A stretch of 64,000 nt of DNA from Clostridiales bacterium (GTDB lineage: Bacteria; Bacillota; Clostridia; Christensenellales; Aristaeellaceae), in assembly GCA_012729115.1 (NCBI GenBank), contig JAAYDR010000017.1:1-64000 (forward strand). Direction: 5' to 3'. A program made the position numbers and the translations under genes. The first letter of the stretch is position 1. The number at the start of each line of letters is the position of its first letter. Shown here in pieces: positions 1-64,000 of the stretch. The notes below the pieces were generated by a model that saw only the letters and a list, made by a program, of their open reading frames with translations, had not been told where the DNA came from and made no database searches.

Positions 1-18
1 GAAGTGGAGGAAAAAACG

Positions 19-1023
19 ATGGATGAATGGAAATCAGCGCTCAGAGCAGACGCAACAGACTGGCTGCTGGAGGAAAACAACCCTTCCGTGCGTTATTTTA
101 CGTTGAAGGACATCTTGGACAAGCCGGATGACGATAATGAAGTTCTGGCTGCCAAACGGAAACTCATGCAAACAAGTATTGTGCCCGACATGCTTCAAAG
201 GCAGAGGGAAACAGAGTATCTGAAGGCATACCCACGGTTTTACACTTGCAAGTATAAAGGTCTTGTCTGGTCATTGATTACCCTTGCAGAATTCGGCGCA
301 GAGGCAACGCCGCAAATCAAAGAGCAATGTGAGTACCTGCTTGAAAATTCCCAGGAAAGACAGGATGGCGGTTTTTCGCAGAATACGGCCGCACGGACCG
401 GGGGTGGAAGGATTACCGAAGTAATCCCCTGCCTGACCGGAAACATGGTTTGGAGCCTGATCCATTTCGGTTATCTTGATGACCCGAGACTGCAAAAGGC
501 CATTGAATGGATTACCCGATCCATGCGCTTTAATGATGGTGTGGCGGAGAACCCGCAAGTGCCGCCCTATGACCGTTATGAAATGTGCTGGGGTGCGCAC
601 ACCTGTCTTATAGGAGTCGTCAAGGCATTCAAAGGATTAAGCGCCATCCCGATGGAAAAAAGAACGAAAGAGATAAAGGACACGATCCATGAAGCAAGCG
701 AGTTTATCCTGATTCACCATATCCATAAACGCAGCCATAACCTGAACCGGATCTCAAAACCGGGCTGGACCAAATTCGGCTTTCCTTTAATGTATCAGAC
801 GGATGCATTGGAAATACTGGATATTCTGACAGGGCTGGGTATAAGAGACAGGCGTATGGAGGACGCAATCCATCTTATCATCGCAAAACAGGATGATATG
901 GGCAGATGGAAAGCGGAGAACACATACAACAGCGAACGTTTGATCATCCCAATAGGCCAAAAAGACGAACAGAGTAAATGGATTACCCTCAGGGCGATGA
1001 GGGTATTGAAAAGATATTATTAA
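19..1023 (+). CDS. Prenyltransferase/squalene-oxidase-like toroid repeat protein
   Basis: A 334-residue soluble protein with no signal peptide. Repeated short helical units carrying QDGGF-, DDPRLQKAIEWI- and QDDMGRWKAE-like segments resemble the alpha-toroid repeats of the terpenoid cyclase and prenyltransferase fold. Proteins of this shape in Firmicutes are often annotated misleadingly as nitrogen fixation proteins; nothing here suggests nitrogen fixation. The ATG at 19 is chosen over the upstream in-frame GTG at 4 because GGAGG at 6-10 is well spaced for it. No partner gene is evident. The substrate is unknown and the fold assignment is inferred from repeat pattern only. Confidence 0.6.
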   Translation: MDEWKSALRADATDWLLEENNPSVRYFTLKDILDKPDDDNEVLAAKRKLMQTSIVPDMLQRQRETEYLKAYPRFYTCKYKGLVWSLITLAEFGAEATPQIKEQCEYLLENSQERQDGGFSQNTAARTGGGRITEVIPCLTGNMVWSLIHFGYLDDPRLQKAIEWITRSMRFNDGVAENPQVPPYDRYEMCWGAHTCLIGVVKAFKGLSAIPMEKRTKEIKDTIHEASEFILIHHIHKRSHNLNRISKPGWTKFGFPLMYQTDALEILDILTGLGIRDRRMEDAIHLIIAKQDDMGRWKAENTYNSERLIIPIGQKDEQSKWITLRAMRVLKRYY

Positions 1024-1137
1024 GTTCGCGTGTCGGAAATGCAGAATGATTTTGATTCCATTTGCGATATAATGGGCGGAGAAGAACAAATCCGTCCATA
1101 TACGTAACCTCATATACCTTGATGGTTCACATCGTCC

Positions 1138-1381
1138 ATGGTTGTCTCTGATCCAAACAAGCGTCCTTTCTTCTTATACACCGCTCAGCGCGAGTCCCAC
1201 CAAGGGTGTGTGGGGCGCGGCTGTGGGGAATGACCGGAGCCTCATCGGCTGGTTCCGGGATGCGGGCTGCGTGCCGCCAAAGTACACACTAAAGTCGGTC
1301 ATTACCCGGTCGGGCAAAACCATCACCATATCCCTGCCCGATTTTCATGACGATATTGCCTTAAAGGCGTTCGCCCAATAG
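1138..1381 (+). pseudogene. Possible frameshifted small gene, unrecognised
   Basis: The ATG at 1138 opens a frame that stops after about 31 codons near 1233. A second frame, open from 1142 to 1381, continues with protein-like sequence (GCVPPKYTLKS, ISLPDFHDDIALKAF). The two could be parts of one gene broken by a frameshift around 1190-1210. A TATAAT-like hexamer lies at 1068-1073 but has no clear -35. I do not recognise the family. The rest of 1024-1428 shows nothing I can name. Confidence 0.25.
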
Positions 1382-1428
1382 CCGGCAAGCGGAGTGCAAG
1401 CAGGCGAGCTAAAACAATGAACCGGGTG

Positions 1429-1923
1429 TCACCCGACCGTTTTACTCCTGCGCTCCATGAGCACCACGTCGTGCCATTTTCCATTGTCCATTTGTCCAAG
1501 CCTTTCCCGTATGCCCACTTCCCGAAAACCACACTTTCGGTGCAGCGCCCTGCTGGATTCGTTCTCCTTGATAATCCCCGATTGCAGTGTCCAGAAACCT
1601 TCTTCTTCCGACCGCCGGATCAACTCCATCATGAGCGCTGTTCCTACCCCACTGCTTTTGTACTGCCCGCCCACATAGATGCTGATTTCGGCAACGCCTG
1701 CATATACACACCTGTCCGATGTGGGGCTTAAAGCGGCCCAGCCCAGGACACGGCCTGCCGAACGGGCTATGATGCGGCAGGTTTTGCAATGGCCGGCATC
1801 CCACTTTTCCCATGCAGGCACTTCATTTTCAAACGTTGCAATCTTTGTCTTGATTCCTTCCAGATATATCTTCGCGACTTCTTCCCAATCAGACGGTTTC
1901 ATTTCCTCAATTATAAACTCCAT
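1429..1923 (-). CDS. GNAT acetyltransferase, phosphinothricin/arsinothricin type
   Basis: A 164-residue GNAT-fold protein of the PAT/ArsN1 type. The N-terminus has the family-like IYLEGIKTKIATFE segment, the acetyl-CoA loop is QYKSSGVGTAL, and the C-terminal half has the ENESSRALHRKCGF pattern usual in phosphinothricin N-acetyltransferase relatives. Such enzymes acetylate the amino group of glutamate analogues such as phosphinothricin or arsinothricin. The start at 1923 is preferred to 1938 because GAGAGG is spaced for it. It lies 18 bp downstream of a cysteine-rich MarR gene and is probably co-transcribed. The arsenical link is inference; generic amino-acid acetylation is equally possible. 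Confidence 0.75.
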   Translation of the reverse strand: MEFIIEEMKPSDWEEVAKIYLEGIKTKIATFENEVPAWEKWDAGHCKTCRIIARSAGRVLGWAALSPTSDRCVYAGVAEISIYVGGQYKSSGVGTALMMELIRRSEEEGFWTLQSGIIKENESSRALHRKCGFREVGIRERLGQMDNGKWHDVVLMERRSKTVG

Positions 1924-1941
1924 GTTGGTACCTCTCATTTT

Positions 1942-2382
1942 TTAGCAGCACTTGTTGCTCCTTACCGCATCCATCAGGAGCGTTGTGCTCTCCAATACTT
2001 GTGTGCGCTTGCTCTGTGGTATTGAACCGAAGATTTTCTTAAAGTAATCCTCCCTGCTCCCTTCGATATGATTAAACAATGCCTTGCCCTTTTCTGTCAA
2101 TTGGATGATGACGTACCCCCTGTTTTGGATATCCAGATCCCGCGAGATCAAATCAGCCTCGACATGGCTGTTCATCTTTCGGCTCGTGGTGCTTTTGTCC
2201 AGTCCGAACAGCCCGGCAAGGACGACCAGCGACATTCTTCCTTTCCGGCCAATCTCCACAATGACGTGGCATTGCGCGACCGTGACGCCGCAGCAAGATG
2301 CATCTCTTATTTCCAAGATGTTCAGGTTTCGCACCAGTGCCCTGGTAAGTTCCCTCAGAGTCTGACTTCCTGAGTCGGCCAT
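1942..2382 (-). CDS. MarR-family transcriptional regulator with paired cysteines
   Basis: A 146-residue winged helix-turn-helix repressor. The recognition region lies around VVLAGLFGLDKSTTSRKMN and a wing-like basic stretch follows. Unusual features are a Cys-Cys pair followed by another Cys (DASCCGVTVAQC, residues about 28-37) and a terminal NKCC, which could bind a thiophilic metalloid or sense oxidation. The RBS GAGGTG is well placed. A perfect 15-bp palindrome sits 26 bp upstream of its start, consistent with autorepression, and the downstream GNAT gene would be its target. The ligand is unknown. Confidence 0.8.
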   Translation of the reverse strand: MADSGSQTLRELTRALVRNLNILEIRDASCCGVTVAQCHVIVEIGRKGRMSLVVLAGLFGLDKSTTSRKMNSHVEADLISRDLDIQNRGYVIIQLTEKGKALFNHIEGSREDYFKKIFGSIPQSKRTQVLESTTLLMDAVRSNKCC

Positions 2383-2407
2383 GTTATCACCTCAATTGCA
2401 TTTTGAC

Positions 2408-2422
2408 ACACAACTGTTGTGT
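2408..2422. promoter_or_regulatory. Palindrome, likely MarR operator
   Basis: ACACAAC-T-GTTGTGT is a perfect inverted repeat with 7-bp arms. Read on the minus strand it lies between a TTGTAG hexamer and an A-rich -10-like hexamer in front of the marR start, so a bound dimer would block that promoter. Confidence 0.5.
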
Positions 2423-2519
2423 TCTACAACCATTGAAGATATGTAAGGATGGCATTCTATGGCGCAAGGTCGTATGCAGGAGGGTACATACCGAACAAAA
2501 GATTGCACAAATATCAGGA

Positions 2520-2547
2520 TTGACAAATGGTACTTTTTGTATATAAT
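2520..2547 (+). promoter_or_regulatory. Sigma-70-type promoter of the SDR/transketolase operon
   Basis: TTGACA at 2520-2525 and TATAAT at 2542-2547 are both perfect consensus hexamers, separated by 16 bp. It drives the genes from 2667 onward. Confidence 0.75.
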
Positions 2548-2562
2548 AAAGAACAAGGAGCT

Positions 2563-2584
2563 ACCTGTATGACAGGTATACAGG
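2563..2584. promoter_or_regulatory. Overlapping palindromes, likely GntR operator
   Basis: ACCTGT-ATG-ACAGGT (2563-2577) overlaps CCTGTAT-7 nt-ATACAGG (2564-2584), just downstream of the -10 at 2542-2547. FadR-subfamily GntR proteins often bind such short symmetrical sites, and a GntR gene is second in the operon. Autoregulation is inferred. Confidence 0.5.
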
Positions 2585-2666
2585 CAGGGAAGACGAATTG
2601 CATACCATCCCGTTTCACACCCAGCCTCATTTTCACACCCAATTTCATACGGAAAGGCGTTGTTGT

Positions 2667-3497
2667 ATGTCAACGAACATTGCCCAAAACCTGGAAAAGC
2701 TATTTTCCCTGGAGGACAAGGTGATTGTACTTACCGGAGCGGCAGGCGGCATCGGCAGTGCACTGGCCGGGGGCTTTGCCTCAGCCGGTGCCTCCATGGC
2801 GCTGTGTGACGTAAATGTGCCCGGGCTGAACCATCTGTCGGACCAAATCCAGACCGACGGCGGTCAGGCCCGCTCCTATCCCCTGGATCTGACGGACGTG
2901 AACAGCATTAAAGAATGCGTGGACGCGGTGATGGCCGATTATGGCCGCATCGACGTGTTGGTCAACTGCGCGGGCATCAACGTACGGGAAGGCTTCCTGG
3001 ACGTTGAGGAATCCACCTACGACAGGATCATGAACATCAACCTGAAGGGCCTGTACTTTATTAGCCAGGAAACCGCCAGGCATATGATCAAGGTGAAGAA
3101 GGGCAACATTCTCAACATTGCCTCCCACAATTCCGTGGGCATGCTGGGAGGATGCAGCGTATATGGCGCAACAAAGAGCGCCGTGGCCGCCCTGACCCGC
3201 AGCATGGCGGTGGAATGGGCCAAGCATGGTATCCGCGCAAACGCCCTGGCTCCCGGCCATATCCTCACCAGCCTTACCACCGTAACCTGGGAGCATCCCC
3301 AACGCAGCAAATATCTCCGGGAGCGCATCGCCATGGAGCGGCCCGGAACCCCGGAGGAACTGGTTGGCATCGCGATCATGCTTGTTTCGGATTCCTCCTC
3401 CTACATCACAGGCTCCATGATGCATGTGGATGGCGGCTGTCTGGCCGGAGGCGCGCCATGGCCGTTTGATACCAGGTATGAACCCTGTGACGATTAA
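2667..3497 (+). CDS. SDR-family oxidoreductase, KduD/gluconate 5-dehydrogenase-like
   Basis: A 276-residue classical short-chain dehydrogenase. It has the cofactor motif TGAAGGIG (residues 23-30), the NCAG motif (100-103) and the catalytic Ser153, Tyr166 and Lys170 (VYGATK). Similar enzymes reversibly oxidise a hydroxyl on sugar acids or ketoses using NAD(P). The start at 2667 follows GGAAAGG; upstream in-frame codons encode a low-complexity His/Phe/Thr stretch that is unlikely to be protein. It is the first gene of the operon and overlaps the next gene by 20 bp. The exact substrate cannot be read from the sequence. Confidence 0.85.
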   Translation: MSTNIAQNLEKLFSLEDKVIVLTGAAGGIGSALAGGFASAGASMALCDVNVPGLNHLSDQIQTDGGQARSYPLDLTDVNSIKECVDAVMADYGRIDVLVNCAGINVREGFLDVEESTYDRIMNINLKGLYFISQETARHMIKVKKGNILNIASHNSVGMLGGCSVYGATKSAVAALTRSMAVEWAKHGIRANALAPGHILTSLTTVTWEHPQRSKYLRERIAMERPGTPEELVGIAIMLVSDSSSYITGSMMHVDGGCLAGGAPWPFDTRYEPCDD

Positions 3498-4215
3498 GCC
3501 GATACAGCGCGTGAGCGTAAGCGAACAGGTCTTTGAGCAGATGAAGCGCCTGATCCTTGAAGGCGAATGGGAACCGGACGCGCGGTTGCCCTCCGAAAGC
3601 GATCTGGCCACCCTGTTTGGCGTCAGCCGCATCACCGTGCGGCAGGGCATCCATCGTCTGACTGCCCTGGGCCTCGCCGAAACCCGACCCGGCGAGGGCA
3701 CCTTCATTCGCTCCCTGTCACCCGGGCAATCCATTGTCAATCTGGTGCCCACCGCCTATTTAAGCGAAGACAATATGCAGTCGGTGCTGGAGTTCCGCAA
3801 GGCCATTGAGGGATATACCGCCGAACTGGCCGTCCGAAAGGCCGATGAGGCTGATATCGCCCGGCTGGAGGTCATCTATGCCGAGATGCAGCAAACCAAG
3901 GGCAGCGTGGAAGGCTTTTCCGATGCGGATTACCGCTTCCATTACGAGCTTGCCGTCATCAGCCGCAACCCGCTGATTCTGGAAAGCTACAAACTGATTG
4001 GCGACGTGTTTCGGTCCGCCATGAAAAGCATTATCGAAAAGCGCGGCCACACCCAGGGCCTGTATTATCACCGAGCGATCCTGGATGCCATCCGCACCCG
4101 GGATATTGAGGGCTGCCGTGCCCTGATGACAGAACACATCGACAGCACCTATGCCGAAATGCTGCCCGGCCAAAACGGGGAGCAGGCCGGTTTCCCCTCC
4201 GCCCCCGACAGGTAA
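3478..4215 (+). CDS. GntR-family regulator, FadR/FCD subfamily
   Basis: A 245-residue regulator. The N-terminal winged HTH carries RLPSESDLATLFGVSRITVRQ, followed by the typical EGTFI turn; the C-terminal helical FCD domain begins near SVLEFRKAIEG and contains the DYRFHYELA segment that in relatives holds a metal and ligand-binding His. The start at 3478 lies inside the end of the SDR gene, indicating translational coupling. It most likely controls its own operon through the palindromes at 2563-2584 in response to a sugar-acid-like effector. Confidence 0.85.
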   Translation: MNPVTIKPIQRVSVSEQVFEQMKRLILEGEWEPDARLPSESDLATLFGVSRITVRQGIHRLTALGLAETRPGEGTFIRSLSPGQSIVNLVPTAYLSEDNMQSVLEFRKAIEGYTAELAVRKADEADIARLEVIYAEMQQTKGSVEGFSDADYRFHYELAVISRNPLILESYKLIGDVFRSAMKSIIEKRGHTQGLYYHRAILDAIRTRDIEGCRALMTEHIDSTYAEMLPGQNGEQAGFPSAPDR

Positions 4216-4259
4216 CGCATTGACGCCTCAGCACCGCAATAACTTAGGGAGGGCTCAAC

Positions 4260-5105
4260 ATGCACAGCACCAACGAGATCAAACTCCTTGCCTGGAAAAT
4301 CCGCCGCGACATTGTGCAGATGATCGGATGCAAGGGCCAGACAGGGCATTTGGGCGGTTCCTGCTCCAGTGCCGAAATTGTTGCCGCTCTGTACGGACGG
4401 CAGATGCGCCTGCGGCCCGATGACCCCCAATGGGATGGCCGCGACAAATTTATCTACAGCAAAGGACATGCAGCCATTGCCCAGTATGCTGCCATGGCTG
4501 AAGTGGGGTATTTCCCGCGGGAAGAACTGTGGCGGGTGAAAGAGCTTGGCTCCATGCTGCAAGGGCATCCTGACCGGCTGAGGACGCCCGGCATTGATGC
4601 CGGCACAGGCAGCCTTGGGCAGGGGCTCAGCATTGCCGTGGGCATGGCCCTGGCCATGAGGCTTGATGGACACGACGACAACAAGGTGTATTGTGTGATG
4701 GGTGACGGAGAGATGGCAGAAGGCCAGATCTGGGAGGCAGCCATGGCAGCCGTCAACTTCAAACTGGACAATCTTGTGGGCATTGTGGACCGCAACCGGT
4801 TACAGGCTACGGGTTTTGTGGAGGAGCGCTTCAACACGAACCCCCTGGCTGAGAAGTGGGCCGGGTTCGGTTGGGCAGTCCTTGAGATCGACGGCCACGA
4901 TGTGGACGCCATTCTGGCCGCTTTTGAGCAGGCTGCCCAAACCAAAGGGGTGCCCACGGTCATCATCGCCAACACGGTCAAGGGCAAAGGGATCTGCTTT
5001 GCCGAAAATCAAGCGGCTTTCCACAACGGGCTGCTTTCCAGAGAACAATACGACTCTGCGCTGGCGGAACTGGATGCGGACATCGCCGGCCTATGCCAGG
5101 GATAA
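4260..5105 (+). CDS. Transketolase, N-terminal (TPP-binding) subunit
   Basis: A 281-residue protein matching the first half of a two-subunit transketolase. The thiamine pyrophosphate and Mg2+ motif runs from GDGEMAEGQIWEA to NLVGIVDRN, and the early KGHA and TGSLGQGLS segments are conserved transketolase signatures. It needs the next gene's product to make an active enzyme that transfers a two-carbon ketol unit between sugar phosphates. GGAGGG precedes the ATG. Split transketolases are often dedicated to unusual sugars, for example apulose 4-phosphate, rather than to the central pentose pathway. Confidence 0.9.
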   Translation: MHSTNEIKLLAWKIRRDIVQMIGCKGQTGHLGGSCSSAEIVAALYGRQMRLRPDDPQWDGRDKFIYSKGHAAIAQYAAMAEVGYFPREELWRVKELGSMLQGHPDRLRTPGIDAGTGSLGQGLSIAVGMALAMRLDGHDDNKVYCVMGDGEMAEGQIWEAAMAAVNFKLDNLVGIVDRNRLQATGFVEERFNTNPLAEKWAGFGWAVLEIDGHDVDAILAAFEQAAQTKGVPTVIIANTVKGKGICFAENQAAFHNGLLSREQYDSALAELDADIAGLCQG

Positions 5106-5123
5106 AGGAGGAAGGACAGCGTT

Positions 5124-6050
5124 ATGGAAAAGCACAACCAACGGATGGCATATGGCCAAGCCCTTCTGGAACTGGGCGCGGAAAATCCCCGTATCGTGGC
5201 ATTGGAGGCCGACCTGGGAAAATCCACCATGTCCTCCCTGTTTCAAAACGCCTATCCTCACCGGTATTTTGAGATGGGCATCGCGGAAGCGAACATGATC
5301 TCCACGGCGGCCGGGCTGGCTGCTTCCGGCAAAATCGCTTTTTGCTCCACCTTTGCGGTCTTTGCCTCCGGCCGCGCCTATGACCAGATCCGGCAAACCG
5401 TTGCCATCGGAAAGTTAAACGTCAAAATCTGCGGCTCCTCCTCCGGCCTCTCCGATTTCGGAGACGGCAGCACCCACCAGGCCGTGGAGGATGTAGCGCT
5501 GATGACCGCCATTCCCAACATGACCGTATTTACTCCGGCAGATGCGGACGAGGCCGCTCTTGCGGTGCGCGCAGCAGCCGCTGTTGAAGGGCCGGTGTAT
5601 ATTCGCGTCGTTCGCAATGACGTGCCCGACTATACCAAGGGAGAGTTTGTCCCCGGAAAGTTGAGCATGCTTCGCCCCGGCACGGATGTTGCCCTGATCG
5701 CCCATGGGGTCATGATTGAGGCCGCCATGAATGCGTCGGATCTGCTTGAGAAAAAGGGGATCTCAGCGGCAGTGGTCAACGCCTCCACCATGAAGCCCTT
5801 TGATGCCCAGGGGATCGTCGCCTTGGCCGGGAAGGTGAAAGCCATTGTGACGGCGGAGGACCACAGCCGCATCGGCGGTCTCGCGGCCCATACCGCCCTG
5901 GCGCTGCGCCAAAGCACCACGCCCATGGACTATGTGGCCATTGAGGATCAGTTCGGGCAAAGCGCCCACAATGCACAGGATTTGCTGAATCATTACGGTC
6001 TTACAGCGGAAGCAATTGCAGACAAAGCAATGGCCCTGCTTGCCCGGTAG
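5124..6050 (+). CDS. Transketolase, C-terminal (pyrimidine-binding) subunit
   Basis: A 308-residue partner of the preceding subunit. It contains the pyrimidine-domain region (FEMGIAEANM, with the conserved Glu contacting TPP) followed by the C-terminal transketolase domain (VALIAHGVMIEAA onward). The gap to the first subunit is 18 bp with an AAGGAGGAAGG ribosome site. Together the pair forms a full transketolase of ordinary total length. The acceptor and donor sugars are not determinable here. Confidence 0.9.
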   Translation: MEKHNQRMAYGQALLELGAENPRIVALEADLGKSTMSSLFQNAYPHRYFEMGIAEANMISTAAGLAASGKIAFCSTFAVFASGRAYDQIRQTVAIGKLNVKICGSSSGLSDFGDGSTHQAVEDVALMTAIPNMTVFTPADADEAALAVRAAAAVEGPVYIRVVRNDVPDYTKGEFVPGKLSMLRPGTDVALIAHGVMIEAAMNASDLLEKKGISAAVVNASTMKPFDAQGIVALAGKVKAIVTAEDHSRIGGLAAHTALALRQSTTPMDYVAIEDQFGQSAHNAQDLLNHYGLTAEAIADKAMALLAR

Positions 6051-6084
6051 GGCCCGGATGCCTGAGGAAGAGAAAGGAGCATTG

Positions 6085-6987
6085 ATGATGAAAATTGGAT
6101 TTATCGGCCTTGGTATTATGGGAAAGCCCATGGCCCGCAACCTCCTTAGGGCAGGCCATGAACTGGTGGTTTACGATATCCTCCCGGAAAACATTCAGGA
6201 GGTGGTTGCCTCCGGTGCGGTGCCCGCTGCATCCTGCAAAGAGGTTGCCGAATCCTGCATGCATATTATTACCATGCTGCCCAACTCCCCGGAGGTGAAA
6301 GCCGCTGTGCTGGGAGAAAACGGCGTGCTGGAAGGCGCGGCAAGCGGCTGTCTCCTGATTGACATGTCCTCCATCGCGCCGGGGGCCTCTCAGGAAATCG
6401 CTGCCAAATGCGCGCAAAAAGGCGTGGGCATGCTGGATGCCCCGGTTTCCGGCGGGGAGCCCAAGGCCATCGATGGGACCCTTTCCATCATGGTGGGAGG
6501 CAACAAGGCCCTGTTTGAAAGCGTCAAGGATGAGATTCTGCTGAAAATGGGCGCATCCGCCGTATACTGCGGCGAAATCGGCGCGGGCAACACCACCAAA
6601 CTGGCCAATCAGATCATTGTAGCCTGCAACATCGCCGCATTGGCCGAGGCCTTGACTCTTGCCAAAAAGTCGGGCGTCGATCCGGCCTTTGTGTTTGACG
6701 CCATCAAGGGCGGGCTGGCGGGCTCCACCGTGATGAACGCCAAGGCGCCCATGATGCTTGCGGGAGAATACAAGCCCGGCTTCAGGATCGACCTTCACAT
6801 CAAGGATCTGGCAAACGCGTTGGAGACGGGCCACAGCGTCAGCGCTCCGCTCCCCCTTGCCGCATCTGTCATGGAAATGTTCCAGGCCCTGCGCGCGGAC
6901 GGCGCGGGGAAGGAAGACCACAGCGCTCTCGCCAGATACTATGCGAAGCTCTCTGGCGAAACCATATACGGACCCATTCACAATTGA
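6085..6987 (+). CDS. 2-hydroxy-3-oxopropionate reductase-like (GarR family) dehydrogenase
   Basis: About 300 residues of the beta-hydroxyacid dehydrogenase family. The N-terminal Rossmann motif is GFIGLGIMGKPMARN, the substrate motif is DAPVSGGEPKA, and the catalytic lysine lies in GNTTKLANQ. The C-terminal LAEALTLAKKSGVDP and GGLAGSTV segments closely resemble tartronate-semialdehyde reductase (GarR) rather than 3-hydroxyisobutyrate dehydrogenase. Tandem ATGs at 6085 and 6088 follow AAAGGAG; either could be used. Its reading frame overlaps the end of the transketolase gene only if a distant upstream start is chosen, which is unlikely. Confidence 0.8.
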   Translation: MMKIGFIGLGIMGKPMARNLLRAGHELVVYDILPENIQEVVASGAVPAASCKEVAESCMHIITMLPNSPEVKAAVLGENGVLEGAASGCLLIDMSSIAPGASQEIAAKCAQKGVGMLDAPVSGGEPKAIDGTLSIMVGGNKALFESVKDEILLKMGASAVYCGEIGAGNTTKLANQIIVACNIAALAEALTLAKKSGVDPAFVFDAIKGGLAGSTVMNAKAPMMLAGEYKPGFRIDLHIKDLANALETGHSVSAPLPLAASVMEMFQALRADGAGKEDHSALARYYAKLSGETIYGPIHN

Positions 6988-7009
6988 TTCCAAAAGGAGG
7001 AACAGGAGA

Positions 7010-7051
7010 ATGAAAAGCTTGCTTTTTCAATGCCTCTCGCCACCCCCGTAG
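7010..7051 (+). other. 13-codon ORF with a strong ribosome site
   Basis: ATG at 7010 follows AAAGGAGGAACAGGAG and encodes MKSLLFQCLSPPP before TAG. It sits in the gap between the GarR-like gene and the binding-protein gene. It could be a leader peptide or the stump of a deleted gene. There is no other evidence that it is translated. Confidence 0.25.
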
Positions 7052-7117
7052 CCATGGTTTCACAGGACCCAAACCGCGCACCCGTAACCGCGAATCATCA
7101 TTGGGAGGAGAAAGGAT

Positions 7118-8410
7118 ATGAAAAATCGTAAGGTTTTGTCCCTGGCGCTGTGTACGATCCTGGTCCTTTCGCTGCTGACGGGCTCCATGGCAACGGCTTT
7201 GGGCGATGACACCGTAACCCTGCGGTTTTCCTGGTGGGGCACCGACGCCCGCCACGAGGCCACATTGGCGGTCATCGAAGCCTTTGAGAAACAAAATCCG
7301 AGCATCAAGATCGAGGCCGAGTACGGCGCGCAGGACGGTTACAACGCAAAAAAGACCACAGAATTTGCTTCAAAATCCGCCCCGGACGTATTTCAGATCG
7401 AAACAGGGGCCGGACCGGAATACTATCGCAACGGCGTTCTGTACAATCTGTCCGAGCTACCCATCAACTTTGACAAGTTTGATGCAGGGTTCCTACAGAG
7501 GAATGGCCAATTCGGCACCGGCAGCCAGTACTGCATCCCCACCGGCGTGGCCGGCTCCGCCCTTGTGGTCAACAAAACCCTGGCGGACAAAATCGGCATT
7601 GACATGACCCAGCAGTTTGATTTCGACCAGCTCCTGGAGTGGGGCAAGCAGGTGCAGGCTTATGACCCGGAATGCTACCTGCTATCCGCCAATACTTCCT
7701 ATGCCATGCCCTTCTTTGTACGCTGCTATGCCCGCCAGCTCAATGGCGTGCCCATTATCAACGACGCCGAGATGGTGCTCAACATGACCCAGGAGCAGTT
7801 TGAGCAATGCTTTGCGTTTATCGACCAGCTCTACAAGACCGGCACCTGCGCCCCCGCCGCTTACAAGGAACCCTTCGGCGACCAGGACAACAACGATCCC
7901 AAGTGGATCGAGGGCAAGTATGTAGCCCATGTGGGATACACCTCCAGCGCTACCGTGGTGGAGGCCGCCAATCCCAATGTGGAGTATGTTGCAGGATGCC
8001 TGCCCCTTCTGCCGGACCGCAAGAGCGACGGCTGGTATAACGACTGCCCGCAGTTCATGGGCATCTACGCGGAAACGAAGCATCCGCAAGAAGCTGCCAA
8101 GTTCCTTGACTTCTTCTTCAACTCGGAAGAGGCCGCTCTGCTGCTGGGCACCGTTCGCTCTGTGCCGCCTACGGCCATGGCGCAGAAGATCGTGACCGAC
8201 GCGGGCAAGCTCAATCAACTAACGGCGGACTGCGTCGCCAGGAGCTTGACCTACAACGGCACGACCGACAACGGATACACCACCAATTCCGAGGTTCAGG
8301 CAATTCTCAATGACGCCTATGCGGCCGTTTCCTTCGGTACCAAGACCCCCGCGGACGCTGCCAGGGAAGTGGTGGAACTCATCAACGATTTCCTCGCTCG
8401 GAACAAATAA
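7118..8410 (+). CDS. ABC sugar importer, solute-binding protein (family 1, CUT1-type)
   Basis: A 430-residue exported protein. Residues 1-28 form a signal peptide without a lipobox cysteine. The mature protein starts with VTLRFSWWGTDARHEAT, the typical family 1 opening in which aromatic residues line the sugar site, and later has the TEFASKSAPDVFQ segment. It delivers an oligosaccharide or sugar-type ligand to the two permeases that follow. The RBS is GGGAGGAGAAAGG. No ATPase gene is nearby, so the importer probably uses a shared MsmK/UgpC-type ATPase encoded elsewhere. Confidence 0.88.
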   Translation: MKNRKVLSLALCTILVLSLLTGSMATALGDDTVTLRFSWWGTDARHEATLAVIEAFEKQNPSIKIEAEYGAQDGYNAKKTTEFASKSAPDVFQIETGAGPEYYRNGVLYNLSELPINFDKFDAGFLQRNGQFGTGSQYCIPTGVAGSALVVNKTLADKIGIDMTQQFDFDQLLEWGKQVQAYDPECYLLSANTSYAMPFFVRCYARQLNGVPIINDAEMVLNMTQEQFEQCFAFIDQLYKTGTCAPAAYKEPFGDQDNNDPKWIEGKYVAHVGYTSSATVVEAANPNVEYVAGCLPLLPDRKSDGWYNDCPQFMGIYAETKHPQEAAKFLDFFFNSEEAALLLGTVRSVPPTAMAQKIVTDAGKLNQLTADCVARSLTYNGTTDNGYTTNSEVQAILNDAYAAVSFGTKTPADAAREVVELINDFLARNK

Positions 8411-8420
8411 TCCGCACTGC

Positions 8421-8445
8421 CCCCGCCCGGCATCGCCGGGCGGGG
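8421..8445 (+). terminator. Strong stem-loop between binding protein and permease genes
   Basis: CCCCGCCCGG-CATCG-CCGGGCGGGG is a perfect 10-bp GC stem with a 5-nt loop and no U-tract. It probably stabilises the upstream message or reduces readthrough so that the binding protein is made in excess. Confidence 0.6.
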
Positions 8446-8467
8446 GCGCCTATTGGGAGGACCCCCC

Positions 8468-9358
8468 ATGAGAGCCAAAAGCCTGACCCGGCGAAACAAT
8501 GCGGCGTATCTTTACTTGCTGCCGTGGCTGATCGGTATCCTGATCTTTCAACTGTATCCGTTCATCATTTCGTTTTATTATTCCCTGTGTGATTACAACC
8601 CGGTGAAGATGCCCTTCTTTATCGGGTTTGGCAATTATATAAGGCTGTTTACAAAAGATGCCGAATTCATCACGTCCCTGCGGGCGACGCTTTTGTATAC
8701 GGTATATACGGTACCGCTGAAGCTGATCATGTCGCTGATGATTGCCATGCTCCTGAACAAGGCGCGCAAAGGCATCGGCATATTGCGCACCCTGTATTAC
8801 CTGCCGTCCCTGTTTGGCGGCAGCGTAGCTGTGGCTGTGCTCTGGAAAGTCATGTTCATGGACAGCGGAATGATCAACGGCACGCTCCGTTCCCTGGGCC
8901 TTTCTCCCCTTTCCTTTTTGGGCGATCCCAAAACGGCCCTCCCGACCCTGGGCATGCTGGAAGTGTGGCAGTTCGGCTCCTCCATGGTGATGTTTCTGGC
9001 CGCATTGAAGCAAGTGCCCGCCTCCCTGTACGAAGCGGCGCGAATCGACGGGGCAAGCGGGCCCAAGCGTTTTATCAGGATCACCCTGCCCTACATCTCC
9101 CCCATTGTGTTCTTCTGCATCATCATGCAAACACTGAATGCCATGCAAAACTTCACTTCCGCCTTTGTCATCACCCGGGGCGGGCCGCTCAAGTCCACCT
9201 ACATGCTTGGGCTGAAACTGTACAATGACGGCTTCCTGTACTGGAAAATGGGATACGCCAGCGCCACCTCCTGGGTGATCTTTGCCATCGTAGCGCTGTT
9301 TACCCTCCTGCTGTTTGCCAGTTCGAGGTTTTGGGTCTTTTATGGTGACGAAAGCTGA
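8468..9358 (+). CDS. ABC sugar importer permease 1 (UgpA/MalF type)
   Basis: A 296-residue inner-membrane permease with about six transmembrane segments; the first begins around LYLLPWLIGILIFQL. The cytoplasmic coupling loop carries EAARIDGASGPKRFIRITLPYI, the EAA motif of binding-protein-dependent permeases. The ATG at 8468 is chosen because GGGAGG precedes it by the right distance. It pairs with the next permease to form the channel. Confidence 0.88.
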   Translation: MRAKSLTRRNNAAYLYLLPWLIGILIFQLYPFIISFYYSLCDYNPVKMPFFIGFGNYIRLFTKDAEFITSLRATLLYTVYTVPLKLIMSLMIAMLLNKARKGIGILRTLYYLPSLFGGSVAVAVLWKVMFMDSGMINGTLRSLGLSPLSFLGDPKTALPTLGMLEVWQFGSSMVMFLAALKQVPASLYEAARIDGASGPKRFIRITLPYISPIVFFCIIMQTLNAMQNFTSAFVITRGGPLKSTYMLGLKLYNDGFLYWKMGYASATSWVIFAIVALFTLLLFASSRFWVFYGDES

Positions 9359-9373
9359 GAGGGGGTGAAAGCG

Positions 9374-10222
9374 ATGCGCAAAAGGCATGGAAAGACATTC
9401 AAAGTGGTTCTCTCCTACATCGTGCTGATTCTGCTGGGGGTCTTCATGTGCTATCCCCTGTTATGGATGTTTTTTGCCAGTTTTAAAACCAATGCCGAAA
9501 TCTTCTCGGGGATCAACCTGCTCCCGGAGTCCTTTGGCCCCGAGGCGTTTTATGACGGCTGGAAAGGCACGGCGGACAACACCTTTACAAGGTTCTTCAC
9601 CAATACCTTTGTGCTTGTGATTCCGGTGACCCTGTTTACGGTTGTGTCCAGCACGCTGGTGGCCTACGGCTTCGCCCGTTTCGAGTTCAGGGGAAAGAAG
9701 ATTTTCTTTCTGATCCTGCTCTCTACCCTCATGCTGCCCAACGCGATCTTAATCATCCCCCGGTACACCATTTTCCGCGACCTGGGGGTTCTGGACAGCT
9801 ACTATCCCTTTTATCTGATGTCCGTCTTTGCCTGCTATCCGTTCTTTACCTATATGCTGGTGCAGTTTACCCGGGGCCTTCCCCGGGAGCTTGACGAATC
9901 GGCCTGCATGGATGGATGCGGCACGTTCCGGACGCTGATCAGCATCTTGCTGCCGCTTCTTAAACCCGCCATGTTCTCGGCGGGATTGTTCCAGTTCCTG
10001 TGGACGTACAACGACTATTTCAACTCGCTGATCTACATCAACAGCGTGAAGAAATTTACCATATCCCTCGCCCTGCGGCTGACACTGGATTCCGAAACAG
10101 TGATCACATGGAAAAACGTGATGGCCATGTCCTGCCTGGCTGTGCTGCCTGTGGTCATTCTGTTCTTCCTGTGCCAGAAGTATTTTGTGGAAGGCATCGC
10201 TACCACAGGGCTGAAGGGATAA
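9374..10222 (+). CDS. ABC sugar importer permease 2 (UgpE/MalG type)
   Basis: A 282-residue membrane protein with six predicted transmembrane segments. The EAA-like loop reads ELDESACMDGCGTFRTLISILLP. The ATG at 9374 follows AGAGGGGG; a GTG nine bases earlier is in frame and cannot be excluded. It is the last gene of the operon and ends 7 bp from the convergent transglutaminase gene, with no terminator visible in that gap. Confidence 0.87.
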   Translation: MRKRHGKTFKVVLSYIVLILLGVFMCYPLLWMFFASFKTNAEIFSGINLLPESFGPEAFYDGWKGTADNTFTRFFTNTFVLVIPVTLFTVVSSTLVAYGFARFEFRGKKIFFLILLSTLMLPNAILIIPRYTIFRDLGVLDSYYPFYLMSVFACYPFFTYMLVQFTRGLPRELDESACMDGCGTFRTLISILLPLLKPAMFSAGLFQFLWTYNDYFNSLIYINSVKKFTISLALRLTLDSETVITWKNVMAMSCLAVLPVVILFFLCQKYFVEGIATTGLKG

Positions 10223-10229
10223 GGGTCAC

Positions 10230-11795
10230 CTACTCATTGTCCAGCTTTTCGCAGGCAAACGTCCAGTTTTCCTCGATGACGATGCTCAGCAACTGTGCGG
10301 ATGGGATGGAATACTCCACAGCCGGCATCTGAATGGCCATTGGCAGCAGGACAGTGCCGTTTGCAGGAGGGATGAGCGGCACATCCGTGTCCTTTTGAAC
10401 CACGCAACGCATGGAATCCTGATTGGCAAAGCAGAAATCAATGAATGCTGCCCGGTCCTGTGCACTGATATCCTTCACGTAAGTGGCCAGCTGTCCAAAG
10501 GACGTGTCAACCGGGATCCATCCATAATTAGGCAGGTAGAATTCCGCCCAGAAATGACCTCTGAATTCACCGGTGAACAGCTGCCAGCCGCCGGTGGTGC
10601 GGGCGGGAATCCCCAGGGCGCGACACATCGCCGTAAAATACATGGACTGGGCGCCGCAGTCGCCCTGCTGGAAGCGGTGAACATAGTCCGACTCCGCAAC
10701 ATCCGTGCGGGGACGGAACACCATGTGCGGCATAAACGAATAGATCACATTTTCCACAATGTAGTCATACAGTTTTCTGGCCGCAAAATAGGGGTTGCGC
10801 TCGTCCCCAACGATTTTCTGCGCCATCTGGACAATCTCATCCGTAATTTCGGTGTTGCCATTTGCAGCGGTATATTGTTTGTAAAGCGCGGACTCCTTGT
10901 CATATTCACCGATCCTGTCCGGGTCCACGGTAAAGTGCTGCTCATGATGGGTAAATACGAAAGAAAGTTCGATGAAGAGGTCATCCGTCAGTTCCGCCAG
11001 GGGCACTTCGAAATACGCAAGACCGATCTCCTGGTCGACGCTGGGGGGCAATTTCATCCATGCTGCCGGAGTGACCGACTCGATGACGACCCCGGTCTGA
11101 GCGCCTGTATTGATGGGGATGGGAAGCCAGAGCCGCAGCACACCGGTTTGTGGAAGTTCATTTCTTGGAACAGAGAGGGTATGGATACCGCGATATTTGG
11201 CCGGCCTGATGTATTGAGAACCTCCGCTTCCCTTCTGTGCTTCAGCAATAGACAGGACTTTGGCCACCTGTTCCCTGTACGACTTCTGCTGCGCCGTATC
11301 CTCATACATCAGATCCATATAGCGGTGCGGCAGGTTGGGGATGGTATCGCTGAAGTAATGCGTCTCCCCTTCATACTCCCATTGATGAAGCGTTTCGGCC
11401 GATGACCACAGCGCGATCTGCTCTTGGGTGGCATCAGGATAAGTTTGGCGGATCAAACCCTTGATTTCTTCCAGTGTGTAAGGGAATGTCCCCATGATGA
11501 TGAACAGCTTTTCTGATGATTCATCGCAGGCCTCGGCCAGTTTTGTGTTTCCCTCATCCAGCAGGAGGGGAATTGCCTGTGCATAGCGTTCCACCGCCTG
11601 GCTGTATTGCCCCTGTTCTTCCAGGACAGCAGCCTCCTGGGCCAGGTTTTCACCCGCACTGGCTGCCAAGGCTCCCGCCACCAGTCCGCTTGAAAGGACC
11701 AGGATAACAAGCAGGAGAACCAACAATCGCTTCAACGAAGCGGAAAGAGAAATTCCCAACCCGGAAGAGTTATGCCAGCACGCCATTTTACTCAT
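10230..11795 (-). CDS. Exported transglutaminase-like cysteine-protease-fold protein
   Basis: A 521-residue protein with a hydrophobic segment at residues 22-45 that acts as a signal or membrane anchor. A TPR-like helix pair follows (about 48-90, EEQGQYSQAVERYAQAIPLL). The C-terminal half is a transglutaminase core with a clear Cys380 (GDCGAQSMYF), His414 (GHFWAEFYL) and Asp430 (WIPVD) triad. Such proteins cleave or cross-link peptides at the cell surface. The start may instead be the Met at residue 4. It is a single gene, convergent with the sugar operon. Confidence 0.8.
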   Translation of the reverse strand: MSKMACWHNSSGLGISLSASLKRLLVLLLVILVLSSGLVAGALAASAGENLAQEAAVLEEQGQYSQAVERYAQAIPLLLDEGNTKLAEACDESSEKLFIIMGTFPYTLEEIKGLIRQTYPDATQEQIALWSSAETLHQWEYEGETHYFSDTIPNLPHRYMDLMYEDTAQQKSYREQVAKVLSIAEAQKGSGGSQYIRPAKYRGIHTLSVPRNELPQTGVLRLWLPIPINTGAQTGVVIESVTPAAWMKLPPSVDQEIGLAYFEVPLAELTDDLFIELSFVFTHHEQHFTVDPDRIGEYDKESALYKQYTAANGNTEITDEIVQMAQKIVGDERNPYFAARKLYDYIVENVIYSFMPHMVFRPRTDVAESDYVHRFQQGDCGAQSMYFTAMCRALGIPARTTGGWQLFTGEFRGHFWAEFYLPNYGWIPVDTSFGQLATYVKDISAQDRAAFIDFCFANQDSMRCVVQKDTDVPLIPPANGTVLLPMAIQMPAVEYSIPSAQLLSIVIEENWTFACEKLDNE

Positions 11796-11938
11796 CCCTC
11801 ATTTCCTTCAATTTTCGCGGTCCTTTACCTGATATTACCATATCATCTCAGCATTTGCAATCGATGATTCCGGATCATGCATCCCGGAGTGACGGCCCGC
11901 TTTTCACAAGGGTTGGGTCTGGTGCTTTCAATGCACAC

Positions 11939-11966
11939 TTGCGTTTTTTGAGCTTTCGTGTATGAT
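11939..11966 (+). promoter_or_regulatory. Promoter of the pyridoxal kinase gene
   Basis: TTGCGT at 11939-11944 and TATGAT at 11961-11966 are separated by 16 bp, 27 bp ahead of the pyridoxal kinase ATG. Hexamers match four and five of six consensus positions. Confidence 0.5.
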
Positions 11967-11992
11967 GAAGGTACGAAACGGAGGCGCGATGC

Positions 11993-12859
11993 ATGCAAAA
12001 AAGAGTACTGGCGGTTCATGATATCTCCTGTGTAGGGCGGTGCTCCCTGACGGTGGCCCTGCCCATTTTATCGGCCGCAGGCATCAATACGTCCGTCATT
12101 CCCACAGCGCTGCTCAGCACCCATACCGGCGAGTTTACAGGGTATACCCACCTGGATCTGAGCGATCAGCTGCTGCCCATTGCCCGGCATCTGTCCACCC
12201 TTGGCCTTGGCTTTGATGCCATCTATACCGGATATCTGGCTTCCGGCAGCCAGACGCAGCAGGTGCTGGACATCATCGAATTGTTGGCCGTGCCGCAAAC
12301 TCACCTGTTTGTGGACCCGGCCTTTGCGGACGATGGCAGGCTCTACTCTCTCCTTGACGACACAATGCCCGCTCAGATGCGCCGCCTTTGCGCCCGGGCG
12401 CATACCATCGTGCCCAATCTTACCGAAGCGGCGTTTTTGCTGAGCCAGCCCTATCCGGGTAAAACCTACTCCCCCGCCTATGTGAGTGGTCTGGCCAAGG
12501 CCCTTTTGGCCATGGGCCCCCAGAATGTCATTATCACCGACGTCTCCTTTGATTCCTCGCAAACAGGGATCGCCATCATACAGCAAGGCATGGACGAACC
12601 CTCCTTCACCTTTACCCATCGATACCCAGGAACCTTCCACGGAACGGGAGATGTATTTGCCAGCTTCCTGCTGGGTGCGCTGCTGAGGGACATGACCCTT
12701 CCCGACGCGGCAGACATGGCCCTCTCCCTGACCCATGACAGCATTGCGCTGACTCTTCAGGAGAACCAACCCTTGCGCTACGGCGTGCAGTTTGAGCGGG
12801 TGACCTCCAGGTTCCTCCGGGAGCTGGAATGCCGCAACCGGCAGGAGTCATGTAAGTAG
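11993..12859 (+). CDS. pdxY: Pyridoxal/pyridoxine kinase
   Basis: A 288-residue PfkB/ribokinase-superfamily kinase of the PdxY/PdxK branch. It begins with LAVHDISCVGRCSLTVALPILSA-like sequence, has the YTGYLAS and VPNLTEAAFLL blocks, and ends with the ATP and anion-hole motif FHGTGDVFAS containing the catalytic Asp. The product phosphorylates pyridoxal or related B6 vitamers to the 5'-phosphate. The RBS is GGAGG. The downstream hydrolase gene is close (28 bp) and may be co-transcribed. The symbol reflects family, not proof of vitamer preference. Confidence 0.85.
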   Translation: MQKRVLAVHDISCVGRCSLTVALPILSAAGINTSVIPTALLSTHTGEFTGYTHLDLSDQLLPIARHLSTLGLGFDAIYTGYLASGSQTQQVLDIIELLAVPQTHLFVDPAFADDGRLYSLLDDTMPAQMRRLCARAHTIVPNLTEAAFLLSQPYPGKTYSPAYVSGLAKALLAMGPQNVIITDVSFDSSQTGIAIIQQGMDEPSFTFTHRYPGTFHGTGDVFASFLLGALLRDMTLPDAADMALSLTHDSIALTLQENQPLRYGVQFERVTSRFLRELECRNRQESCK

Positions 12860-12887
12860 ACGGTATTTTGCCGATGGGAGCAGATCC

Positions 12888-13583
12888 ATGGAACACAGCA
12901 AGCCGATTTCCCTGCACTTCATCCAAAAAGGCGAGGAAGGTTTCCCGCTGATCCTGCTTCACGGAAACGATGAAAGCGGGATCTATTTTGAACATCAGAT
13001 AGAACCCTTTGCCCGGCATGCCCGGGTTTTTGCGGTGGACACCCGGGGCCACGGGCAGAGCCCCCGGGGAGAGGGTCCCTTTACCCTGTCCCGGTTCGCC
13101 GAGGACCTGGCAGCCTTCATGGACGCACAAGCAATACCCCAAGCAGATGTGCTGGGCTTCAGCGACGGGGGTAACATCGCCATTCTCTTTGCCCTGCGCT
13201 ATCCCCAGCGGGTACGCAAACTGGTGCTCAACGGGGCCAACCTTCAGCCCTGGGGGGTGTGCCGGCGAGTTCAAATTCCCCTGACCCTGCACTATGGCTG
13301 GATCTGCGTTGCATCCGCCTGCCGCCCCGGCCTGATACCCCGAAAGGAGATGCTGGGACTGATGATCCGCGAGCCCCACATTCCCACCAGGGACATGCAA
13401 AAGATCAAGGCCCCCACCCTGGTGATCGCCGGAGATCATGACCTGATCCGTACCAGCCATACCCGCAGCATCGCCAGGGCCTTGCCCAACAGCGTCCTTT
13501 GTATATTACCCGGGGATCATTTCCTTGCCCATAAGAAGCCGGATGCCTTTAACGAAGTGGTAACCGCATTCCTCTGGGGATAG
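12888..13583 (+). CDS. Alpha/beta-hydrolase
   Basis: A 231-residue cytoplasmic protein with the alpha/beta-hydrolase fold. The oxyanion region is LLHGNDES (23-30), the nucleophile elbow GFSDGGN contains Ser92, Asp185 lies in AGDHDLI and His211 in PGDHFL, completing the triad. The lid region between residues 120 and 165 is short. The substrate is unknown; related enzymes are esterases or C-C hydrolases. Confidence 0.8.
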   Translation: MEHSKPISLHFIQKGEEGFPLILLHGNDESGIYFEHQIEPFARHARVFAVDTRGHGQSPRGEGPFTLSRFAEDLAAFMDAQAIPQADVLGFSDGGNIAILFALRYPQRVRKLVLNGANLQPWGVCRRVQIPLTLHYGWICVASACRPGLIPRKEMLGLMIREPHIPTRDMQKIKAPTLVIAGDHDLIRTSHTRSIARALPNSVLCILPGDHFLAHKKPDAFNEVVTAFLWG

Positions 13584-13655
13584 AGCTCAGGGGGACATAT
13601 CGCAAGGGGTTCTCCCCCTCATCCATCCATCTGAATGCTACTTCCATGCATATCT

Positions 13656-13696
13656 CTGTCACCTTACGGAAAGCCTAGCTTTTAAAGAGGTGACAG
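13656..13696 (+). promoter_or_regulatory. Inverted repeat overlapping a ribosome site
   Basis: CTGTCACCT (13656-13664) pairs perfectly with AGGTGACAG (13688-13696), and an inner AAAGC-CTA-GCTTT hairpin fits in the loop. The 3' arm overlaps the AAAGAGG ribosome site of the next gene, so the folded RNA would hide it. The site could alternatively be a DNA operator. Confidence 0.45.
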
Positions 13697-13698
13697 GC

Positions 13699-14814
13699 AT
13701 GCGGGAAGGAATTCTAACTGAAAGGGAATGGCTGAGACAGGTCTGGCGTGTATCCAAACGCCGCCCGCCCTGCTGGGGAGCGCAATATGTGACGCCTCCG
13801 CCCCAGCCCAAGCTCCATCAGCGCAGGAAATATCGCCAATGGCTGGTGCTTTCCCTTGCCCTTGGGGTAATGGGCCTTGCATGGTATATCATCTCCCGTT
13901 GTCAGATACCTCCTTCGGACTTCCCCATCATGCCGGCCCTCAGCCAGACCGTGGAACGGCCCCAGAAAAGCACAGTACGGATAAACAGCGCGGTGTCCTA
14001 TTCCTATCCCCAGCTCCCCGTCAAGGAAGTTACCTTCCCCAGGGAGGAGCTGCTGCGGGGCAATATCATGCTCCTGAACCGGGAGTATCCCCTGCCCCAC
14101 GATGTGCCCGGGGCCAACACCGTAAGCATTGCCACCTTTGGCAAGGGCATCGTTCCGGTGCACAATCTGGACCTGAAGTCAGGCCGGCAGACCATTGATG
14201 CCCTGTATCAGTTCTTTCTGTTTGCGCGGCAGAAGGGCATCGAAGGCCTGGGGATCTCCAGGGGAACCCTCAGTGAGGTGGAGCAGCGGGAGCTGCAACT
14301 GGAGCGGGTAAAGGTTTACGCAGCTTCCATGTCATTGCAGGAGGCTGTGGAAAAAGCGCGCCAGGAAGTGGACGATCCCCGCACCAGCGATTATCAGCAG
14401 CAGTATACGGTGGAGATCCGCCTGTACACTCCATGGGAAGGCGCGGCGGACCAGCGCCCCTTGGCTCTGACCGAGCAGGGACGATTTTTGCTGACCAATG
14501 CATGGCGTTACGGTTTCATCCGCAGATTTCCAAACGAAAACAACAATCCCTACAAGGCCTACCAGTTTCGCTATGTAGGCGTGGCCCACAGCACCGCCAT
14601 GACCTATCTGGATTTGGAGCTGGAAGCGTATCTGGAGCTGCTGCACGAGAAACAGGTAATCTTCATACACGACAAGGGCACGCCCAAGTATTTGATCCTG
14701 TGCTTGCCCGTTACGGACGGATATGCGAGCTTTCCCGTGCCGGAAAACGCGTCCTACGAGGCCGGGTATGACAACATGGGGTATGCGGTGGTGGCCTGTA
14801 CATTTGCATCATAA
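13699..14814 (+). CDS. VanY/M15B-like membrane protein with degenerate zinc site
   Basis: A 371-residue protein with one transmembrane segment (about 47-67) and a large external C-terminal domain. The domain follows the VanY D,D-carboxypeptidase layout: a site aligning with SxHxxGxAxD, then NAWRYGFIRRFP (267-278), then a block aligning with EPWHFRYVG. The first metal motif reads SDYQQQYTVE and the last reads YKAYQFRYVG, so His, Asp and His ligands are replaced by Tyr, Glu and Gln. It is therefore probably a non-catalytic peptidoglycan-sensing or scaffold protein. The ATG at 13699 is preferred over the GTG at 13690. Confidence 0.65.
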   Translation: MREGILTEREWLRQVWRVSKRRPPCWGAQYVTPPPQPKLHQRRKYRQWLVLSLALGVMGLAWYIISRCQIPPSDFPIMPALSQTVERPQKSTVRINSAVSYSYPQLPVKEVTFPREELLRGNIMLLNREYPLPHDVPGANTVSIATFGKGIVPVHNLDLKSGRQTIDALYQFFLFARQKGIEGLGISRGTLSEVEQRELQLERVKVYAASMSLQEAVEKARQEVDDPRTSDYQQQYTVEIRLYTPWEGAADQRPLALTEQGRFLLTNAWRYGFIRRFPNENNNPYKAYQFRYVGVAHSTAMTYLDLELEAYLELLHEKQVIFIHDKGTPKYLILCLPVTDGYASFPVPENASYEAGYDNMGYAVVACTFAS

Positions 14815-14854
14815 AAAAAGTGGACGACATCCACTTTTGAATATCGTCCACTTT
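14813..14854. terminator. Bidirectional terminator with alternative hairpins
   Basis: AAAAGTGGA-CGACA-TCCACTTTT (14816-14838) can form, or the outer pair AAAGTGGACGA (14817-14827) with TCGTCCACTTT (14844-14854). It lies between convergent genes and supplies U-runs in both directions. Confidence 0.65.
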
Positions 14855-14864
14855 CTCCTGGCTT

Positions 14865-15497
14865 TTACTCAATTCCCCTGATCTTGTCAAAGGGGAACAC
14901 CACAAATTGCACATGACCCACAATCTGGTTTCTGGTCAGAGCCGCGGGAGAGCCGTCCGCGTAATAATTACGGCTGTCATGACTGTTGTCCCGGTTGTCG
15001 CCCATTACAAAATATTCATCCTCGCCCAGCGCAAAGGGCTCCATGCTGAAGCCGTTGTTGTTGCGTTCCGGGGTCAGGTACGGTTCGTCCAGCGCTTCCC
15101 CGTTGCGGTACACCACGTTGTTGATCACCTGGATGGTGTCTCCCGGACCGCCCATCAACCGCTTCACAAAATACTCTGTCCGGCCCGGATAACGGCAAAT
15201 CACCACGTCGCCCACAGTGGGCTGTCCAAAGATATACTCCGGCTTGGTGACGATCATGATCTCCCCGTCGGCCAGGGTATCGTTCATGCTGGCCCCATCC
15301 ACGCGGATGGGCTCAAAGAGCAGGGTTCGGATAAACAGTGCGATAACCACCGCTGCGCCCAGCGTAAGGATCCAGGAAAGGATTTCCCGTTTCACGCTAT
15401 TCTTCTTTTCAGCCTCGGCAGACGCCTCCCCGGTCACGCCTTCCGCCTGACCCTGGATGTTCTGCTCCGTCATTGCGTTTTCACTTTGCGCCTGCAT
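14865..15497 (-). CDS. lepB: Signal peptidase I
   Basis: A 210-residue type I signal peptidase. An acidic 35-residue cytoplasmic tail precedes one membrane segment (about 39-60). The catalytic Ser70 lies in DGASMNDTL and Lys112 in YFVKRLMGGPGD; the later GDNRDNSHDSR box is also conserved. It removes signal peptides from exported proteins at the outer face of the membrane. The start at 15497 follows GGAGGAG; longer upstream frame is shadow of the DUF951 gene. The gap to DUF951 is 14 bp, so the two form an operon. Confidence 0.93.
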   Translation of the reverse strand: MQAQSENAMTEQNIQGQAEGVTGEASAEAEKKNSVKREILSWILTLGAAVVIALFIRTLLFEPIRVDGASMNDTLADGEIMIVTKPEYIFGQPTVGDVVICRYPGRTEYFVKRLMGGPGDTIQVINNVVYRNGEALDEPYLTPERNNNGFSMEPFALGEDEYFVMGDNRDNSHDSRNYYADGSPAALTRNQIVGHVQFVVFPFDKIRGIE

Positions 15498-15511
15498 GGA
15501 AAACTCCTCCT

Positions 15512-15742
15512 TTATTGCCGCTGGGATATATCGCGCAGGGTTTCGGCCTCCGGTACGGGACCTTGCGTAAGCACCTTCTTGCGCCGCCTCACAAAATCCG
15601 CGCGCTCCATCATCACGATCCGGCCGCAGCCCAAGCATTTGATTTTGATATCGGCGCCGATACGGATCACGGTCCACTGGTCGCTCCCGCATGGGTGTGT
15701 TTTACGCATTTGAACGACATCCTGCAATCGAATCTCGTCCAT
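15512..15742 (-). CDS. DUF951-family small protein
   Basis: A 76-residue protein matching the Firmicute DUF951 pattern: an N-terminal VQMRKTHPCGSDQW segment, then GADIKIKCLGCGRIVMM with a CxxC pair, then a basic RADFVRRRKK stretch. Such proteins are thought to bind nucleic acid through an SH3-like barrel, but no function is proven. GGAGGTG precedes the ATG. It is first in an operon with signal peptidase I. Confidence 0.85.
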   Translation of the reverse strand: MDEIRLQDVVQMRKTHPCGSDQWTVIRIGADIKIKCLGCGRIVMMERADFVRRRKKVLTQGPVPEAETLRDISQRQ

Positions 15743-15772
15743 GTTGGCGCACCTCCGACATTGTTCTTATGC

Positions 15773-15801
15773 ATTATACAACGCATACGTGCGTGTTTCA
15801 A
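15773..15801 (-). promoter_or_regulatory. Promoter of the DUF951-lepB operon
   Basis: On the minus strand TTGAAA (15796-15801) is 17 bp upstream of TATAAT (15773-15778), a near-consensus promoter with its start close to the DUF951 gene. Confidence 0.65.
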
Positions 15802-15873
15802 GCAAAATGGATTGCCAAAAGAAAGCGGAACTGTGAATAATTGATGAATTCAAGGTCTCAAAGCCCGAGCGCC

Positions 15874-15903
15874 TTGCTCCTCCCAGGCGGCGTATGCTAT
15901 ACT
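15874..15903 (+). promoter_or_regulatory. Promoter of the 41-residue membrane protein gene
   Basis: TTGCTC (15874-15879), an 18-bp spacer and TATACT (15898-15903) with an extended TGC element. Confidence 0.5.
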
Positions 15904-15936
15904 GTGGCAGGTATCCGCACAGGGAGGCGAAGAAAG

Positions 15937-16062
15937 ATGGCATCCGGTGCCAAAAAGAGAAAAAATACCAAGGCATGGATTACCAGGGGGATTTGCCTTG
16001 CCTTAGCGTTGCTGATGGTGGGTATGGTGCTGGCCTCAGCCCTGTGGTCCGACATCTGGTAA
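15937..16062 (+). CDS. Small single-pass membrane protein (41 residues)
   Basis: A 41-residue protein with a basic N-terminus (ASGAKKRKNTK) and one hydrophobic helix (about residues 16-34, ending LASALWSDIW). It has its own promoter, a GGGAGG ribosome site and a downstream terminator, so it is likely real. Its form recalls the small DUF4044-like Firmicute proteins, but I cannot assign it firmly. No function is known. Confidence 0.6.
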   Translation: MASGAKKRKNTKAWITRGICLALALLMVGMVLASALWSDIW

Positions 16063-16158
16063 GCACGGTATCGCAAACCAAAAAGTCGTACCTTGTACCC
16101 GTCCTGCCGAATTTGTTTTATAGCGCCCCTATATCTCCAAGATGCTTGCCGTCAGATC

Positions 16159-16193
16159 AAAGGCCTTTGACACCGCCCGGTCCTGGCCTTTTT
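16159..16193 (+). terminator. Rho-independent terminator
   Basis: AAAGGCC (16159-16165) pairs with GGCCTTT followed by extra T residues (16185-16193); the loop is 19 nt with possible inner pairing. It follows the small membrane protein gene. Confidence 0.55.
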
Positions 16194-16254
16194 ATGGCAC
16201 TGTACTCCAACATTGCATTCATCCATTTCCTTGGGTGACGAACACACCGATGCA

Positions 16255-16263
16255 TGCTATAAT
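16255..16263 (+). promoter_or_regulatory. Extended -10 promoter of traX-like gene
   Basis: TGCTATAAT at 16255-16263 is an extended -10 element with no convincing -35, 29 bp before the TraX ATG. Confidence 0.45.
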
Positions 16264-16291
16264 GCACCCATAGAACACAGGAGGACGGCAC

Positions 16292-17080
16292 ATGCAGCAT
16301 ACAGCGAATCAAAGAGGAGCCGGCATCGCAGGAAACCTGGATACCTCCTTTCTCAAAGTACTGGCATTGCTTTTCATGGTTGTGGATCATATCGGCGCAG
16401 CGGTTTTCACGAACATTCCGGAACTGAGGGTCATTGGGCGCATGGCCTTTCCCCTGTACGCCTGGTGTCTGGTGGTGGGGAGCGAAAAAACCCGCAGTCC
16501 CTTGCATTACGGGCTCCGGTTGCTGCTGGTGGGGATTATCGCCCAGCCACTTTATATGATGGCACTCTCCCACACCTGGCAGGACCTGAACATTCTGTTT
16601 TCCCTGCTGGTGGGCCTGATCGCCATCCAGGGCATCCAAAAGCGCTGGATGTTCAGCCAAATCTGGGTCCCTGCCCTGTGCTACGTACTGCTGGGCTTTA
16701 TCCATGTGGACTACGGCTGGATGGGCCTGACTTTCATCCTGGTATTGTACGGGGCACGAAACAACCGAAGCGGTCTGGTGGCGGCCTATCTGGCTTTTGC
16801 CCTTTTCTGGGGCACGGGCAGCAACACAGTGAGCCAGCTGTTTGGTTGGAAGCTTCCCTTCCTCAGCTGGCCGGGCCTGGGCCCCCTGCTTACCACCCTG
16901 TTTCGCACCCAGGGCATGGTCTGGCTGTCCCTGCCGCTGATAGCGCTGCCAACGCATACCAGGCTAAGGATGCCCCAGTGGCTGGGATATGCGTTGTATC
17001 CGGCGCATTTGGTGCTGATTATCGTGCTCAAGGTGCTGGTAAATGGGGCGGGCTGGGCCACGCTGCTGAGGGGATTCTAG
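16292..17080 (+). CDS. TraX-family membrane protein
   Basis: A 262-residue protein with seven to eight hydrophobic segments. The diagnostic family opening is present: LKVLALLFMVVDHIG followed by RVIGRMAFPLYAW. TraX proteins acetylate pilin in conjugative plasmids, but chromosomal Firmicute homologues like this one are free-standing and are probably membrane acyltransferases of unknown target. There are no conjugation genes nearby. GGAGGA precedes the ATG. It ends 8 bp from a convergent gene. Confidence 0.8.
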   Translation: MQHTANQRGAGIAGNLDTSFLKVLALLFMVVDHIGAAVFTNIPELRVIGRMAFPLYAWCLVVGSEKTRSPLHYGLRLLLVGIIAQPLYMMALSHTWQDLNILFSLLVGLIAIQGIQKRWMFSQIWVPALCYVLLGFIHVDYGWMGLTFILVLYGARNNRSGLVAAYLAFALFWGTGSNTVSQLFGWKLPFLSWPGLGPLLTTLFRTQGMVWLSLPLIALPTHTRLRMPQWLGYALYPAHLVLIIVLKVLVNGAGWATLLRGF

Positions 17081-17088
17081 GAACCGGT

Positions 17089-17904
17089 TTATTGAACCTG
17101 CTCTACAGGAATCCAGGCGCGAACTATGCCGAGCTCGCTGCAGTCAAATTCGGCAAACACCCATCCATTCTCTTCGAAGAAAACCTGCAATGGGGTGCCT
17201 TGGCCTATTTGCGCCTGGTCAAAGGAATCATATTTCATCCCCGGACCAAACCGCGGTGTCAGCGTCTCCAGGGTGTAAGCGGGATACCCCTCCAGGCTGA
17301 CGCTGGGAACCCACTTTAAGCTATGAAAGATGGACGTTTGAAAATAGACGCGTCTGTTTCCCACTGTGGTATAGCTCAAATCCGCCAAAACATAGTCGCC
17401 TTCGATAAACAGCGCCTGTATGCTTTCAATTTTATATGATTTGTAGGCACCGGCACCATGATAGGTGCGGCTGGGACCGCAGCGGGACTGATACCGTTTG
17501 TCCTCCGGCAGCGGATAAACCGATACAGTGATGGACTCGTATTCCATTTCCGGCCAAGCCGCAGCGGCTACACCAGCGGTGGGTGCCGGTGCCGGCGTTT
17601 CACTGTCCGGAAAGAAGAAGGAAAGCTCATAGGTTAAATCCGTCTTCATCCAATTTCCATGGCTGTCCTGCTCATAGAATGTTGCATACGCAGCCCCGCT
17701 GTTCCTGATGCGCAATGTCCAGTAAATGGCTGTGGCGGTTTCCTTCTTTGCGCTCACCGAGCTGATGACTTCTCCATTATCATCCATCAGCATGAGCCCA
17801 TACACCGCCGGTTCCGTGGTAAAGACCAAATATGATTCCGACAGCGCCATCGGGGGAATGGCAAGAAGGACAACCAAAACCATCGCAAGAATCCACTTTT
17901 TCAT
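17089..17904 (-). CDS. Secreted protein with two SH3-like domains
   Basis: A 271-residue exported protein with a signal peptide at residues 1-22 (cleavage after ALS or similar). A beta-rich N-terminal domain (about 25-105), a Pro/Ala-rich linker (105-118) and two C-terminal SH3b-like repeats follow; each contains a GP-x-x-x-Y element (RCGPSRTYHG and RFGPGMKYDS) and an aromatic core ending VFAEFD or similar. SH3b repeats usually bind cell wall. No enzymatic domain is visible. Confidence 0.65.
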   Translation of the reverse strand: MKKWILAMVLVVLLAIPPMALSESYLVFTTEPAVYGLMLMDDNGEVISSVSAKKETATAIYWTLRIRNSGAAYATFYEQDSHGNWMKTDLTYELSFFFPDSETPAPAPTAGVAAAAWPEMEYESITVSVYPLPEDKRYQSRCGPSRTYHGAGAYKSYKIESIQALFIEGDYVLADLSYTTVGNRRVYFQTSIFHSLKWVPSVSLEGYPAYTLETLTPRFGPGMKYDSFDQAQIGQGTPLQVFFEENGWVFAEFDCSELGIVRAWIPVEQVQ

Positions 17905-18041
17905 TTTCTTTCCCTCCGGAATATTCCGCTCAAAGAAGAATACAAACGATCAGCATTGATGCAGCGCATCATCACATGCGCCATCCTACAGCCTGTATTG
18001 TACCATTGGGAAGTGATAAACACAAGCTTGGCCAGACAACC

Positions 18042-18078
18042 CAAAAACAGCAGAGCCGGGGCTTTCGCCCCGGCTCTG
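18042..18078 (-). terminator. Rho-independent terminator of the lsr operon
   Basis: CAGAGCCGGGGC-TTTC-GCCCCGGCTCTG (18051-18078) is a 12-bp stem; on the minus strand it is followed by CTGTTTTTGG, giving a U-tract. It lies just after the lsrF stop codon. Confidence 0.8.
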
Positions 18079-18111
18079 TGCATCCGGTTGGATTATCAGG
18101 GAAGATTATTC

Positions 18112-18990
18112 TTAGTGCGTCAGGTCCTCAAAGAACTCCCACGCCTGCTGATCCGTATACCCTTCATGAACAATCTTCCGGATTGCCTGGACCATCTCCA
18201 CGCTGTGATCGCTCTGGAAGATATTCCGGCCCATGTCCAAGCCCCGGGCTCCGCCCTGGATGGACTTATACGCCAGGTTCAGCGCTTCCCTCTCGGGGAG
18301 CTTCTTTCCGCCGGCCACCACGATGGGCACCGGGCAAGCCGCCACAATCTCCTCAAAGTTGTCGCAATAGTAGGTCTTGACCAACTGCACACCCATTTCG
18401 GCCACGATGCGGGTGGCAAGCTTGAAGAAGCGGTCCGTGCGCTCCATGTCCTTGCCCACGGCCACCACGCCCAGGGTGGGAATGGAGTAGCGGAAGCCCG
18501 CGTTGATGACCCGGCTCAGGTTATCGATGCTGGACAGCTGTCCGTCCGCGCCGATGAAGGTTTGAACGGCCATACAATCCGCGTTCATACGGATCGAGTC
18601 CTCGATATCCACAGCCACCACCTCGTGGCTCAGGTCTTCATTGAGCATGCTGGAGCCGCTGGAGACGCGCAGGGCGATGGCCTTGCGGTTGTCCGCGGGC
18701 ACGCAGGTCCGCAGAGCCCCCCGGGTGCCCATGAGGCAATCCACATAGGGCAGGAGCTTGGGGATCACGATGTCCAGACGTTCCAACCCGGCGGTGGAGC
18801 CCATGAAATAGCCGTGGTCAAAGGCGAACATAACCGTGTTTCCGCTCTTGGGATCGAAAATGTTGGCCAGGTGCTTCTTCATGCCCCAGTCCAGGCTGTT
18901 GGCACCTTTGACGTAGAATCCGCCCTGATTGGCGAAAGGCTCCTGAACGTGATAATCCTTGGCAACCTTGAGTCCGTCTTGATCTGCGAT
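18112..18990 (-). CDS. lsrF: 3-hydroxy-5-phosphonooxypentane-2,4-dione thiolase (LsrF), ATC start
   Basis: A class I aldolase-fold protein that acts late in AI-2 breakdown, transferring acetyl from phosphorylated AI-2 to CoA. The Schiff-base lysine is in VKTYY (Lys205 in a 292-residue product). AGGKKLPERE and DMGRNIFQSDH match LsrF strongly. The only ATG (18882) would remove 36 residues that align with the LsrF N-terminus, including KGANSLDWG. In frame there is no ATG, GTG or TTG before the upstream TAG; ATC at 18990 lies nine bases after GGAGG and gives 292 residues against 291 in E. coli. ATC is therefore the likely start. Confidence 0.85.
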   Translation of the reverse strand: MADQDGLKVAKDYHVQEPFANQGGFYVKGANSLDWGMKKHLANIFDPKSGNTVMFAFDHGYFMGSTAGLERLDIVIPKLLPYVDCLMGTRGALRTCVPADNRKAIALRVSSGSSMLNEDLSHEVVAVDIEDSIRMNADCMAVQTFIGADGQLSSIDNLSRVINAGFRYSIPTLGVVAVGKDMERTDRFFKLATRIVAEMGVQLVKTYYCDNFEEIVAACPVPIVVAGGKKLPEREALNLAYKSIQGGARGLDMGRNIFQSDHSVEMVQAIRKIVHEGYTDQQAWEFFEDLTH

Positions 18991-19047
18991 GGGAATCTAC
19001 CTCCTTCAATTGTCGAAGGGAAACACAAATGCTGCTTTGGGCCGCCC

Positions 19048-19109
19048 CGGCGGAGTGTCCGCCGCAGGCAACCATGGGCGGAGGCCGCGCCGCCAGGCAC
19101 AGCCTCCGC
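19048..19109 (-). repeat. Two stem-loops downstream of lsrB
   Basis: CGGCGGA-GTG-TCCGCCG (19048-19064) and GCGGAGGC/GCCTCCGC (19078-19085 with 19102-19109) lie between lsrB and lsrF. They lack U-tracts, so message stabilisation or partial attenuation is more likely than full termination. Confidence 0.55.
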
Positions 19110-19123
19110 GAAACCACGGATGA

Positions 19124-20185
19124 TTAGAAGTTGTAGTTGTCCATGTTCTCCACGGTGAACACCACGCGCTCGGGGAGCAGCACCACACCGCTGTCCTCGG
19201 CAGTGTAGGCGTTGGGATCCAGAACGGTGTTGGGCTCAACCGTCACGGTGCCGATTTCGGGCACATCGATGACGTCGCCAACCTTGATCTCCTGGCCGCT
19301 GGCCAGCAGGTTCGCCAGGTAGCAGCCCAGGGCGCCCTGAACCTTGCAATCCCACAGACCCCAGCGGGTCAGGATGCCGGCACGGCAATAGTCCTTCATG
19401 CTGTTGGGAGCGGCGAAACCAACGATGGAAACCTTGGTGGCGTCCAGCCCCAGGTTCTGAGCGGCCTGCGCCTGACCGGGCAGAGCAGTGGAGTCGTTGC
19501 AGATGATGCCGTCGATGTCAGCGTAGGTGGTCAGAATGGACTCGCCCACGGTGATGGCCTTCTCGGCGTCCTGCTCGGAGTAGTAGTTGTCGGGGAACAC
19601 GTTGATCCAGTTGGGGTACTTCTCGGCGATGTACTGCTCACCGGCCACATGCCAGCTGTTCTGGTCGGTTACGGTCGCCTGGCTGTAGTGCCACACGTAC
19701 TTGATGGCGTCCTTCTCGATGTCCTTGCCGCGCTCGGTGAGGCTGGTAGCCAGCATATCCACCAGCATCTGGCCCAGCTGCTCAGGGGTGCCCTGGCTGA
19801 CCATGATGGCGCGACGCTCGGGGTTGGAGTCGGAGTCCCAGGTGGTGACGACTAGGCCAGCCTCAGCGGCTTCCTTCAGAGCGTCGTCCACGCCGGCGGC
19901 ATCAACGGTGGAGATGCAGATGGCGTCCGCGCCGCTGGTGATGGCATTCTGGATGATGGCCACCTGGTTGGCAGCAGAAGCTTCGGGGTTGCCGTCGTAG
20001 GTGACGGTGAAGCCGTTCTTAGCAGCAAATTCCTGAGCGCCCACGTTGGCGGACTCAAAGAAGGCGTTGCCGGAGAGCTTGGGGATGAAGACGACGTTGA
20101 TGTTTGCGGCTGAAGCGGAAGCCATCATGGCCACGCACAGCGCAAGGGCCATCATGGCAGCCAGGAGTTTGGAGAACCTTTTCAT
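19124..20185 (-). CDS. lsrB: AI-2 (autoinducer-2) binding protein LsrB
   Basis: A 353-residue exported binding protein with a signal peptide (1-26, MASASA) and no lipobox. It aligns with LsrB throughout, including the C-terminal GVVLLPERVVF. Residues matching the AI-2 ligands of Salmonella LsrB are Lys36 (IPKL), Asp117 (TWDSD), Asp174 and Gln175 (TVTDQN) and Pro236 (ALPGQ); the position equal to Ala222 is Gln238. It hands AI-2 to LsrCD. The start at 20185 follows GGGAGGG. Related sugar-binding proteins differ at several of these positions. Confidence 0.88.
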   Translation of the reverse strand: MKRFSKLLAAMMALALCVAMMASASAANINVVFIPKLSGNAFFESANVGAQEFAAKNGFTVTYDGNPEASAANQVAIIQNAITSGADAICISTVDAAGVDDALKEAAEAGLVVTTWDSDSNPERRAIMVSQGTPEQLGQMLVDMLATSLTERGKDIEKDAIKYVWHYSQATVTDQNSWHVAGEQYIAEKYPNWINVFPDNYYSEQDAEKAITVGESILTTYADIDGIICNDSTALPGQAQAAQNLGLDATKVSIVGFAAPNSMKDYCRAGILTRWGLWDCKVQGALGCYLANLLASGQEIKVGDVIDVPEIGTVTVEPNTVLDPNAYTAEDSGVVLLPERVVFTVENMDNYNF

Positions 20186-20255
20186 TGCGATACCCTCCCA
20201 ATTTGATTTATTTCTTACACGCAATAAGCGCGCAAGGGGTCTTTGTAACAGACAA

Positions 20256-21272
20256 TCAGCTACCGCCGACCATCTTTTGCCGCCGTTTGCGGCTGAATAA
20301 CTTGCGGAGCTTGGGGTTGGTGCCGGCAAAGCGGAAGGACACCGTCAGCACCAGCAAAATGCCCACCGGAATGTCCAAATACTGGGTGGAAAGGCCGTTG
20401 AGGCTCAGGCCGATCCTCAGGAATCCCACCGCCAGCGCAGCCAGGGCCGAGCCAATGACGCCGCCGCTGCCGCCCAGGTTGCTGGTGCCTCCCAGCACAA
20501 CGGCGGTGATGATGGGCAAGGTGTACTCGGCACCCATATCCGCCTTGGCTGTGCCCAGGTATGCCGTCAGCAGAACACCAGCGATGGATGCGCTCAGGCC
20601 GGAGAGCATGTAGGTGGACATCACCACCGCGCGGGTGTTGATGCCGCTGAACTCTGCCGCGTTGACATTGACCCCGCACAGAAATATCTTGCGGCCGTAG
20701 TTGGTGCGGTGGAGCAGAATGTAGCTGAGGATCACCAGAACCAAGAAGATCACAAACTGCATGGGTACGGCACCAAAGAGCTCGGTTTTGCTGAGGGCCC
20801 GGAAGGCGGCGGGGAAATCGCTGATTCCCTGATACGCCGCGTTGGAGCTCATGTTGGAAACCGCCAGGGCCATGCCGGAGTAGAGGAAGGAGCCGCCCAG
20901 CGTGATGACCATGGGCTGCACCCCCGTGTACGCCACGAAGAATCCGCTCAGCGCTCCGCACAGCGCACCGGCAACCAGCGAGAGGACACATGCCACAAAA
21001 ATGTTCAGCCCTGCGTCATGCCACAGCACACCCACCATGATGCTGGTCAGCCCCACGATCGAGCCGGCCTGGATGTCGATGCCGCCGGTAATCATCACAA
21101 AGGTGACAAACAGGGAGATGATGCACACCGGCACAAACTGGTTAAGCCCGCTGAAGAGGCGCTTGATGTTCAGAAACTTCGGGTTCAGGGTGCCAAACAC
21201 GACAAACTCCACCAGGATTACCAGCACCAGGATGGTTTCCCAGCGCAGGAAGAGCTTCTTTACCTTATTCAT
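20256..21272 (-). CDS. lsrD: AI-2 importer permease LsrD
   Basis: A 338-residue permease of the RbsC/BPD_transp_2 type with eight to ten hydrophobic segments. Conserved features are the MITGGIDIQAGSIVGL segment near the N-terminus and the GGTSNLGGSGGVIGSALA coupling loop. The ATG at 21272 overlaps the end of lsrC by 8 bp. It forms a heterodimeric channel with LsrC. Confidence 0.88.
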   Translation of the reverse strand: MNKVKKLFLRWETILVLVILVEFVVFGTLNPKFLNIKRLFSGLNQFVPVCIISLFVTFVMITGGIDIQAGSIVGLTSIMVGVLWHDAGLNIFVACVLSLVAGALCGALSGFFVAYTGVQPMVITLGGSFLYSGMALAVSNMSSNAAYQGISDFPAAFRALSKTELFGAVPMQFVIFLVLVILSYILLHRTNYGRKIFLCGVNVNAAEFSGINTRAVVMSTYMLSGLSASIAGVLLTAYLGTAKADMGAEYTLPIITAVVLGGTSNLGGSGGVIGSALAALAVGFLRIGLSLNGLSTQYLDIPVGILLVLTVSFRFAGTNPKLRKLFSRKRRQKMVGGS

Positions 21273-22284
21273 GCGCTGCCGCCCCCTTTTCCCCATCGGT
21301 AGCATGCTGGGTTCTGGCTGCCAGGCGCAGCCGTCTGGCCTGCTCAACCGCACGCCTGCGGATAAGCGCGTCGGATACGACGATGATGATGAGCAATACG
21401 CCGGTTATGGTATCGTCATAATTGGAGGAAAAGCCGATGAACACCAGCACCCTGCTTATGGAGGCCATGATGGCCGCGCCCACCCCGGCGCCTAAGACTG
21501 TGCCTACGCCGCCGGTGAGGCTGATGCCGCCCAGCACGCAGGCCGCGATAACCTTCATCTCGTAGCCGTTGCCGGCGATAGGTGTCACAAAGCCCACCCG
21601 GCTTACATACAGTGCGCCGCCCACAGCCGCCAGAATGCCGCACAGGGCAAAGGAAGCGAACTTGGTCATGTCCACGGGAATGCCCAGCAGTGTGGCTCCG
21701 CCGATGTTGTCCCCCACCGCGGCCATGTAGCGGCCCCGCTTGGTGCGGGTCAGGATCAGGTGGGCTCCTACAATCAGCAGGATTGCACCCAGGTAGAAAT
21801 AGGTAATGCTGCCAAAGAGCCTGCCTTGGGAAAGGTTCTTAAAATCAAAGGGGATGTTTTCCACCCATTTTCCATTGGTATACACATAAATAAGCCCGCG
21901 AACGATGCCGTTGATGCCCAGGGTCATAATAATGGAAGGAATCTTCAGCACGGTGACACCAAAGCCGTTGATCAGGCCAATGGCCAGCCCGATGGCCAGG
22001 GCCGCGCCGATGGCCAGGAGCCAGGGCTGGCCGTCCCGGATCATGGAACCGGAGACCGCCGCCGCCATGCCCAAGGTTGCGCCTACGGAGACATCGATCT
22101 CACCGGTGATGATGACCAACGCCACACCGACGGCCACCACCGTGTACACGACGCTGCTGTTGAGGCACAACCAGATGTTCCCCGGTGACAGAAAGGCCGG
22201 ATTGATGGCTCCCACCCCAAGGAACATAAGGATGATGAAAGCCACCGCCGTGATTTCCCGGGAATGCAGAAGCTTCTTAAGCAT
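21265..22284 (-). CDS. lsrC: AI-2 importer permease LsrC
   Basis: A 339-residue membrane protein of the same permease family. It has the IITGEIDVSVGATLG segment and the coupling loop GGISLTGGVGTVLGAGVG. The ATG at 22284 follows GGGAG and overlaps lsrA by 8 bp, so the ATPase and both permeases are translationally coupled. Order lsrA-lsrC-lsrD-lsrB-lsrF equals the classical lsr operon. Confidence 0.88.
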   Translation of the reverse strand: MLKKLLHSREITAVAFIILMFLGVGAINPAFLSPGNIWLCLNSSVVYTVVAVGVALVIITGEIDVSVGATLGMAAAVSGSMIRDGQPWLLAIGAALAIGLAIGLINGFGVTVLKIPSIIMTLGINGIVRGLIYVYTNGKWVENIPFDFKNLSQGRLFGSITYFYLGAILLIVGAHLILTRTKRGRYMAAVGDNIGGATLLGIPVDMTKFASFALCGILAAVGGALYVSRVGFVTPIAGNGYEMKVIAACVLGGISLTGGVGTVLGAGVGAAIMASISRVLVFIGFSSNYDDTITGVLLIIIVVSDALIRRRAVEQARRLRLAARTQHATDGEKGAAAHE

Positions 22285-23797
22285 TTTGAGCACTCCCTTC
22301 CGCAACGCCAAAGGCGGCCGCCATCAGGTTGTCCTGGCTGATATCGCATTTGGCAAACTCATGGTTGATGCGCCCGCAGTACATGGTGACAGCCCGGTCG
22401 CTGAGTTCCACAATTTCCTCCATGTCCGAGGATATCAACAGGATCGCGACCCCCTGCTCCTTGAGCTGCTCGATGATGGTATACACATCGCCCCGGGCCG
22501 CCGCGTCAATGCCGCGGGTGGGTTCGTCCAGAATCAGCACCTTGGGGCCGGTAGACAGGCATCGGGCAATGACCACCTTCTGCTGGTTGCCGCCCGAGAG
22601 AGATACGATGAGCTGGTCCTGACCTGTTACCTTGGTGCGGAAGGCTGTGATGAACTTATCGGTGATCCTGCGCTCCTCCCGGAAGTTGATGAAGCACTTG
22701 GACATGTTGTCCAGGTTGGCGGCGGTGGTGTTGGCAGCCACGTTGCTGATGCGGAAGATGCCGTTTAAAAATCGGTCCTCGGCTACGTAATTGAGGCCTG
22801 CCTCCAGCATCTTGCGTGTGGAAAGGCCGGTTACGTCCTTGCCCTGGATCAGGACCTTGCCGCTGATCACCGGGTAGCGGCCAAAAACCGTGGTGGCCAG
22901 CTCCGTTCGTCCCGCGCCTACCACACCGGCCAGGCCCAGAATCTCTCCAGGATATACCTTCAAACTAACATCGCTAAACCCATACCCGGTGAGATGCTCG
23001 ATGGAGAGGGCAGGCTGGAGGCCTTCGTAGGACACATTCTTACAGCTGAACTGGTTGTTGGTGATTTCCACATTGGAGGGCAGCAATCCCGCCACCAGCA
23101 TTTCCCGTGTGAAATCGGAGACCGGGCCGTTTAGGGTAATCATTCCGTCCCGCATGATGAGCACCCGGTCGGCAATTTGAAATACCTCGGTCAGGCGATG
23201 GGTGATATAGATGATGCTGATGCCCTTGGCTTTCAGATCCTCTACGATCTTGAAAAGGCTCTGCACCTCATTGAAGGTGAGGGAACTGGTGGGTTCGTCC
23301 AAAATAAGCAGCCGGGCGTCCCGCATCAGCCCCCGCAGAAGCTCCACCAACTGCTGCTCCGCAATGGACAGCGTGGCGGCCTTTCGGCTTAAATCCATCT
23401 TCCAGCCCAAGTGGTCCAGCAGCGTGATGAGCCTTCTGTGCAAGTCGGAGCTTTTTTCCATAAAGCCCATGAGCACGTTTTCCTCAACGGTCATATTGGG
23501 AAAGAGCATGGGCTCCTGAGGCACCAGGTAAATTCCCGCGGCCAGGGAAGCGGAGGGCTTGCCCAGTTTGGCGGCCTTTCCTTCCAGAAAAACCTCGCCG
23601 TCATCGGGCTGATAAATGCCCATGATGATTTTCACCAGGGTGCTCTTGCCGGCTCCGTTGCCACCAATCAGCGCCACCACGGAGCCTTTGGCAATGTCCA
23701 TGTCGATGCCCTTGAGCACGCTGTTGGACCCGAAGGCCTTGGTGATACCCCGCACCGAGAGCATGGCATCTTCCGGCAGCCGTATTGCTTCACTCAT
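22277..23797 (-). CDS. lsrA: AI-2 importer ATPase LsrA
   Basis: A 506-residue double ABC cassette of the sugar-importer type. The first half has Walker A GGNGAGKST and signature LSIAEQQ; the second has a diverged Walker A (GVVGAGRTE), signature LSGGNQQK and Walker B VLILDEPTRGID. The degenerate second Walker A is normal in RbsA/LsrA proteins. The ATG follows GGGGG; an in-frame TTG directly before it is less likely. First gene of the minus-strand lsr operon. Confidence 0.9.
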   Translation of the reverse strand: MSEAIRLPEDAMLSVRGITKAFGSNSVLKGIDMDIAKGSVVALIGGNGAGKSTLVKIIMGIYQPDDGEVFLEGKAAKLGKPSASLAAGIYLVPQEPMLFPNMTVEENVLMGFMEKSSDLHRRLITLLDHLGWKMDLSRKAATLSIAEQQLVELLRGLMRDARLLILDEPTSSLTFNEVQSLFKIVEDLKAKGISIIYITHRLTEVFQIADRVLIMRDGMITLNGPVSDFTREMLVAGLLPSNVEITNNQFSCKNVSYEGLQPALSIEHLTGYGFSDVSLKVYPGEILGLAGVVGAGRTELATTVFGRYPVISGKVLIQGKDVTGLSTRKMLEAGLNYVAEDRFLNGIFRISNVAANTTAANLDNMSKCFINFREERRITDKFITAFRTKVTGQDQLIVSLSGGNQQKVVIARCLSTGPKVLILDEPTRGIDAAARGDVYTIIEQLKEQGVAILLISSDMEEIVELSDRAVTMYCGRINHEFAKCDISQDNLMAAAFGVAEGSAQNA

Positions 23798-23858
23798 CAA
23801 ATTGAACCCCCATTGGACTAAACAAATGTTTCAACTTCGCCTTTTTATTCCTGGTGAC

Positions 23859-23887
23859 ATCATACCCGATCTCTCTACATTTGTCAA
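23859..23887 (-). promoter_or_regulatory. Promoter of the lsrACDBF operon
   Basis: On the minus strand TTGACA (23882-23887), 17 bp, TATGAT (23859-23864): near-perfect consensus. The surrounding gene-free stretch 23801-24134 holds this promoter and the divergent lsrR promoter; no clear LsrR palindrome was identified. Confidence 0.7.
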
Positions 23888-24041
23888 CGCCCATGACAAA
23901 AAATTTTCATCATCCCTTTGCCAGGCCGCTGGAATCCATTCATTTTTCGGAGGATTTCTCATTGAAGGCCTTGCCATTTTTGGCGATTGTGACCATATTG
24001 TGCGGCGTTGTGCCCAGCTGCACATGTTCATTGAATAGTGA

Positions 24042-24071
24042 TTGACAATGCATCCAAGATGGTGATATACT
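24042..24071 (+). promoter_or_regulatory. Promoter of the lsrR-lsrK operon
   Basis: TTGACA (24042-24047), an 18-bp spacer and TATACT (24066-24071). Divergent from the lsrA promoter, so LsrR bound between them could control both arms. Confidence 0.65.
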
Positions 24072-24134
24072 ACTTCCACAGAATACATTTATTTTTTAGT
24101 CGAACTTTTGTAACATTGATTCAGGGGGTGTCAC

Positions 24135-25058
24135 ATGGACTACGAAGAATCGCTGATGATCAAAATCGCGTGGTACTATTATTTTGAGAATTTGACCCAG
24201 CAAAGCGTGGCCGACACCCTGGGAATCACCCGCATGCGGGTAATCAGGCTGCTGGAAAAGGCGCGGCAGACCGGCATCATCCAGTTTCACCTGCGCAAGG
24301 ACGGCGAAAACCGTATGAAGCTGGAGCGGGGTCTCATGGACGCATATGGGCTGAAAGACGCCTTTATCGTGCCTTCCTCCCAGGACAAAAGCCAGATCAA
24401 CGCTGGGATCGCAGAGGCTGCCAGCATGTACATCACCGAGCGCCTCACAGAACATAGCCTCATTAATATGGGCTATGGGGACACCCCAAGCCGCATTCTC
24501 AACAACCTGGCGACTTTGGCGGAGCGGCCCATTACCTGCGTTTCGTTAACCGGAGGGGTCAGCTACTACCTGCCCGATACCCGCAGCAACGTATTCAATG
24601 CCAAGCTGCACCTGATTCCCACCCCGCTATTAGCCAGCAGCAAGGAGATGGCGGACGCCATGCGCCAGGAGGCCAGCGTCATGGAGGTCAGCCGCATGAT
24701 CTCCCTGGCTCAGCTCACCGTGGTGGGCATCGGGGCCATGCACGAGACGGCAACCATCTTCAAGACCGGCATCCTCAACCGCAATGATTTCCTTTATTTA
24801 CAGATGCAGGGGGCTGTGGGCGATCTCCTGAGCCATTTTTTTGATAAGGATGGCAACCTGATCGAGACCCCCCTGGAAAGCCGGCTGATCAGCACGTCCC
24901 TTACCAAACTGAAGGAACTGCAAAACGTAATTGGCGTGGCTGCCGGGGACGTGAAGGTGGATGCCATCCGCGCCGCCCTCAAGGGAGGATACCTGGACGT
25001 GCTGATCACCGACGACCGCACCGCAAGCCGGCTTTTGGATGAGGATAAGGAGGTATAA
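24135..25058 (+). CDS. lsrR: SorC-family regulator LsrR
   Basis: A 307-residue SorC/DeoR-type regulator. The HTH (QQSVADTLGITRMRVIRLLEKARQ region, residues 18-42) is followed by a sugar-binding domain with the GGVSYYLPD and QGAVGDLL segments. In characterised systems LsrR represses lsr genes until phospho-AI-2 binds. It lies divergent to lsrA and three bases upstream of lsrK, fitting this role. Confidence 0.87.
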   Translation: MDYEESLMIKIAWYYYFENLTQQSVADTLGITRMRVIRLLEKARQTGIIQFHLRKDGENRMKLERGLMDAYGLKDAFIVPSSQDKSQINAGIAEAASMYITERLTEHSLINMGYGDTPSRILNNLATLAERPITCVSLTGGVSYYLPDTRSNVFNAKLHLIPTPLLASSKEMADAMRQEASVMEVSRMISLAQLTVVGIGAMHETATIFKTGILNRNDFLYLQMQGAVGDLLSHFFDKDGNLIETPLESRLISTSLTKLKELQNVIGVAAGDVKVDAIRAALKGGYLDVLITDDRTASRLLDEDKEV

Positions 25059-25061
25059 GAA

Positions 25062-26627
25062 ATGACGAAGCAATACTTAATGGCCATCGACGCGGGCACC
25101 GGAAGCGTCCGGGCCGTACTGTTTGACACCCATGGAGCTCAGATAGGTTGCGTCCAGCAAGAGTGGACCCATCAGGAAGACCCCCGCTATCCCGGCAGCA
25201 TGGATTTTGACTGGGTGAACGGCTGGGACCTGGCCAGAGGGTGCATCCGGAATGTCTTGAAGGAAACAGGCGTCGCTCCCCAGGACATAGCGGCGGTAAG
25301 CACCACCTGCATGCGGGAGGGCATTGTCCTCTACGATGCCCAGGGCATCGAGCTTTGGGCCTGCGCCAACGTGGACGCTCGCAGCAACGATGAGGTAGCC
25401 CAGCTGATTGCCATGAACCCCGAGCTGGAGAAGGAAATCTACGCCATCTCCGGCCAGACCTACGCCCTGGGAGCCCTGCCCCGCATCCTGTGGGTGAAGA
25501 ACAAGATGCCGGATCTCTATGAAAAGGTTGCCACGGTGGGCATGTTCAACGACTGGCTCATCTACAAGCTCACAGGCGTCCTGAAGGTGGAGCCCAGCAA
25601 CGGCAGCACCACCGGCATCTTTGATCTTAGGAGCCGTGCCTGGGACAGTGCCATCATGACAAAGGTGGGCCTGAAGGATGGCATCTTCCCTCCTGTGGCC
25701 GAGTGCGGTGAGCCGGTGGGCAAGGTCAATGAAAAGGGCGCCGCGGACACAGGTCTGGCGGTGGGCACATTGGTGGTGGCCGGGGGTGGGGACGCCCAGC
25801 TGGGATGCATCGGCGTAGGCGTAGTGGACCGCAGCCAGGCCGCTGTGTTCGGCGGCAGCTTTTGGCAGTACGAGTTTAACACCGATCAGGCCGGAACCGA
25901 TCCCAAGTGCCGGGTGCGGGTCAACTGTCACGCTGTTCCCGGCATGTGGCAGTACGAAGCCATCGCCTTTAAGCCCGGCCTGGCCATGCGTTGGTACCGG
26001 GACGCCTTCTGCCAGGATGAAATCCGCCGGGCGAAGGAACTGGGCACGGACCCCTACGTACTTATGAATGCGGAGGCGGAAAAGATTCCCGCCGGCTGCT
26101 ACGGCATGATGTGCGCCTTCAGCGATGTGATGAACTTCATCTCATGGAAGCACGCAGCCCCCACCTTCACGAATTTTGACTTTGACCCGGAGCGCTTCAA
26201 CAAGTATACTTTCTACCGCGCCATCATGGAAAACAGCGCCATGATTACCAAGGGTCATCTGGAGCTGGTTTTGGAAGCCACCGGCAACGCCCCCCAGGAG
26301 ATCGTATTTGCCGGCGGGGCCAGCAAGGGCGGGGTCTGGTGCCAGATACTGGCGGATGTGCTGGGCCTACCTGTGAAGGTCCCCCTGGTCAAGGAAGCCA
26401 CGGCCTTGGGTGCGGCGATTCTGGCCGGGCATGGGGCCGGCATCTATCCCGACATCGCCCAGGCTGCCCGGGAGCTGGTCCGCTGGGAGCGCACCTACCA
26501 GCCCAATGCGGAAAATCACAAGCGCTACGAAGAGATGTACGCGCCCTGGCGCGAGGTATATCAAGCTCAGCTTGCCCTGAGCGACCGCGGCCTGACCCGC
26601 TATATGTGGGTTGCACCCGGACTGTAA
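25062..26627 (+). CDS. lsrK: Autoinducer-2 kinase LsrK
   Basis: A 521-residue FGGY-family carbohydrate kinase. Its N-terminus (LMAIDAGTGSVRAVLFD) holds the phosphate loop, and the second domain has FAGGASKGGVWCQILADVLG, the FGGY signature. Length and gene context agree with LsrK (530 residues in E. coli), which phosphorylates AI-2 in the cytoplasm and traps it. The RBS is AAGGAGG overlapping the lsrR end. Alone it could be a xylulokinase-like enzyme; context decides. Confidence 0.87.
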   Translation: MTKQYLMAIDAGTGSVRAVLFDTHGAQIGCVQQEWTHQEDPRYPGSMDFDWVNGWDLARGCIRNVLKETGVAPQDIAAVSTTCMREGIVLYDAQGIELWACANVDARSNDEVAQLIAMNPELEKEIYAISGQTYALGALPRILWVKNKMPDLYEKVATVGMFNDWLIYKLTGVLKVEPSNGSTTGIFDLRSRAWDSAIMTKVGLKDGIFPPVAECGEPVGKVNEKGAADTGLAVGTLVVAGGGDAQLGCIGVGVVDRSQAAVFGGSFWQYEFNTDQAGTDPKCRVRVNCHAVPGMWQYEAIAFKPGLAMRWYRDAFCQDEIRRAKELGTDPYVLMNAEAEKIPAGCYGMMCAFSDVMNFISWKHAAPTFTNFDFDPERFNKYTFYRAIMENSAMITKGHLELVLEATGNAPQEIVFAGGASKGGVWCQILADVLGLPVKVPLVKEATALGAAILAGHGAGIYPDIAQAARELVRWERTYQPNAENHKRYEEMYAPWREVYQAQLALSDRGLTRYMWVAPGL

Positions 26628-26646
26628 TATATGGAGGGGAATCGGT

Positions 26647-26997
26647 ATGTTTATCATCCACGAGAGTGAACGGGAATATCGCTTTGGTGACAGCGGCCCC
26701 AAATATCTGATGAAGGGCCCGCGCATGAATTTTGCCCTGGTTCAGTTTCAGCCGGGGCAGGATTTCAAGGCGCATTACCATCATGTGATGGAGGAGAACT
26801 TTTTTATCCTGGAGGGAGAAGTGGACATTGTCGTGGATGGTGTGATGCATCACCTCACCCAAGGGCAGCTGATCCATATTGAGCCCATGGAGATCCATTA
26901 TCTGATCAACAATTCGGATCGTGCCGTGAAAATGATTTCCACCCTGGCCCCGTATACGGATCCTGACAAGGTGGATGTTGAGGATTACAAGTACTGA
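26647..26997 (+). CDS. Cupin-domain protein in the lsr cluster
   Basis: A 116-residue single-domain cupin. Motif 1 is HYHHVMEENFFILEGE with the metal-binding His and Glu residues, and motif 2 is IEPMEIHYLIN with a further His. GGAGGGG precedes the ATG, 20 bp after lsrK. No LsrG (phospho-AI-2 isomerase) is present, so this protein might take that isomerase role, or act on AI-2 or another sugar; this is inference from position only. Confidence 0.7.
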   Translation: MFIIHESEREYRFGDSGPKYLMKGPRMNFALVQFQPGQDFKAHYHHVMEENFFILEGEVDIVVDGVMHHLTQGQLIHIEPMEIHYLINNSDRAVKMISTLAPYTDPDKVDVEDYKY

Positions 26998-27013
26998 GGA
27001 TGCAGGGAATTTC

Positions 27014-27059
27014 AAAGGGTCAGGGGGGAGTGGGTCTTAACGCTCCTCCCTGGCCCTTT
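27014..27059. terminator. Bidirectional terminator between the lsrK and BMC operons
   Basis: AAAGGGTCAGGGGGGAG pairs with CTCCTCCCTGGCCCTTT over 17 bp (two G-U-type pairs) around a 12-nt loop. It separates the convergent cupin and BMC-P genes. Confidence 0.75.
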
Positions 27060-27109
27060 GTATGCGTCTCCTGTGAAAGAAGTAAAGCTGTTCTGGAAGC
27101 GATCCCGGA

Positions 27110-27373
27110 TCAAAGGGTTTCCGGATCAATAATTCCGGCAATGGTCAGATCGCTGGGGGGAGGATCGTCCAGATTCAGCATCAGCGCCGCTTCCTTCCTC
27201 CCAATCATATACACCGTATCCCCAATCCCCGCTTGACGGGTGGCATCGCAGGCAATCACCAGGCCCTTTTCTGCCCCGTTCACCAACTGTCGGACCACCA
27301 TCAGCTTGACGCCTTCCAGGGTTGGGGTCTTGACCGTGCACACCACCGTGCCCACCACTCTGCCAATATTCAA
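27110..27373 (-). CDS. BMC-P pentameric shell vertex protein (EutN/CcmL family), copy 4
   Basis: An 87-residue EutN/CcmL-family protein that caps a vertex of the microcompartment shell. It opens with NIGRVVGTVVCTVKTPTLEGVKL-like sequence and has the central QAGIGDTVYMIG and the late IAGIID strand. The start is TTG at 27373 after AAGGGGGG. Last gene of the BMC operon. It lacks the usual DxVGAGxGD core (here ATRQAGIGD), suggesting specialisation. Confidence 0.85.
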   Translation of the reverse strand: MNIGRVVGTVVCTVKTPTLEGVKLMVVRQLVNGAEKGLVIACDATRQAGIGDTVYMIGRKEAALMLNLDDPPPSDLTIAGIIDPETL

Positions 27374-27386
27374 GCCGCAGCCCCCC

Positions 27387-27680
27387 TTACCCGTGGCACC
27401 GGGTGGTCTTGCCCTGACAGGTGAAGGAATCGATAACCCCGCAAACGGTGACGCTGGCGATGAGGGTCTTGTCCCCCATAACCATCTGCGCCGCCCCGCC
27501 GTCGTTGTTCACCAGCACGATGTCGCCCATGCCCGCGTTAGCCGCATCCAGGGCAATCAGCTCCTCGCCTGTTTCATTCATCTCCAGGTCCAGATGACGC
27601 ACCTTGAGCAGCTTCATCCCCCGGTATTTGTCATATTTCACGGTGGATACCACCGTCCCAGTCACACGGGCCAGCTTCAT
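27387..27680 (-). CDS. BMC-P pentameric shell vertex protein, copy 3
   Basis: A 97-residue EutN/CcmL-family vertex protein with MKLARVTGTVVSTVKYDKYRG opening, DAANAGMGDIVLVN centre and SVTVCGVIDSF closing strand. It overlaps the previous gene's stop by 4 bp. The C-terminal tail carries a Cys and basic residues (TCQGKTTRCHG) absent from the other copies. Confidence 0.87.
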   Translation of the reverse strand: MKLARVTGTVVSTVKYDKYRGMKLLKVRHLDLEMNETGEELIALDAANAGMGDIVLVNNDGGAAQMVMGDKTLIASVTVCGVIDSFTCQGKTTRCHG

Positions 27681-27985
27681 CGCACTTCACCGGCGCCTTT
27701 GTCGTATCGGCGCTTCCCCAGGATGTCCACAAAGTCCACAATCCCGATGATGGAGCTGTCCACAGGCTTGCCGCTGGTCTGCTCCGTCTGCCGGGAGGAA
27801 CTTCCGCCTGCCCACATGACGATCTCGCCCTCCCCTGCACCCACCGTATCTACGGTAACAAAGGGAGCGCCTTTCTCCTGCATGGTGTCCATATCAATGG
27901 GCACGGCTACCAGAAGTTTTAAGCCTTCCAGGTTTTGCGACTTGCGGGTGCTCACCACCGAGCCGATTACCCTTGCCAGCTGCAT
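27677..27985 (-). CDS. BMC-P pentameric shell vertex protein, copy 2
   Basis: A 102-residue EutN/CcmL-family protein. VIGSVVSTRKSQNLEG opening, VDTVGAGEGEIVMWAGGSSSRQT centre (the most canonical form) and SIIGIVDFVD near the end. It overlaps the upstream BMC-P gene by 19 bp, so the four vertex genes are translationally coupled. Confidence 0.9.
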   Translation of the reverse strand: MQLARVIGSVVSTRKSQNLEGLKLLVAVPIDMDTMQEKGAPFVTVDTVGAGEGEIVMWAGGSSSRQTEQTSGKPVDSSIIGIVDFVDILGKRRYDKGAGEVR

Positions 27986-28290
27986 GCGTTCTTCTCCTTT
28001 GCCTTGTCGTAGGTTCGGGCTCCGCGGATGTCAATGGAATCCAGAATCGCGTAAATGGAAAAGTCCGAGGCGACATTCTTGGAGGTGGGGGTTTGCCGGG
28101 CGGAACTGCCATAGGCGCAGACCACCAGATCCCCTTCCCCTGCCCCGACGTCATCCACACAGATGATATAATCGTCCTTCATGACCAGGGTATCCAGCTC
28201 CACAGGCTGAACAATCAGCAACTTGGCGCCCTCCAGCGAAGGTGCCTTGTTGGTGCTGACCACGTTGCCCGTAACCCTGCCCACCAGCAT
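27967..28290 (-). CDS. BMC-P pentameric shell vertex protein, copy 1
   Basis: A 107-residue EutN/CcmL-family protein: MLVGRVTGNVVSTNKAPSLEG opening, VDDVGAGEGDLVVCAYGSSARQT centre and YAILDSIDI near the end. The ATG at 28290 follows GGGAGGG; longer upstream frame runs through the lacI gene and is a shadow. First of four tandem vertex genes. Confidence 0.9.
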   Translation of the reverse strand: MLVGRVTGNVVSTNKAPSLEGAKLLIVQPVELDTLVMKDDYIICVDDVGAGEGDLVVCAYGSSARQTPTSKNVASDFSIYAILDSIDIRGARTYDKAKEKNACSWQG

Positions 28291-28319
28291 TCTGATCCCT
28301 CCCTGTGGATGATCTGCCC

Positions 28320-29354
28320 TTACCTGGGCTGCAGGGGCATCGTGCTGCCCCGCACCACCAACCGCCCGGCAATCCGTGTATGCATGCTGGGCCAATCGGC
28401 GTACTCAATGCGCTTGCGAAGGGCGTCCACTGCAAGCGCGCCCATGGCGGAGCGGGAGATATGCATGGTGGTAAGCCCCGGCATGGTCATGGCGCTGAAG
28501 GGAATATCGTCCACTCCGATGATGGACAGGTCCTCTGGAATCTTGTATCCCGCTTCCTGAATCGCGCGCATTACACCGATGGCCACTGTGTCGTTGTCCG
28601 CCACCGCCGCGCCATGGGGCACATACCCGCCCTCCGCCAACAGCTTCTTCATATCACGGTAGGCGTCTTTCAGCGTGGGCATCACCATCACAGGCTCCGG
28701 AATGGGCAGGCCCAGCTTTGTCATTTGCTTTAAATATCCCTGATACCGCTCCTCACAGTTGCAGATGGGGATGCTGAAGCGGATGTACCCGATCTCCCGG
28801 TGGCCGATGCTGTGCAGATACCGGACCGCCTCAGCGCTGATGGCTTCGTTGTCCATCACCACGCTGTCGATGTGCATGTCGTTCATGCCATTGTCCAGCA
28901 CCACCGTTGGCACGGTGAGCAGATCCAGCAAGGGATATGCGCTGGGGGTCAGCTCCGTTCCCATGATGATCACCCCGTCCGGGGGCGTGTGCATGACCTC
29001 CCGCAGGGTCTCCTGGGCTGTGGTCACCTTGCAGTTCACCATGGCCAGGTCATAGCCAAAGTGGCGGCACCGGCTCTCAATCTGGTCGATGATGGAGGCG
29101 ATGAAACCCTGGTTTTCCTCAAGGGCGATGCCATGGGTGCGGTATTTGATCACGCAAAGACGGAAGCGCTTGCGCTTGGCAGTGCCCCGCTTGTGGTCGG
29201 GCACGATGTAGTTGTTTTCCTCAATCACGGCCTGCACTCTGCGCCGGGTCTCTTCGCTGATCCCCTTCTTGTTGTTGATGACCAGCGAAACCGCTGCCGG
29301 AGAAACCCCTGCCAAATTCGCAATTTCCCTGATCGTCATACGGGTATCATCCAT
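28320..29354 (-). CDS. LacI-family repressor in the BMC operon
   Basis: A 344-residue LacI/GalR regulator. The HTH is TIREIANLAGVSPAAVSLVINNKKGIS, followed by the hinge and a periplasmic-binding-protein-like sensor domain ending VDDIPFSAMTMPGLTTMHIS. It sits in the middle of the BMC operon, between the mutarotase and the vertex genes. The likely operator is the palindrome at 41072-41090. Its RBS is weak, which suits a low-level regulator. The start could be Met6. Confidence 0.88.
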   Translation of the reverse strand: MDDTRMTIREIANLAGVSPAAVSLVINNKKGISEETRRRVQAVIEENNYIVPDHKRGTAKRKRFRLCVIKYRTHGIALEENQGFIASIIDQIESRCRHFGYDLAMVNCKVTTAQETLREVMHTPPDGVIIMGTELTPSAYPLLDLLTVPTVVLDNGMNDMHIDSVVMDNEAISAEAVRYLHSIGHREIGYIRFSIPICNCEERYQGYLKQMTKLGLPIPEPVMVMPTLKDAYRDMKKLLAEGGYVPHGAAVADNDTVAIGVMRAIQEAGYKIPEDLSIIGVDDIPFSAMTMPGLTTMHISRSAMGALAVDALRKRIEYADWPSMHTRIAGRLVVRGSTMPLQPR

Positions 29355-29502
29355 CCATTCTTGTTATGGTCTGAACAAATCTTCCATCAGCAGGGTAGCT
29401 TGAAAAAGACCCTGCAAAACCTGGGCCACAGGCAATCTTCCAACCATTCGACATCCTTGCGTTCATTTCCTGCACTCATCAGGCCACCGGCCATCAGGCG
29501 TT

Positions 29503-29928
29503 TTACAAAACGCCCTTTTTCAAGATGATGCAGGCATACAGCGCTTTTTCACCGGTGGCGACGCAGGCATACGCCTTGCGGGCCCGGTCATAGAACGCAA
29601 AGCGCTCCACATGCTCAAAGCGGGTGCCGGGCTGATGCCGCTCCACCACAGCTCGAAACTCATCCCAGATGGGCGGATCTCCCTCCAGGGTGCCGGGCAT
29701 GACCTGCATCAGTGACACGGGGGCCTCCACGAAGGTATCCAGGGGAAAGAGGCTCAAAATGGCGTCCAATAACTCCACGCCGCCATGGCCGTCGGCCCGG
29801 ACACAGCGCTGGCCCATGCTTTGGGCAGGAAAATTACCGTCGCCGATGACCAGTTCGTCGCCATGGCCCATTTCCGCCAGAATCTTCAGTAGTTCCGGGG
29901 ATAGCAGGGGAGAGATACCTTTGAGCAT
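29503..29928 (-). CDS. RbsD/FucU-family sugar mutarotase
   Basis: A 141-residue protein of the FucU branch: LLKILAEMGHGDELVIGDGNFPA at the N-terminus with the catalytic His in the GHGD element, then GTLEGDPPIWDEF, and a terminal YACIILKKGVL. Such enzymes interconvert sugar anomers. FucU acts on L-fucose; here the context suggests a deoxy-pentose. A hairpin (GGCGTTTT/AAAACGCC, 29497-29514) covers the stop codon. The following 148 bp before lacI shows no clear gene. Confidence 0.82.
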   Translation of the reverse strand: MLKGISPLLSPELLKILAEMGHGDELVIGDGNFPAQSMGQRCVRADGHGGVELLDAILSLFPLDTFVEAPVSLMQVMPGTLEGDPPIWDEFRAVVERHQPGTRFEHVERFAFYDRARKAYACVATGEKALYACIILKKGVL

Positions 29929-29941
29929 CGTGATTCCCTCC

Positions 29942-30217
29942 TTACAGTTTGGGGAGGATCATTTCCACGTCATCGTGGGGACGGGGAATCACATGCACGC
30001 TGATGAGTTCGCCCACGCGCTTGGCCGCAACGCCGCCGGCCTCCACAGCCGCCTTCACTGCGCCCACATCCCCGCGCACCATAACGGTTACCAGACCGCC
30101 TCCCACATGCTCCTTGCCAATCAGATGAACGTTGGCGGCCTTTACCATGGCGTCCGCCGCCTCAATGGACGCTACCAGACCCTTTGTTTCCACCATGCCG
30201 AGCGCTTGCTTTTCCAT
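29942..30217 (-). CDS. BMC-H hexameric shell protein, copy 2
   Basis: A 91-residue PduA/EutM-like shell protein: [18 protein letters not shown] opening, pore loop [25 protein letters not shown] and terminal [11 protein letters not shown]. It builds the flat facets and the central pore passes small metabolites. It is nearly identical over most of its length to the adjacent copy, indicating recent tandem duplication. Confidence 0.93.
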
Positions 30218-30241
30218 AACTGCTTCTCCTTTTACGGCTTG

Positions 30242-30547
30242 TTACGCCTTGGTTTTATTGGTTTTAGGGGCGGGCTCCGCACCGGGCAGCACGGCCTCCA
30301 CATCCGAATGGGGGCGGGGGATGACATGGGTGCTTACCAGTTCACCCACACGCTTGGCAGCGACGCTGCCCGCTTCCACGGCGGCCTTCACGGCGCCCAC
30401 GTCTCCGCGAACCATAACACTGACCAGACCGCCGCCCACATGCTCCTTGCCGATGAGATGAACATTGGCGGCCTTTACCATGGCATCCGCCGCCTCAATG
30501 GACGCTACCAAACCGCGGGTCTCAATCATTCCAAGGGCTTCCTGCAT
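30242..30547 (-). CDS. BMC-H hexameric shell protein, copy 1
   Basis: A 101-residue PduA/EutM-like hexamer subunit with the same core as its neighbour and a 10-residue longer basic C-terminus ([12 protein letters not shown]). The pore loop is again [11 protein letters not shown]. Two near-identical BMC-H genes with different tails may tune edge contacts or cargo binding. Confidence 0.93.
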
Positions 30548-30572
30548 AGTTGTGACTCCTTACGTTAATTTT

Positions 30573-31118
30573 TTAAAGCAATGCTTTTACCATATCCATA
30601 TGGGGCGAGGGGATCACCACGCTGGAGGCGATCAGCCCCTTGGATTCTTCACTGGCCGCGATGGCCTTGAGGGCGGCCTCCACGGAGGAAACCTGACCTG
30701 TAAAGATCAGGAAGGATTTGCCGCCCATACCCCGGCCCAGGCGCACCTCGATCAGTTCCACCTGGGCGGTTTTCACAGCGGTATCCGCCGCGCTGATGGA
30801 GCTGGCCAGAGAGAAGGTCTCCACCAGGCCCAGGGCTTCGGCCGCGCCTACGGCGGACGCACCCATCATGGCTACCACCACCTGATTGTCCACATTGGGG
30901 ATCACCAGGCTGTCAATCAGGGAGGTGCCTGCGCCTTCCACCCCAGCCTCCACGGCAGCCCTTATGGCGGCCACCTCGCCGCTCACCACCACGAAGTATT
31001 TGCCCGGACAGGCAGTTTGCGCGCTGCACAGGGTCACCTGGGCAGCCTTGAGCATGGCGTCCCCCGCCTGGACTCCCAGAGGGATGCTATTGGTTTCGAC
31101 CACACCGATTGCTGTCAT
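30573..31118 (-). CDS. BMC-T trimeric shell protein with Fe-S pore cysteine (PduT-like)
   Basis: A 181-residue tandem-BMC-domain shell protein. The first domain (1-90) has TACPGKYFVVV, where Cys37 aligns with PduT Cys38, the residue that holds a [4Fe-4S] cluster in the trimer pore. The second domain (95-181) ends SSVVIPSPHMDMVKALL. It probably carries electrons across the shell for the PduS-like flavoprotein encoded just upstream. The ATG at 31118 begins MTAIGVVETNS; longer frame is shadow. Confidence 0.9.
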   Translation of the reverse strand: MTAIGVVETNSIPLGVQAGDAMLKAAQVTLCSAQTACPGKYFVVVSGEVAAIRAAVEAGVEGAGTSLIDSLVIPNVDNQVVVAMMGASAVGAAEALGLVETFSLASSISAADTAVKTAQVELIEVRLGRGMGGKSFLIFTGQVSSVEAALKAIAASEESKGLIASSVVIPSPHMDMVKALL

Positions 31119-31132
31119 TTTCGCACCCCCAC

Positions 31133-32455
31133 TTACTTTGCCTGAATGACAATCCATTGGTCCGTAACCTGGGTGACCTGGCCGGTGACAGAGGCGTGAA
31201 GCGCCGCTCCCAGGGCGCACTCCGGAATCCTGCCGATCTTCTGCCCTTTGATGACCTCATCCCCTACGGCCACCATGGCCTGGGCGGGTCTGCCCACATG
31301 CTGGCGCAGGGGCAGCTTCACGGTTTTGGGATGCAGGCTCTTGGAACTGAGGGGGGCTGGATGGTCGTAGGCGGTCAGGCCCATGCGGGCCATGAGCCGC
31401 TTCACCGGCACGTTTTTCAGCGCCAGCTGGGGATCGGGACGGATGTCCGCTTCAGGTACTGGCCGCACCCCGGCCTTTGCCATCTCCTGCTTGAGCATGG
31501 TCATCACCACGGAAGGGGTGAGGCCCATCTCGCAGGCGAAGTAGGTGCACAGGCCGCAGCTGGAGCAGGCCAGCACCCCTGCCGCGTCTCCCAGTAGCTC
31601 CGCGTTTCCTGTGGAAAGGGCCCGCATGGCTTTGTGGGGCTCTACCGGCAGGCCCAGGGCATGCCTGGGACAGAGCATGGTACAGCGGTTGCACTGGCAG
31701 CAGATGGACCGGGCCAGCGCGGCCTGCCGCTCCATGGAAATGGTGCGGGAGACAATCAGGGGATGGGTGCGCGGAAGCACCAGCAGCCCGCCGGTGGTCT
31801 TGGTAACGGGGGCATCCCAGTCCTCGGCCAGCTCTCCCATGCAGGGCCCGCCTACGAGGAGGGCATAGTCCTGCTCCTGCCCCGTAAAGGCGCACAGGGT
31901 GAGGGTTTCCCGAAAGGAGGTGCCCAGGGGCACGGTGACGGTCATGGGCTCGGGCACGTCGCCGCAAAGGGTGACGGTTTTCCCGGTGACAGGCTTTCCG
32001 TCGGCAGCATCGGCAATGTTCAGAGCCGTACCCACATTGATGACCACACAGCCCGCGTCAATGGGCAGCTTGCCCGTGGGCACCACCTGTCCCGTCACCT
32101 CATGAATGACGGACTTTTCATCCCCGGAGGGATAGTAGCTCTCCATCAGATGGAGGCGGAGGTGAGGTCTGCCGGCAATGGCCTTCTCAAGAGCCCGCAC
32201 AGCCTCATGGTAGTGGGTTTTGGTGGCAATCACACCTTCCCTGGCACCGGCGGCTTCCATGGCCAGTTCCAGCCCGCGCACCACCCTGGGTGCCTGGTGT
32301 TCCATGGCCAGCTGATCCACCCGGAGCAGAGGCTCGCACTCCGCGCCATTGAGCAGAACCTGCCGTGCCTGTACCGCAAGCTTCACATGGGTGGGGAAAC
32401 CCGCGCCCCCCGCGCCCACGACCCCTGCCTCCCGGATGGCTTCCATCACGTTCAT
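31133..32455 (-). CDS. PduS/RnfC-like flavoprotein for NADH recycling in the BMC
   Basis: A 440-residue RnfC-family protein. It has the GAGGAGFPTHVK nucleotide motif near the N-terminus, the ESYYPSGDEK block, an SLBB domain, and two cysteine clusters typical of two [4Fe-4S] centres (CCQCNRCTMLCP around 252-262 and CSSCGLCTYFAC around 297-308). PduS reduces cobalamin in the Pdu system; without cobalamin enzymes here, NADH oxidation with electron export through the BMC-T pore is more likely. The ATG at 32455 has AAGGAG; an earlier ATG overlaps the aldehyde dehydrogenase stop. Confidence 0.88.
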   Translation of the reverse strand: MNVMEAIREAGVVGAGGAGFPTHVKLAVQARQVLLNGAECEPLLRVDQLAMEHQAPRVVRGLELAMEAAGAREGVIATKTHYHEAVRALEKAIAGRPHLRLHLMESYYPSGDEKSVIHEVTGQVVPTGKLPIDAGCVVINVGTALNIADAADGKPVTGKTVTLCGDVPEPMTVTVPLGTSFRETLTLCAFTGQEQDYALLVGGPCMGELAEDWDAPVTKTTGGLLVLPRTHPLIVSRTISMERQAALARSICCQCNRCTMLCPRHALGLPVEPHKAMRALSTGNAELLGDAAGVLACSSCGLCTYFACEMGLTPSVVMTMLKQEMAKAGVRPVPEADIRPDPQLALKNVPVKRLMARMGLTAYDHPAPLSSKSLHPKTVKLPLRQHVGRPAQAMVAVGDEVIKGQKIGRIPECALGAALHASVTGQVTQVTDQWIVIQAK

Positions 32456-32469
32456 GGCTTGCTCCTTCA

Positions 32470-33915
32470 TCAGCTGATGCGGAAATCCCCGTGGAGGACA
32501 CAGCGGCGCAGGCGGGTAAAGGTTCTGGCGCTGGTGATGCCCTCGCCGGTGGGGGTGGCAATGGTCATGGTGGTGTAGCCCTCGCCGTTAAATCCCAGGC
32601 CGGAGAAACTGGGAGCGTTTTTCACAAACAGGGTGGTGTTCATCTTGCGGGCAGCCCTGGACATGTGGTGGACATTGGCGGAATGGATCATGGCGGAATG
32701 TTTGCAGCCCTGTTCCGCCCGGAACGCTTCCTCCACCGCCTCCTCGATATTGCGGACCCGCACAATGCCCAGCACCGGCATGAGCATTTCGGTCATCACA
32801 AAGGGGTGATTCCGGTCCACCTCGGCAATAATCAGCCGGGGATTTCCCGGGAAGCTGACGCCGGAATCCCTGAGAATCACCGCCGCGTCCCGGCCCACAT
32901 AGTTACGGTTGATCACATGCCGCCCGTCCTTTGGGATGAGCACGGTCTTCACGATTTTGTCAATGTCGGAGCCGCTGACGCGGTACGCGCCGTTCCGTTC
33001 CATGGAGCGCATCAGTTCTTCCGCCACGGTGTCAAAGACGAATACTTCCTTTTCCGCAATGCAAAGGACATTGTTGTCAAAGCTGGCGCCGTCCACAATG
33101 TCCTTGCCCGCTTTGTTCACATCGGCGGTGTCATCCACAATGACGGGGGGATTGCCGGGGCCTGCAGCCACCACTTTTTTGCCGCTTTTCATGGCAACGG
33201 CCACCACGGCCTCGCCGCCGGTGATGGAGAGCATAGCTACGTCGGGATGGGTCATGATGACCTGACCGCTCTCCAGGGTGGGTTCCTTTACGGTGGTGAT
33301 CAGGGTGGGGGGGCCGCCCGCTTTGACAATGGCCTCATTGAGCAGGCGCATCGCCTCCTGGGAAGCCCGCTTGGCTGCCGGGTGGGGATTGAACACCACG
33401 GCATTGCCCGCCGCGATCATGCTGATGGCGTTGTTAATCACCGTGGCTGTGGGGTTGGTGGAGGGGGTGATGGAGCCAATGACCCCATAGGGGGCCTGCT
33501 CGATCATCATCATGCCGTGATCCCCGGTTTTGCAATAGGTGGACAGGTCCTCCACCCCGGGAGTGCGCCGGGCCACCAGCAGGTTCTTTTGCACCTTGTC
33601 CGCAACGCGGCCATAGCCAGTCTCCTCATGGGCCAGGCGGGCCAGGGGCTCCGAGTTGTCGATGGCGGCCTTGCGCATGGCCTCAATCAGCTCGGCCCGC
33701 TTCTCCAGGGTGCTGTCTGCCAGCTTTTCCTGAGCCAGCTTGGCGTTGTGCACAGCCTCCTGGGCAGTGTCGCATAGCCAGCGGGAGGTGTCCCCTGCCG
33801 GAGAGGATGCCGGGCGGTCCTTTGCCGCCTGGTCCGGCTCCAACTTGAGGGTACCGGACAGGCTGCGGAGGATGTCCTCGGTGATCTGCCGGATCTCTTG
33901 TTCAGTCAATGCCAT
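32470..33915 (-). CDS. CoA-acylating aldehyde dehydrogenase, BMC core enzyme (PduP/EutE type)
   Basis: A 481-residue enzyme converting an aldehyde, CoA and NAD to acyl-CoA and NADH. Residues 1-20 (LTEQEIRQITEDILRSL) form an amphipathic helix typical of encapsulation peptides, followed by a Pro/Ser-rich linker. The catalytic Cys285 is in SFDNNVLCIAEKE. The product acetyl-CoA (from acetaldehyde) or methylthioacetyl-CoA would pass to PduL. It overlaps pduS and is 13 bp from pduL. Confidence 0.93.
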   Translation of the reverse strand: MALTEQEIRQITEDILRSLSGTLKLEPDQAAKDRPASSPAGDTSRWLCDTAQEAVHNAKLAQEKLADSTLEKRAELIEAMRKAAIDNSEPLARLAHEETGYGRVADKVQKNLLVARRTPGVEDLSTYCKTGDHGMMMIEQAPYGVIGSITPSTNPTATVINNAISMIAAGNAVVFNPHPAAKRASQEAMRLLNEAIVKAGGPPTLITTVKEPTLESGQVIMTHPDVAMLSITGGEAVVAVAMKSGKKVVAAGPGNPPVIVDDTADVNKAGKDIVDGASFDNNVLCIAEKEVFVFDTVAEELMRSMERNGAYRVSGSDIDKIVKTVLIPKDGRHVINRNYVGRDAAVILRDSGVSFPGNPRLIIAEVDRNHPFVMTEMLMPVLGIVRVRNIEEAVEEAFRAEQGCKHSAMIHSANVHHMSRAARKMNTTLFVKNAPSFSGLGFNGEGYTTMTIATPTGEGITSARTFTRLRRCVLHGDFRIS

Positions 33916-33928
33916 GTTCTCAGGCTCC

Positions 33929-34891
33929 TTATGTCAGTTGGATCAGCTGAATGCCCTTTTCAAAGGCAGCATCCCTGGCCAGGGGGGTAACCACCGCGGC
34001 CTTGGGACAGCGGATCAGCTTGTAGCCGTTGGAATAGGCCCAGAGCACTTCCGCCTCCGACAGCAGGCAATGGGGGTCGCCGGACAGATCCCACAGCTTG
34101 GTCTTGGTTTCGCACTGGGGAGGCGGGCTTTGCGGTGAAGCGTCCTGGGGAGCAGAGGGCTGGGGAACGTAGGTATGCAACAGGGGATTGGTTTGCCGGG
34201 GGGCCGGCACTAACCGAGATTGGGACATGGGATCGGGCGGCCTGGCTTCCCCAGCCTGCTGACAAACCAGCCTGCACAACTGACCGTCGGCGATCCCGCA
34301 GGCATTGGCCTCGTCCTTGTCGATGTGGGCTTCCAGGCTATGTTCCGGGCCGGTGCGAACCACCAGGTTTTCCAGTTGGGCCCGGCGGTCCCCTTCGGCC
34401 TGGATGGCCACCAGATCCCCGTCCTTCAGGCCATAGGCGGCGGCTTCCCCCGGGGACATGTGCAAGTGACGTTTTGCCACCAGCACGCCCCGCTCCAGGG
34501 AGACCCGCCTGTCGCCATTGATCAATGTCCCACCCGGGGTACCCGCCGTATCCCCCGACATGCGCAGCACAGGATCAAAACCCAGCTGATAGCAATCCGT
34601 GTAGCTAAGCTCAACCTGGGTCTCCTTGCGGACAGGGCCTACCACGCGCAAAACGGCCTTGCCCTTGCGGCCTTCCAGCACCACGGTTTCCCTACAGGCG
34701 TACTGGCCGGGCTGGAGCAGGTCACGAAGGGGGGTGAGAGCATAGCCCGGGCCGAAAAGCCGTTCCACGTCGCGCTGGCACAGGTGCACATGGCGGTTGG
34801 AGGAGGTAACGGGTACAAAGCGTTCCCCCGTCCTGGCCAGCTCACTGAGCACCAGCCGCAGTACGATCTCTTGCAACGCTTTCTCGTTCAT
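33929..34891 (-). CDS. PduL-type phosphotransacylase with extra C-terminal domain
   Basis: A 320-residue protein. Residues 2-20 (NEKALQEIVLRLVLSELAR) are an encapsulation-type helix; 30-210 are the PduL domain with zinc ligands SNRHVHL (His34, His36), KRHLHMS (His142, His144) and AHIDKDEAN (His189). It turns acyl-CoA into acyl-phosphate, freeing CoA in the lumen. After a Pro/Gln-rich linker (215-262), residues 265-320 add a domain reading LLSEAEVLWAYSNGYK and VTPLARDAAFEKGI, similar to the short N-terminal module of EutQ and other BMC proteins. PduL is usually about 210 residues, so the fusion is unusual. Confidence 0.9.
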   Translation of the reverse strand: MNEKALQEIVLRLVLSELARTGERFVPVTSSNRHVHLCQRDVERLFGPGYALTPLRDLLQPGQYACRETVVLEGRKGKAVLRVVGPVRKETQVELSYTDCYQLGFDPVLRMSGDTAGTPGGTLINGDRRVSLERGVLVAKRHLHMSPGEAAAYGLKDGDLVAIQAEGDRRAQLENLVVRTGPEHSLEAHIDKDEANACGIADGQLCRLVCQQAGEARPPDPMSQSRLVPAPRQTNPLLHTYVPQPSAPQDASPQSPPPQCETKTKLWDLSGDPHCLLSEAEVLWAYSNGYKLIRCPKAAVVTPLARDAAFEKGIQLIQLT

Positions 34892-34892
34892 A

Positions 34893-35990
34893 CTACTTCT
34901 TCTGCGCTTCCTGCTTCTTGCGGAAAATTTCCTTCAGGCTTTCGGTGAAGGGCGGGCGGGCAATGCCATACTCGGTGATGATGGCGGTAATCAGCTCATG
35001 GTCCGCAAAGTCAAAGGCGGGGTTGTAGACATTCACACCCTCGGGGGCCATGCGCTGCTGATACCACATCTCGGTCACTTCGTGGGCAGGGCGCTGCTCG
35101 ATGGGGATGTCCTCACCCCGGGCGACGCTCATGTCGATGGTGGAGGTGGGGCCGCAGACATAGAAGGGGATGCCATAGTATTTGGCCAGGATTGCCACGC
35201 CGGAGGTGCCGATCTTGTTGCAGGCGTCGCCGTTGGCCGCCACCCGGTCACAGCCTACGAATACGGCCTGCACCCAGCCGTTTTTCATGACCTGGGAAGC
35301 CATGTTGTCGCAGATGACGGTAGTATCCACGCCGTCGGCAAAAAGCTCGAAGGCGGAGAGCCGGGCACCCTGGAGCAGAGGACGGGTTTCATCGGTAAAG
35401 ACCTTGAAGTTCATCCCCCGTTCCCGGCCCAGGTGAATGGGCGCCAGTGCGGTACCATACTTGGAGGTGGCCAGCTGACCGGCATTGCAATGGGTCAGGA
35501 TGCCGTCGCCGTCCTTGATGAGGCTCAGGCCGTATTCGCCAATCTGGCGGCACATCCAAACGTCCTCGTCCTTGATGGCGACAGACTCCTGATGGAGCAG
35601 CTCCTTGATTTCGGGAATCGATTTGTTGGCATTTTCAAGCACCACCCGCTCCATGCGCCGCAGGGCCCAGGAAAGGTTGACGGCGGTGGGCCGGGAGGAA
35701 TCCAGGTACTCCTTGGCAGCCAGGAACTGGGCATAGAAGGAGTCGTAGGAGGTTGCTTCGATCCGTTTGGCAGCCAGGTAGACCCCAAAGGCGGCGGCTA
35801 CGCCGATGGCAGGAGCGCCGCGGACCTGCAGAAGGTAGATGGCGTTCCAAATGTCCTTTTGCTCGGTGAGATGCAGGATTTCCACCTTGCCGGGCAGCTT
35901 CGTCTGGTCGATGATGACCAGGGCGCTGTTTTCATCATCCAGCGCGACGGTTTCATAGCTCATGATATTCTTTACAGAATCCTGGGACAC
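34893..35990 (-). CDS. mtnA: 5-methylthioribose-1-phosphate isomerase (MtnA)
   Basis: A 365-residue member of the MtnA/eIF2B-like isomerase family. The catalytic Cys168 is in [10 protein letters not shown] and Asp248 in [18 protein letters not shown], both as in MtnA. It converts the aldose 1-phosphate (5-methylthioribose or 5-deoxyribose 1-phosphate) to the ketose 1-phosphate. GTG at 35990 follows GGGGAG; ATG at 35963 is an alternative without a ribosome site. No other methionine-salvage genes (MtnB, W, X, D) are present. Confidence 0.88.
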
Positions 35991-36045
35991 TTTGCTCGCT
36001 CCCCTATCTATTGGATTGTTGCTCGGATTGTGAAGGGATCCGCCC

Positions 36046-37254
36046 TTATTTGGCAGCCTCTGCCGCCCGCCGCACTGCGGTAACGAAATCGGCACCGCGC
36101 TTGAAGGAGGTGCTGTGGAGGATGTAGTCCTTGGCGCAGAGGATGTTGAGACGCTCAGCATAGGCGCGCTTTTCGGGATCGGGGATGGTGGTGACATCCT
36201 TGACCTGGGCCATGCCCACCGTGCGGCGGATCAACTCGGTGCCGGCATAGGAGGCGGTGTCCCTGAGGATGGTGGAAAGGTACCATTCCTTAAAGCCCGG
36301 GGTCTTGGCCATCCGGTCGGTGACGTTCTCCTCAAAGCAGCGCAGGAACTTCTGGCTGAACAGATCGATGATTTCTTCAACGGTTTGGAGGGTCCAGCTG
36401 CAGAAAGCTTCGTTGCCTGCGGCGAAACCGTTGTCGTAGGCGAAGATGAGGTTGGCCACCACGTTGCCCACGTCGTACCCGATAGGGCCGTAGAAGGCAA
36501 ACTCGGGGTCAAATACGCGGGTGCTGTCCGGCTTGACAAAGATGGAACCGGTATGCAGATCGCCGTGGATGAGGGCCTGGGCGTTGTTCATAAAGTCAAA
36601 CTTGAGCTTGGCCACTTCCAGGTGCAGGGCCTGATCCTCGTAGAGCTCCCGGCGTACAAAATCGGCGTTCCGGGGAAACACCAGGTTGCGATGGTTGCAG
36701 TCGTTGTAAGGCTCGGTGAGAACCAGGTCCTCGGTGATCTCACAGAGTTCCGGGTTGATGAAACTCTTGACCATGGCTTTCTTGGCCTTGTGCTCCATGA
36801 CCACATCGGTGGTTTTCAGCAGCGTATTGACCATGTAGGTTGTGACGTCCTCGGCAAAGCGGGGGAAGATTTCATGCTTCATCAGGGCGTAACGCATGAG
36901 GGAATGGTCGGACAGATCCTCCATGACACAGGCGCACATGACGGTGTCATAACCGTAGATCTCGGGCACCAGGTGCGGGGCGTACTTCCATTGAATTTGA
37001 AGGATTTCGCTTTCGATGCGGTTGCGGTCGGTGGAAACCCGCATCTCGGCGGAAATTCGGAGCTGTTCGCCCGCCTGTTTGACAATGACGCTCTTTCCGG
37101 TGGCTTCGTCCACCACGCGGAATACGTAGTTGAGGTTGCCATCGCCGATCTCCTTGCCGGAAAGCTGGGCATCCTTGGGCATGTAACCCTTTTCCTTCAC
37201 GTATTCCAGAACGTCCGGGGTTTTCATCAAGAAATAGGTATCAAAGCGGGACAT
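36046..37254 (-). CDS. mtnK: 5-methylthioribose kinase (MtnK)
   Basis: A 402-residue kinase of the APH-like fold. It has the glycine-rich [12 protein letters not shown], the catalytic [11 protein letters not shown] (230-240) and the metal-binding [15 protein letters not shown] (249-263), all characteristic of MtnK. MtnK phosphorylates C1 of 5-methylthioribose and can act on 5-deoxyribose. Neither this nor MtnA carries an encapsulation-type tail, so both may act outside the shell. The ATG at 37254 fits AAAGGA best. Confidence 0.9.
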
Positions 37255-37306
37255 CCTCATTCTTCCTTTCTACATGAAAATGCTTGGTGGCAAACATCTC
37301 TGATTC

Positions 37307-38023
37307 CTAACGGAATTCAATGTTTCTGACGTCGGCGGGGTCTATGTCCTCCAGGAGGCGCATTTCCCGGTCTGTTGGCGGGGGTGTGGTGACCAGCGAA
37401 AGATAGCGGATGGGAAAGCCGGTGGAGGCGGCAACCTCCTGGATGCTGGAGGTGGGATGGATGCTGCGCAGGATCAGCTCTCCCTCAAACATGGAAAAAA
37501 CGCACAGGGGGGTGATGATGTCGCTGACATTGCCCCGGGCGGTCAAGAAGTCCAGCTGGGGAGGAAAGGTGCGCACATCGTGCTTGGTGCGCCAGATGAT
37601 GGCCCGCTTGGCAGTGGGGATCAGCACGGCGCTTCCGGCCCCACCGGGCAGGCGTACCTTGGGTTTGGCGTAGCTGCCGATCACGGAGGCGTTGACACCG
37701 CCCATGCGGTCAAACTGAACGCCGCTTAAAAAGGCCACGTCCAGCCCGCCCCGCATGCTCAAGTCGAATACCTCCTGGAGAGGGAAAGCGGCCTGGGCGC
37801 CATGCCACAGCTCCTCCCCTGCGCTGGTGATATCCGAAAGCCGGGGAGCGTGCGGGTCCACCCCGCCGGGGATGTTCAGGTGGACGGCATGGGGCGCGTG
37901 ATGGGCCTTGGCCAGCAGTGTGGCCACCATGGGCAGGGGCGAGCTGACTCCATGGAACACGGTTTCTCCATCCCGGATCAGGCGGGCCATGCACACGGCC
38001 ATGATATCGCATGCCCTCATCAT
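37307..38023 (-). CDS. Class I CoA-transferase-like subunit B, catalytic Glu not conserved
   Basis: A 238-residue protein of the glutaconate CoA-transferase/IpdB family: GGVNASVIGSY (the FDRMGGVNAS block) and LRSIHPTSSIQEVAASTGF match the beta subunit. The stretch HAVHLNIPGG (45-54) aligns with the region of the catalytic Glu of glutaconate CoA-transferase but contains no Glu. Activity could be a hydrolase or a different acyl reaction. ATG 38023 overlaps the stop of subunit A (TGATG). Confidence 0.8.
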   Translation of the reverse strand: MMRACDIMAVCMARLIRDGETVFHGVSSPLPMVATLLAKAHHAPHAVHLNIPGGVDPHAPRLSDITSAGEELWHGAQAAFPLQEVFDLSMRGGLDVAFLSGVQFDRMGGVNASVIGSYAKPKVRLPGGAGSAVLIPTAKRAIIWRTKHDVRTFPPQLDFLTARGNVSDIITPLCVFSMFEGELILRSIHPTSSIQEVAASTGFPIRYLSLVTTPPPTDREMRLLEDIDPADVRNIEFR

Positions 38024-38817
38024 CACAGCCTCCTTTCCAGCCACTGAGGAAGCTGATCGGCAGTGGTCAGTGCCAGGAAGGAGCGGACGGCCTCATCCCC
38101 CACCCCATAGGCCTGATAGCAGGCGTTGGGCCAGGCACCCCGGGGAGCGTGCACCACCGCGCTTACGAGGAAATGGGGTATGTTGGCCTTGATCTCTCGA
38201 TTCGTAAAATAGTCCGGTCCCACGATGCGCTCGGCGGTGACGATGACCGTTTCCGAGGCCCTGGACAGCAGGATATCATCATAGAGGGGGCCCTCAATCA
38301 AGGCATTGCCCGCCTCGTCGGCCACATGGGCGTGAAGGATGCTGACCATGGGACGCAAGGCCCGTACCGCGTACAGGGTTTCCCCGGTGAATGGGTCGGC
38401 CACAGGGGCAAAATAGTCGTTCACGGCAACAAGGTCGGTGATCTGGAGGCCCCGCACGGGCATAAAGGGGATGCCATAGCTGGCGGCGCGCAGGGCGGAG
38501 ATGACCGTATAGCAGGCGTGCTCGTTGGCCATCACAGCCCCGCTTTCCACGGCCTTGCGGTAATGGCGGCACAGACCGTACCGGGTTTCGCAGCTGACAA
38601 AGCCCGCATCCACGGTGGCAACGCATCCGGCCAGGCAAAGGAGGTCCACATCCATGCCCCCCGCCGTTTTGATCAGCCGGAGGCCCTGCTTTTTCTGCCG
38701 GGCCAGCTCCATCACGGCCGCCATGGGGGCACGGTTGAGGGTATTGCCGCCAAGACCAAGCGATGCACGGTCGGGAATGGCCTGGATGGCGTCACAAAGG
38801 CCGGTCAGCTTGGACAT
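38023..38817 (-). CDS. Class I CoA-transferase-like subunit A
   Basis: A 264-residue partner of the preceding gene. It begins SKLTGLCDAIQAIPDRASLGLGGNTLNRAPMAAVMEL, has ETRYGLCRHYRKAVESG and RPMVSILHAHVADEAGN as in glutaconate CoA-transferase subunit A, and lacks a signal peptide. With subunit B it should form an alpha2beta2 enzyme. No obvious role exists for it in the proposed pathway. Possible roles are acyl-CoA hydrolysis or CoA exchange with an external acid. Confidence 0.8.
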   Translation of the reverse strand: MSKLTGLCDAIQAIPDRASLGLGGNTLNRAPMAAVMELARQKKQGLRLIKTAGGMDVDLLCLAGCVATVDAGFVSCETRYGLCRHYRKAVESGAVMANEHACYTVISALRAASYGIPFMPVRGLQITDLVAVNDYFAPVADPFTGETLYAVRALRPMVSILHAHVADEAGNALIEGPLYDDILLSRASETVIVTAERIVGPDYFTNREIKANIPHFLVSAVVHAPRGAWPNACYQAYGVGDEAVRSFLALTTADQLPQWLERRL

Positions 38818-38841
38818 CGGGCGCGATCCCTCCTTAAAACC

Positions 38842-40173
38842 TTACTTGGCCGCGTTGGCGGCGATGTGCACCGCGTCCCATACGGTGGCAAAAGGCGGCG
38901 CATAGGCCAGGTCCACCATTCCCAGCTCTGCGGTTGTCATACCCGCATGGATGGCGGTGGCCAGTATATCCCCCCGGAGCACCGCTCCCCTGGCTCCCGC
39001 GATATTTGCCCCCAGAAGCCTGAGCGTGCGCTTCTCATAGAGCAGCTTGATGGTCAGCTTGACCGGATCCGGGTAATAGGCCGGATGATCTGCCGCCGCC
39101 ACAAGCTTGGTGGCATAGTCGATCTCCTTGCGCTTCAGGTCCGCTTCGCTGAGCCCTGTGCGCATCATCTCCAGATCGCAGACCTTGATGGCTGCCGTGC
39201 CCAGCGCTCCTTCAAACTCTTCGTGCTTCCCCGCCATATTGGCCCCGGCGATGCGGCCGCATTTGTTGGCCACGGTACCCAAAGGAAGAAAATAGTCCTC
39301 CTGGGCTACCCGGTGCCAGCACACCGCGCAATCCCCTGCGGCAAACACGTCCGGCAGGCTGGTCCGCTGCTGGCGGTCCACCAGCACCGCGCCGTTGCGT
39401 GCCATCTCCAGGCCGCTGTCTTTCAGGAATTCCGTGGCAGGCACCACACCCACGGCGACCAGCGCAATATCCGCCCGATAACGGCCCTGGTCCGTGATGA
39501 CCCAGGACTGTCCTTCCTCCTGGGCAAAGCCCGTCATCTTCTGGGATAGGCGCAAGTTGACTCCCTTGCTTTCCAGCTCCTGGGCAGCCATCTGGGAAAA
39601 TTCAGGCTCAAAGGAAGTGAGCAGGCGGTCCGCGGCCTCCACCAGGGTAACCTTCTTGCCCAGGCGCAGCATGGCCTCGGCCATCTCTACACCGATATAC
39701 CCTCCGCCCACGATGACGGCCTCATCCACGCCCTCCAGGCGGACCACTCTTTCAAAGAGCAGCCCGTCCTCCAGGGTTTTTACGTAAAAAACGAAGGGCA
39801 GGTCCGCGCCCTCCACCCTGGGGGCTGCGCTATCGCAACCAACGCCGATCATCAGCACATCATAGGGCTCCCAAAAGATGTCTCCTGTATCGTGGTTCTT
39901 TACCTGGACCCGCTTCTCCCTGGGGTCCAGACGGATCGCCTCATGGCGCAGGCGGGTTTCAATCCCCATCCGCTCAAAATCCTGGCGGGTGCGGGCGATC
40001 AGCTTTCCCGGGTCGCTGTTCCAGCCGCCCACAAAGTAGGGCAGGCCGCATGCGCCATAAGAAAGGAAGTTTCCTCTCTCAAAGACAACAATCTGCGCGT
40101 CCGGCCTCTCGCGCTTCAACTTGGATGCCGCGCTCATGCCTGCGGCCACCCCGCCCAAAACCACTGCCTTCAT
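38842..40173 (-). CDS. CoA-disulfide-reductase-like FAD oxidoreductase
   Basis: A 443-residue pyridine-nucleotide-disulfide oxidoreductase. FAD motif AVVLGGVAAGMSAASK, NAD motif VIVGGGYIGVEMAEA, FAD closing motif VFAAGDCA. The single redox Cys in SYGACGLPYF (position about 43) is that of CoA disulfide reductase and NADH oxidase. It could keep CoA in the thiol form, or oxidise NADH. No encapsulation peptide is visible. Confidence 0.83.
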   Translation of the reverse strand: MKAVVLGGVAAGMSAASKLKRERPDAQIVVFERGNFLSYGACGLPYFVGGWNSDPGKLIARTRQDFERMGIETRLRHEAIRLDPREKRVQVKNHDTGDIFWEPYDVLMIGVGCDSAAPRVEGADLPFVFYVKTLEDGLLFERVVRLEGVDEAVIVGGGYIGVEMAEAMLRLGKKVTLVEAADRLLTSFEPEFSQMAAQELESKGVNLRLSQKMTGFAQEEGQSWVITDQGRYRADIALVAVGVVPATEFLKDSGLEMARNGAVLVDRQQRTSLPDVFAAGDCAVCWHRVAQEDYFLPLGTVANKCGRIAGANMAGKHEEFEGALGTAAIKVCDLEMMRTGLSEADLKRKEIDYATKLVAAADHPAYYPDPVKLTIKLLYEKRTLRLLGANIAGARGAVLRGDILATAIHAGMTTAELGMVDLAYAPPFATVWDAVHIAANAAK

Positions 40174-40181
40174 ATTGCCTC

Positions 40182-41039
40182 CTAGCCCCGAAGCTTTTGC
40201 AGCCTCTCCATCACCGCCTGGGTGATGGCCTTGATGTCCGCGTCCTTTTGAGAGGAGCCCGTGCCGCAGCCGCAGCCCGCAGTGACCAGCGGCTCATTGC
40301 CCAGGGGGGAATGACCCGCCACCACATCCTGGGTGTTGGTGGGATGGGGGGCACAGGCGGGGATGCCGCCGGAGGTGATACCCATTTTACGCCGGATCTC
40401 CACCAGTTCTCCCACCTGGTCGCAGCTCAGCACATTGGCCTTGCCGATGATATTGCCCGTATACATGATGACCATGGCGTAATGCTCGGTGGATTCCAGC
40501 CTGTACCAGGCTTCCATGAGAGAGCTTCCCCAGGCCACGGCTCCATGGTTGGCCAGCAGCAGGGCATTGTAATCCCTGGCATAGGGGGCGATGGAATCGG
40601 GAATGCCCTGGGTGCCGGGAGTCTCGTAATGAACGCAGGGCACGGTGCCCAGGTTGACCAGTGCCTCGGGATAAATGGCCTTGTCCAGGCCGATGCCCGC
40701 GATGGCAAAGGAGGTGCTGATGGGGGGATGGGCATGGCAAACGCCCCGGGCCTCCGGGTTTTCATTATAGATGCGCAGGTGCATCTTTACCTCGCTGGAG
40801 GGGCCGAGCTCCCCCTGGGAGAGAACGGTGCCGTCTAAGCGCATCTTCACCAGCATATCCTCGGACATGAAGCCCTTGGAAACGCCCGTGGGGGTCGTCC
40901 AGATGAGATCGTCGTCCACCTTGCAGCTGATATTGCCGTCGTTGGCAGCCACAAAGTTTTTGGCATACATACGCTTTCCAATTTCTACGATCAATTTTTT
41001 CGCTTCATGATCCGTTGGATAAGGGCGGGAGCTGTGCAT
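40182..41039 (-). CDS. Class II aldolase, fuculose-1-phosphate type, with encapsulation-like tail
   Basis: A 285-residue protein; residues 1-220 are a class II aldolase of the FucA type with Glu83 (GPSSEVKMH), zinc His102, His104 (CHAHPP) and His165 (LLANHGAVAWG). It should split 5-deoxyribulose or 5-methylthioribulose 1-phosphate into DHAP and an aldehyde. Residues 225-265 are a Gly/Cys/Pro-rich linker (GCGCGTGSS) and 266-285 (DADIKAITQAVMERLQKL) a short amphipathic helix typical of cargo peptides. MtnB is a related dehydratase but lacks this Glu pattern and length. First gene of the BMC operon. Confidence 0.85.
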   Translation of the reverse strand: MHSSRPYPTDHEAKKLIVEIGKRMYAKNFVAANDGNISCKVDDDLIWTTPTGVSKGFMSEDMLVKMRLDGTVLSQGELGPSSEVKMHLRIYNENPEARGVCHAHPPISTSFAIAGIGLDKAIYPEALVNLGTVPCVHYETPGTQGIPDSIAPYARDYNALLLANHGAVAWGSSLMEAWYRLESTEHYAMVIMYTGNIIGKANVLSCDQVGELVEIRRKMGITSGGIPACAPHPTNTQDVVAGHSPLGNEPLVTAGCGCGTGSSQKDADIKAITQAVMERLQKLRG

Positions 41040-41071
41040 CCATATCACCTACGCATTTTCTGTATTCAGCG

Positions 41072-41090
41072 AAACTAAAACGATTAGTTT
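41072..41090. promoter_or_regulatory. Palindrome, likely LacI operator of the BMC operon
   Basis: AAACTAA-AACGA-TTAGTTT is a perfect 7-bp inverted repeat around a CG-containing centre, about 40-60 bases downstream of the BMC transcription start. It has LacI-type spacing and probably serves the in-operon LacI. Confidence 0.55.
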
Positions 41091-41138
41091 ATGTTTAGCT
41101 GCATATACTCATAAACTAACTTAACAAGTCCTGTTTAC

Positions 41139-41167
41139 ATTATAGTAATTGTACCTATCATTGTCAA
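41139..41167 (-). promoter_or_regulatory. Perfect consensus promoter of the BMC operon
   Basis: On the minus strand TTGACA (41162-41167), exactly 17 bp, TATAAT (41139-41144). Both hexamers match consensus fully. The gene-free stretch 41040-41399 also holds several TGTTTA or TAAACA half-sites and the divergent importer promoter. Confidence 0.8.
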
Positions 41168-41311
41168 CAAATTCTTTGCAAAATTTTAACCTTATCTTGT
41201 AATATTTACTAAACAAAAACTACCCATTTTCATTACATATGGTTTGAAAATGGCTTGTTTACTGGCTTTCCATTGAATTCAAAAAAATTACTAAAAAACG
41301 CGAAAATTTAC

Positions 41312-41340
41312 TTGCACTCATTCGTGAATGGTGCTATACT
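41312..41340 (+). promoter_or_regulatory. Promoter of the BMC-linked sugar importer
   Basis: TTGCAC (41312-41317), 17 bp, TATACT (41335-41340) with an extended TGC. An imperfect palindrome, TAAA...ACGCG...TTTA (about 41292-41310), lies just upstream and resembles the BMC operator in its CTAAAA and CG core. Confidence 0.65.
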
Positions 41341-41399
41341 AGCGTCAACAAGGGGTGACCGTCTGCTAAATACCCCGAGAATTTAATAGGAGGTTTACC

Positions 41400-42512
41400 A
41401 TGAAAAAAATCGTTGCTCTGGCATTGGCTCTGATGATGGTGCTGGCCCTGTGCACCACCTCGGTAGCGGAAACCACCAATCCCGTGGCCGGCAAGAAGGT
41501 TGCTTACATTATGCAGCTGACCTCCGCCACCATCTTCCAGATGTGGAAAGATTCCTGCGCCGATCTTTCCGCCGCCCTGGGCGTACAATTCGACTTCTTC
41601 TTCTGTGACAACGACTTCAACCGCTGGCAGGACACCATCAGCCAGTGCGCCGCCGCCGGCTATGACGGACTGCTCGTCAGCCACGGCAACAAGGACGGCT
41701 CCTATGTATTCCTGAAGGAAATCACGGAACAGTATCCCGATCTGAAGATCGTGTGCTTCGATACCCAGTTCTATGCAGACGGCGAAGCCAAGAAACTGTC
41801 CGGCGTAACCCAGCTCTTCCAGCAGGACAAGAGCCTGGTAACCGTTCTTCTGGACAACCTGATTGAGAAGTTCGGCGAAGGCGTCCGCCTGGTGAAGGTA
41901 TGGCGCGGCCCCAACTACAACAGCCCCTTTGATCGCCGCGAGGTTGGCTGGCAGGAATACGAAGCCGCCGGCAAGATCGTCACCGTGGGTGAGATTCAGC
42001 CCCTCCAGGATACCGTTGATTCCGCCAACGCCGTGACCGCCGCCTTCCTCCAGGGCCTCAAGCGCGAGGACGTGGATGGCCTGGTTGCCTACTATGACGC
42101 GTATGGCCAGGGCGTGTACAACGCCATCGTCGAGAACGACAACTTCAACGGCAATGTGGGCGCTGCCCTGCCCATGACCTCCGTGGACATCGACCCCGTG
42201 GACGTAACCAACATGCAGACCCGCCCCGACATCTGGACCGCCGCCGGCACCACCGACTGGACCCTCAACGGCGAAATCGCGATGCGCTTGCTCTTCCTCC
42301 AGATGGCCGGCGAGTATGACAAGATCTACGATCCCGCCTCCGGTCAGTACGGCGTGGACGTGGTGGAAGTGCCCGGCACCGCCATCCTGGCCAGCCAGCT
42401 GAAGTCCGAGTCCACCGTGGAAAACCTTGGTGAAATTGCTTCCGAAACCTACGGCAACCTGGATTATCTGTCCGTAGCCGACTGGATGCCCAAGGATCTG
42501 ATCCACAAGTAA
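41400..42512 (+). CDS. Sugar ABC importer, solute-binding protein linked to the BMC
   Basis: A 370-residue periplasmic-binding-protein-like protein of the ribose/galactose class. The signal peptide is residues 1-23 (ends TTSVAE); it contains one Cys but no lipobox. The mature part opens KKVAYIMQLTSATIFQMWK and has DGLLVSHGNKDG and DGLVAYYDAYGQGV. The divergent position to the BMC operon suggests it binds the BMC sugar, possibly 5-deoxyribose or 5-methylthioribose. Confidence 0.85.
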   Translation: MKKIVALALALMMVLALCTTSVAETTNPVAGKKVAYIMQLTSATIFQMWKDSCADLSAALGVQFDFFFCDNDFNRWQDTISQCAAAGYDGLLVSHGNKDGSYVFLKEITEQYPDLKIVCFDTQFYADGEAKKLSGVTQLFQQDKSLVTVLLDNLIEKFGEGVRLVKVWRGPNYNSPFDRREVGWQEYEAAGKIVTVGEIQPLQDTVDSANAVTAAFLQGLKREDVDGLVAYYDAYGQGVYNAIVENDNFNGNVGAALPMTSVDIDPVDVTNMQTRPDIWTAAGTTDWTLNGEIAMRLLFLQMAGEYDKIYDPASGQYGVDVVEVPGTAILASQLKSESTVENLGEIASETYGNLDYLSVADWMPKDLIHK

Positions 42513-42552
42513 GCCTGACCCGGAGCCAAACCCTTTGAGCAAAGTTTTGACA

Positions 42553-42586
42553 AAGAAGCGTCGGAGTCCTTGCTCCGGCGCTTCTT
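42553..42586 (+). terminator. Stem-loop after the BMC-linked binding protein gene
   Basis: AAGAAGCGTCGGAG pairs with CTCCGGCGCTTCTT over 14 bp (one G-T) around a 6-nt loop. There is no long U-tract, so partial termination or message protection is likely. An extended -10 (TGCTATACT, 42602-42610) follows. Confidence 0.6.
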
Positions 42587-42694
42587 CCTTCCGGGTTTCT
42601 ATGCTATACTGGTGGCAGACAACAATGCGAAATATGCCGCCCTGGCAACGCAGCAATGTTTGGAATTTGTGTTACCAAGAGGAGAGGGAAGTTC

Positions 42695-44215
42695 ATGGAT
42701 CAACTCACGCTTGGCACAAGGAACGTCTCCATTGAGTTTCCCGGCGTAAAAGCGCTGACCAACTGCAATTTTGAAGTGAAGACCGGAGAAATCCGGGCAG
42801 TGGTTGGCGCCAATGGAGCCGGAAAATCCACCCTGATGAAGATTCTTTCAGGGGCAAACCCCACCTATACCGGCGAGGTATACCTCAATGACCAGCCGCT
42901 GGAACTGCGCTCCACCATGGTGGCCAAGAAGCACGGCATCCAGATCGTGTTCCAGGAGGTAGACACCGCGCTGGTCCCTACCCTATCCGTAGCGGAAAAC
43001 GTGATGCTCAACCATATGGTCATGGACTATCCATCCCCCCTCATCAACTGGAACCGCATCCGTCGGGAAGCCAAGGAGATTCTCTCCCGGCTGCGCATCG
43101 ACGTGAACGTGCGCAAGCTGGTGCAAAATCTCACCCTGGCACAGAAACAGATGGTGCTGATCGCCAAGGCCATCGCCGCCCAGTGCAATTTTCTGATCCT
43201 GGATGAACCCACCGCCCCCCTGAGCGACACGGAAACCGCCGAGCTGTTCCGGGTGGTGAAACATCTGCGGGAGACCCAGAATATCGCCATTATCTTTATT
43301 TCCCACAGAATCAACGAGGTTCTTCAGATCTGCGACTCCTACACCGTGATGCGCAACGGCGAAATCGTGGACACCACCCCCGTCACCCCCGGTACCACCA
43401 CAAAGGAGATCGTGGAGAAGATGCTGGGCCGCTCCTTTGAGGAAATCTTCGCCAAGGAGAAAGTGGCCATCGGCGAGAAGATCTTTGAGGTCAACCATCT
43501 CAGTGGCGCCGACGGCAAGGTCAACGATGTATCCTTTTACGTCCGCAGGGGCGAAATTGTGGGCATCGCGGGCCTGGTGGGCGCGGGAAAATCCGAACTG
43601 TGCAAAACCATCTTTGGGGCCTACCCCAAAACCGGCGGATCCGTCCGCTATAACGGAACGGAACTGAAAATCAGCAATCCGTCCCATGCCGTGAAGAACC
43701 GGATCGCTCTTGTGCCCGAGGAACGGCGCAAGGAAGGCGTTTTGGTGAATGAAAACGTAAGTTTCAATCTGTCCGCCGCATGCCTTGGAAAATTTACCGC
43801 CCTGTCCTTCATCAACAAGCGCAAGGTGGACGCCAATGCCCGCAAGTATGTGAAGGATCTGGGCATCGTAACCCCCTCCATTCGGCAATACGTCCGCAAC
43901 CTCTCCGGCGGCAACCAGCAGAAGGTGGCCGTTGGCAAATGGCTGGCGGCAGATTGTGACGTGTATATATTCGACGAACCGACCAAAGGTGTTGACGTAG
44001 GCGCGAAACATGACATCTTCCGCCTCATCAGCGACATCACCAAGCAGGGCAGCAGCGCGATCTACGCCTCCTGCGAAAACTCCGAGCTTCTGTCCATCGC
44101 AGACCGTATCTATGTTCTGTTTGACGGCAAGGTCATGGCGGAATTGGTGACCTCTCAAACCAACGAAGACGAGATCATGCACTACGCCGTCGGCAGCACC
44201 GTCCCCTACGCCTGA
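42695..44215 (+). CDS. Sugar ABC importer ATPase (RbsA type)
   Basis: A 506-residue double ABC cassette. First Walker A GANGAGKST, Walker B FLILDEPTAPLS; second cassette Walker A GLVGAGKSE, signature LSGGNQQK and YIFDEPTKGVD. The first signature is diverged (NLTLAQKQM), as in several RbsA-like proteins. The ATG at 42695 follows GAGGAGAGGG; an upstream Met is in frame but lacks a ribosome site. It powers the permease that follows. Confidence 0.9.
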   Translation: MDQLTLGTRNVSIEFPGVKALTNCNFEVKTGEIRAVVGANGAGKSTLMKILSGANPTYTGEVYLNDQPLELRSTMVAKKHGIQIVFQEVDTALVPTLSVAENVMLNHMVMDYPSPLINWNRIRREAKEILSRLRIDVNVRKLVQNLTLAQKQMVLIAKAIAAQCNFLILDEPTAPLSDTETAELFRVVKHLRETQNIAIIFISHRINEVLQICDSYTVMRNGEIVDTTPVTPGTTTKEIVEKMLGRSFEEIFAKEKVAIGEKIFEVNHLSGADGKVNDVSFYVRRGEIVGIAGLVGAGKSELCKTIFGAYPKTGGSVRYNGTELKISNPSHAVKNRIALVPEERRKEGVLVNENVSFNLSAACLGKFTALSFINKRKVDANARKYVKDLGIVTPSIRQYVRNLSGGNQQKVAVGKWLAADCDVYIFDEPTKGVDVGAKHDIFRLISDITKQGSSAIYASCENSELLSIADRIYVLFDGKVMAELVTSQTNEDEIMHYAVGSTVPYA

Positions 44216-44252
44216 ATCCAACGTTAAAAAGAGAAACGAGAGGAGACTCTTT

Positions 44253-45263
44253 ATGCAAGCCACGCTGACCCCGCGCCCCTCCCAGGGCCGCAACGGAAAC
44301 CCCATCTTCCGCTTCCTACTCAACTGGGCCGCGGTCATTACCCTGGCGCTGTGCTTTATCATCTTCACGTTGGTGAAGGGCAGCAGCTTCATGTCCGAAA
44401 ACAACATGATCAACATTCTGCGAGCCATGTCCATTACCACGGTGTTTGGCATTGCCGCTACCGTGACCATGGCCCCGGACGGCTTTGACATGTCCGCCTG
44501 TACCCTGGCCAGCTGCTCCGCCTACGTGTTTGTGAGCTCATATCTGTGGTACGGCTTGCCCCTGTGGCTTTGCATCGTAGTGACCATCCTGGTGACGCTG
44601 CTTATGTACCAGCTCACCATGTTTCTGATCCTGGTCTGCAAGATTCCAGACATGCTGGCCACCTGCGCGCTGATGTTTGTCCACCAGGGCCTGGGCCAGT
44701 GGTACATCGGCGGCGGCGCGGTATCCACCGGCATGCGCCTGCCCAACGGCTCGGCCCCGGCCCGCACCACCCTGTCAGATTCCTTCTCCGCCATTGGCCG
44801 CTATCCCTGGATCATCATCATCATGCTGGCCTGCGTGCTGGTTGCCTATATCTTCCTGGAATACACCAAGCATGGCCGCTTCATCTACGCCATGGGCGGC
44901 AACAAGCAGGCGGCCAAGCTCTCGGGCATCAACGTGAAGGCCTACCGCTACCTGGCGGGCATGATCACCGCTGTGTTCGTCGCCATTGGCGGCATCCTGG
45001 TGTCTTCCCGTGGCAGCTCCGCCCAGGTGATGTGCTGCGACAACTACCTGATGCAGTCCCTGGCCGCCGTGTTCGTCGGCCGCTCCGTGGGCGGCGCGGA
45101 AAAGCCCAATGCCCTGGGCACGCTGGTGGGAGCCATGCTGGTGTCCACCCTGGAAAATGGCCTGACGATTATGGCTGTCTCCTACTATGTATTGCCCGCC
45201 GTCAAGGGCGCCGTGCTGGCTCTGGCGCTGATCGCCGCATACGCCGGCAAGAAGGAGCAGTAA
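44253..45263 (+). CDS. Sugar ABC importer permease (RbsC type)
   Basis: A 336-residue membrane protein with eight to ten helices. It has the AATVTMAPDGFDMSACTLAS block, equivalent to the GGIDLSVG region of RbsC, and GGNKQAAKLSGINVKAYR near the coupling loop. Only one permease is present, so it probably works as a homodimer. GAGGAGA precedes the ATG. Last gene of the importer operon. Confidence 0.88.
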   Translation: MQATLTPRPSQGRNGNPIFRFLLNWAAVITLALCFIIFTLVKGSSFMSENNMINILRAMSITTVFGIAATVTMAPDGFDMSACTLASCSAYVFVSSYLWYGLPLWLCIVVTILVTLLMYQLTMFLILVCKIPDMLATCALMFVHQGLGQWYIGGGAVSTGMRLPNGSAPARTTLSDSFSAIGRYPWIIIIMLACVLVAYIFLEYTKHGRFIYAMGGNKQAAKLSGINVKAYRYLAGMITAVFVAIGGILVSSRGSSAQVMCCDNYLMQSLAAVFVGRSVGGAEKPNALGTLVGAMLVSTLENGLTIMAVSYYVLPAVKGAVLALALIAAYAGKKEQ

Positions 45264-45327
45264 CGGGGTGGGACATTAGGGGCTTTGGCATAGGCTTCTC
45301 CCCTAGTCTCACATTGATCTTGAATCG

Positions 45328-45362
45328 AAAAAGAGAGTACCCTTCACGGGCGCTCTCTTTTA
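45328..45362 (+). terminator. Rho-independent terminator of the importer operon
   Basis: AAAAGAGAG pairs with CTCTCTTTT around an inner CCC/GGG pair and is followed by TATATA. A second G-rich inverted repeat (GGGGGGAG/CTCCCCCC) lies near 45395-45422 and may end the opposing pyr transcript. Confidence 0.75.
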
Positions 45363-45457
45363 TATATGAGCTCCTAATCATCATTAGGGGGCCAGGGGGG
45401 AGGGGGTCGCAACACTCCCCCCGGATCCCCTTGGCATTCCGTTTTCCTTACTAAAAA

Positions 45458-45886
45458 TCAGCCTTCCCCACTCTTGTGCGCCGTCTCACAATACAGACAC
45501 CGATACGTCTGCTTCCCCCGATCTGCCAGGAAGAAGATCTGATCCACTTCCTGCTCGATCTGGGTTATACACCGGGGGTTCTTGCACCGGATTACATTCA
45601 CCACCCGCTGGGGAAGCTCCAGGTGCTTCTTGTCCACCCGCTCTCCATTGCGGATGACATTGACGGTGATGCCCGGATCTATGTATCCCAGCATTTCCAG
45701 GTTCACGGGAATCTCCTCGTCAATCTTGATGATGTCCTTCTTGCCCATGCGGGCGGATTTGGCGTTCCTGATGATGGCCACGGAGCAATCCAGGCTGTCC
45801 AATCCCAGGTACCGGTAGATCTCCATGCTGCGGCCCGCCCGGATATGATCGATCACATACCCGTTTTGAATGCTGTCAATGTTCAT
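45458..45886 (-). CDS. pyrI: Aspartate carbamoyltransferase regulatory chain
   Basis: A 142-residue PyrI protein. The N-terminal allosteric domain ([22 protein letters not shown]) binds nucleotides; the C-terminal zinc domain has four Cys (CKNPRC and CLYC). It assembles with PyrB and gives feedback control by pyrimidine nucleotides. Its ATG overlaps the pyrB stop (ATGA). Last gene of the pyr operon. Confidence 0.93.
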
Positions 45887-46800
45887 GCTTCACCCTCCAG
45901 CAGCTTTAGGATCAATGCCATGCGCACAAACTTGCCGTTGAGCACCTGGCGAAAGTAGGCAGCCCTGGGGTCGCTGTCCACCGCACGGCTGATTTCATTC
46001 ACCCTGGGCAGCGGGTGCATGATGCAGAGGTCCTGCCGGGCCCGGCTGAGCTTTTCCGGGTCCAGGATGTAGCTGTCCTTCAGCCGCACATAGTCGGCTT
46101 CGTTGAAGAAGCGCTCCTTTTGCACCCGGGTCATGTAGAGGATGTCCAGTGTGCCAATCACGTCCTCCAGCTTTTCCACCTCGACAAAGGGCACACCGGC
46201 CTTGCGCATACTCTCCCGCAGATAGTCCGGGATACACAGCTCTCTGGGGGAGATGAGCACAAAGCGGATGCTTTTGTAGCGGGCCATGGCATTCATCAGG
46301 CTGTGGACGGTGCGGCCAAACTGCAAATCCCCGCACATGCCCACCACCAGCTGGTCCAGCCTCCCCTTTTCCCTGCGGATGGTCAACAGGTCTGTAAGGG
46401 TTTGGGTGGGGTGATTGTGGCCCCCGTCGCCGGCGTTGATGATGGGCACAGGGGATACCTGGGCCGCCACAGTGGGCGCGCCTTCCTTGGGGTGGCGCAT
46501 GGCAATGATGTCTGCATAGCAGCCAACGGTACGCACCGTGTCCGCCACGCTCTCCCCCTTGGCGGCGGAGCTGCTGTCCGCGCTGGAAAAGCCCAGCACA
46601 CTTCCCCCCAGCTCCAGCATGGCCGCTTCAAAGGAAAGGCGGGTGCGGGTGCTGGGCTCGAAAAACAGGGTGGCCAGTTTCCTGTGACGCATTTTCTCCC
46701 GGTATTCCCGGGGTTGGGCAATGATCTGGTCCGCCACATCCAGCAGCTCATCAATCTCCCGGGTGGAAAGGTCTACAATATCCAACAGATGACGCATCAT
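45883..46800 (-). CDS. pyrB: Aspartate carbamoyltransferase catalytic chain
   Basis: A 305-residue enzyme joining carbamoyl phosphate and aspartate. The carbamoyl phosphate motif [12 protein letters not shown], the loop with SSAAKGES, the [10 protein letters not shown] block and HPLPRVNEI are intact. It shares one base with the pyrE stop. Pairing with PyrI indicates the regulated ATCase class. Confidence 0.95.
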
Positions 46801-47444
46801 TAAACCTCCTCCATCCAGATGGGGTCACTGGGATTGTCCCGAAAGCGCAGCAGCTGCCGCACCTGCCCCGGCTGGATGTAGCCGCTGTCCGCCGCCACCT
46901 GGGCCAGAATGTCAAAGTTGCACAGGCTCACGTTTTTCACCTGGGCCTCAGCCAGCCGCTGAAGGCCTTTGGCCATGCCATAGGTGAAGATGCTGGCGAT
47001 GCCCAGAACATCGGCTCCGGCTTCCCGCAGGACCTGAACCACCTCAATCACGCTGCCGCCGGTGGAGATCAAATCCTCGATCACCACCACCTTCTGCCCC
47101 TTGTCCAGCTTTCCCTCAATCTGGTTCGTGCGGCCATGGTCCTTGGCTCCGGAGCGCACATAGCCCATGGGCAGACCCATCATGTGGGCCACAATCGCTG
47201 CGTGGGGGATACCTGCGGTGCTGGTGCCCATGAGGACCTGGCAGTCCGGGTATTCCCTTTGAACCAACTCCATCAGGCCGGTTTCAATCAGATCCCGGAC
47301 CTGGGGCGCGGTAAGGGTAAGCCGGTTGTCGCAATAGATGGGGCTTTTGATGCCGCTGGCCCAGGTAAAAGGCTCCTGGGGCCGTAAAAACACGGCGCCG
47401 ATGGAGAGCAAAGCCTTGGCGATTTGTTGTTCCATAACAGTCAT
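46800..47444 (-). CDS. pyrE: Orotate phosphoribosyltransferase
   Basis: A 214-residue PRTase adding ribose phosphate to orotate. The PRPP loop [13 protein letters not shown] is clear, with the [12 protein letters not shown] substrate block and the flexible catalytic loop near [15 protein letters not shown]. It lies 6 bp from pyrF. Confidence 0.95.
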
Positions 47445-47450
47445 CCCTCC

Positions 47451-48155
47451 CTATTTGTTGAGAAACTCCCTGACACAGCGGCGGTACATGGCAACCGGAT
47501 CCTCTGCCCTGGTGATGGGCCTTCCCACCACAATAAAATCGCTGCCGCCCAAGCGGGCTTTCTCCGGAGTCATGACCCGGGCCTGGTCGTCGGCCGCGGA
47601 GTCTGCAAAGCGGATGCCGGGGGTCACGGTCTGGAAGGCCTCTCCGCAGGCATCCTTCACCAACCGCGCCTCCAGGGGAGAGCACACCACGCCATCCAGC
47701 CCCGCATCTTTGGCATTCTTGGCATAATGCGCTACCGTCTCCTCCATGGTGGCAGAGATCAGCAACTCGCGCCGCATTTTCTCCTGGCTGGTGGAGGTGA
47801 GCTGGGTGACAGCCAGCAGCTTGGCCCGGCTACCGTCCGGCCGGGTGAGCCCTTCCAGGGCAGCCTTCATCATGTCCATGGTACCCGCCGCGTGGACATT
47901 GGTCATATCCACTTCCAGTCTGGAAAGGGAACGCATGGCGGAAAGCACGGTGTTGGGGATATCGTGGAGCTTCAGGTCCAGAAAGATGCTGTGCCCCCTG
48001 GCTTTGATCTCCCGCAGAATCTGTGGCCCTTCCGCGTAAAACAGCTCCATGCCCACCTTCACATAGGGCTTTTCCTCGTCAAACCGGTCTAAAAAGGCAT
48101 ACACGGCTCCTGCATCCGGGAAGTCCAGGGCGATGATGACGTCTCCCTTGTTCAT
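47451..48155 (-). CDS. pyrF: Orotidine 5'-phosphate decarboxylase
   Basis: A 234-residue barrel enzyme making UMP. Catalytic block [12 protein letters not shown] and the phosphate loop [14 protein letters not shown] are present. ATG 48155 overlaps the pyrD stop (ATGA) and is spaced properly from GGAGGTG; the GTG six bases upstream is too close. Confidence 0.94.
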
Positions 48156-49066
48156 TTCCACGCACCTCCTATAATATCTTGCAGTTTGGTGATCCCATGG
48201 CGCTCCATGGCCAGGGGCAGATCCTGGATGATGGTCCTGCAGGCGTAGGGGTCGGTCAGGTTTTGTGCCCCCACCTGCACGGCAGCGGCCCCGGCCAGCA
48301 TCATCTCCAGCACATCCTCCGCCGTGGCGATGCCTCCCATGCCAATCAAAGGGATTTTGACAGCCTGGGCAACCTGATACACCATGCGCAGCGCCACCGG
48401 AAAGATGGCCGGGCCGGAGAGCCCGCCCATGGTGTTGGCCAGCAGCGGCCTTCGCTTGCCCAGGTGAATGCGCATGCCCAAAAGGGTGTTGATGAGGGAC
48501 AGGCCATCCGCGCCTGCATCCTCGCAGGCCTTTGCCACAGCCACAATGTCCGGAGCATTGGGGCTGAGCTTGATGTACACGGGCTTGGTGGTGACGGCCT
48601 TCACAGCCTTTGTCACCTGGGCCGCGCTATCGGGAGCCATGCCAAAGGCCATGCCGCCGCCATGCACATTGGGGCAGCTCACGTTCACTTCGATGAGGCC
48701 CACCTGGGGCGCCCCGTCAATCAGGCGGCAGCATTCCACATACTCCTCCAGGGAGAAGCCGCTGATGTTGGCCACCACGGGCTTGTGAAAGAAGGTGGCA
48801 AGCTCAGGCAATTCGTGAGCGATCACATGATGAATGCCCGGGTTTTGGAGGCCCACGGCGTTGAGCATCCCTGCCGGGCATTCCGCTATCCGGGGTGTGG
48901 GGTTGCCAAAGCAGGGCTGAAGGGTGGTGCCCTTGAAGGAGAAGCTGCCCAGGATGTTGATGTCATAGAACTGCCGCATCTCCTGGCCATAGCCGAAGGT
49001 GCCGCTGGCAGCCATCACCGGATTGTCCAGCACCCAGCCGGAGAGATTCACTGTGGTATCTACCAT
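48152..49066 (-). CDS. pyrD: Dihydroorotate dehydrogenase, catalytic subunit (class 1B)
   Basis: A 304-residue FMN enzyme. The [15 protein letters not shown] opening, the catalytic Cys in [12 protein letters not shown] and the [15 protein letters not shown] phosphate site identify the class 1B type, which passes electrons to PyrK and NAD. It overlaps pyrK by 7 bp. The class fits a Gram-positive host. Confidence 0.94.
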
Positions 49067-49821
49067 CTGATTTCCTCCCCCCTGAGTACCGGCCCGTCCT
49101 TGCAAATGCGCCTGCTGCCGTACTTTGTTTCACAGGAGCAGCCCATGCATACCCCAAAGCCGCAGGCCATCCGCTCCTCAAAGCTGTACTGCCCGGGGAT
49201 GCCGCTCTCCTGGGCCTGGGCATGCACCGCTCTTAACATGGGCTCCGGGCCGCAGGCAAAGACATAGTCGAACTGCCCACGAAGTTCCTGCATGCCCAGA
49301 GTGACAAGGCCCTTCCGTCCTGCGGAACCGTCCAGGGTGCACAGATGCACGGATACCCCCAGGTCGGCGAACTCCCTGTCCAGAAAGATCTCATCGGCAG
49401 TACCAAAGCCCAAAACCACCACAGGCTTCTTCCCCAGAACCAGCAATGCCTTGCACAGGCCGAAAAGCGGCGGCGTGCCCACCCCGCCCCCTACCAGAAG
49501 CGGGCGTTCGCAGGCTTGTACATCCGGCAGTCCATCCACATCGTAGCCGTTGCCCAGGCCCGTGAGCAGATCCAGGGAATCTCCAGGCTGCATTTCGCCA
49601 AGCTGCCGGGTGCCCTGGCCCAATGCCTTGTAGATGAGGGTAAGGCTGCCCTGCTCTCCCTTCACCCAATCACATACGGACAAGGGGCGCCGCAGGTAGA
49701 AACCCGGCAGAGCCACCTGCACAAACTGGCCAGGCCGCGTAAGTTCCCGGGTATCCCCGGTGAGCTCCATCCGATAGACTCCCCGGGCAATTCTGCGGTT
49801 TTGATCCACATGAAAACGCAT
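49060..49821 (-). CDS. pyrK: Dihydroorotate dehydrogenase, electron transfer subunit
   Basis: A 253-residue FAD and [2Fe-2S] protein. FAD-binding RRPLSVCDW, NAD-binding LLVGGGVGTPPL and the C-terminal Cys cluster CGFGVCMGCSCET support PyrK. It moves electrons from PyrD to NAD. ATG 49821 follows AGGAAAGGG; a TTG two codons earlier is possible. Confidence 0.93.
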   Translation of the reverse strand: MRFHVDQNRRIARGVYRMELTGDTRELTRPGQFVQVALPGFYLRRPLSVCDWVKGEQGSLTLIYKALGQGTRQLGEMQPGDSLDLLTGLGNGYDVDGLPDVQACERPLLVGGGVGTPPLFGLCKALLVLGKKPVVVLGFGTADEIFLDREFADLGVSVHLCTLDGSAGRKGLVTLGMQELRGQFDYVFACGPEPMLRAVHAQAQESGIPGQYSFEERMACGFGVCMGCSCETKYGSRRICKDGPVLRGEEIRW

Positions 49822-49836
49822 ATCCAAAACCCTTTC

Positions 49837-52800
49837 CTATTCACTGTCAATGGTGGAGACACACAGGGTGATTTCCTCCAGGACATTTAATAGCACCCTA
49901 ACTGTATCCAGGGCAGTGAAGATGGTGATGTTGTTCTCCACCGCGCAGCGCCGGATGATGGACCCATCCCTGTCGTGGCCAAAACGGTTTGGTCCCCGGG
50001 TGTTGATGACATAGCTGATGTGGCCCTTGCGCATGCCCTCCAGGATTTCCTCGCTGCCCTCGCTGATCTTCCGGCACAGGCGGGTGCGGATGCCGTTGCG
50101 CCGGAGGAACTCCGCCGTACCGCCGGTGGCCAGGATATTGAAGCCCAAATCATAGAAGCGGCGGATCAAGGGCAGAGCTTCCTCCTTGTCCCCGTCGGCA
50201 ATGGTTGCCAGCAACGTGCCGTAGTTGACCACATTCATGCCGGAGGACTGAAGGGCTTTGTACAGGGCGCGGGTGAAGGTGCGGTCATACCCGATGGCCT
50301 CGCCGGTGGACTTCATCTCCGGAGTCAGATAGGCATCCATACCCTGCAGCTTGCTGAAGCTGAAGGCAGGAGCCTTTACATACCATTTGCTTTTTTCCGG
50401 GGCCGAAACCTCCGTAATCCCCTGCTCCCTCAGGCTTCTGCCCAGCATCACCCGGGTGGCGATATCCGCCATGTTAACGCCGGTGGCCTTGCTTAAAAAG
50501 GGCACAGTGCGGGAGGAGCGGGGGTTGACCTCGATGACAAAGACTTGATCGTTTTTATCCACAATGAACTGGATGTTGAAAAGCCCGATGATGCCAATGC
50601 CCAGGCCAAGCCGTACCGTATCGTCCAGGATGGTCTGGCGGGCTTTCTCGCTGATGCTGAAGGGCGGGTAGACGCTGATGCTGTCCCCGCTGTGGACTCC
50701 GGTGCGCTCCACATGCTCCATGATTCCCGGTACGTATACCGCCTCCCCATCGCAGATGGCGTCGGTTTCCAGCTCCTTGCCGATGATGTACTTGTCCACC
50801 AGCACAGGCTGATCCTTATCCAAGGCTACGGCAGTTTTCAGATAGCGGCGCAGAGCCTGCTCGTCAGGCACAATCTCCATGGCCCGGCCTCCCAACACAT
50901 AGCTGGGACGCACCAACACCGGATAGCCAATGCGGCCGGCCGCCTCCACTCCTGCCTCAATGTCTGTGACCGCCTCCCCCGGAGGCTGAGGGATGCCCAG
51001 CTCCCGCAGGACCTTCTCAAAGGCTTCCCGGTTTTCCGCCCGGCAGATGGCCTCCACCCCAGTGCCGATGATGGTCACCCCCATCCCTGCCAGACCCTGG
51101 GCCAAGTTGATGGCGGTCTGGCCGCCCAATGTGACCACTACGCCCTTAGGCTCCTCCAGGGTGACGATGTTCATTACGTCCTCCAGGGTGAGAGGCTCAA
51201 AATACAGCTTGTCGCCGGTGGTATAGTCTGTGGAAACCGTCTCGGGATTGTTGTTGATCAGGATGGCCTCATACCCGGCTTCCCGGATGGTCCACACAGC
51301 ATGGACGGTGGAATAGTCAAACTCCACTCCCTGGCCAATACGGATGGGCCCCGAGCCCAGCACGATGATCTTTTCCTTTGGGGAGACGCGGGATTCATTC
51401 TCCTGTTCGTAGGTGGAGTAGAAGTAGGGCACATCACTTTCAAACTCCCCCGCGCAGGTATCGATCATCTTGTACACCGGCAGGATGCCCGCCTTTTGCC
51501 TGAGGCGGAATACCTCCTGCTGGGTCATGTGCCAGCACAGGCCGATGTACTTGTCGCTGATGCCCATGCGCTTGGCTGCACGCAGGGTATCCAGATTTCC
51601 GGGGCGGGCGTGAAGCTCCCCCTCAAAGTCTACGATGTTCTTGATCTTGCTGAGGAACAACAGGTCAATTTTCGTACAGTCAAAAATGAGGCCAAGGTCG
51701 GCGCCTTTTCGGATGAGCTGGGCGATGGCAAAAAGCCGGTCATCGGTGCCCCTGGCGATATAGTCCAGCAGAGCATCGGCTTCCATGGCATCAAACCGGG
51801 GGCTGTGGATGTGGCAGGCCCCCACCTCCAGGGAACGCACGGCCTTTAGCAGGCTTTCCTCCAGGGTGCGGCCGATGGCCATCACCTCGCCGGTGGCCTT
51901 CATCTGGGTGGACAGGCTGTTATCCGAGCCTTCCAGCTTGTCAAAGGGGAAGCGGGCCATCTTGCATACCACGTAGTCCAGGGCCGGCTCGAAACAGGCC
52001 GGGGTGCTGAGCAGAGGAATTTCCTCCAGGCGCATGCCCACCGCCACCTTGGCGGATACCCGGGCAATGGGATATCCGCTGGCCTTGCTGGCCAGGGCCG
52101 AGGAACGGGATACCCGGGGATTGACCTCGATGAGGTAATAGGCGAAACTGAAGGGATCCAGGGCAAACTGCACGTTGCAGCCCCCCTCTATCTTCAGTGC
52201 GCGGATGACGGCAAGCGCACTGTCCCGCAGCAACTGTGTCTCCTTGTTGGTGAGGGTCTGGCAGGGACAAAGTACAATACTGTCTCCTGTGTGGACCCCC
52301 ACAGGGTCCACATTTTCCATATTACAGATCGCGATGGCTGTATCGCCGGCGTCCCGCATCACCTCGTATTCAATCTCCTTGAAGCCCTTGATGCTCTTTT
52401 CCACCAGCACCTGTCCCACTGGGGAAAGCTTTAAGGCATGCTCCATCATGGGCAGAAATTGAGCCTCGTCATCTGCAAAGCCTCCGCCGGTGCCTCCCAG
52501 GGTGAAGGCTGGGCGAAGCACCACAGGATAGCCGATGGAGCGGGCGGCGGCAAGCCCTTCCTGGATGCTGGCTGCCGTGTGGGAAGGCAGCACCGGCTCC
52601 CCCAGGCTCTGGCACAGGGCCTTGAACTTCTCCCGGTCCTCCGCCATTTCGATGGCGGCAATGTCGGTGCTCAAAATCTCCACCTGGCACTCGTCCAGAA
52701 TGCCCTTCCTGTGGAGCTGCATGACCAGGTTCAAGCCTGTCTGGCCGCCCAAGCCCGGCAGAATTGCGTCAGGCCGCTCGTAGCGGAGGATCCTGGCCAC

Positions 52801-53019
52801 ATACTCCAGCGTCAGAGGCTCCATGTACACCTTGTGGGCAATGTTGCCATCCGTCATGATGGTGGCTGGGTTGCTGTTGATCAAAATAACCTCATAGCCC
52901 TCTTCCTTCAGGGCCAGACAGGCCTGGGTTCCCGCATAGTCAAACTCAGCAGCCTGGCCAATGACGATGGGACCGGAGCCAATGACCACAATGCGGTGGA
53001 TGTCCGTGCGCTTTGACAT
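49837..53019 (-). CDS. carB: Carbamoyl-phosphate synthase, large subunit
   Basis: A 1060-residue protein with two homologous ATP-grasp halves (GSGPIVIGQAAEFDYAG near the start, GSGPIRIGQGVEFDYST near residue 560) and a C-terminal allosteric domain. It makes carbamoyl phosphate from bicarbonate, two ATP and glutamine-derived ammonia. Its ATG overlaps the carA stop (TGATG). Full length for the family. Confidence 0.96.
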   Translation of the reverse strand: MSKRTDIHRIVVIGSGPIVIGQAAEFDYAGTQACLALKEEGYEVILINSNPATIMTDGNIAHKVYMEPLTLEYVARILRYERPDAILPGLGGQTGLNLVMQLHRKGILDECQVEILSTDIAAIEMAEDREKFKALCQSLGEPVLPSHTAASIQEGLAAARSIGYPVVLRPAFTLGGTGGGFADDEAQFLPMMEHALKLSPVGQVLVEKSIKGFKEIEYEVMRDAGDTAIAICNMENVDPVGVHTGDSIVLCPCQTLTNKETQLLRDSALAVIRALKIEGGCNVQFALDPFSFAYYLIEVNPRVSRSSALASKASGYPIARVSAKVAVGMRLEEIPLLSTPACFEPALDYVVCKMARFPFDKLEGSDNSLSTQMKATGEVMAIGRTLEESLLKAVRSLEVGACHIHSPRFDAMEADALLDYIARGTDDRLFAIAQLIRKGADLGLIFDCTKIDLLFLSKIKNIVDFEGELHARPGNLDTLRAAKRMGISDKYIGLCWHMTQQEVFRLRQKAGILPVYKMIDTCAGEFESDVPYFYSTYEQENESRVSPKEKIIVLGSGPIRIGQGVEFDYSTVHAVWTIREAGYEAILINNNPETVSTDYTTGDKLYFEPLTLEDVMNIVTLEEPKGVVVTLGGQTAINLAQGLAGMGVTIIGTGVEAICRAENREAFEKVLRELGIPQPPGEAVTDIEAGVEAAGRIGYPVLVRPSYVLGGRAMEIVPDEQALRRYLKTAVALDKDQPVLVDKYIIGKELETDAICDGEAVYVPGIMEHVERTGVHSGDSISVYPPFSISEKARQTILDDTVRLGLGIGIIGLFNIQFIVDKNDQVFVIEVNPRSSRTVPFLSKATGVNMADIATRVMLGRSLREQGITEVSAPEKSKWYVKAPAFSFSKLQGMDAYLTPEMKSTGEAIGYDRTFTRALYKALQSSGMNVVNYGTLLATIADGDKEEALPLIRRFYDLGFNILATGGTAEFLRRNGIRTRLCRKISEGSEEILEGMRKGHISYVINTRGPNRFGHDRDGSIIRRCAVENNITIFTALDTVRVLLNVLEEITLCVSTIDSE

Positions 53020-54110
53020 CACCCATCCCCCTTTCCCATCATGTCCGTAAAGCGGGCAAACAGGGCCGCGCTGTCATGGGGGCCTGGTGCCCCTTCCGGG
53101 TGGAACTGGACTGTAAAGACCTTGTCGTGGACGGACTCCGTTCCTTCAGCAGTGTTGTCCAGAAGGTTGACATGGGTTAGGGTGAGGCCGGTGCCCCTGA
53201 GGCTGTCCCCATGAACCGCATAGCCGTGGTTCTGGCTGGTGATCTCCACCTTGCCGGTCCGCAGATCCTTCACCGGGTGGTTGGCTCCCCGGTGGCCGAA
53301 CTTCATCTTGTAGGTCTTGGCCCCATAGGCCAGGCTGATGAGCTGATGGCCCAGACAAATACCCATCATGGGCAGCTTGCCCCGCAGAGCGCCCAGCTCC
53401 CGGATCACGCCGGGTAGCCATGCCGGATCCCCAGGGCCATTGCTGACCACCAGCCCGTCGGGCTGAATGGAGAGGATGGTGTGGGCAGGGGTATCGTAGG
53501 GCAGCACGGTGACATTGCAGCCGGCCTGGTTGAGCTTGCGGATGATGTTCTGCTTGATGCCGCAGTCCAGGGCTACCACAGAAAAGCGGGGATTGGCGGT
53601 TGGTGCGTACCATTTCTTCCTGCAGCTGACCTTTTGCACGCAGTCCCTGGGGATGCGGAAAGCTTTTATCCGCTCCAGTGCCTCCTGGTCGGGAAGGCCG
53701 GCGTCACACAGCAGCGCCCGCTGGCTGCCTTCGCTGCGGATCATGCGGGCGATCTGGCGGGTATCCACTCCGCTGATGGCAGGGATGCCGCTGTCCTCAA
53801 GCAGCTCCCCCAGGGGCTTTACAGAGCGGAAGTTGCTGGGAAAATCACTGTATTCCCGCACCACCATGCCGCCAATGAGAGGCGAACGGCTCTCATTGTC
53901 CTCGTCGGTGATGCCGTAGTTGCCGATGAGGGGATAGGTCATCAGCACCATCTGTCCCGCGTAGCTGGGGTCCGTCACCATCTCCTGGTAGCCGGCCATG
54001 GCGGTGTTAAACACCAGCTCGCACAGGGCCTCCCCGGCAGCGCCAAAGCCCGTGCCATAATGAACGCTGCCGTTTTCCAGCACCAGCTTCCGGCTCACTC
54101 TCTCTCCCAT
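53019..54110 (-). CDS. carA: Carbamoyl-phosphate synthase, small (glutaminase) subunit
   Basis: A 363-residue class I glutamine amidotransferase. The nucleophile Cys is in GICLGHQLIS, with His in TVQFHPEGAPGP. The N-terminal small-subunit domain begins RKLVLENGSVHYGTGFG. It supplies ammonia to CarB. It overlaps the upstream pyrC end by 16 bp. Confidence 0.95.
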   Translation of the reverse strand: MGERVSRKLVLENGSVHYGTGFGAAGEALCELVFNTAMAGYQEMVTDPSYAGQMVLMTYPLIGNYGITDEDNESRSPLIGGMVVREYSDFPSNFRSVKPLGELLEDSGIPAISGVDTRQIARMIRSEGSQRALLCDAGLPDQEALERIKAFRIPRDCVQKVSCRKKWYAPTANPRFSVVALDCGIKQNIIRKLNQAGCNVTVLPYDTPAHTILSIQPDGLVVSNGPGDPAWLPGVIRELGALRGKLPMMGICLGHQLISLAYGAKTYKMKFGHRGANHPVKDLRTGKVEITSQNHGYAVHGDSLRGTGLTLTHVNLLDNTAEGTESVHDKVFTVQFHPEGAPGPHDSAALFARFTDMMGKGDG

Positions 54111-55363
54111 ACCATTTCACCTCCCACCAGAGTGCCTATGCAGCTTCCAAAAACCTTCCATCCGGAAAATGGGGTGGCCCGGCCCAGGGAAGCAAACCCA
54201 GCAGGGTTCACTGTGCTTTGGGCATCCAGGTCGAAGATGGCGATATCCGCAGGCTGCCCAGCCTCCAAGGTGATTTGCGGCAGGCGGAAGCGTTTGCGGG
54301 GGGCCATGGTCATGGCCTCCAGCAGCCGCTCCAGAGGAAGCTGCCCTTTTTTAACCAGCCCGGTATACAGCACCGCAAAGGCGCATTCCAGCCCCACAAT
54401 GCCATTGGCGCTGCCCGCCAGGCCTCTGCTTTTTTCCTCCGCGCTGTGGGGGGCGTGGTCTGTGGCGATCATGTCCACTGTGCCGTCGGCCAGGCCCTCC
54501 ACCAATGCCAGCCGGTCAGCCTCCTCCCGGATGGGCGGGTTCATCTTCCAGCTGCCGTCCTCCTGCAGCCAGTCATCCTGCAACAGCAGGTAATGGGGTG
54601 CTGTTTCGCAGGTAACGTCCACACCTTCCCTTTTGGCCCGGTGGATCAGGGCCACGCTTTCCTTGGTGGACACGTGGCACACATGGTAGCGGCAGCCTGT
54701 TTTTCTTGCCAGGCGCAGATCCCGCTCCACCTGCCACCACTCGCTTTCGCTGGAGATGCCCTTGTGCCCATGGGCTCCGGCATACCGCCCGGCATGGATG
54801 TATCCGCCGTGAAGCAGGCTCTCGTCCTCGCAATGGGCCACCAACAGACCATCGATGGCCTTGACCCGGCGCATGGCCTCTTCCATGATGCCTTCCTCCT
54901 GCACGCCCCGGCCGTCATCGGAGAAGGCGATCACATGGGAGGATAATGCCGGGAAATCCACAAGCTCGATACCCTTTTGGCCTTTGGTAATGCTGCCGTA
55001 GGGATACACATGGACGCAGGCATCCCGGCAGATGAGGTTCTGCTGCACCTTCACATGCTCCGCGCTGTCGGGCACGGGGTTCACATTGGGCATGGCGCAC
55101 AGCGCCGTGTACCCGCCCCTGGCTCCGGCCAGGCTTCCGGAGGCAATGGTTCCCTTATATGAAAAACCCGGCTCTCGAAGATGTACATGAACATCAACAA
55201 GACCCGGGATTAACAACTTGCCCTGAAGGGGAGTAACGAGAGGAACTCCACCGCCCTCCCTGAATGAGGAAGAATCAACAACTCTCCCATGAAAAAGAAA
55301 TACGTCCCCTCTTTCAAGCCTGCCTTTTCTGTACAGCGTACCATCCGCAAGCAATCTCAGCAT
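54095..55363 (-). CDS. pyrC: Dihydroorotase
   Basis: A 422-residue amidohydrolase closing the dihydroorotate ring. Metal ligands lie in DVHVHLREPG, YHVCHVSTKES and ATDHAPH. First gene of the nine-gene pyr operon. AAGGAG precedes the ATG. The order pyrC-carA-carB-pyrK-pyrD-pyrF-pyrE-pyrB-pyrI covers every step to UMP. Confidence 0.94.
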   Translation of the reverse strand: MLRLLADGTLYRKGRLERGDVFLFHGRVVDSSSFREGGGVPLVTPLQGKLLIPGLVDVHVHLREPGFSYKGTIASGSLAGARGGYTALCAMPNVNPVPDSAEHVKVQQNLICRDACVHVYPYGSITKGQKGIELVDFPALSSHVIAFSDDGRGVQEEGIMEEAMRRVKAIDGLLVAHCEDESLLHGGYIHAGRYAGAHGHKGISSESEWWQVERDLRLARKTGCRYHVCHVSTKESVALIHRAKREGVDVTCETAPHYLLLQDDWLQEDGSWKMNPPIREEADRLALVEGLADGTVDMIATDHAPHSAEEKSRGLAGSANGIVGLECAFAVLYTGLVKKGQLPLERLLEAMTMAPRKRFRLPQITLEAGQPADIAIFDLDAQSTVNPAGFASLGRATPFSGWKVFGSCIGTLVGGEMVWERE

Positions 55364-55412
55364 GCCTTTTCTCCTTCCGCATACACGCGAGGGGGATTAC
55401 TTTCAAGAAGGT

Positions 55413-55441
55413 ATTGTGCATGAAGGGAGACAAAAAGTCAA
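55413..55441 (-). promoter_or_regulatory. Promoter of the pyr operon
   Basis: On the minus strand TTGACT (55436-55441), 17 bp, CACAAT (55413-55418). The leader to pyrC is about 40 bases, too short for a PyrR attenuator. The rest of 55364-55742 holds a palindrome and the divergent importer promoter, no gene. Confidence 0.5.
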
Positions 55442-55485
55442 GGGAAACTTACGAGATTCCTTCCAGGAGTGAACGAACACAATGG

Positions 55486-55502
55486 ATGATCATTTTGATC
55501 AT
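55486..55502. promoter_or_regulatory. Palindrome between pyr and ribose-type importer operons
   Basis: ATGATCA-TTT-TGATCAT is a perfect inverted repeat with 7-bp arms, about 45 bp upstream of the pyr -35 element. The regulator is unknown. Confidence 0.4.
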
Positions 55503-55619
55503 TGGACACCTGCCGCCCACACTCGTTATTTGTCAGAAAGACAGGGGTTCGCGCGAATAAAGCACTTATGGATCACAAACTCCAATGAATGATTTTGATA
55601 AAAAACTTTCAAATAGCGA

Positions 55620-55648
55620 TTGACACATTGTGTATACAATGTTATTAT
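55620..55648 (+). promoter_or_regulatory. Promoter of the ribose-type importer/DhaK operon
   Basis: TTGACA (55620-55625), 17 bp, TATTAT (55643-55648). The spacer is filled by a palindrome. Confidence 0.75.
55625..55642. promoter_or_regulatory. Palindromic operator in the promoter spacer
   Basis: ACATTGT-GTAT-ACAATGT is a perfect 7-bp inverted repeat lying between the -35 and -10 elements. A repressor bound here would block RNA polymerase. The DeoR-family gene in the same operon is the obvious candidate. Confidence 0.6.
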
Positions 55649-55742
55649 TATCACAAACAATCACGTTCAAAATAAATCGAAGAGATTTTGACGGTCCAGA
55701 AAGATCTGAACCGCAAAAAATAAGAAAAGGAGACCGAACCCT

Positions 55743-56699
55743 ATGAAAAAGCTGATTGCACTGGTACTGGCTCTGATGATGGTAGCAATGGTGGGCATGT
55801 CTTTGGCGGAAGGCAAAAAGGCGGTATCCGACCTGAAACTGGGATTCATTCTGGGCAGCCGTGAACACGCCTTCTATCTGGCGATTGAAGATGGCATTAA
55901 CGCCGCTGCCAAGGATATGGGCTTTACTGCTGTCGTCCTGGAAAGCGAACTGTCCGGCGCCGTAGCGTCCGAGCGCATTGAAACCCTGGTGGTCGATGGC
56001 ATGGATGCCATATCTCTGGCTTGCAATGAGCCTGCAGGCGTGAAGAACGCGATTGAGGCGGCCGACGCAGAAGGTGTTCCGATGTTCACCTTCGACTGCA
56101 CAACCGACCTTCCCGGCATCATCAAAAGCTTCGTGGGAACCGACAACTTCAAGGGCGGCGTTGTTGGCGGCGAAGCCACCATCGCCGAGCTTGACCGGCT
56201 GGGCCTCAAGGACGGCGCGACCGTGGGTATTATCGGCTATCCGGAACCCCAGAGCTGCATCGACCGTGAAAACGGCTGGCTAAGCGTTGTGGAAGCCAAG
56301 AAGGAAGAATACAACCTGACCATCGTCAACATCGGAAACTACGAAGGCCAGGCTGATAAGGCACAGAACCTGATGAGCGATGCTCTGATCACCTATCCCG
56401 ACATGGCCGTAATCTTCACCGTGGGCGATCCTGCTTGCATCGGCGCTTTGGCAGCCATCAAGAGCGCAGGCGCTTCCACCCGGATGATCGGTTTTGATGC
56501 CAACCCCGAAGCTCACGAAGCCATCCTGGATCCCGAGAATGGCAAGATCTGGTTCGCAGACGTGGCCCAGGATCCCTACCAGATTGGCTATCAGATTTCC
56601 ACTCAGATGGTGAAATACCTTACCGAAGGTGTGGTAGACGCCGAAACGATCCTCATTTCTCCTTACCTTGTTGATGCTTCCAATGCGGTAAAGAAGTAA
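55743..56699 (+). CDS. Ribose-type ABC importer, solute-binding protein
   Basis: A 318-residue RbsB-like protein. The signal peptide is residues 1-22 (ends MSLAE), without a lipobox Cys. The mature part has KLGFILGSREHAFYLAIEDG, VDGMDAISLACNEP and GFDANPEAHEAI, typical of pentose-binding proteins. GAAAAGGAGA precedes the ATG. The kinases and aldolase downstream suggest a ketose or polyol-derived ligand. Confidence 0.87.
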   Translation: MKKLIALVLALMMVAMVGMSLAEGKKAVSDLKLGFILGSREHAFYLAIEDGINAAAKDMGFTAVVLESELSGAVASERIETLVVDGMDAISLACNEPAGVKNAIEAADAEGVPMFTFDCTTDLPGIIKSFVGTDNFKGGVVGGEATIAELDRLGLKDGATVGIIGYPEPQSCIDRENGWLSVVEAKKEEYNLTIVNIGNYEGQADKAQNLMSDALITYPDMAVIFTVGDPACIGALAAIKSAGASTRMIGFDANPEAHEAILDPENGKIWFADVAQDPYQIGYQISTQMVKYLTEGVVDAETILISPYLVDASNAVKK

Positions 56700-56780
56700 T
56701 TCTGACAAGCCCAGATGTGAAGCCTTGCCCAAGGGGAAATCCATCCAAAGTCTGGTATAGGCTTCCTGAGGGAGATCCAC

Positions 56781-56825
56781 CATCCGGCGCGGCGGGCACC
56801 CATCCATCGCCCGTCACGCCGGATG
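56781..56825 (+). terminator. Stem-loop after the ribose-type binding protein gene
   Basis: CATCCGGCG (56781-56789) pairs with CGCCGGATG (56817-56825); an inner CGGGC/GCCCG pair fits inside. There is no U-tract, so it probably protects the upstream message or limits readthrough. Confidence 0.6.
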
Positions 56826-56884
56826 ATTGGTTTAGGAGTGAATCCACAGGCCGGTCCAATGGCAACAAAATTCACCGGCAAGGA

Positions 56885-58396
56885 GTGATTGATACGCAGC
56901 CGTGCTTGCAAGCCGTGCATATCTCAAAGGTATTCCCGGGTGTCAAGGCCCTGACGGATGTTTCCGTGGATTTTTATCCCGGTGAGGTCCACGCGCTCAT
57001 GGGGGAGAACGGTGCCGGGAAGTCCACCTTGATCAAGATCCTCTCGGGGGTGTATACCCCAACCGAGGGGAAAATTCTGCTGGATGGGAAGGAAATCATC
57101 TTCAAAGGGCCCAGGGATGCGCTCAATCTGGGAATCTCGGTGATTCACCAGGAGTTGAGCATCGCAAAGGATTTATCGGTTACAGAGAACATATTTCTGG
57201 GGGAAGAAAAAAAGCGGGGTTTGTTTTTGGATAACCGCCAAATGCAAAGCCAGGCGACCGAGCTTCTCAAGTTTATGAAGGTGGACCAGAGCATCAAAGC
57301 TACCGACATCGCCGGAAATCTGACTGCCGCGCAGCAACAGATGGTTGAGATTGCCAAAGTGCTCAACAAAAAGGCCAAAGTGGTCATCATGGATGAGCCC
57401 ACCTCTTCCCTCTCCGAACGTGAAATCAATGCTCTGTTCGAGCAAATTAATATTCTTCGAAGAAACAACGTAGCCATCGTGTATATCACCCATCGCCTGA
57501 AGGAGATCTTCCAAATGTGCGACCGGGTTACCGTCCTTCGGGATGGTTGCCATGTGCGCACCAACATGCTGACAGACGTCAGCGAACAGGAACTGGTTTC
57601 CAGCATGGTTGGCCGGGAAATCAAGGACTATTTTATTCATACACAGCACAACAGGGGCGAAGAAATGCTGCGGGTGGAAGGGCTGACCCGCAACAAGGAG
57701 TTTTACAACATTTCCTTTACCGCCCACAAAGGGGAGATCCTGGGTATTGCGGGGCTGGTGGGAGCGGGCCGAACCGAGGTCATGGAAACCATCTTTGGAG
57801 CCCGCATGCCCGATCAGGGCAAAATTTTCGTGAAAGGCCGCCAAGTGCGTTTTTCCAGCCCCAAGGATGCTATTGAACATAAGATAGGCATGGTGACGGA
57901 GGATCGCCGCACCACAGGCCTGATGCTGAAGGCCATGGTAAAGGACAACAAAGTACTGCCCAGCCTGGTCCATCACTGCAAGAACCTCAACTTTGTGGAC
58001 CAAAAGTGGATCAAAGAGGTCAGCAGAGAATACGTTGCCAAACTGCGGGTGAAAACCCCCAGCATCGACGCCTCCGTGCAGAACCTATCCGGTGGCAATC
58101 AGCAAAAGGTGGTGCTAGGCAAATGGTTGATTGCCAACAGCAAAATTCTGATCTTGGATGAGCCTACTCGCGGCATCGACGTAAACGCAAAAACGGAGTT
58201 CTACAGCCTCATGAACGACTTTGTAGCCTCCGGCGGTTGCATTGTGATGGTTTCCTCGGAACTGCCCGAGGTGTTGGGCGTGGCAGACCGGATCCTGGTG
58301 ATGAGGGAGGGCCGCATCAGCGGCGAGCTCTCCCGGGAAAAGGCCAGTGAACAGGCCATCATCCAACTGGCCAGCCATACCAGTGATATGGGATAA
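56885..58396 (+). CDS. Ribose-type ABC importer ATPase (RbsA)
   Basis: About 500 residues with two ABC cassettes. First half: HISKVFPGVKALTDV, Walker A GENGAGKST, Walker B VVIMDEPTSSLS; second half: GLVGAGRTE, LSGGNQQK, LILDEPTRGID. The start is unclear. GTG at 56885 overlaps the only ribosome site (AAGGAG, 56880-56885); ACG at 56894 is the best-spaced codon; the ATG at 56717 would add an improbable 56-residue tail across the hairpin. Confidence 0.85.
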   Translation: MIDTQPCLQAVHISKVFPGVKALTDVSVDFYPGEVHALMGENGAGKSTLIKILSGVYTPTEGKILLDGKEIIFKGPRDALNLGISVIHQELSIAKDLSVTENIFLGEEKKRGLFLDNRQMQSQATELLKFMKVDQSIKATDIAGNLTAAQQQMVEIAKVLNKKAKVVIMDEPTSSLSEREINALFEQINILRRNNVAIVYITHRLKEIFQMCDRVTVLRDGCHVRTNMLTDVSEQELVSSMVGREIKDYFIHTQHNRGEEMLRVEGLTRNKEFYNISFTAHKGEILGIAGLVGAGRTEVMETIFGARMPDQGKIFVKGRQVRFSSPKDAIEHKIGMVTEDRRTTGLMLKAMVKDNKVLPSLVHHCKNLNFVDQKWIKEVSREYVAKLRVKTPSIDASVQNLSGGNQQKVVLGKWLIANSKILILDEPTRGIDVNAKTEFYSLMNDFVASGGCIVMVSSELPEVLGVADRILVMREGRISGELSREKASEQAIIQLASHTSDMG

Positions 58397-58414
58397 CGAA
58401 AGAGGTGTTGGATT

Positions 58415-59425
58415 ATGAACCAGGATTTGGCGGCAACAAAAAGATTCGACTTCAAAAGCTTTTTCGTCCGCAACATGGTGTTGGTCATCCTGATCATCCT
58501 GTTTTTGGGATTTGGCCTGGGAACCTCCGGCAAATTTTTCAGCATGGCCAACCTGGTCAATCTGACCACCCAAATGGCAATCAACGCAATGCTGTCAGCA
58601 GGTCTGACCTACGTCATCATCCTGGGCGGCATTGATATTTCCGTTGGCTCGGTGGCAGCCTTGGCCGGGGTTGTGAGCGCTCTTGTGGCCAGCGGGATGC
58701 CCCAAATGAGCATCGGTATGTCCCTGGTGGTATTGGTCGTGCCGGCATTTATCGTGGGCGGTGTCTGCGGCTCCTTCAATGGGCTGATGATCACCCGCTT
58801 TAAGGTGGTTCCCATGATAGCCACCCTGGCCATGCAAACCATTGCCAGGGGGTTAAGCTTTATCTTCTCAGGGGGCACAGCTGTGTTTGGCGCTCCCAAA
58901 GAATACAGCTGGCTTGGGGCCGGACGTTGGCTGGTAACCCCCGACAAACCGACTGGTTGGATACCCAACATCACCATCTTCGTGATCATTGCGGTCAGCA
59001 TCATGGCAATCCTGCTCAGCAAAACGGTTTTTGGACGGCATGTGTACGCAACGGGAAGCAATCTTCAGGTGGCCCATCTCTCCGGTGTCAACACCAAACG
59101 GGTCATTTTCCTGGGGCACGTGTTGTGCAGTGTGGCAGCCGCGCTGGCAGGCGTGCTGAATGCATCAAAGCTCCAAAACGGGCAGCCCGCTGCTTGTGAA
59201 GGATATGAAATGTATGCCATCGCCGCCACCGTCCTGGGAGGTACCAGCCTCAACGGCGGCAGCGGTTCCGTGGCTCGGGCCATGATCGGCGTGGCAGTTA
59301 TCGCTGTCATCAACAACGGTATGAACCTGATGCATATCAGCTCCTATTGGCAAAAGGTGGTCATCGGTGTGATCATCCTGTTGGCGGTCATCATGGACAT
59401 GGCCCAGAAGAACAAAAAGTCGTAA
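58415..59425 (+). CDS. Ribose-type ABC importer permease (RbsC)
   Basis: A 336-residue permease with eight to ten helices. The LGGIDISVGSVAALAG block and GGTSLNGGSGSVARAMIG coupling region are typical RbsC features. GAGGTG precedes the ATG, 18 bp after the ATPase. It forms the homodimeric channel. Confidence 0.9.
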   Translation: MNQDLAATKRFDFKSFFVRNMVLVILIILFLGFGLGTSGKFFSMANLVNLTTQMAINAMLSAGLTYVIILGGIDISVGSVAALAGVVSALVASGMPQMSIGMSLVVLVVPAFIVGGVCGSFNGLMITRFKVVPMIATLAMQTIARGLSFIFSGGTAVFGAPKEYSWLGAGRWLVTPDKPTGWIPNITIFVIIAVSIMAILLSKTVFGRHVYATGSNLQVAHLSGVNTKRVIFLGHVLCSVAAALAGVLNASKLQNGQPAACEGYEMYAIAATVLGGTSLNGGSGSVARAMIGVAVIAVINNGMNLMHISSYWQKVVIGVIILLAVIMDMAQKNKKS

Positions 59426-59437
59426 ATTGCCTGTGGG

Positions 59438-60406
59438 GTGAATGGATTGAACTGGTTTGAAGAGACCAGGGATTACTACGGGGCCAGGTGGTTTGCCGGT
59501 ATGGAACTCGCCTATCCCCAAAGATGGAAGCTTTTTCACGGTAATGCGAGCAGCGCCACCCTTATGAAGAGAACTCCAACCAAGGATCGGGTTGCCGTCA
59601 TCATCAGCGGTGGAGGATCAGACGGCCCATTGCTTCCAGGTTATGTGGGCGAAGGGCTGGCGGATGCCTGCATTGTTGGCGCGCCTTACTGCGCACCCAA
59701 TGCATACGCCATTTACGAGGCAGGCCTCCATTTGGGCGCGGAAAAAGGGGTGCTTCTTCTCTACAACAATTTTGCCGGCGACTTTTTGAACAATGATATG
59801 GCGGCGGAATTGCTGCACCTGGACAACGTGATGGTGGAATCCGTGGCAGCCACAGATGATATGGGCATGGCAGTGGGTGAACCCCGGGAAAACCGTGGAG
59901 GACGCTGTTCGCTGCCGTTTCTCATCAAGCTGGCCGCAAACGCTGCCAAAGACGGGCTAAGCCTCCAAGAAACCGCCGCCCTTGTCCGAAAAGCCAATGA
60001 CCGCTGCACTACACTGTGTGTGGCGGTAGACCTGCAGCAGGGCCAAATCTCCTATGGCAATGGTTTCTCCGGGGAGCCGGGCTTTAGAACGGAAACCCAT
60101 ATGGACGTGAAAAGGGTGGCGCAGGAATTATCGGACATGGTGCTGGAGGACCTTAAGCCCCGGGAAGGGGAGAAGCTTATGGTGCTGCTCAATCGCCTGC
60201 GCCTGACCAGTTACGCGGACAGCTACAACATGGCGTTGCGTGTACACGAGTCCCTTTCCAAGCACTTTGAAGTGGCTCAGCTGCGGGTGGGCGCGTTTTC
60301 CAACATCCTGGATGTTTACGGCTACACCTTGACCTTGTTGTGTGCTGATGCTCCCATGCAAAAATATCTGGAGAATACGATTGGAAGCGACAGTTTTCTG
60401 CTATAA
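59438..60406 (+). CDS. DhaK-like protein lacking catalytic histidines
   Basis: A 322-residue Dak1-domain protein. DhaK in E. coli binds dihydroxyacetone through His218 and uses His56. Here the first motif reads GGGSDGPLLPGYV (58-70) instead of GGGSGHEPAHAGYV, and the second reads GFSGEPGF with Ser211 in place of His. The rest of the fold (YNNFAGDFLNNDMA) is kept. It may bind a ligand without covalent attachment, act on another substrate, or be regulatory. The start is GTG 59438; TTG 59447 is possible. Confidence 0.75.
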   Translation: MNGLNWFEETRDYYGARWFAGMELAYPQRWKLFHGNASSATLMKRTPTKDRVAVIISGGGSDGPLLPGYVGEGLADACIVGAPYCAPNAYAIYEAGLHLGAEKGVLLLYNNFAGDFLNNDMAAELLHLDNVMVESVAATDDMGMAVGEPRENRGGRCSLPFLIKLAANAAKDGLSLQETAALVRKANDRCTTLCVAVDLQQGQISYGNGFSGEPGFRTETHMDVKRVAQELSDMVLEDLKPREGEKLMVLLNRLRLTSYADSYNMALRVHESLSKHFEVAQLRVGAFSNILDVYGYTLTLLCADAPMQKYLENTIGSDSFLL

Positions 60407-60408
60407 TC
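60382..60408 (+). promoter_or_regulatory. Internal extended -10 promoter before deoR
   Basis: TGCTATAAT overlaps the stop codon of the DhaK-like gene; a weak TTGGAA lies 15 bp upstream. It may give separate expression of the regulator and downstream enzymes. Confidence 0.4.
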
Positions 60409-60452
60409 GGTCCGTTATGGATGGAAAATCTTGACTGAGCTGGGGTGTGAAC

Positions 60453-61241
60453 ATGTTTCCGGAAGAAAGAAAGCAGAAGATTTGCGATTTGGTCAACGAA
60501 AGGCACTCCATCAAGGTAACGGAGCTCAGCCAGCTGATGGGGATCTCAGAAGTAACCATCCGAAGGGATCTGGAAGAACTGTCACAACAAAAGCGGCTGT
60601 TGCGCACCCATGGAGGAGCCATGGCCATGTACTCGGTGGGCAGCGAAATCAGCGCGGAAGAACTGATTCGCAGCAACAAAAATATTGAAGAGAAACGGGC
60701 GATTGCCTCCCTGGCCTATACCATGCTCAACGACAAGGATACCATCTTTGCAGACGGTTCCTCCACAGTTCATGAACTGATCAAGCTGGTTGCTACCGGA
60801 TCCAAAAAACAAATCAGTGTTGTAACAACCTCCCTGACCACGGTTAATGCCCTGTCGGAATCCTCCAACGCCAAGGTGATCATGGTGGGTGGAGAGGTGA
60901 ACTATCGCCACAACCATGTGGAAGGTTACCTAACAACAGCAGCCATCAGCAACCTGCGGGCAGACAAATGTTTTATTGGCATCAATGGGATCGATGAAGC
61001 CTTCGGCTATTCCACACCCCGTTTTCCAGAAGCGGAACTGAAAAGCGAGATGGTACGCTCCTCGATTCAATCCTTCATTCTGGCGGACCATACGAAGTTT
61101 GGCAACTCCTATCTGGCCAGAATGAGCGCAGACTGCGACTATATCATCACCGACGCCCGAAAGCAGGGCTATGATTATGATTGGCTTGCAGATCGGTGTA
61201 CCGTGCTGTTTGCCAGCGAAAGTCAGAAGGAGGGGATATAG
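60453..61241 (+). CDS. DeoR-family regulator
   Basis: A 262-residue DeoR/GlpR repressor. HTH VTELSQLMGISEVTIRRDLEEL followed by the family LLRTHGGA block, then a sugar-phosphate-sensing domain (FADGSSTVHELI, GGEVNYRH, CFIGINGIDEAFG, LADHTKFG). It lies inside the operon and probably binds the 55625-55642 palindrome, responding to a phosphorylated intermediate. ATG 60453 fits GGGG; a GTG is two codons earlier. Confidence 0.88.
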   Translation: MFPEERKQKICDLVNERHSIKVTELSQLMGISEVTIRRDLEELSQQKRLLRTHGGAMAMYSVGSEISAEELIRSNKNIEEKRAIASLAYTMLNDKDTIFADGSSTVHELIKLVATGSKKQISVVTTSLTTVNALSESSNAKVIMVGGEVNYRHNHVEGYLTTAAISNLRADKCFIGINGIDEAFGYSTPRFPEAELKSEMVRSSIQSFILADHTKFGNSYLARMSADCDYIITDARKQGYDYDWLADRCTVLFASESQKEGI

Positions 61242-61247
61242 GCATCC

Positions 61248-61898
61248 ATGGATAAGATCACGACTGATGGGCTGAGAATGGCATTGCTTTGCGCAGCGCG
61301 GCAAATCATAAAATCTGAGCCCTATCTGACAGAAATCGACACCATTATCGGCGATGGAGATCACGGCAGTGGGATGAAAACAGGTTTTTCCGCTCTGGAA
61401 GAACTCCTTATGGGGCAGCAGTTTCAATCCCCGTATGAATTGCTGCACGCGTCCGGCTTGTGCCTGGTTCGAACCATGGGAGGAGCATCAGGCGTATTGT
61501 TCGGCACATTATTCATCGGCGGGCTTGACCAACTGCAGCATACGGATTGGGTGACTGCCCAGGAACTGGTGTCCTTTTTGGAAAAGGGAGTGAAGGCCAT
61601 ACAGACCCGTGGCCGGGCAGGGCCTGGAGACAAAACCATGTTGGATGCACTGCTCCCCGCCGCAAAGGCCATGACGGACGAGTTGGAAAGGAGTGGGGAT
61701 ATCTCCGGAATTTTACGGGAAGCCCACCTGGCCGCACTGGAGGGGGTTGAAAAGACCAAAGCCATGCTCCCACGGACGGGTCGCTCGAAAAACTTCAGGG
61801 AAAAGGCCATTGGTTATCCGGACCCAGGGGCGATATCGGTTTCCATCCTATTGCAGGGATTATCTGAGGGCGTTGAACAATTCAGTAGAGGAGAATGA
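61248..61898 (+). CDS. DhaL-type ketose kinase subunit
   Basis: A 216-residue Dak2-domain protein providing ATP binding for DhaK-type kinases. The three Mg2+-binding Asp residues are Asp31, Asp36 and Asp38 (IDTIIGDGDHGSGM), and MGGASGVLFG and GRAGPGDKTMLDAL are intact. It is the partner for one of the two DhaK-like proteins. Seven bases after deoR with AAGGAGG. Confidence 0.88.
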   Translation: MDKITTDGLRMALLCAARQIIKSEPYLTEIDTIIGDGDHGSGMKTGFSALEELLMGQQFQSPYELLHASGLCLVRTMGGASGVLFGTLFIGGLDQLQHTDWVTAQELVSFLEKGVKAIQTRGRAGPGDKTMLDALLPAAKAMTDELERSGDISGILREAHLAALEGVEKTKAMLPRTGRSKNFREKAIGYPDPGAISVSILLQGLSEGVEQFSRGE

Positions 61899-61904
61899 GA
61901 GAGT

Positions 61905-62747
61905 ATGGCATTGGAGAAAGTCAGTGAAATCTTAAAGATGGCGGATCGGGCGAAAACATCAGCGATTGCTTTCAACTGCGTGGATTACCCCATGATCAAA
62001 TCGGTAGTGAAGGTAGCGGAGGAACTGAACAAGCCCACCATCATCATGCTGTATCCGGAACATGCAAGGGACAAACACTGGACCACCCCTGCCGTATTTG
62101 CGGCCGCTGTGAAAACGGAAGCGAAAAAGGTCAAGGTACCCATCGGGTTGCATTTGGATCATTGCAGTGATTATAATTATATCCTGGCAGCCATCAAAGA
62201 AGGGTTCCAATCCGTCATGTATGACGGATCCATGCTGTCGGTGGAAGAAAACATCAAAAACACCCGGGAAGTAGCCAAGGCCGCCCATGCCTTGGGCGCT
62301 GATGTGGAAGCTGAATTGGGCCGGGTAGGGTTTGCCAACACGGTTACAGACCAGAGTGATGAGGATATGTATACCAAAGCCGAGGTTGCTGCCAGTTTCT
62401 GCGAGCAAAGCAACTGTAACAGCGTGGCTGTTGCGGTAGGCACTGCCCACGGTTTCTATAAGGAGACTCCAAAGCTTGATATCCAGCGCCTCAAGAGCAT
62501 CAATGCAGCCACCGATGTGCCTCTGGTAATGCACGGCGGCAGCGGCGTGCCCGACGAACAGCTGGAAATCGCATTCAGGGAAGGCATTAACAAGTTCAAC
62601 GTTGGTACGGAATTCTTCTATCTTTATTACCAAACAATGCAGGAGTTCTGCAGCGCAGGGCATCCCGACTTCTTTGATCTCCCCCTGCTGGCTCAGGAAC
62701 GGCTGGAGAACTATCTGCGGACCAAGATGCTGCTGTCCAAACTGTAA
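61905..62747 (+). CDS. Class II ketose-bisphosphate-type aldolase
   Basis: A 280-residue metal-dependent aldolase of the fructose/tagatose-bisphosphate family. Asp85 and His86 (HLDHCSD), Glu137 (VEAELGRVG), His182 (GTAHGFY) and His210 (MHGGSG) form the active site. It would split a ketose phosphate into DHAP and an aldehyde. Its place between DhaL and DhaK suggests the phosphate comes from the kinase pair. Exact sugar unknown. Confidence 0.87.
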   Translation: MALEKVSEILKMADRAKTSAIAFNCVDYPMIKSVVKVAEELNKPTIIMLYPEHARDKHWTTPAVFAAAVKTEAKKVKVPIGLHLDHCSDYNYILAAIKEGFQSVMYDGSMLSVEENIKNTREVAKAAHALGADVEAELGRVGFANTVTDQSDEDMYTKAEVAASFCEQSNCNSVAVAVGTAHGFYKETPKLDIQRLKSINAATDVPLVMHGGSGVPDEQLEIAFREGINKFNVGTEFFYLYYQTMQEFCSAGHPDFFDLPLLAQERLENYLRTKMLLSKL

Positions 62748-62827
62748 TTACCCGCCTCTGCCCGGGTAGGAGGAACCATCCTCCTACCCATTGACACGTG
62801 GATCAGATCAGAAGGAGTGAATGGATC

Positions 62828-63835
62828 ATGAAGAAAATCATGAACACCGCTGCGCATTTTGTGGATGAAATGCTGGAAGGTATCCTGGCAGCCCACCCGG
62901 ATCGAGTGAAGCTGTGTACGGGGAGCAACCGTGTGATCCTGAACGCCCATCCCCCCAGGGAAGGCAAGGTGGGTATCGTAACTGCTGGGGGCAGTGGCCA
63001 TCTTCCTGTTTTTTTGGGATATGTGGGAGATGGGATGCTTGATGGCTGCGCGGTTGGCAATGTGTTTGCCTCTCCCTCTGCCAGTGCCATGGCGGCCATG
63101 ATTCGTGCCTGCGACCAGGGTGCCGGCGTATTGTGTCTGTATGGCAACTACAATGGGGATAAACTGAACTTTAACATGGCCTGTGAGGAAGTTGAATTTG
63201 ACGATATCCGTACCCGTACCGTACTGGTCATGGATGACGTAGCCTCCAGCCCGCCGGAGAAAGCGGACAAACGCCGCGGTGTGGCAGGAATGGTGTACGC
63301 CTTCAAAGTGGCAGGTGCTGCCGCTGTGAAGGGCCTTGACCTTGACGGGGTGGCAGCTGCTGCCCAAATGGCCCTGGACAATACCCGCACCATGGGCGTA
63401 GCGCTTTCGGCCTGCATCGTTCCCGAAGCAGGCAAAGCCACCTTTGCCATTGAGGATGATGAGATTGAGATCGGCATGGGGATTCATGGAGAACCTGGCA
63501 TCGAAGTACGCAAGATGATGACAGCCGACCAGATTGCAGAGTTGGTGCTGGAAAAACTAATGAATGACATGCCCCTTCATGCAGGTGATGAAGTGAGCAT
63601 CATGGTCAACGGGCTGGGTGCTACTCCCCTGGAGGAGCAATACATTGTCTACCGCCGCCTCCACAAAATATTGACGGATAAGGGCATCAAGGTATTCATG
63701 CCCCATATCGGCGAGTTTGCCACCTCGATGGAAATGGCCGGATTGTCCGTCACCCTGATGAAGCTCAATGACAGCCTGAAAGAATATCTGGCAGCCCCTG
63801 CCTCAACGCCCTTTTATACCAATGCCAATAAGTAA
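62828..63835 (+). CDS. DhaK-type ketose kinase subunit, canonical
   Basis: A 335-residue Dak1 protein with both key histidines: His58 (GGSGHLPVF) and His220 (MGIHGEPGIE). It binds a short ketose covalently at His220 and, with DhaL, phosphorylates it from ATP. The ATG 62828 begins MKKIMNTAAHFVDEML, as in known DhaK; longer frame begins with GTG 62798. Dihydroxyacetone is one possible substrate, tetruloses (erythrulose) another. Confidence 0.88.
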   Translation: MKKIMNTAAHFVDEMLEGILAAHPDRVKLCTGSNRVILNAHPPREGKVGIVTAGGSGHLPVFLGYVGDGMLDGCAVGNVFASPSASAMAAMIRACDQGAGVLCLYGNYNGDKLNFNMACEEVEFDDIRTRTVLVMDDVASSPPEKADKRRGVAGMVYAFKVAGAAAVKGLDLDGVAAAAQMALDNTRTMGVALSACIVPEAGKATFAIEDDEIEIGMGIHGEPGIEVRKMMTADQIAELVLEKLMNDMPLHAGDEVSIMVNGLGATPLEEQYIVYRRLHKILTDKGIKVFMPHIGEFATSMEMAGLSVTLMKLNDSLKEYLAAPASTPFYTNANK

Positions 63836-63847
63836 GGAGGCCTTGTT

Positions 63848-64000
63848 GTGATCCGGATCGAAAACATCCAGGCTGCCTTTGCGGCCATCAGCCGGCAGAT
63901 GACCGAAAACCGGGGCTACCTGATCCAACTGGATGCCCAAAACGGCGATGGAGATCTGGGAATCTCCATGGATACCGGCTTCAAAGCCGTTCATGACTAT
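63848..64000 (+). CDS. Second DhaL-type subunit (partial, runs off the window)
   Basis: The first 51 codons of a Dak2-domain gene. GTG 63848 follows AAGGAGG. The Asp motif reads LDAQNGDGDLGISM, with Leu replacing the usual His after the Asp triad. It pairs with the canonical DhaK just upstream. The gene continues past 64000. Confidence 0.8.
   Translation, partial: MIRIENIQAAFAAISRQMTENRGYLIQLDAQNGDGDLGISMDTGFKAVHDY

Follow-up and report, generated by a model that had tools for sequence, protein, structure and literature searches.

An ATC codon at the lsrF start site of a Clostridiales draft genome, at a position where homologues carry ATG

The window analyzed here, a stretch of 64,000 nucleotides from a Clostridiales bacterium, carries the genes of an lsr system. 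On the minus strand, lsrF (18112..18990, 292 codons counted from the ATC plus a stop), the gene for an enzyme that degrades the quorum-sensing signal AI-2 (3-hydroxy-5-phosphonooxypentane-2,4-dione thiolase), is preceded by its immediate upstream neighbor lsrB, which encodes the signal-binding protein (19124..20185; we picked its start, the ATG of MKRFSK, by eye), and by the transporter genes lsrD, lsrC and lsrA (20256..23800). The genes for the regulator LsrR (24135..25058) and the AI-2 kinase LsrK (25062..26627) are divergent, on the plus strand. The lsrACDB transporter genes, lsrR and lsrK are all intact, and most have counterparts next to lsrF in relatives. Between lsrB and lsrF lies a GC-rich inverted repeat (GCGGAGGC/GCCTCCGC; 19078-19109, minus strand), and some relatives seem to carry another hairpin at this position; the lsrB-lsrF hairpin possibly sets the ratio of the two products. 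A search of the organism's own genome (G000) for an LsrG-type protein (ABM domain, PF03992) gave no match, a difference from the E. coli LsrF system (3gkf, PMC2728841), and such a protein was likewise absent from five of the six relatives searched. A small cupin gene follows lsrK (26611-26997, plus strand), in a position conserved in relatives, and its product might take the LsrG role, no LsrG-type protein having been found.

The start region of lsrF reads ...attGAAGGAGGTAGATTCCC ATC GCAGATCAAGACGGACTC... on the minus strand. A Shine-Dalgarno sequence, AAGGAGGT (18999..19006), matches the anti-Shine-Dalgarno over 8 nt, and its GGAGG (19004-19000) ends 9 nt before an in-frame ATC (18988..18990). 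Upstream, the frame is closed by a TAG read directly from the sequence (18997..18999), and just two codons, ATT and CCC, separate this stop from the ATC. The first canonical in-frame start is the ATG of Met37 (18880..18882), from which mechanical prediction opens a 256-residue frame, 36 codons inside the gene. This arrangement, including the lack of any in-frame ATG, GTG or TTG between the TAG and Met37, is as the initial annotation had described it, and it leaves no canonical start able to yield the conserved LsrF N-terminus, since TAG, ATT, CCC and ATC are what precede the conserved residues. Other start positions were considered and rejected. The TAG at 18999-18997 rules out a start farther upstream; the ATT (18994..18996), an alternative non-canonical start, sits only 3 nt from GGAGG and does not align with the ATGs of homologues; a start in another frame followed by a shift is contradicted by homology that is unbroken up to codon 2; and a chimeric join at the start is contradicted by the leader and lsrB, both of which align with relatives.

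That the protein is LsrF follows from a curated NCBIfam model and from solved structures. Translated from the ATC, the frame has 292 residues, the length first proposed for it, and scores 408.1 bits (cut-off 297) against NF006081, the LsrF equivalog model, with residues 2-290 matched to profile positions 2-289 of 291. E. coli LsrF (3gkf) aligns with it from residue 2 (E=2.6e-93), so the residues before the first ATG do correspond to the LsrF-specific N-terminal segment, as had been suspected. MJ0400-type aldolases and the archaeal FBP aldolase, by comparison, align with this protein only from residue 38-44. In family, length and N-terminal segment the protein is thus like E. coli LsrF (PMC2728841); the difference is that the E. 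coli gene is annotated with a canonical Met start and the present gene has ATC.

We compared the start codon with those of homologues drawn from related genomes and from a public collection sampled at one genome per species. The aligned codon was ATG in all 88 homologues, which span the same extent; because some of these represent one genome reached by both routes, only 79 of the proteins, apart from the query, are distinct, and the two ATC entries in the output were the window itself, retrieved twice. A variant of ADKDGLK follows the ATG in nearly all of the 88, and every one of the five congeners that carry lsrF has ATG. The alignment has 129 columns with a conservation of 98% or more, and position 1, the start codon, is the single one of these at which the window deviates. 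Relative to its counterpart in L011, whose protein is 91% identical, codons 2-36 show 14 synonymous and 4 amino-acid differences and the remainder of the gene 89 and 21, respectively. The mostly synonymous change in codons 2-36 indicates that the N-terminus has escaped the decay expected of untranslated sequence; the reading frame and these codons are intact, as are the remaining lsr genes. With ATG at exactly this place in 88 of 88 homologues, we regard the codon at 18990-18988 as the true lsrF start site, as the initial annotation had placed it. What is new is a single G-to-C difference at its third base, seen in this draft genome alone. The check on relatives thus returned ATG in every related species and ATC in none (0/88), a result that excludes the ATC as a lineage-wide trait and gives no sign of selection for it. 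Viral contigs yielded no relative.

The duplex calculated between AAGGAGGT and the anti-Shine-Dalgarno has an energy of -15.5 kcal/mol, the strongest of the 89 lsrF sequences (median -9.7). Two near relatives, L011 and L006, reach -13.5 kcal/mol, which makes the strong Shine-Dalgarno largely ancestral and not a response to the ATC.

Is the substitution real? The ATC is read in one assembly, a draft of 124 contigs, and a base-calling, assembly or minor-allele error in a cell that carries ATG is a possibility to be taken seriously, although we hold it less probable than a true change. The codon is unique among 89 sequences, and the rest of lsrF shows no relaxation, as would be expected if ATG were really present. 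Substitution at the third base of a start codon is also rare: of 61,358 ancestral ATG starts, two became CUG and one AUU in annotated genomes (PMC5622118), a count biased by annotators' avoidance of such starts, which hides them. Against an error, the flanking leader, lsrB and lsrF align to relatives without join or frameshift, and the window contains no Ns. In a sample of the organism's own genome, 50 genes had a start that could be tested against relatives; no frameshift was found among them, and none but lsrF showed a convincing loss of its start. That verdict on lsrF comes from the cleaner of two comparisons, the noisier one having listed antisense shadows; the other rows that suggested start loss were dismissed by eye, because a canonical start lay no more than 8 codons away or because the alignment extended into the gene upstream or into an antisense frame. 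The sampled genes speak against a badly damaged assembly, and these findings together limit gross errors, but all are compatible with a single wrong base. On balance we consider it somewhat more likely that ATG truly mutated to ATC, with lower LsrF synthesis as the result, than that the base is an error, because none of the other 88 sequences has Shine-Dalgarno pairing as strong and because AUC and AUU occur as infC starts in this lineage. Counting together the cases of a working and of a decaying gene, we would lean toward the substitution being genuine. Both readings offered at the outset, lower LsrF synthesis and sequencing error, therefore survive, with no sign of a regulatory role.

A genuine substitution could also be a loss-of-start mutation, the first step in the decay of lsrF in a lineage to which the lsr system is dispensable. 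The distribution of the gene is patchy (6 of the 17 genomes of the genus), the organism's own genome yielded no LsrG-type protein, and one congener (genome G005) has an lsrA split by a frameshift (L124, about 4714-4800), a sign perhaps that its lsr operon is decaying or that its assembly is wrong at this point. We nevertheless think decay unlikely, as lsrF and its operon show no other lesion, the conserved columns are intact, and an AUC behind such a Shine-Dalgarno probably retains some activity (PMC12350097, PMC13009471). Least probable is translation from Met37 (18882), which would leave a 256-residue aldolase core: Met37 is the first canonical start in the frame, the MJ0400 and archaeal FBP aldolase alignments indicate that such a core could fold, and archaeal decamers assemble without the N-terminal swap (PMC2728841), but we found no Shine-Dalgarno at usable spacing before it, the 36 codons it would discard remain conserved, and the product would lose the residues equivalent to E. 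coli 10-24, which swap between pentamers, and part of the capping helix at 34-43 (PMC2728841), so that Met37 initiation is unlikely to replace the normal LsrF product.

Weak non-canonical starts have precedents, and the lsrF ATC adds an example to these (infC, rnhC, sigR and the rsbW mutants) rather than a new mechanism. The best known is infC, which starts with ATT in E. coli and ATC in Streptomyces as part of IF3 autoregulation, IF3 repressing non-canonical starts of this kind (PMC5472188). In the order to which the organism belongs, infC starts with ATC or ATT after a strong Shine-Dalgarno, and in the relatives L094, L095, L113, L120, L091, L096 and L097 the site is without any ATG. In the window's genus, the GGAGG of infC is followed after 3 nt by an in-frame ATG and after 9 nt by an ATC, either of which could be the start. 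The organism's own infC lies on contig C10 near 35.7-36.0 kb (L104, L138), and ATGGATATCAACGAGCC at this gene is identical among the genus members seen. The lsrF codon likewise follows a strong Shine-Dalgarno, at the spacing of the own-genome infC ATC; however, weak starts of infC are found again and again in different phyla and are part of a feedback loop (PMC5472188), whereas the lsrF ATC is found in a single genome. Nor are ATC starts a genome-wide habit: a Shine-Dalgarno scan of a 364 kb sample of the own genome gave infC as the sole convincing second case, although the scan probably passed over lsrF, where a longer antisense frame had been retained.

Outside infC, ATC starts had initially been called almost unknown, a statement that needs correcting, as the ATC start of Listeria rnhC is experimentally confirmed (PMC13068326). 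PMC12350097, citing Hecht et al., places AUC among the seven strongest start codons of E. coli. In Listeria, rsbW mutants whose ATG start was changed to ATA or ATT retain expression at a reduced level (PMC13068326); lsrF, too, appears to carry a recent third-base change in a conserved ATG, from which lower translation would be expected, but the rsbW mutants were proven by sequencing, selection and reporters and the lsrF ATC is read from a consensus sequence. The pairing of a weak start with an extended Shine-Dalgarno recurs in S. aureus citZ (AUA), cvfC1 (AUU) and ccpN (AUA), where weak non-canonical starts give roughly 10-30% of AUG output (PMC13009471), and in Streptomyces sigR (GTC; PMC5472188). 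The citZ AUA is confined to one S. aureus strain lineage, which resembles the single-genome ATC of lsrF (PMC13009471). Ribosome profiling, reporters or protein evidence demonstrated initiation at these starts; at the lsrF ATC it is predicted from sequence.

Our main reading, to which we assign a probability of about one half, is that the true lsrF start recently mutated from ATG to ATC and still initiates weakly, lowering LsrF output. The third base would have changed from G to C recently in this lineage; the strong Shine-Dalgarno would keep the ribosome at the right distance from the AUC, where initiator tRNA would still start weakly, subject to IF3 discrimination; and synthesis of full-length, Met-started LsrF would drop to a fraction of its usual rate. 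In Salmonella and E. coli, lsrF mutation or lack of LsrF raises lsr transcription, which has been read as persistence of phospho-AI-2 (PMC2728841), and a weak lsrF start would push in the same direction. If LsrF acts here as it does there, less of it would prolong both phospho-AI-2 and induction of the lsr operon. That the switch is a species-specific adaptation, placing LsrF under IF3 discrimination so that a lowered level lengthens the AI-2 response, is a doubtful extension of this reading.

The significance is modest in scope until the lsrF base is verified; if the base is not real, the start codon holds an ordinary consensus error. In any case, infC of this order is shown to have ATC or ATT starts. 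Gene callers limited to ATG, GTG and TTG would truncate such genes, as they would lsrF here by 36 residues. If the substitution is real, a gene of signaling metabolism would have been caught with an ATC start, its ancestral state known and one base away.
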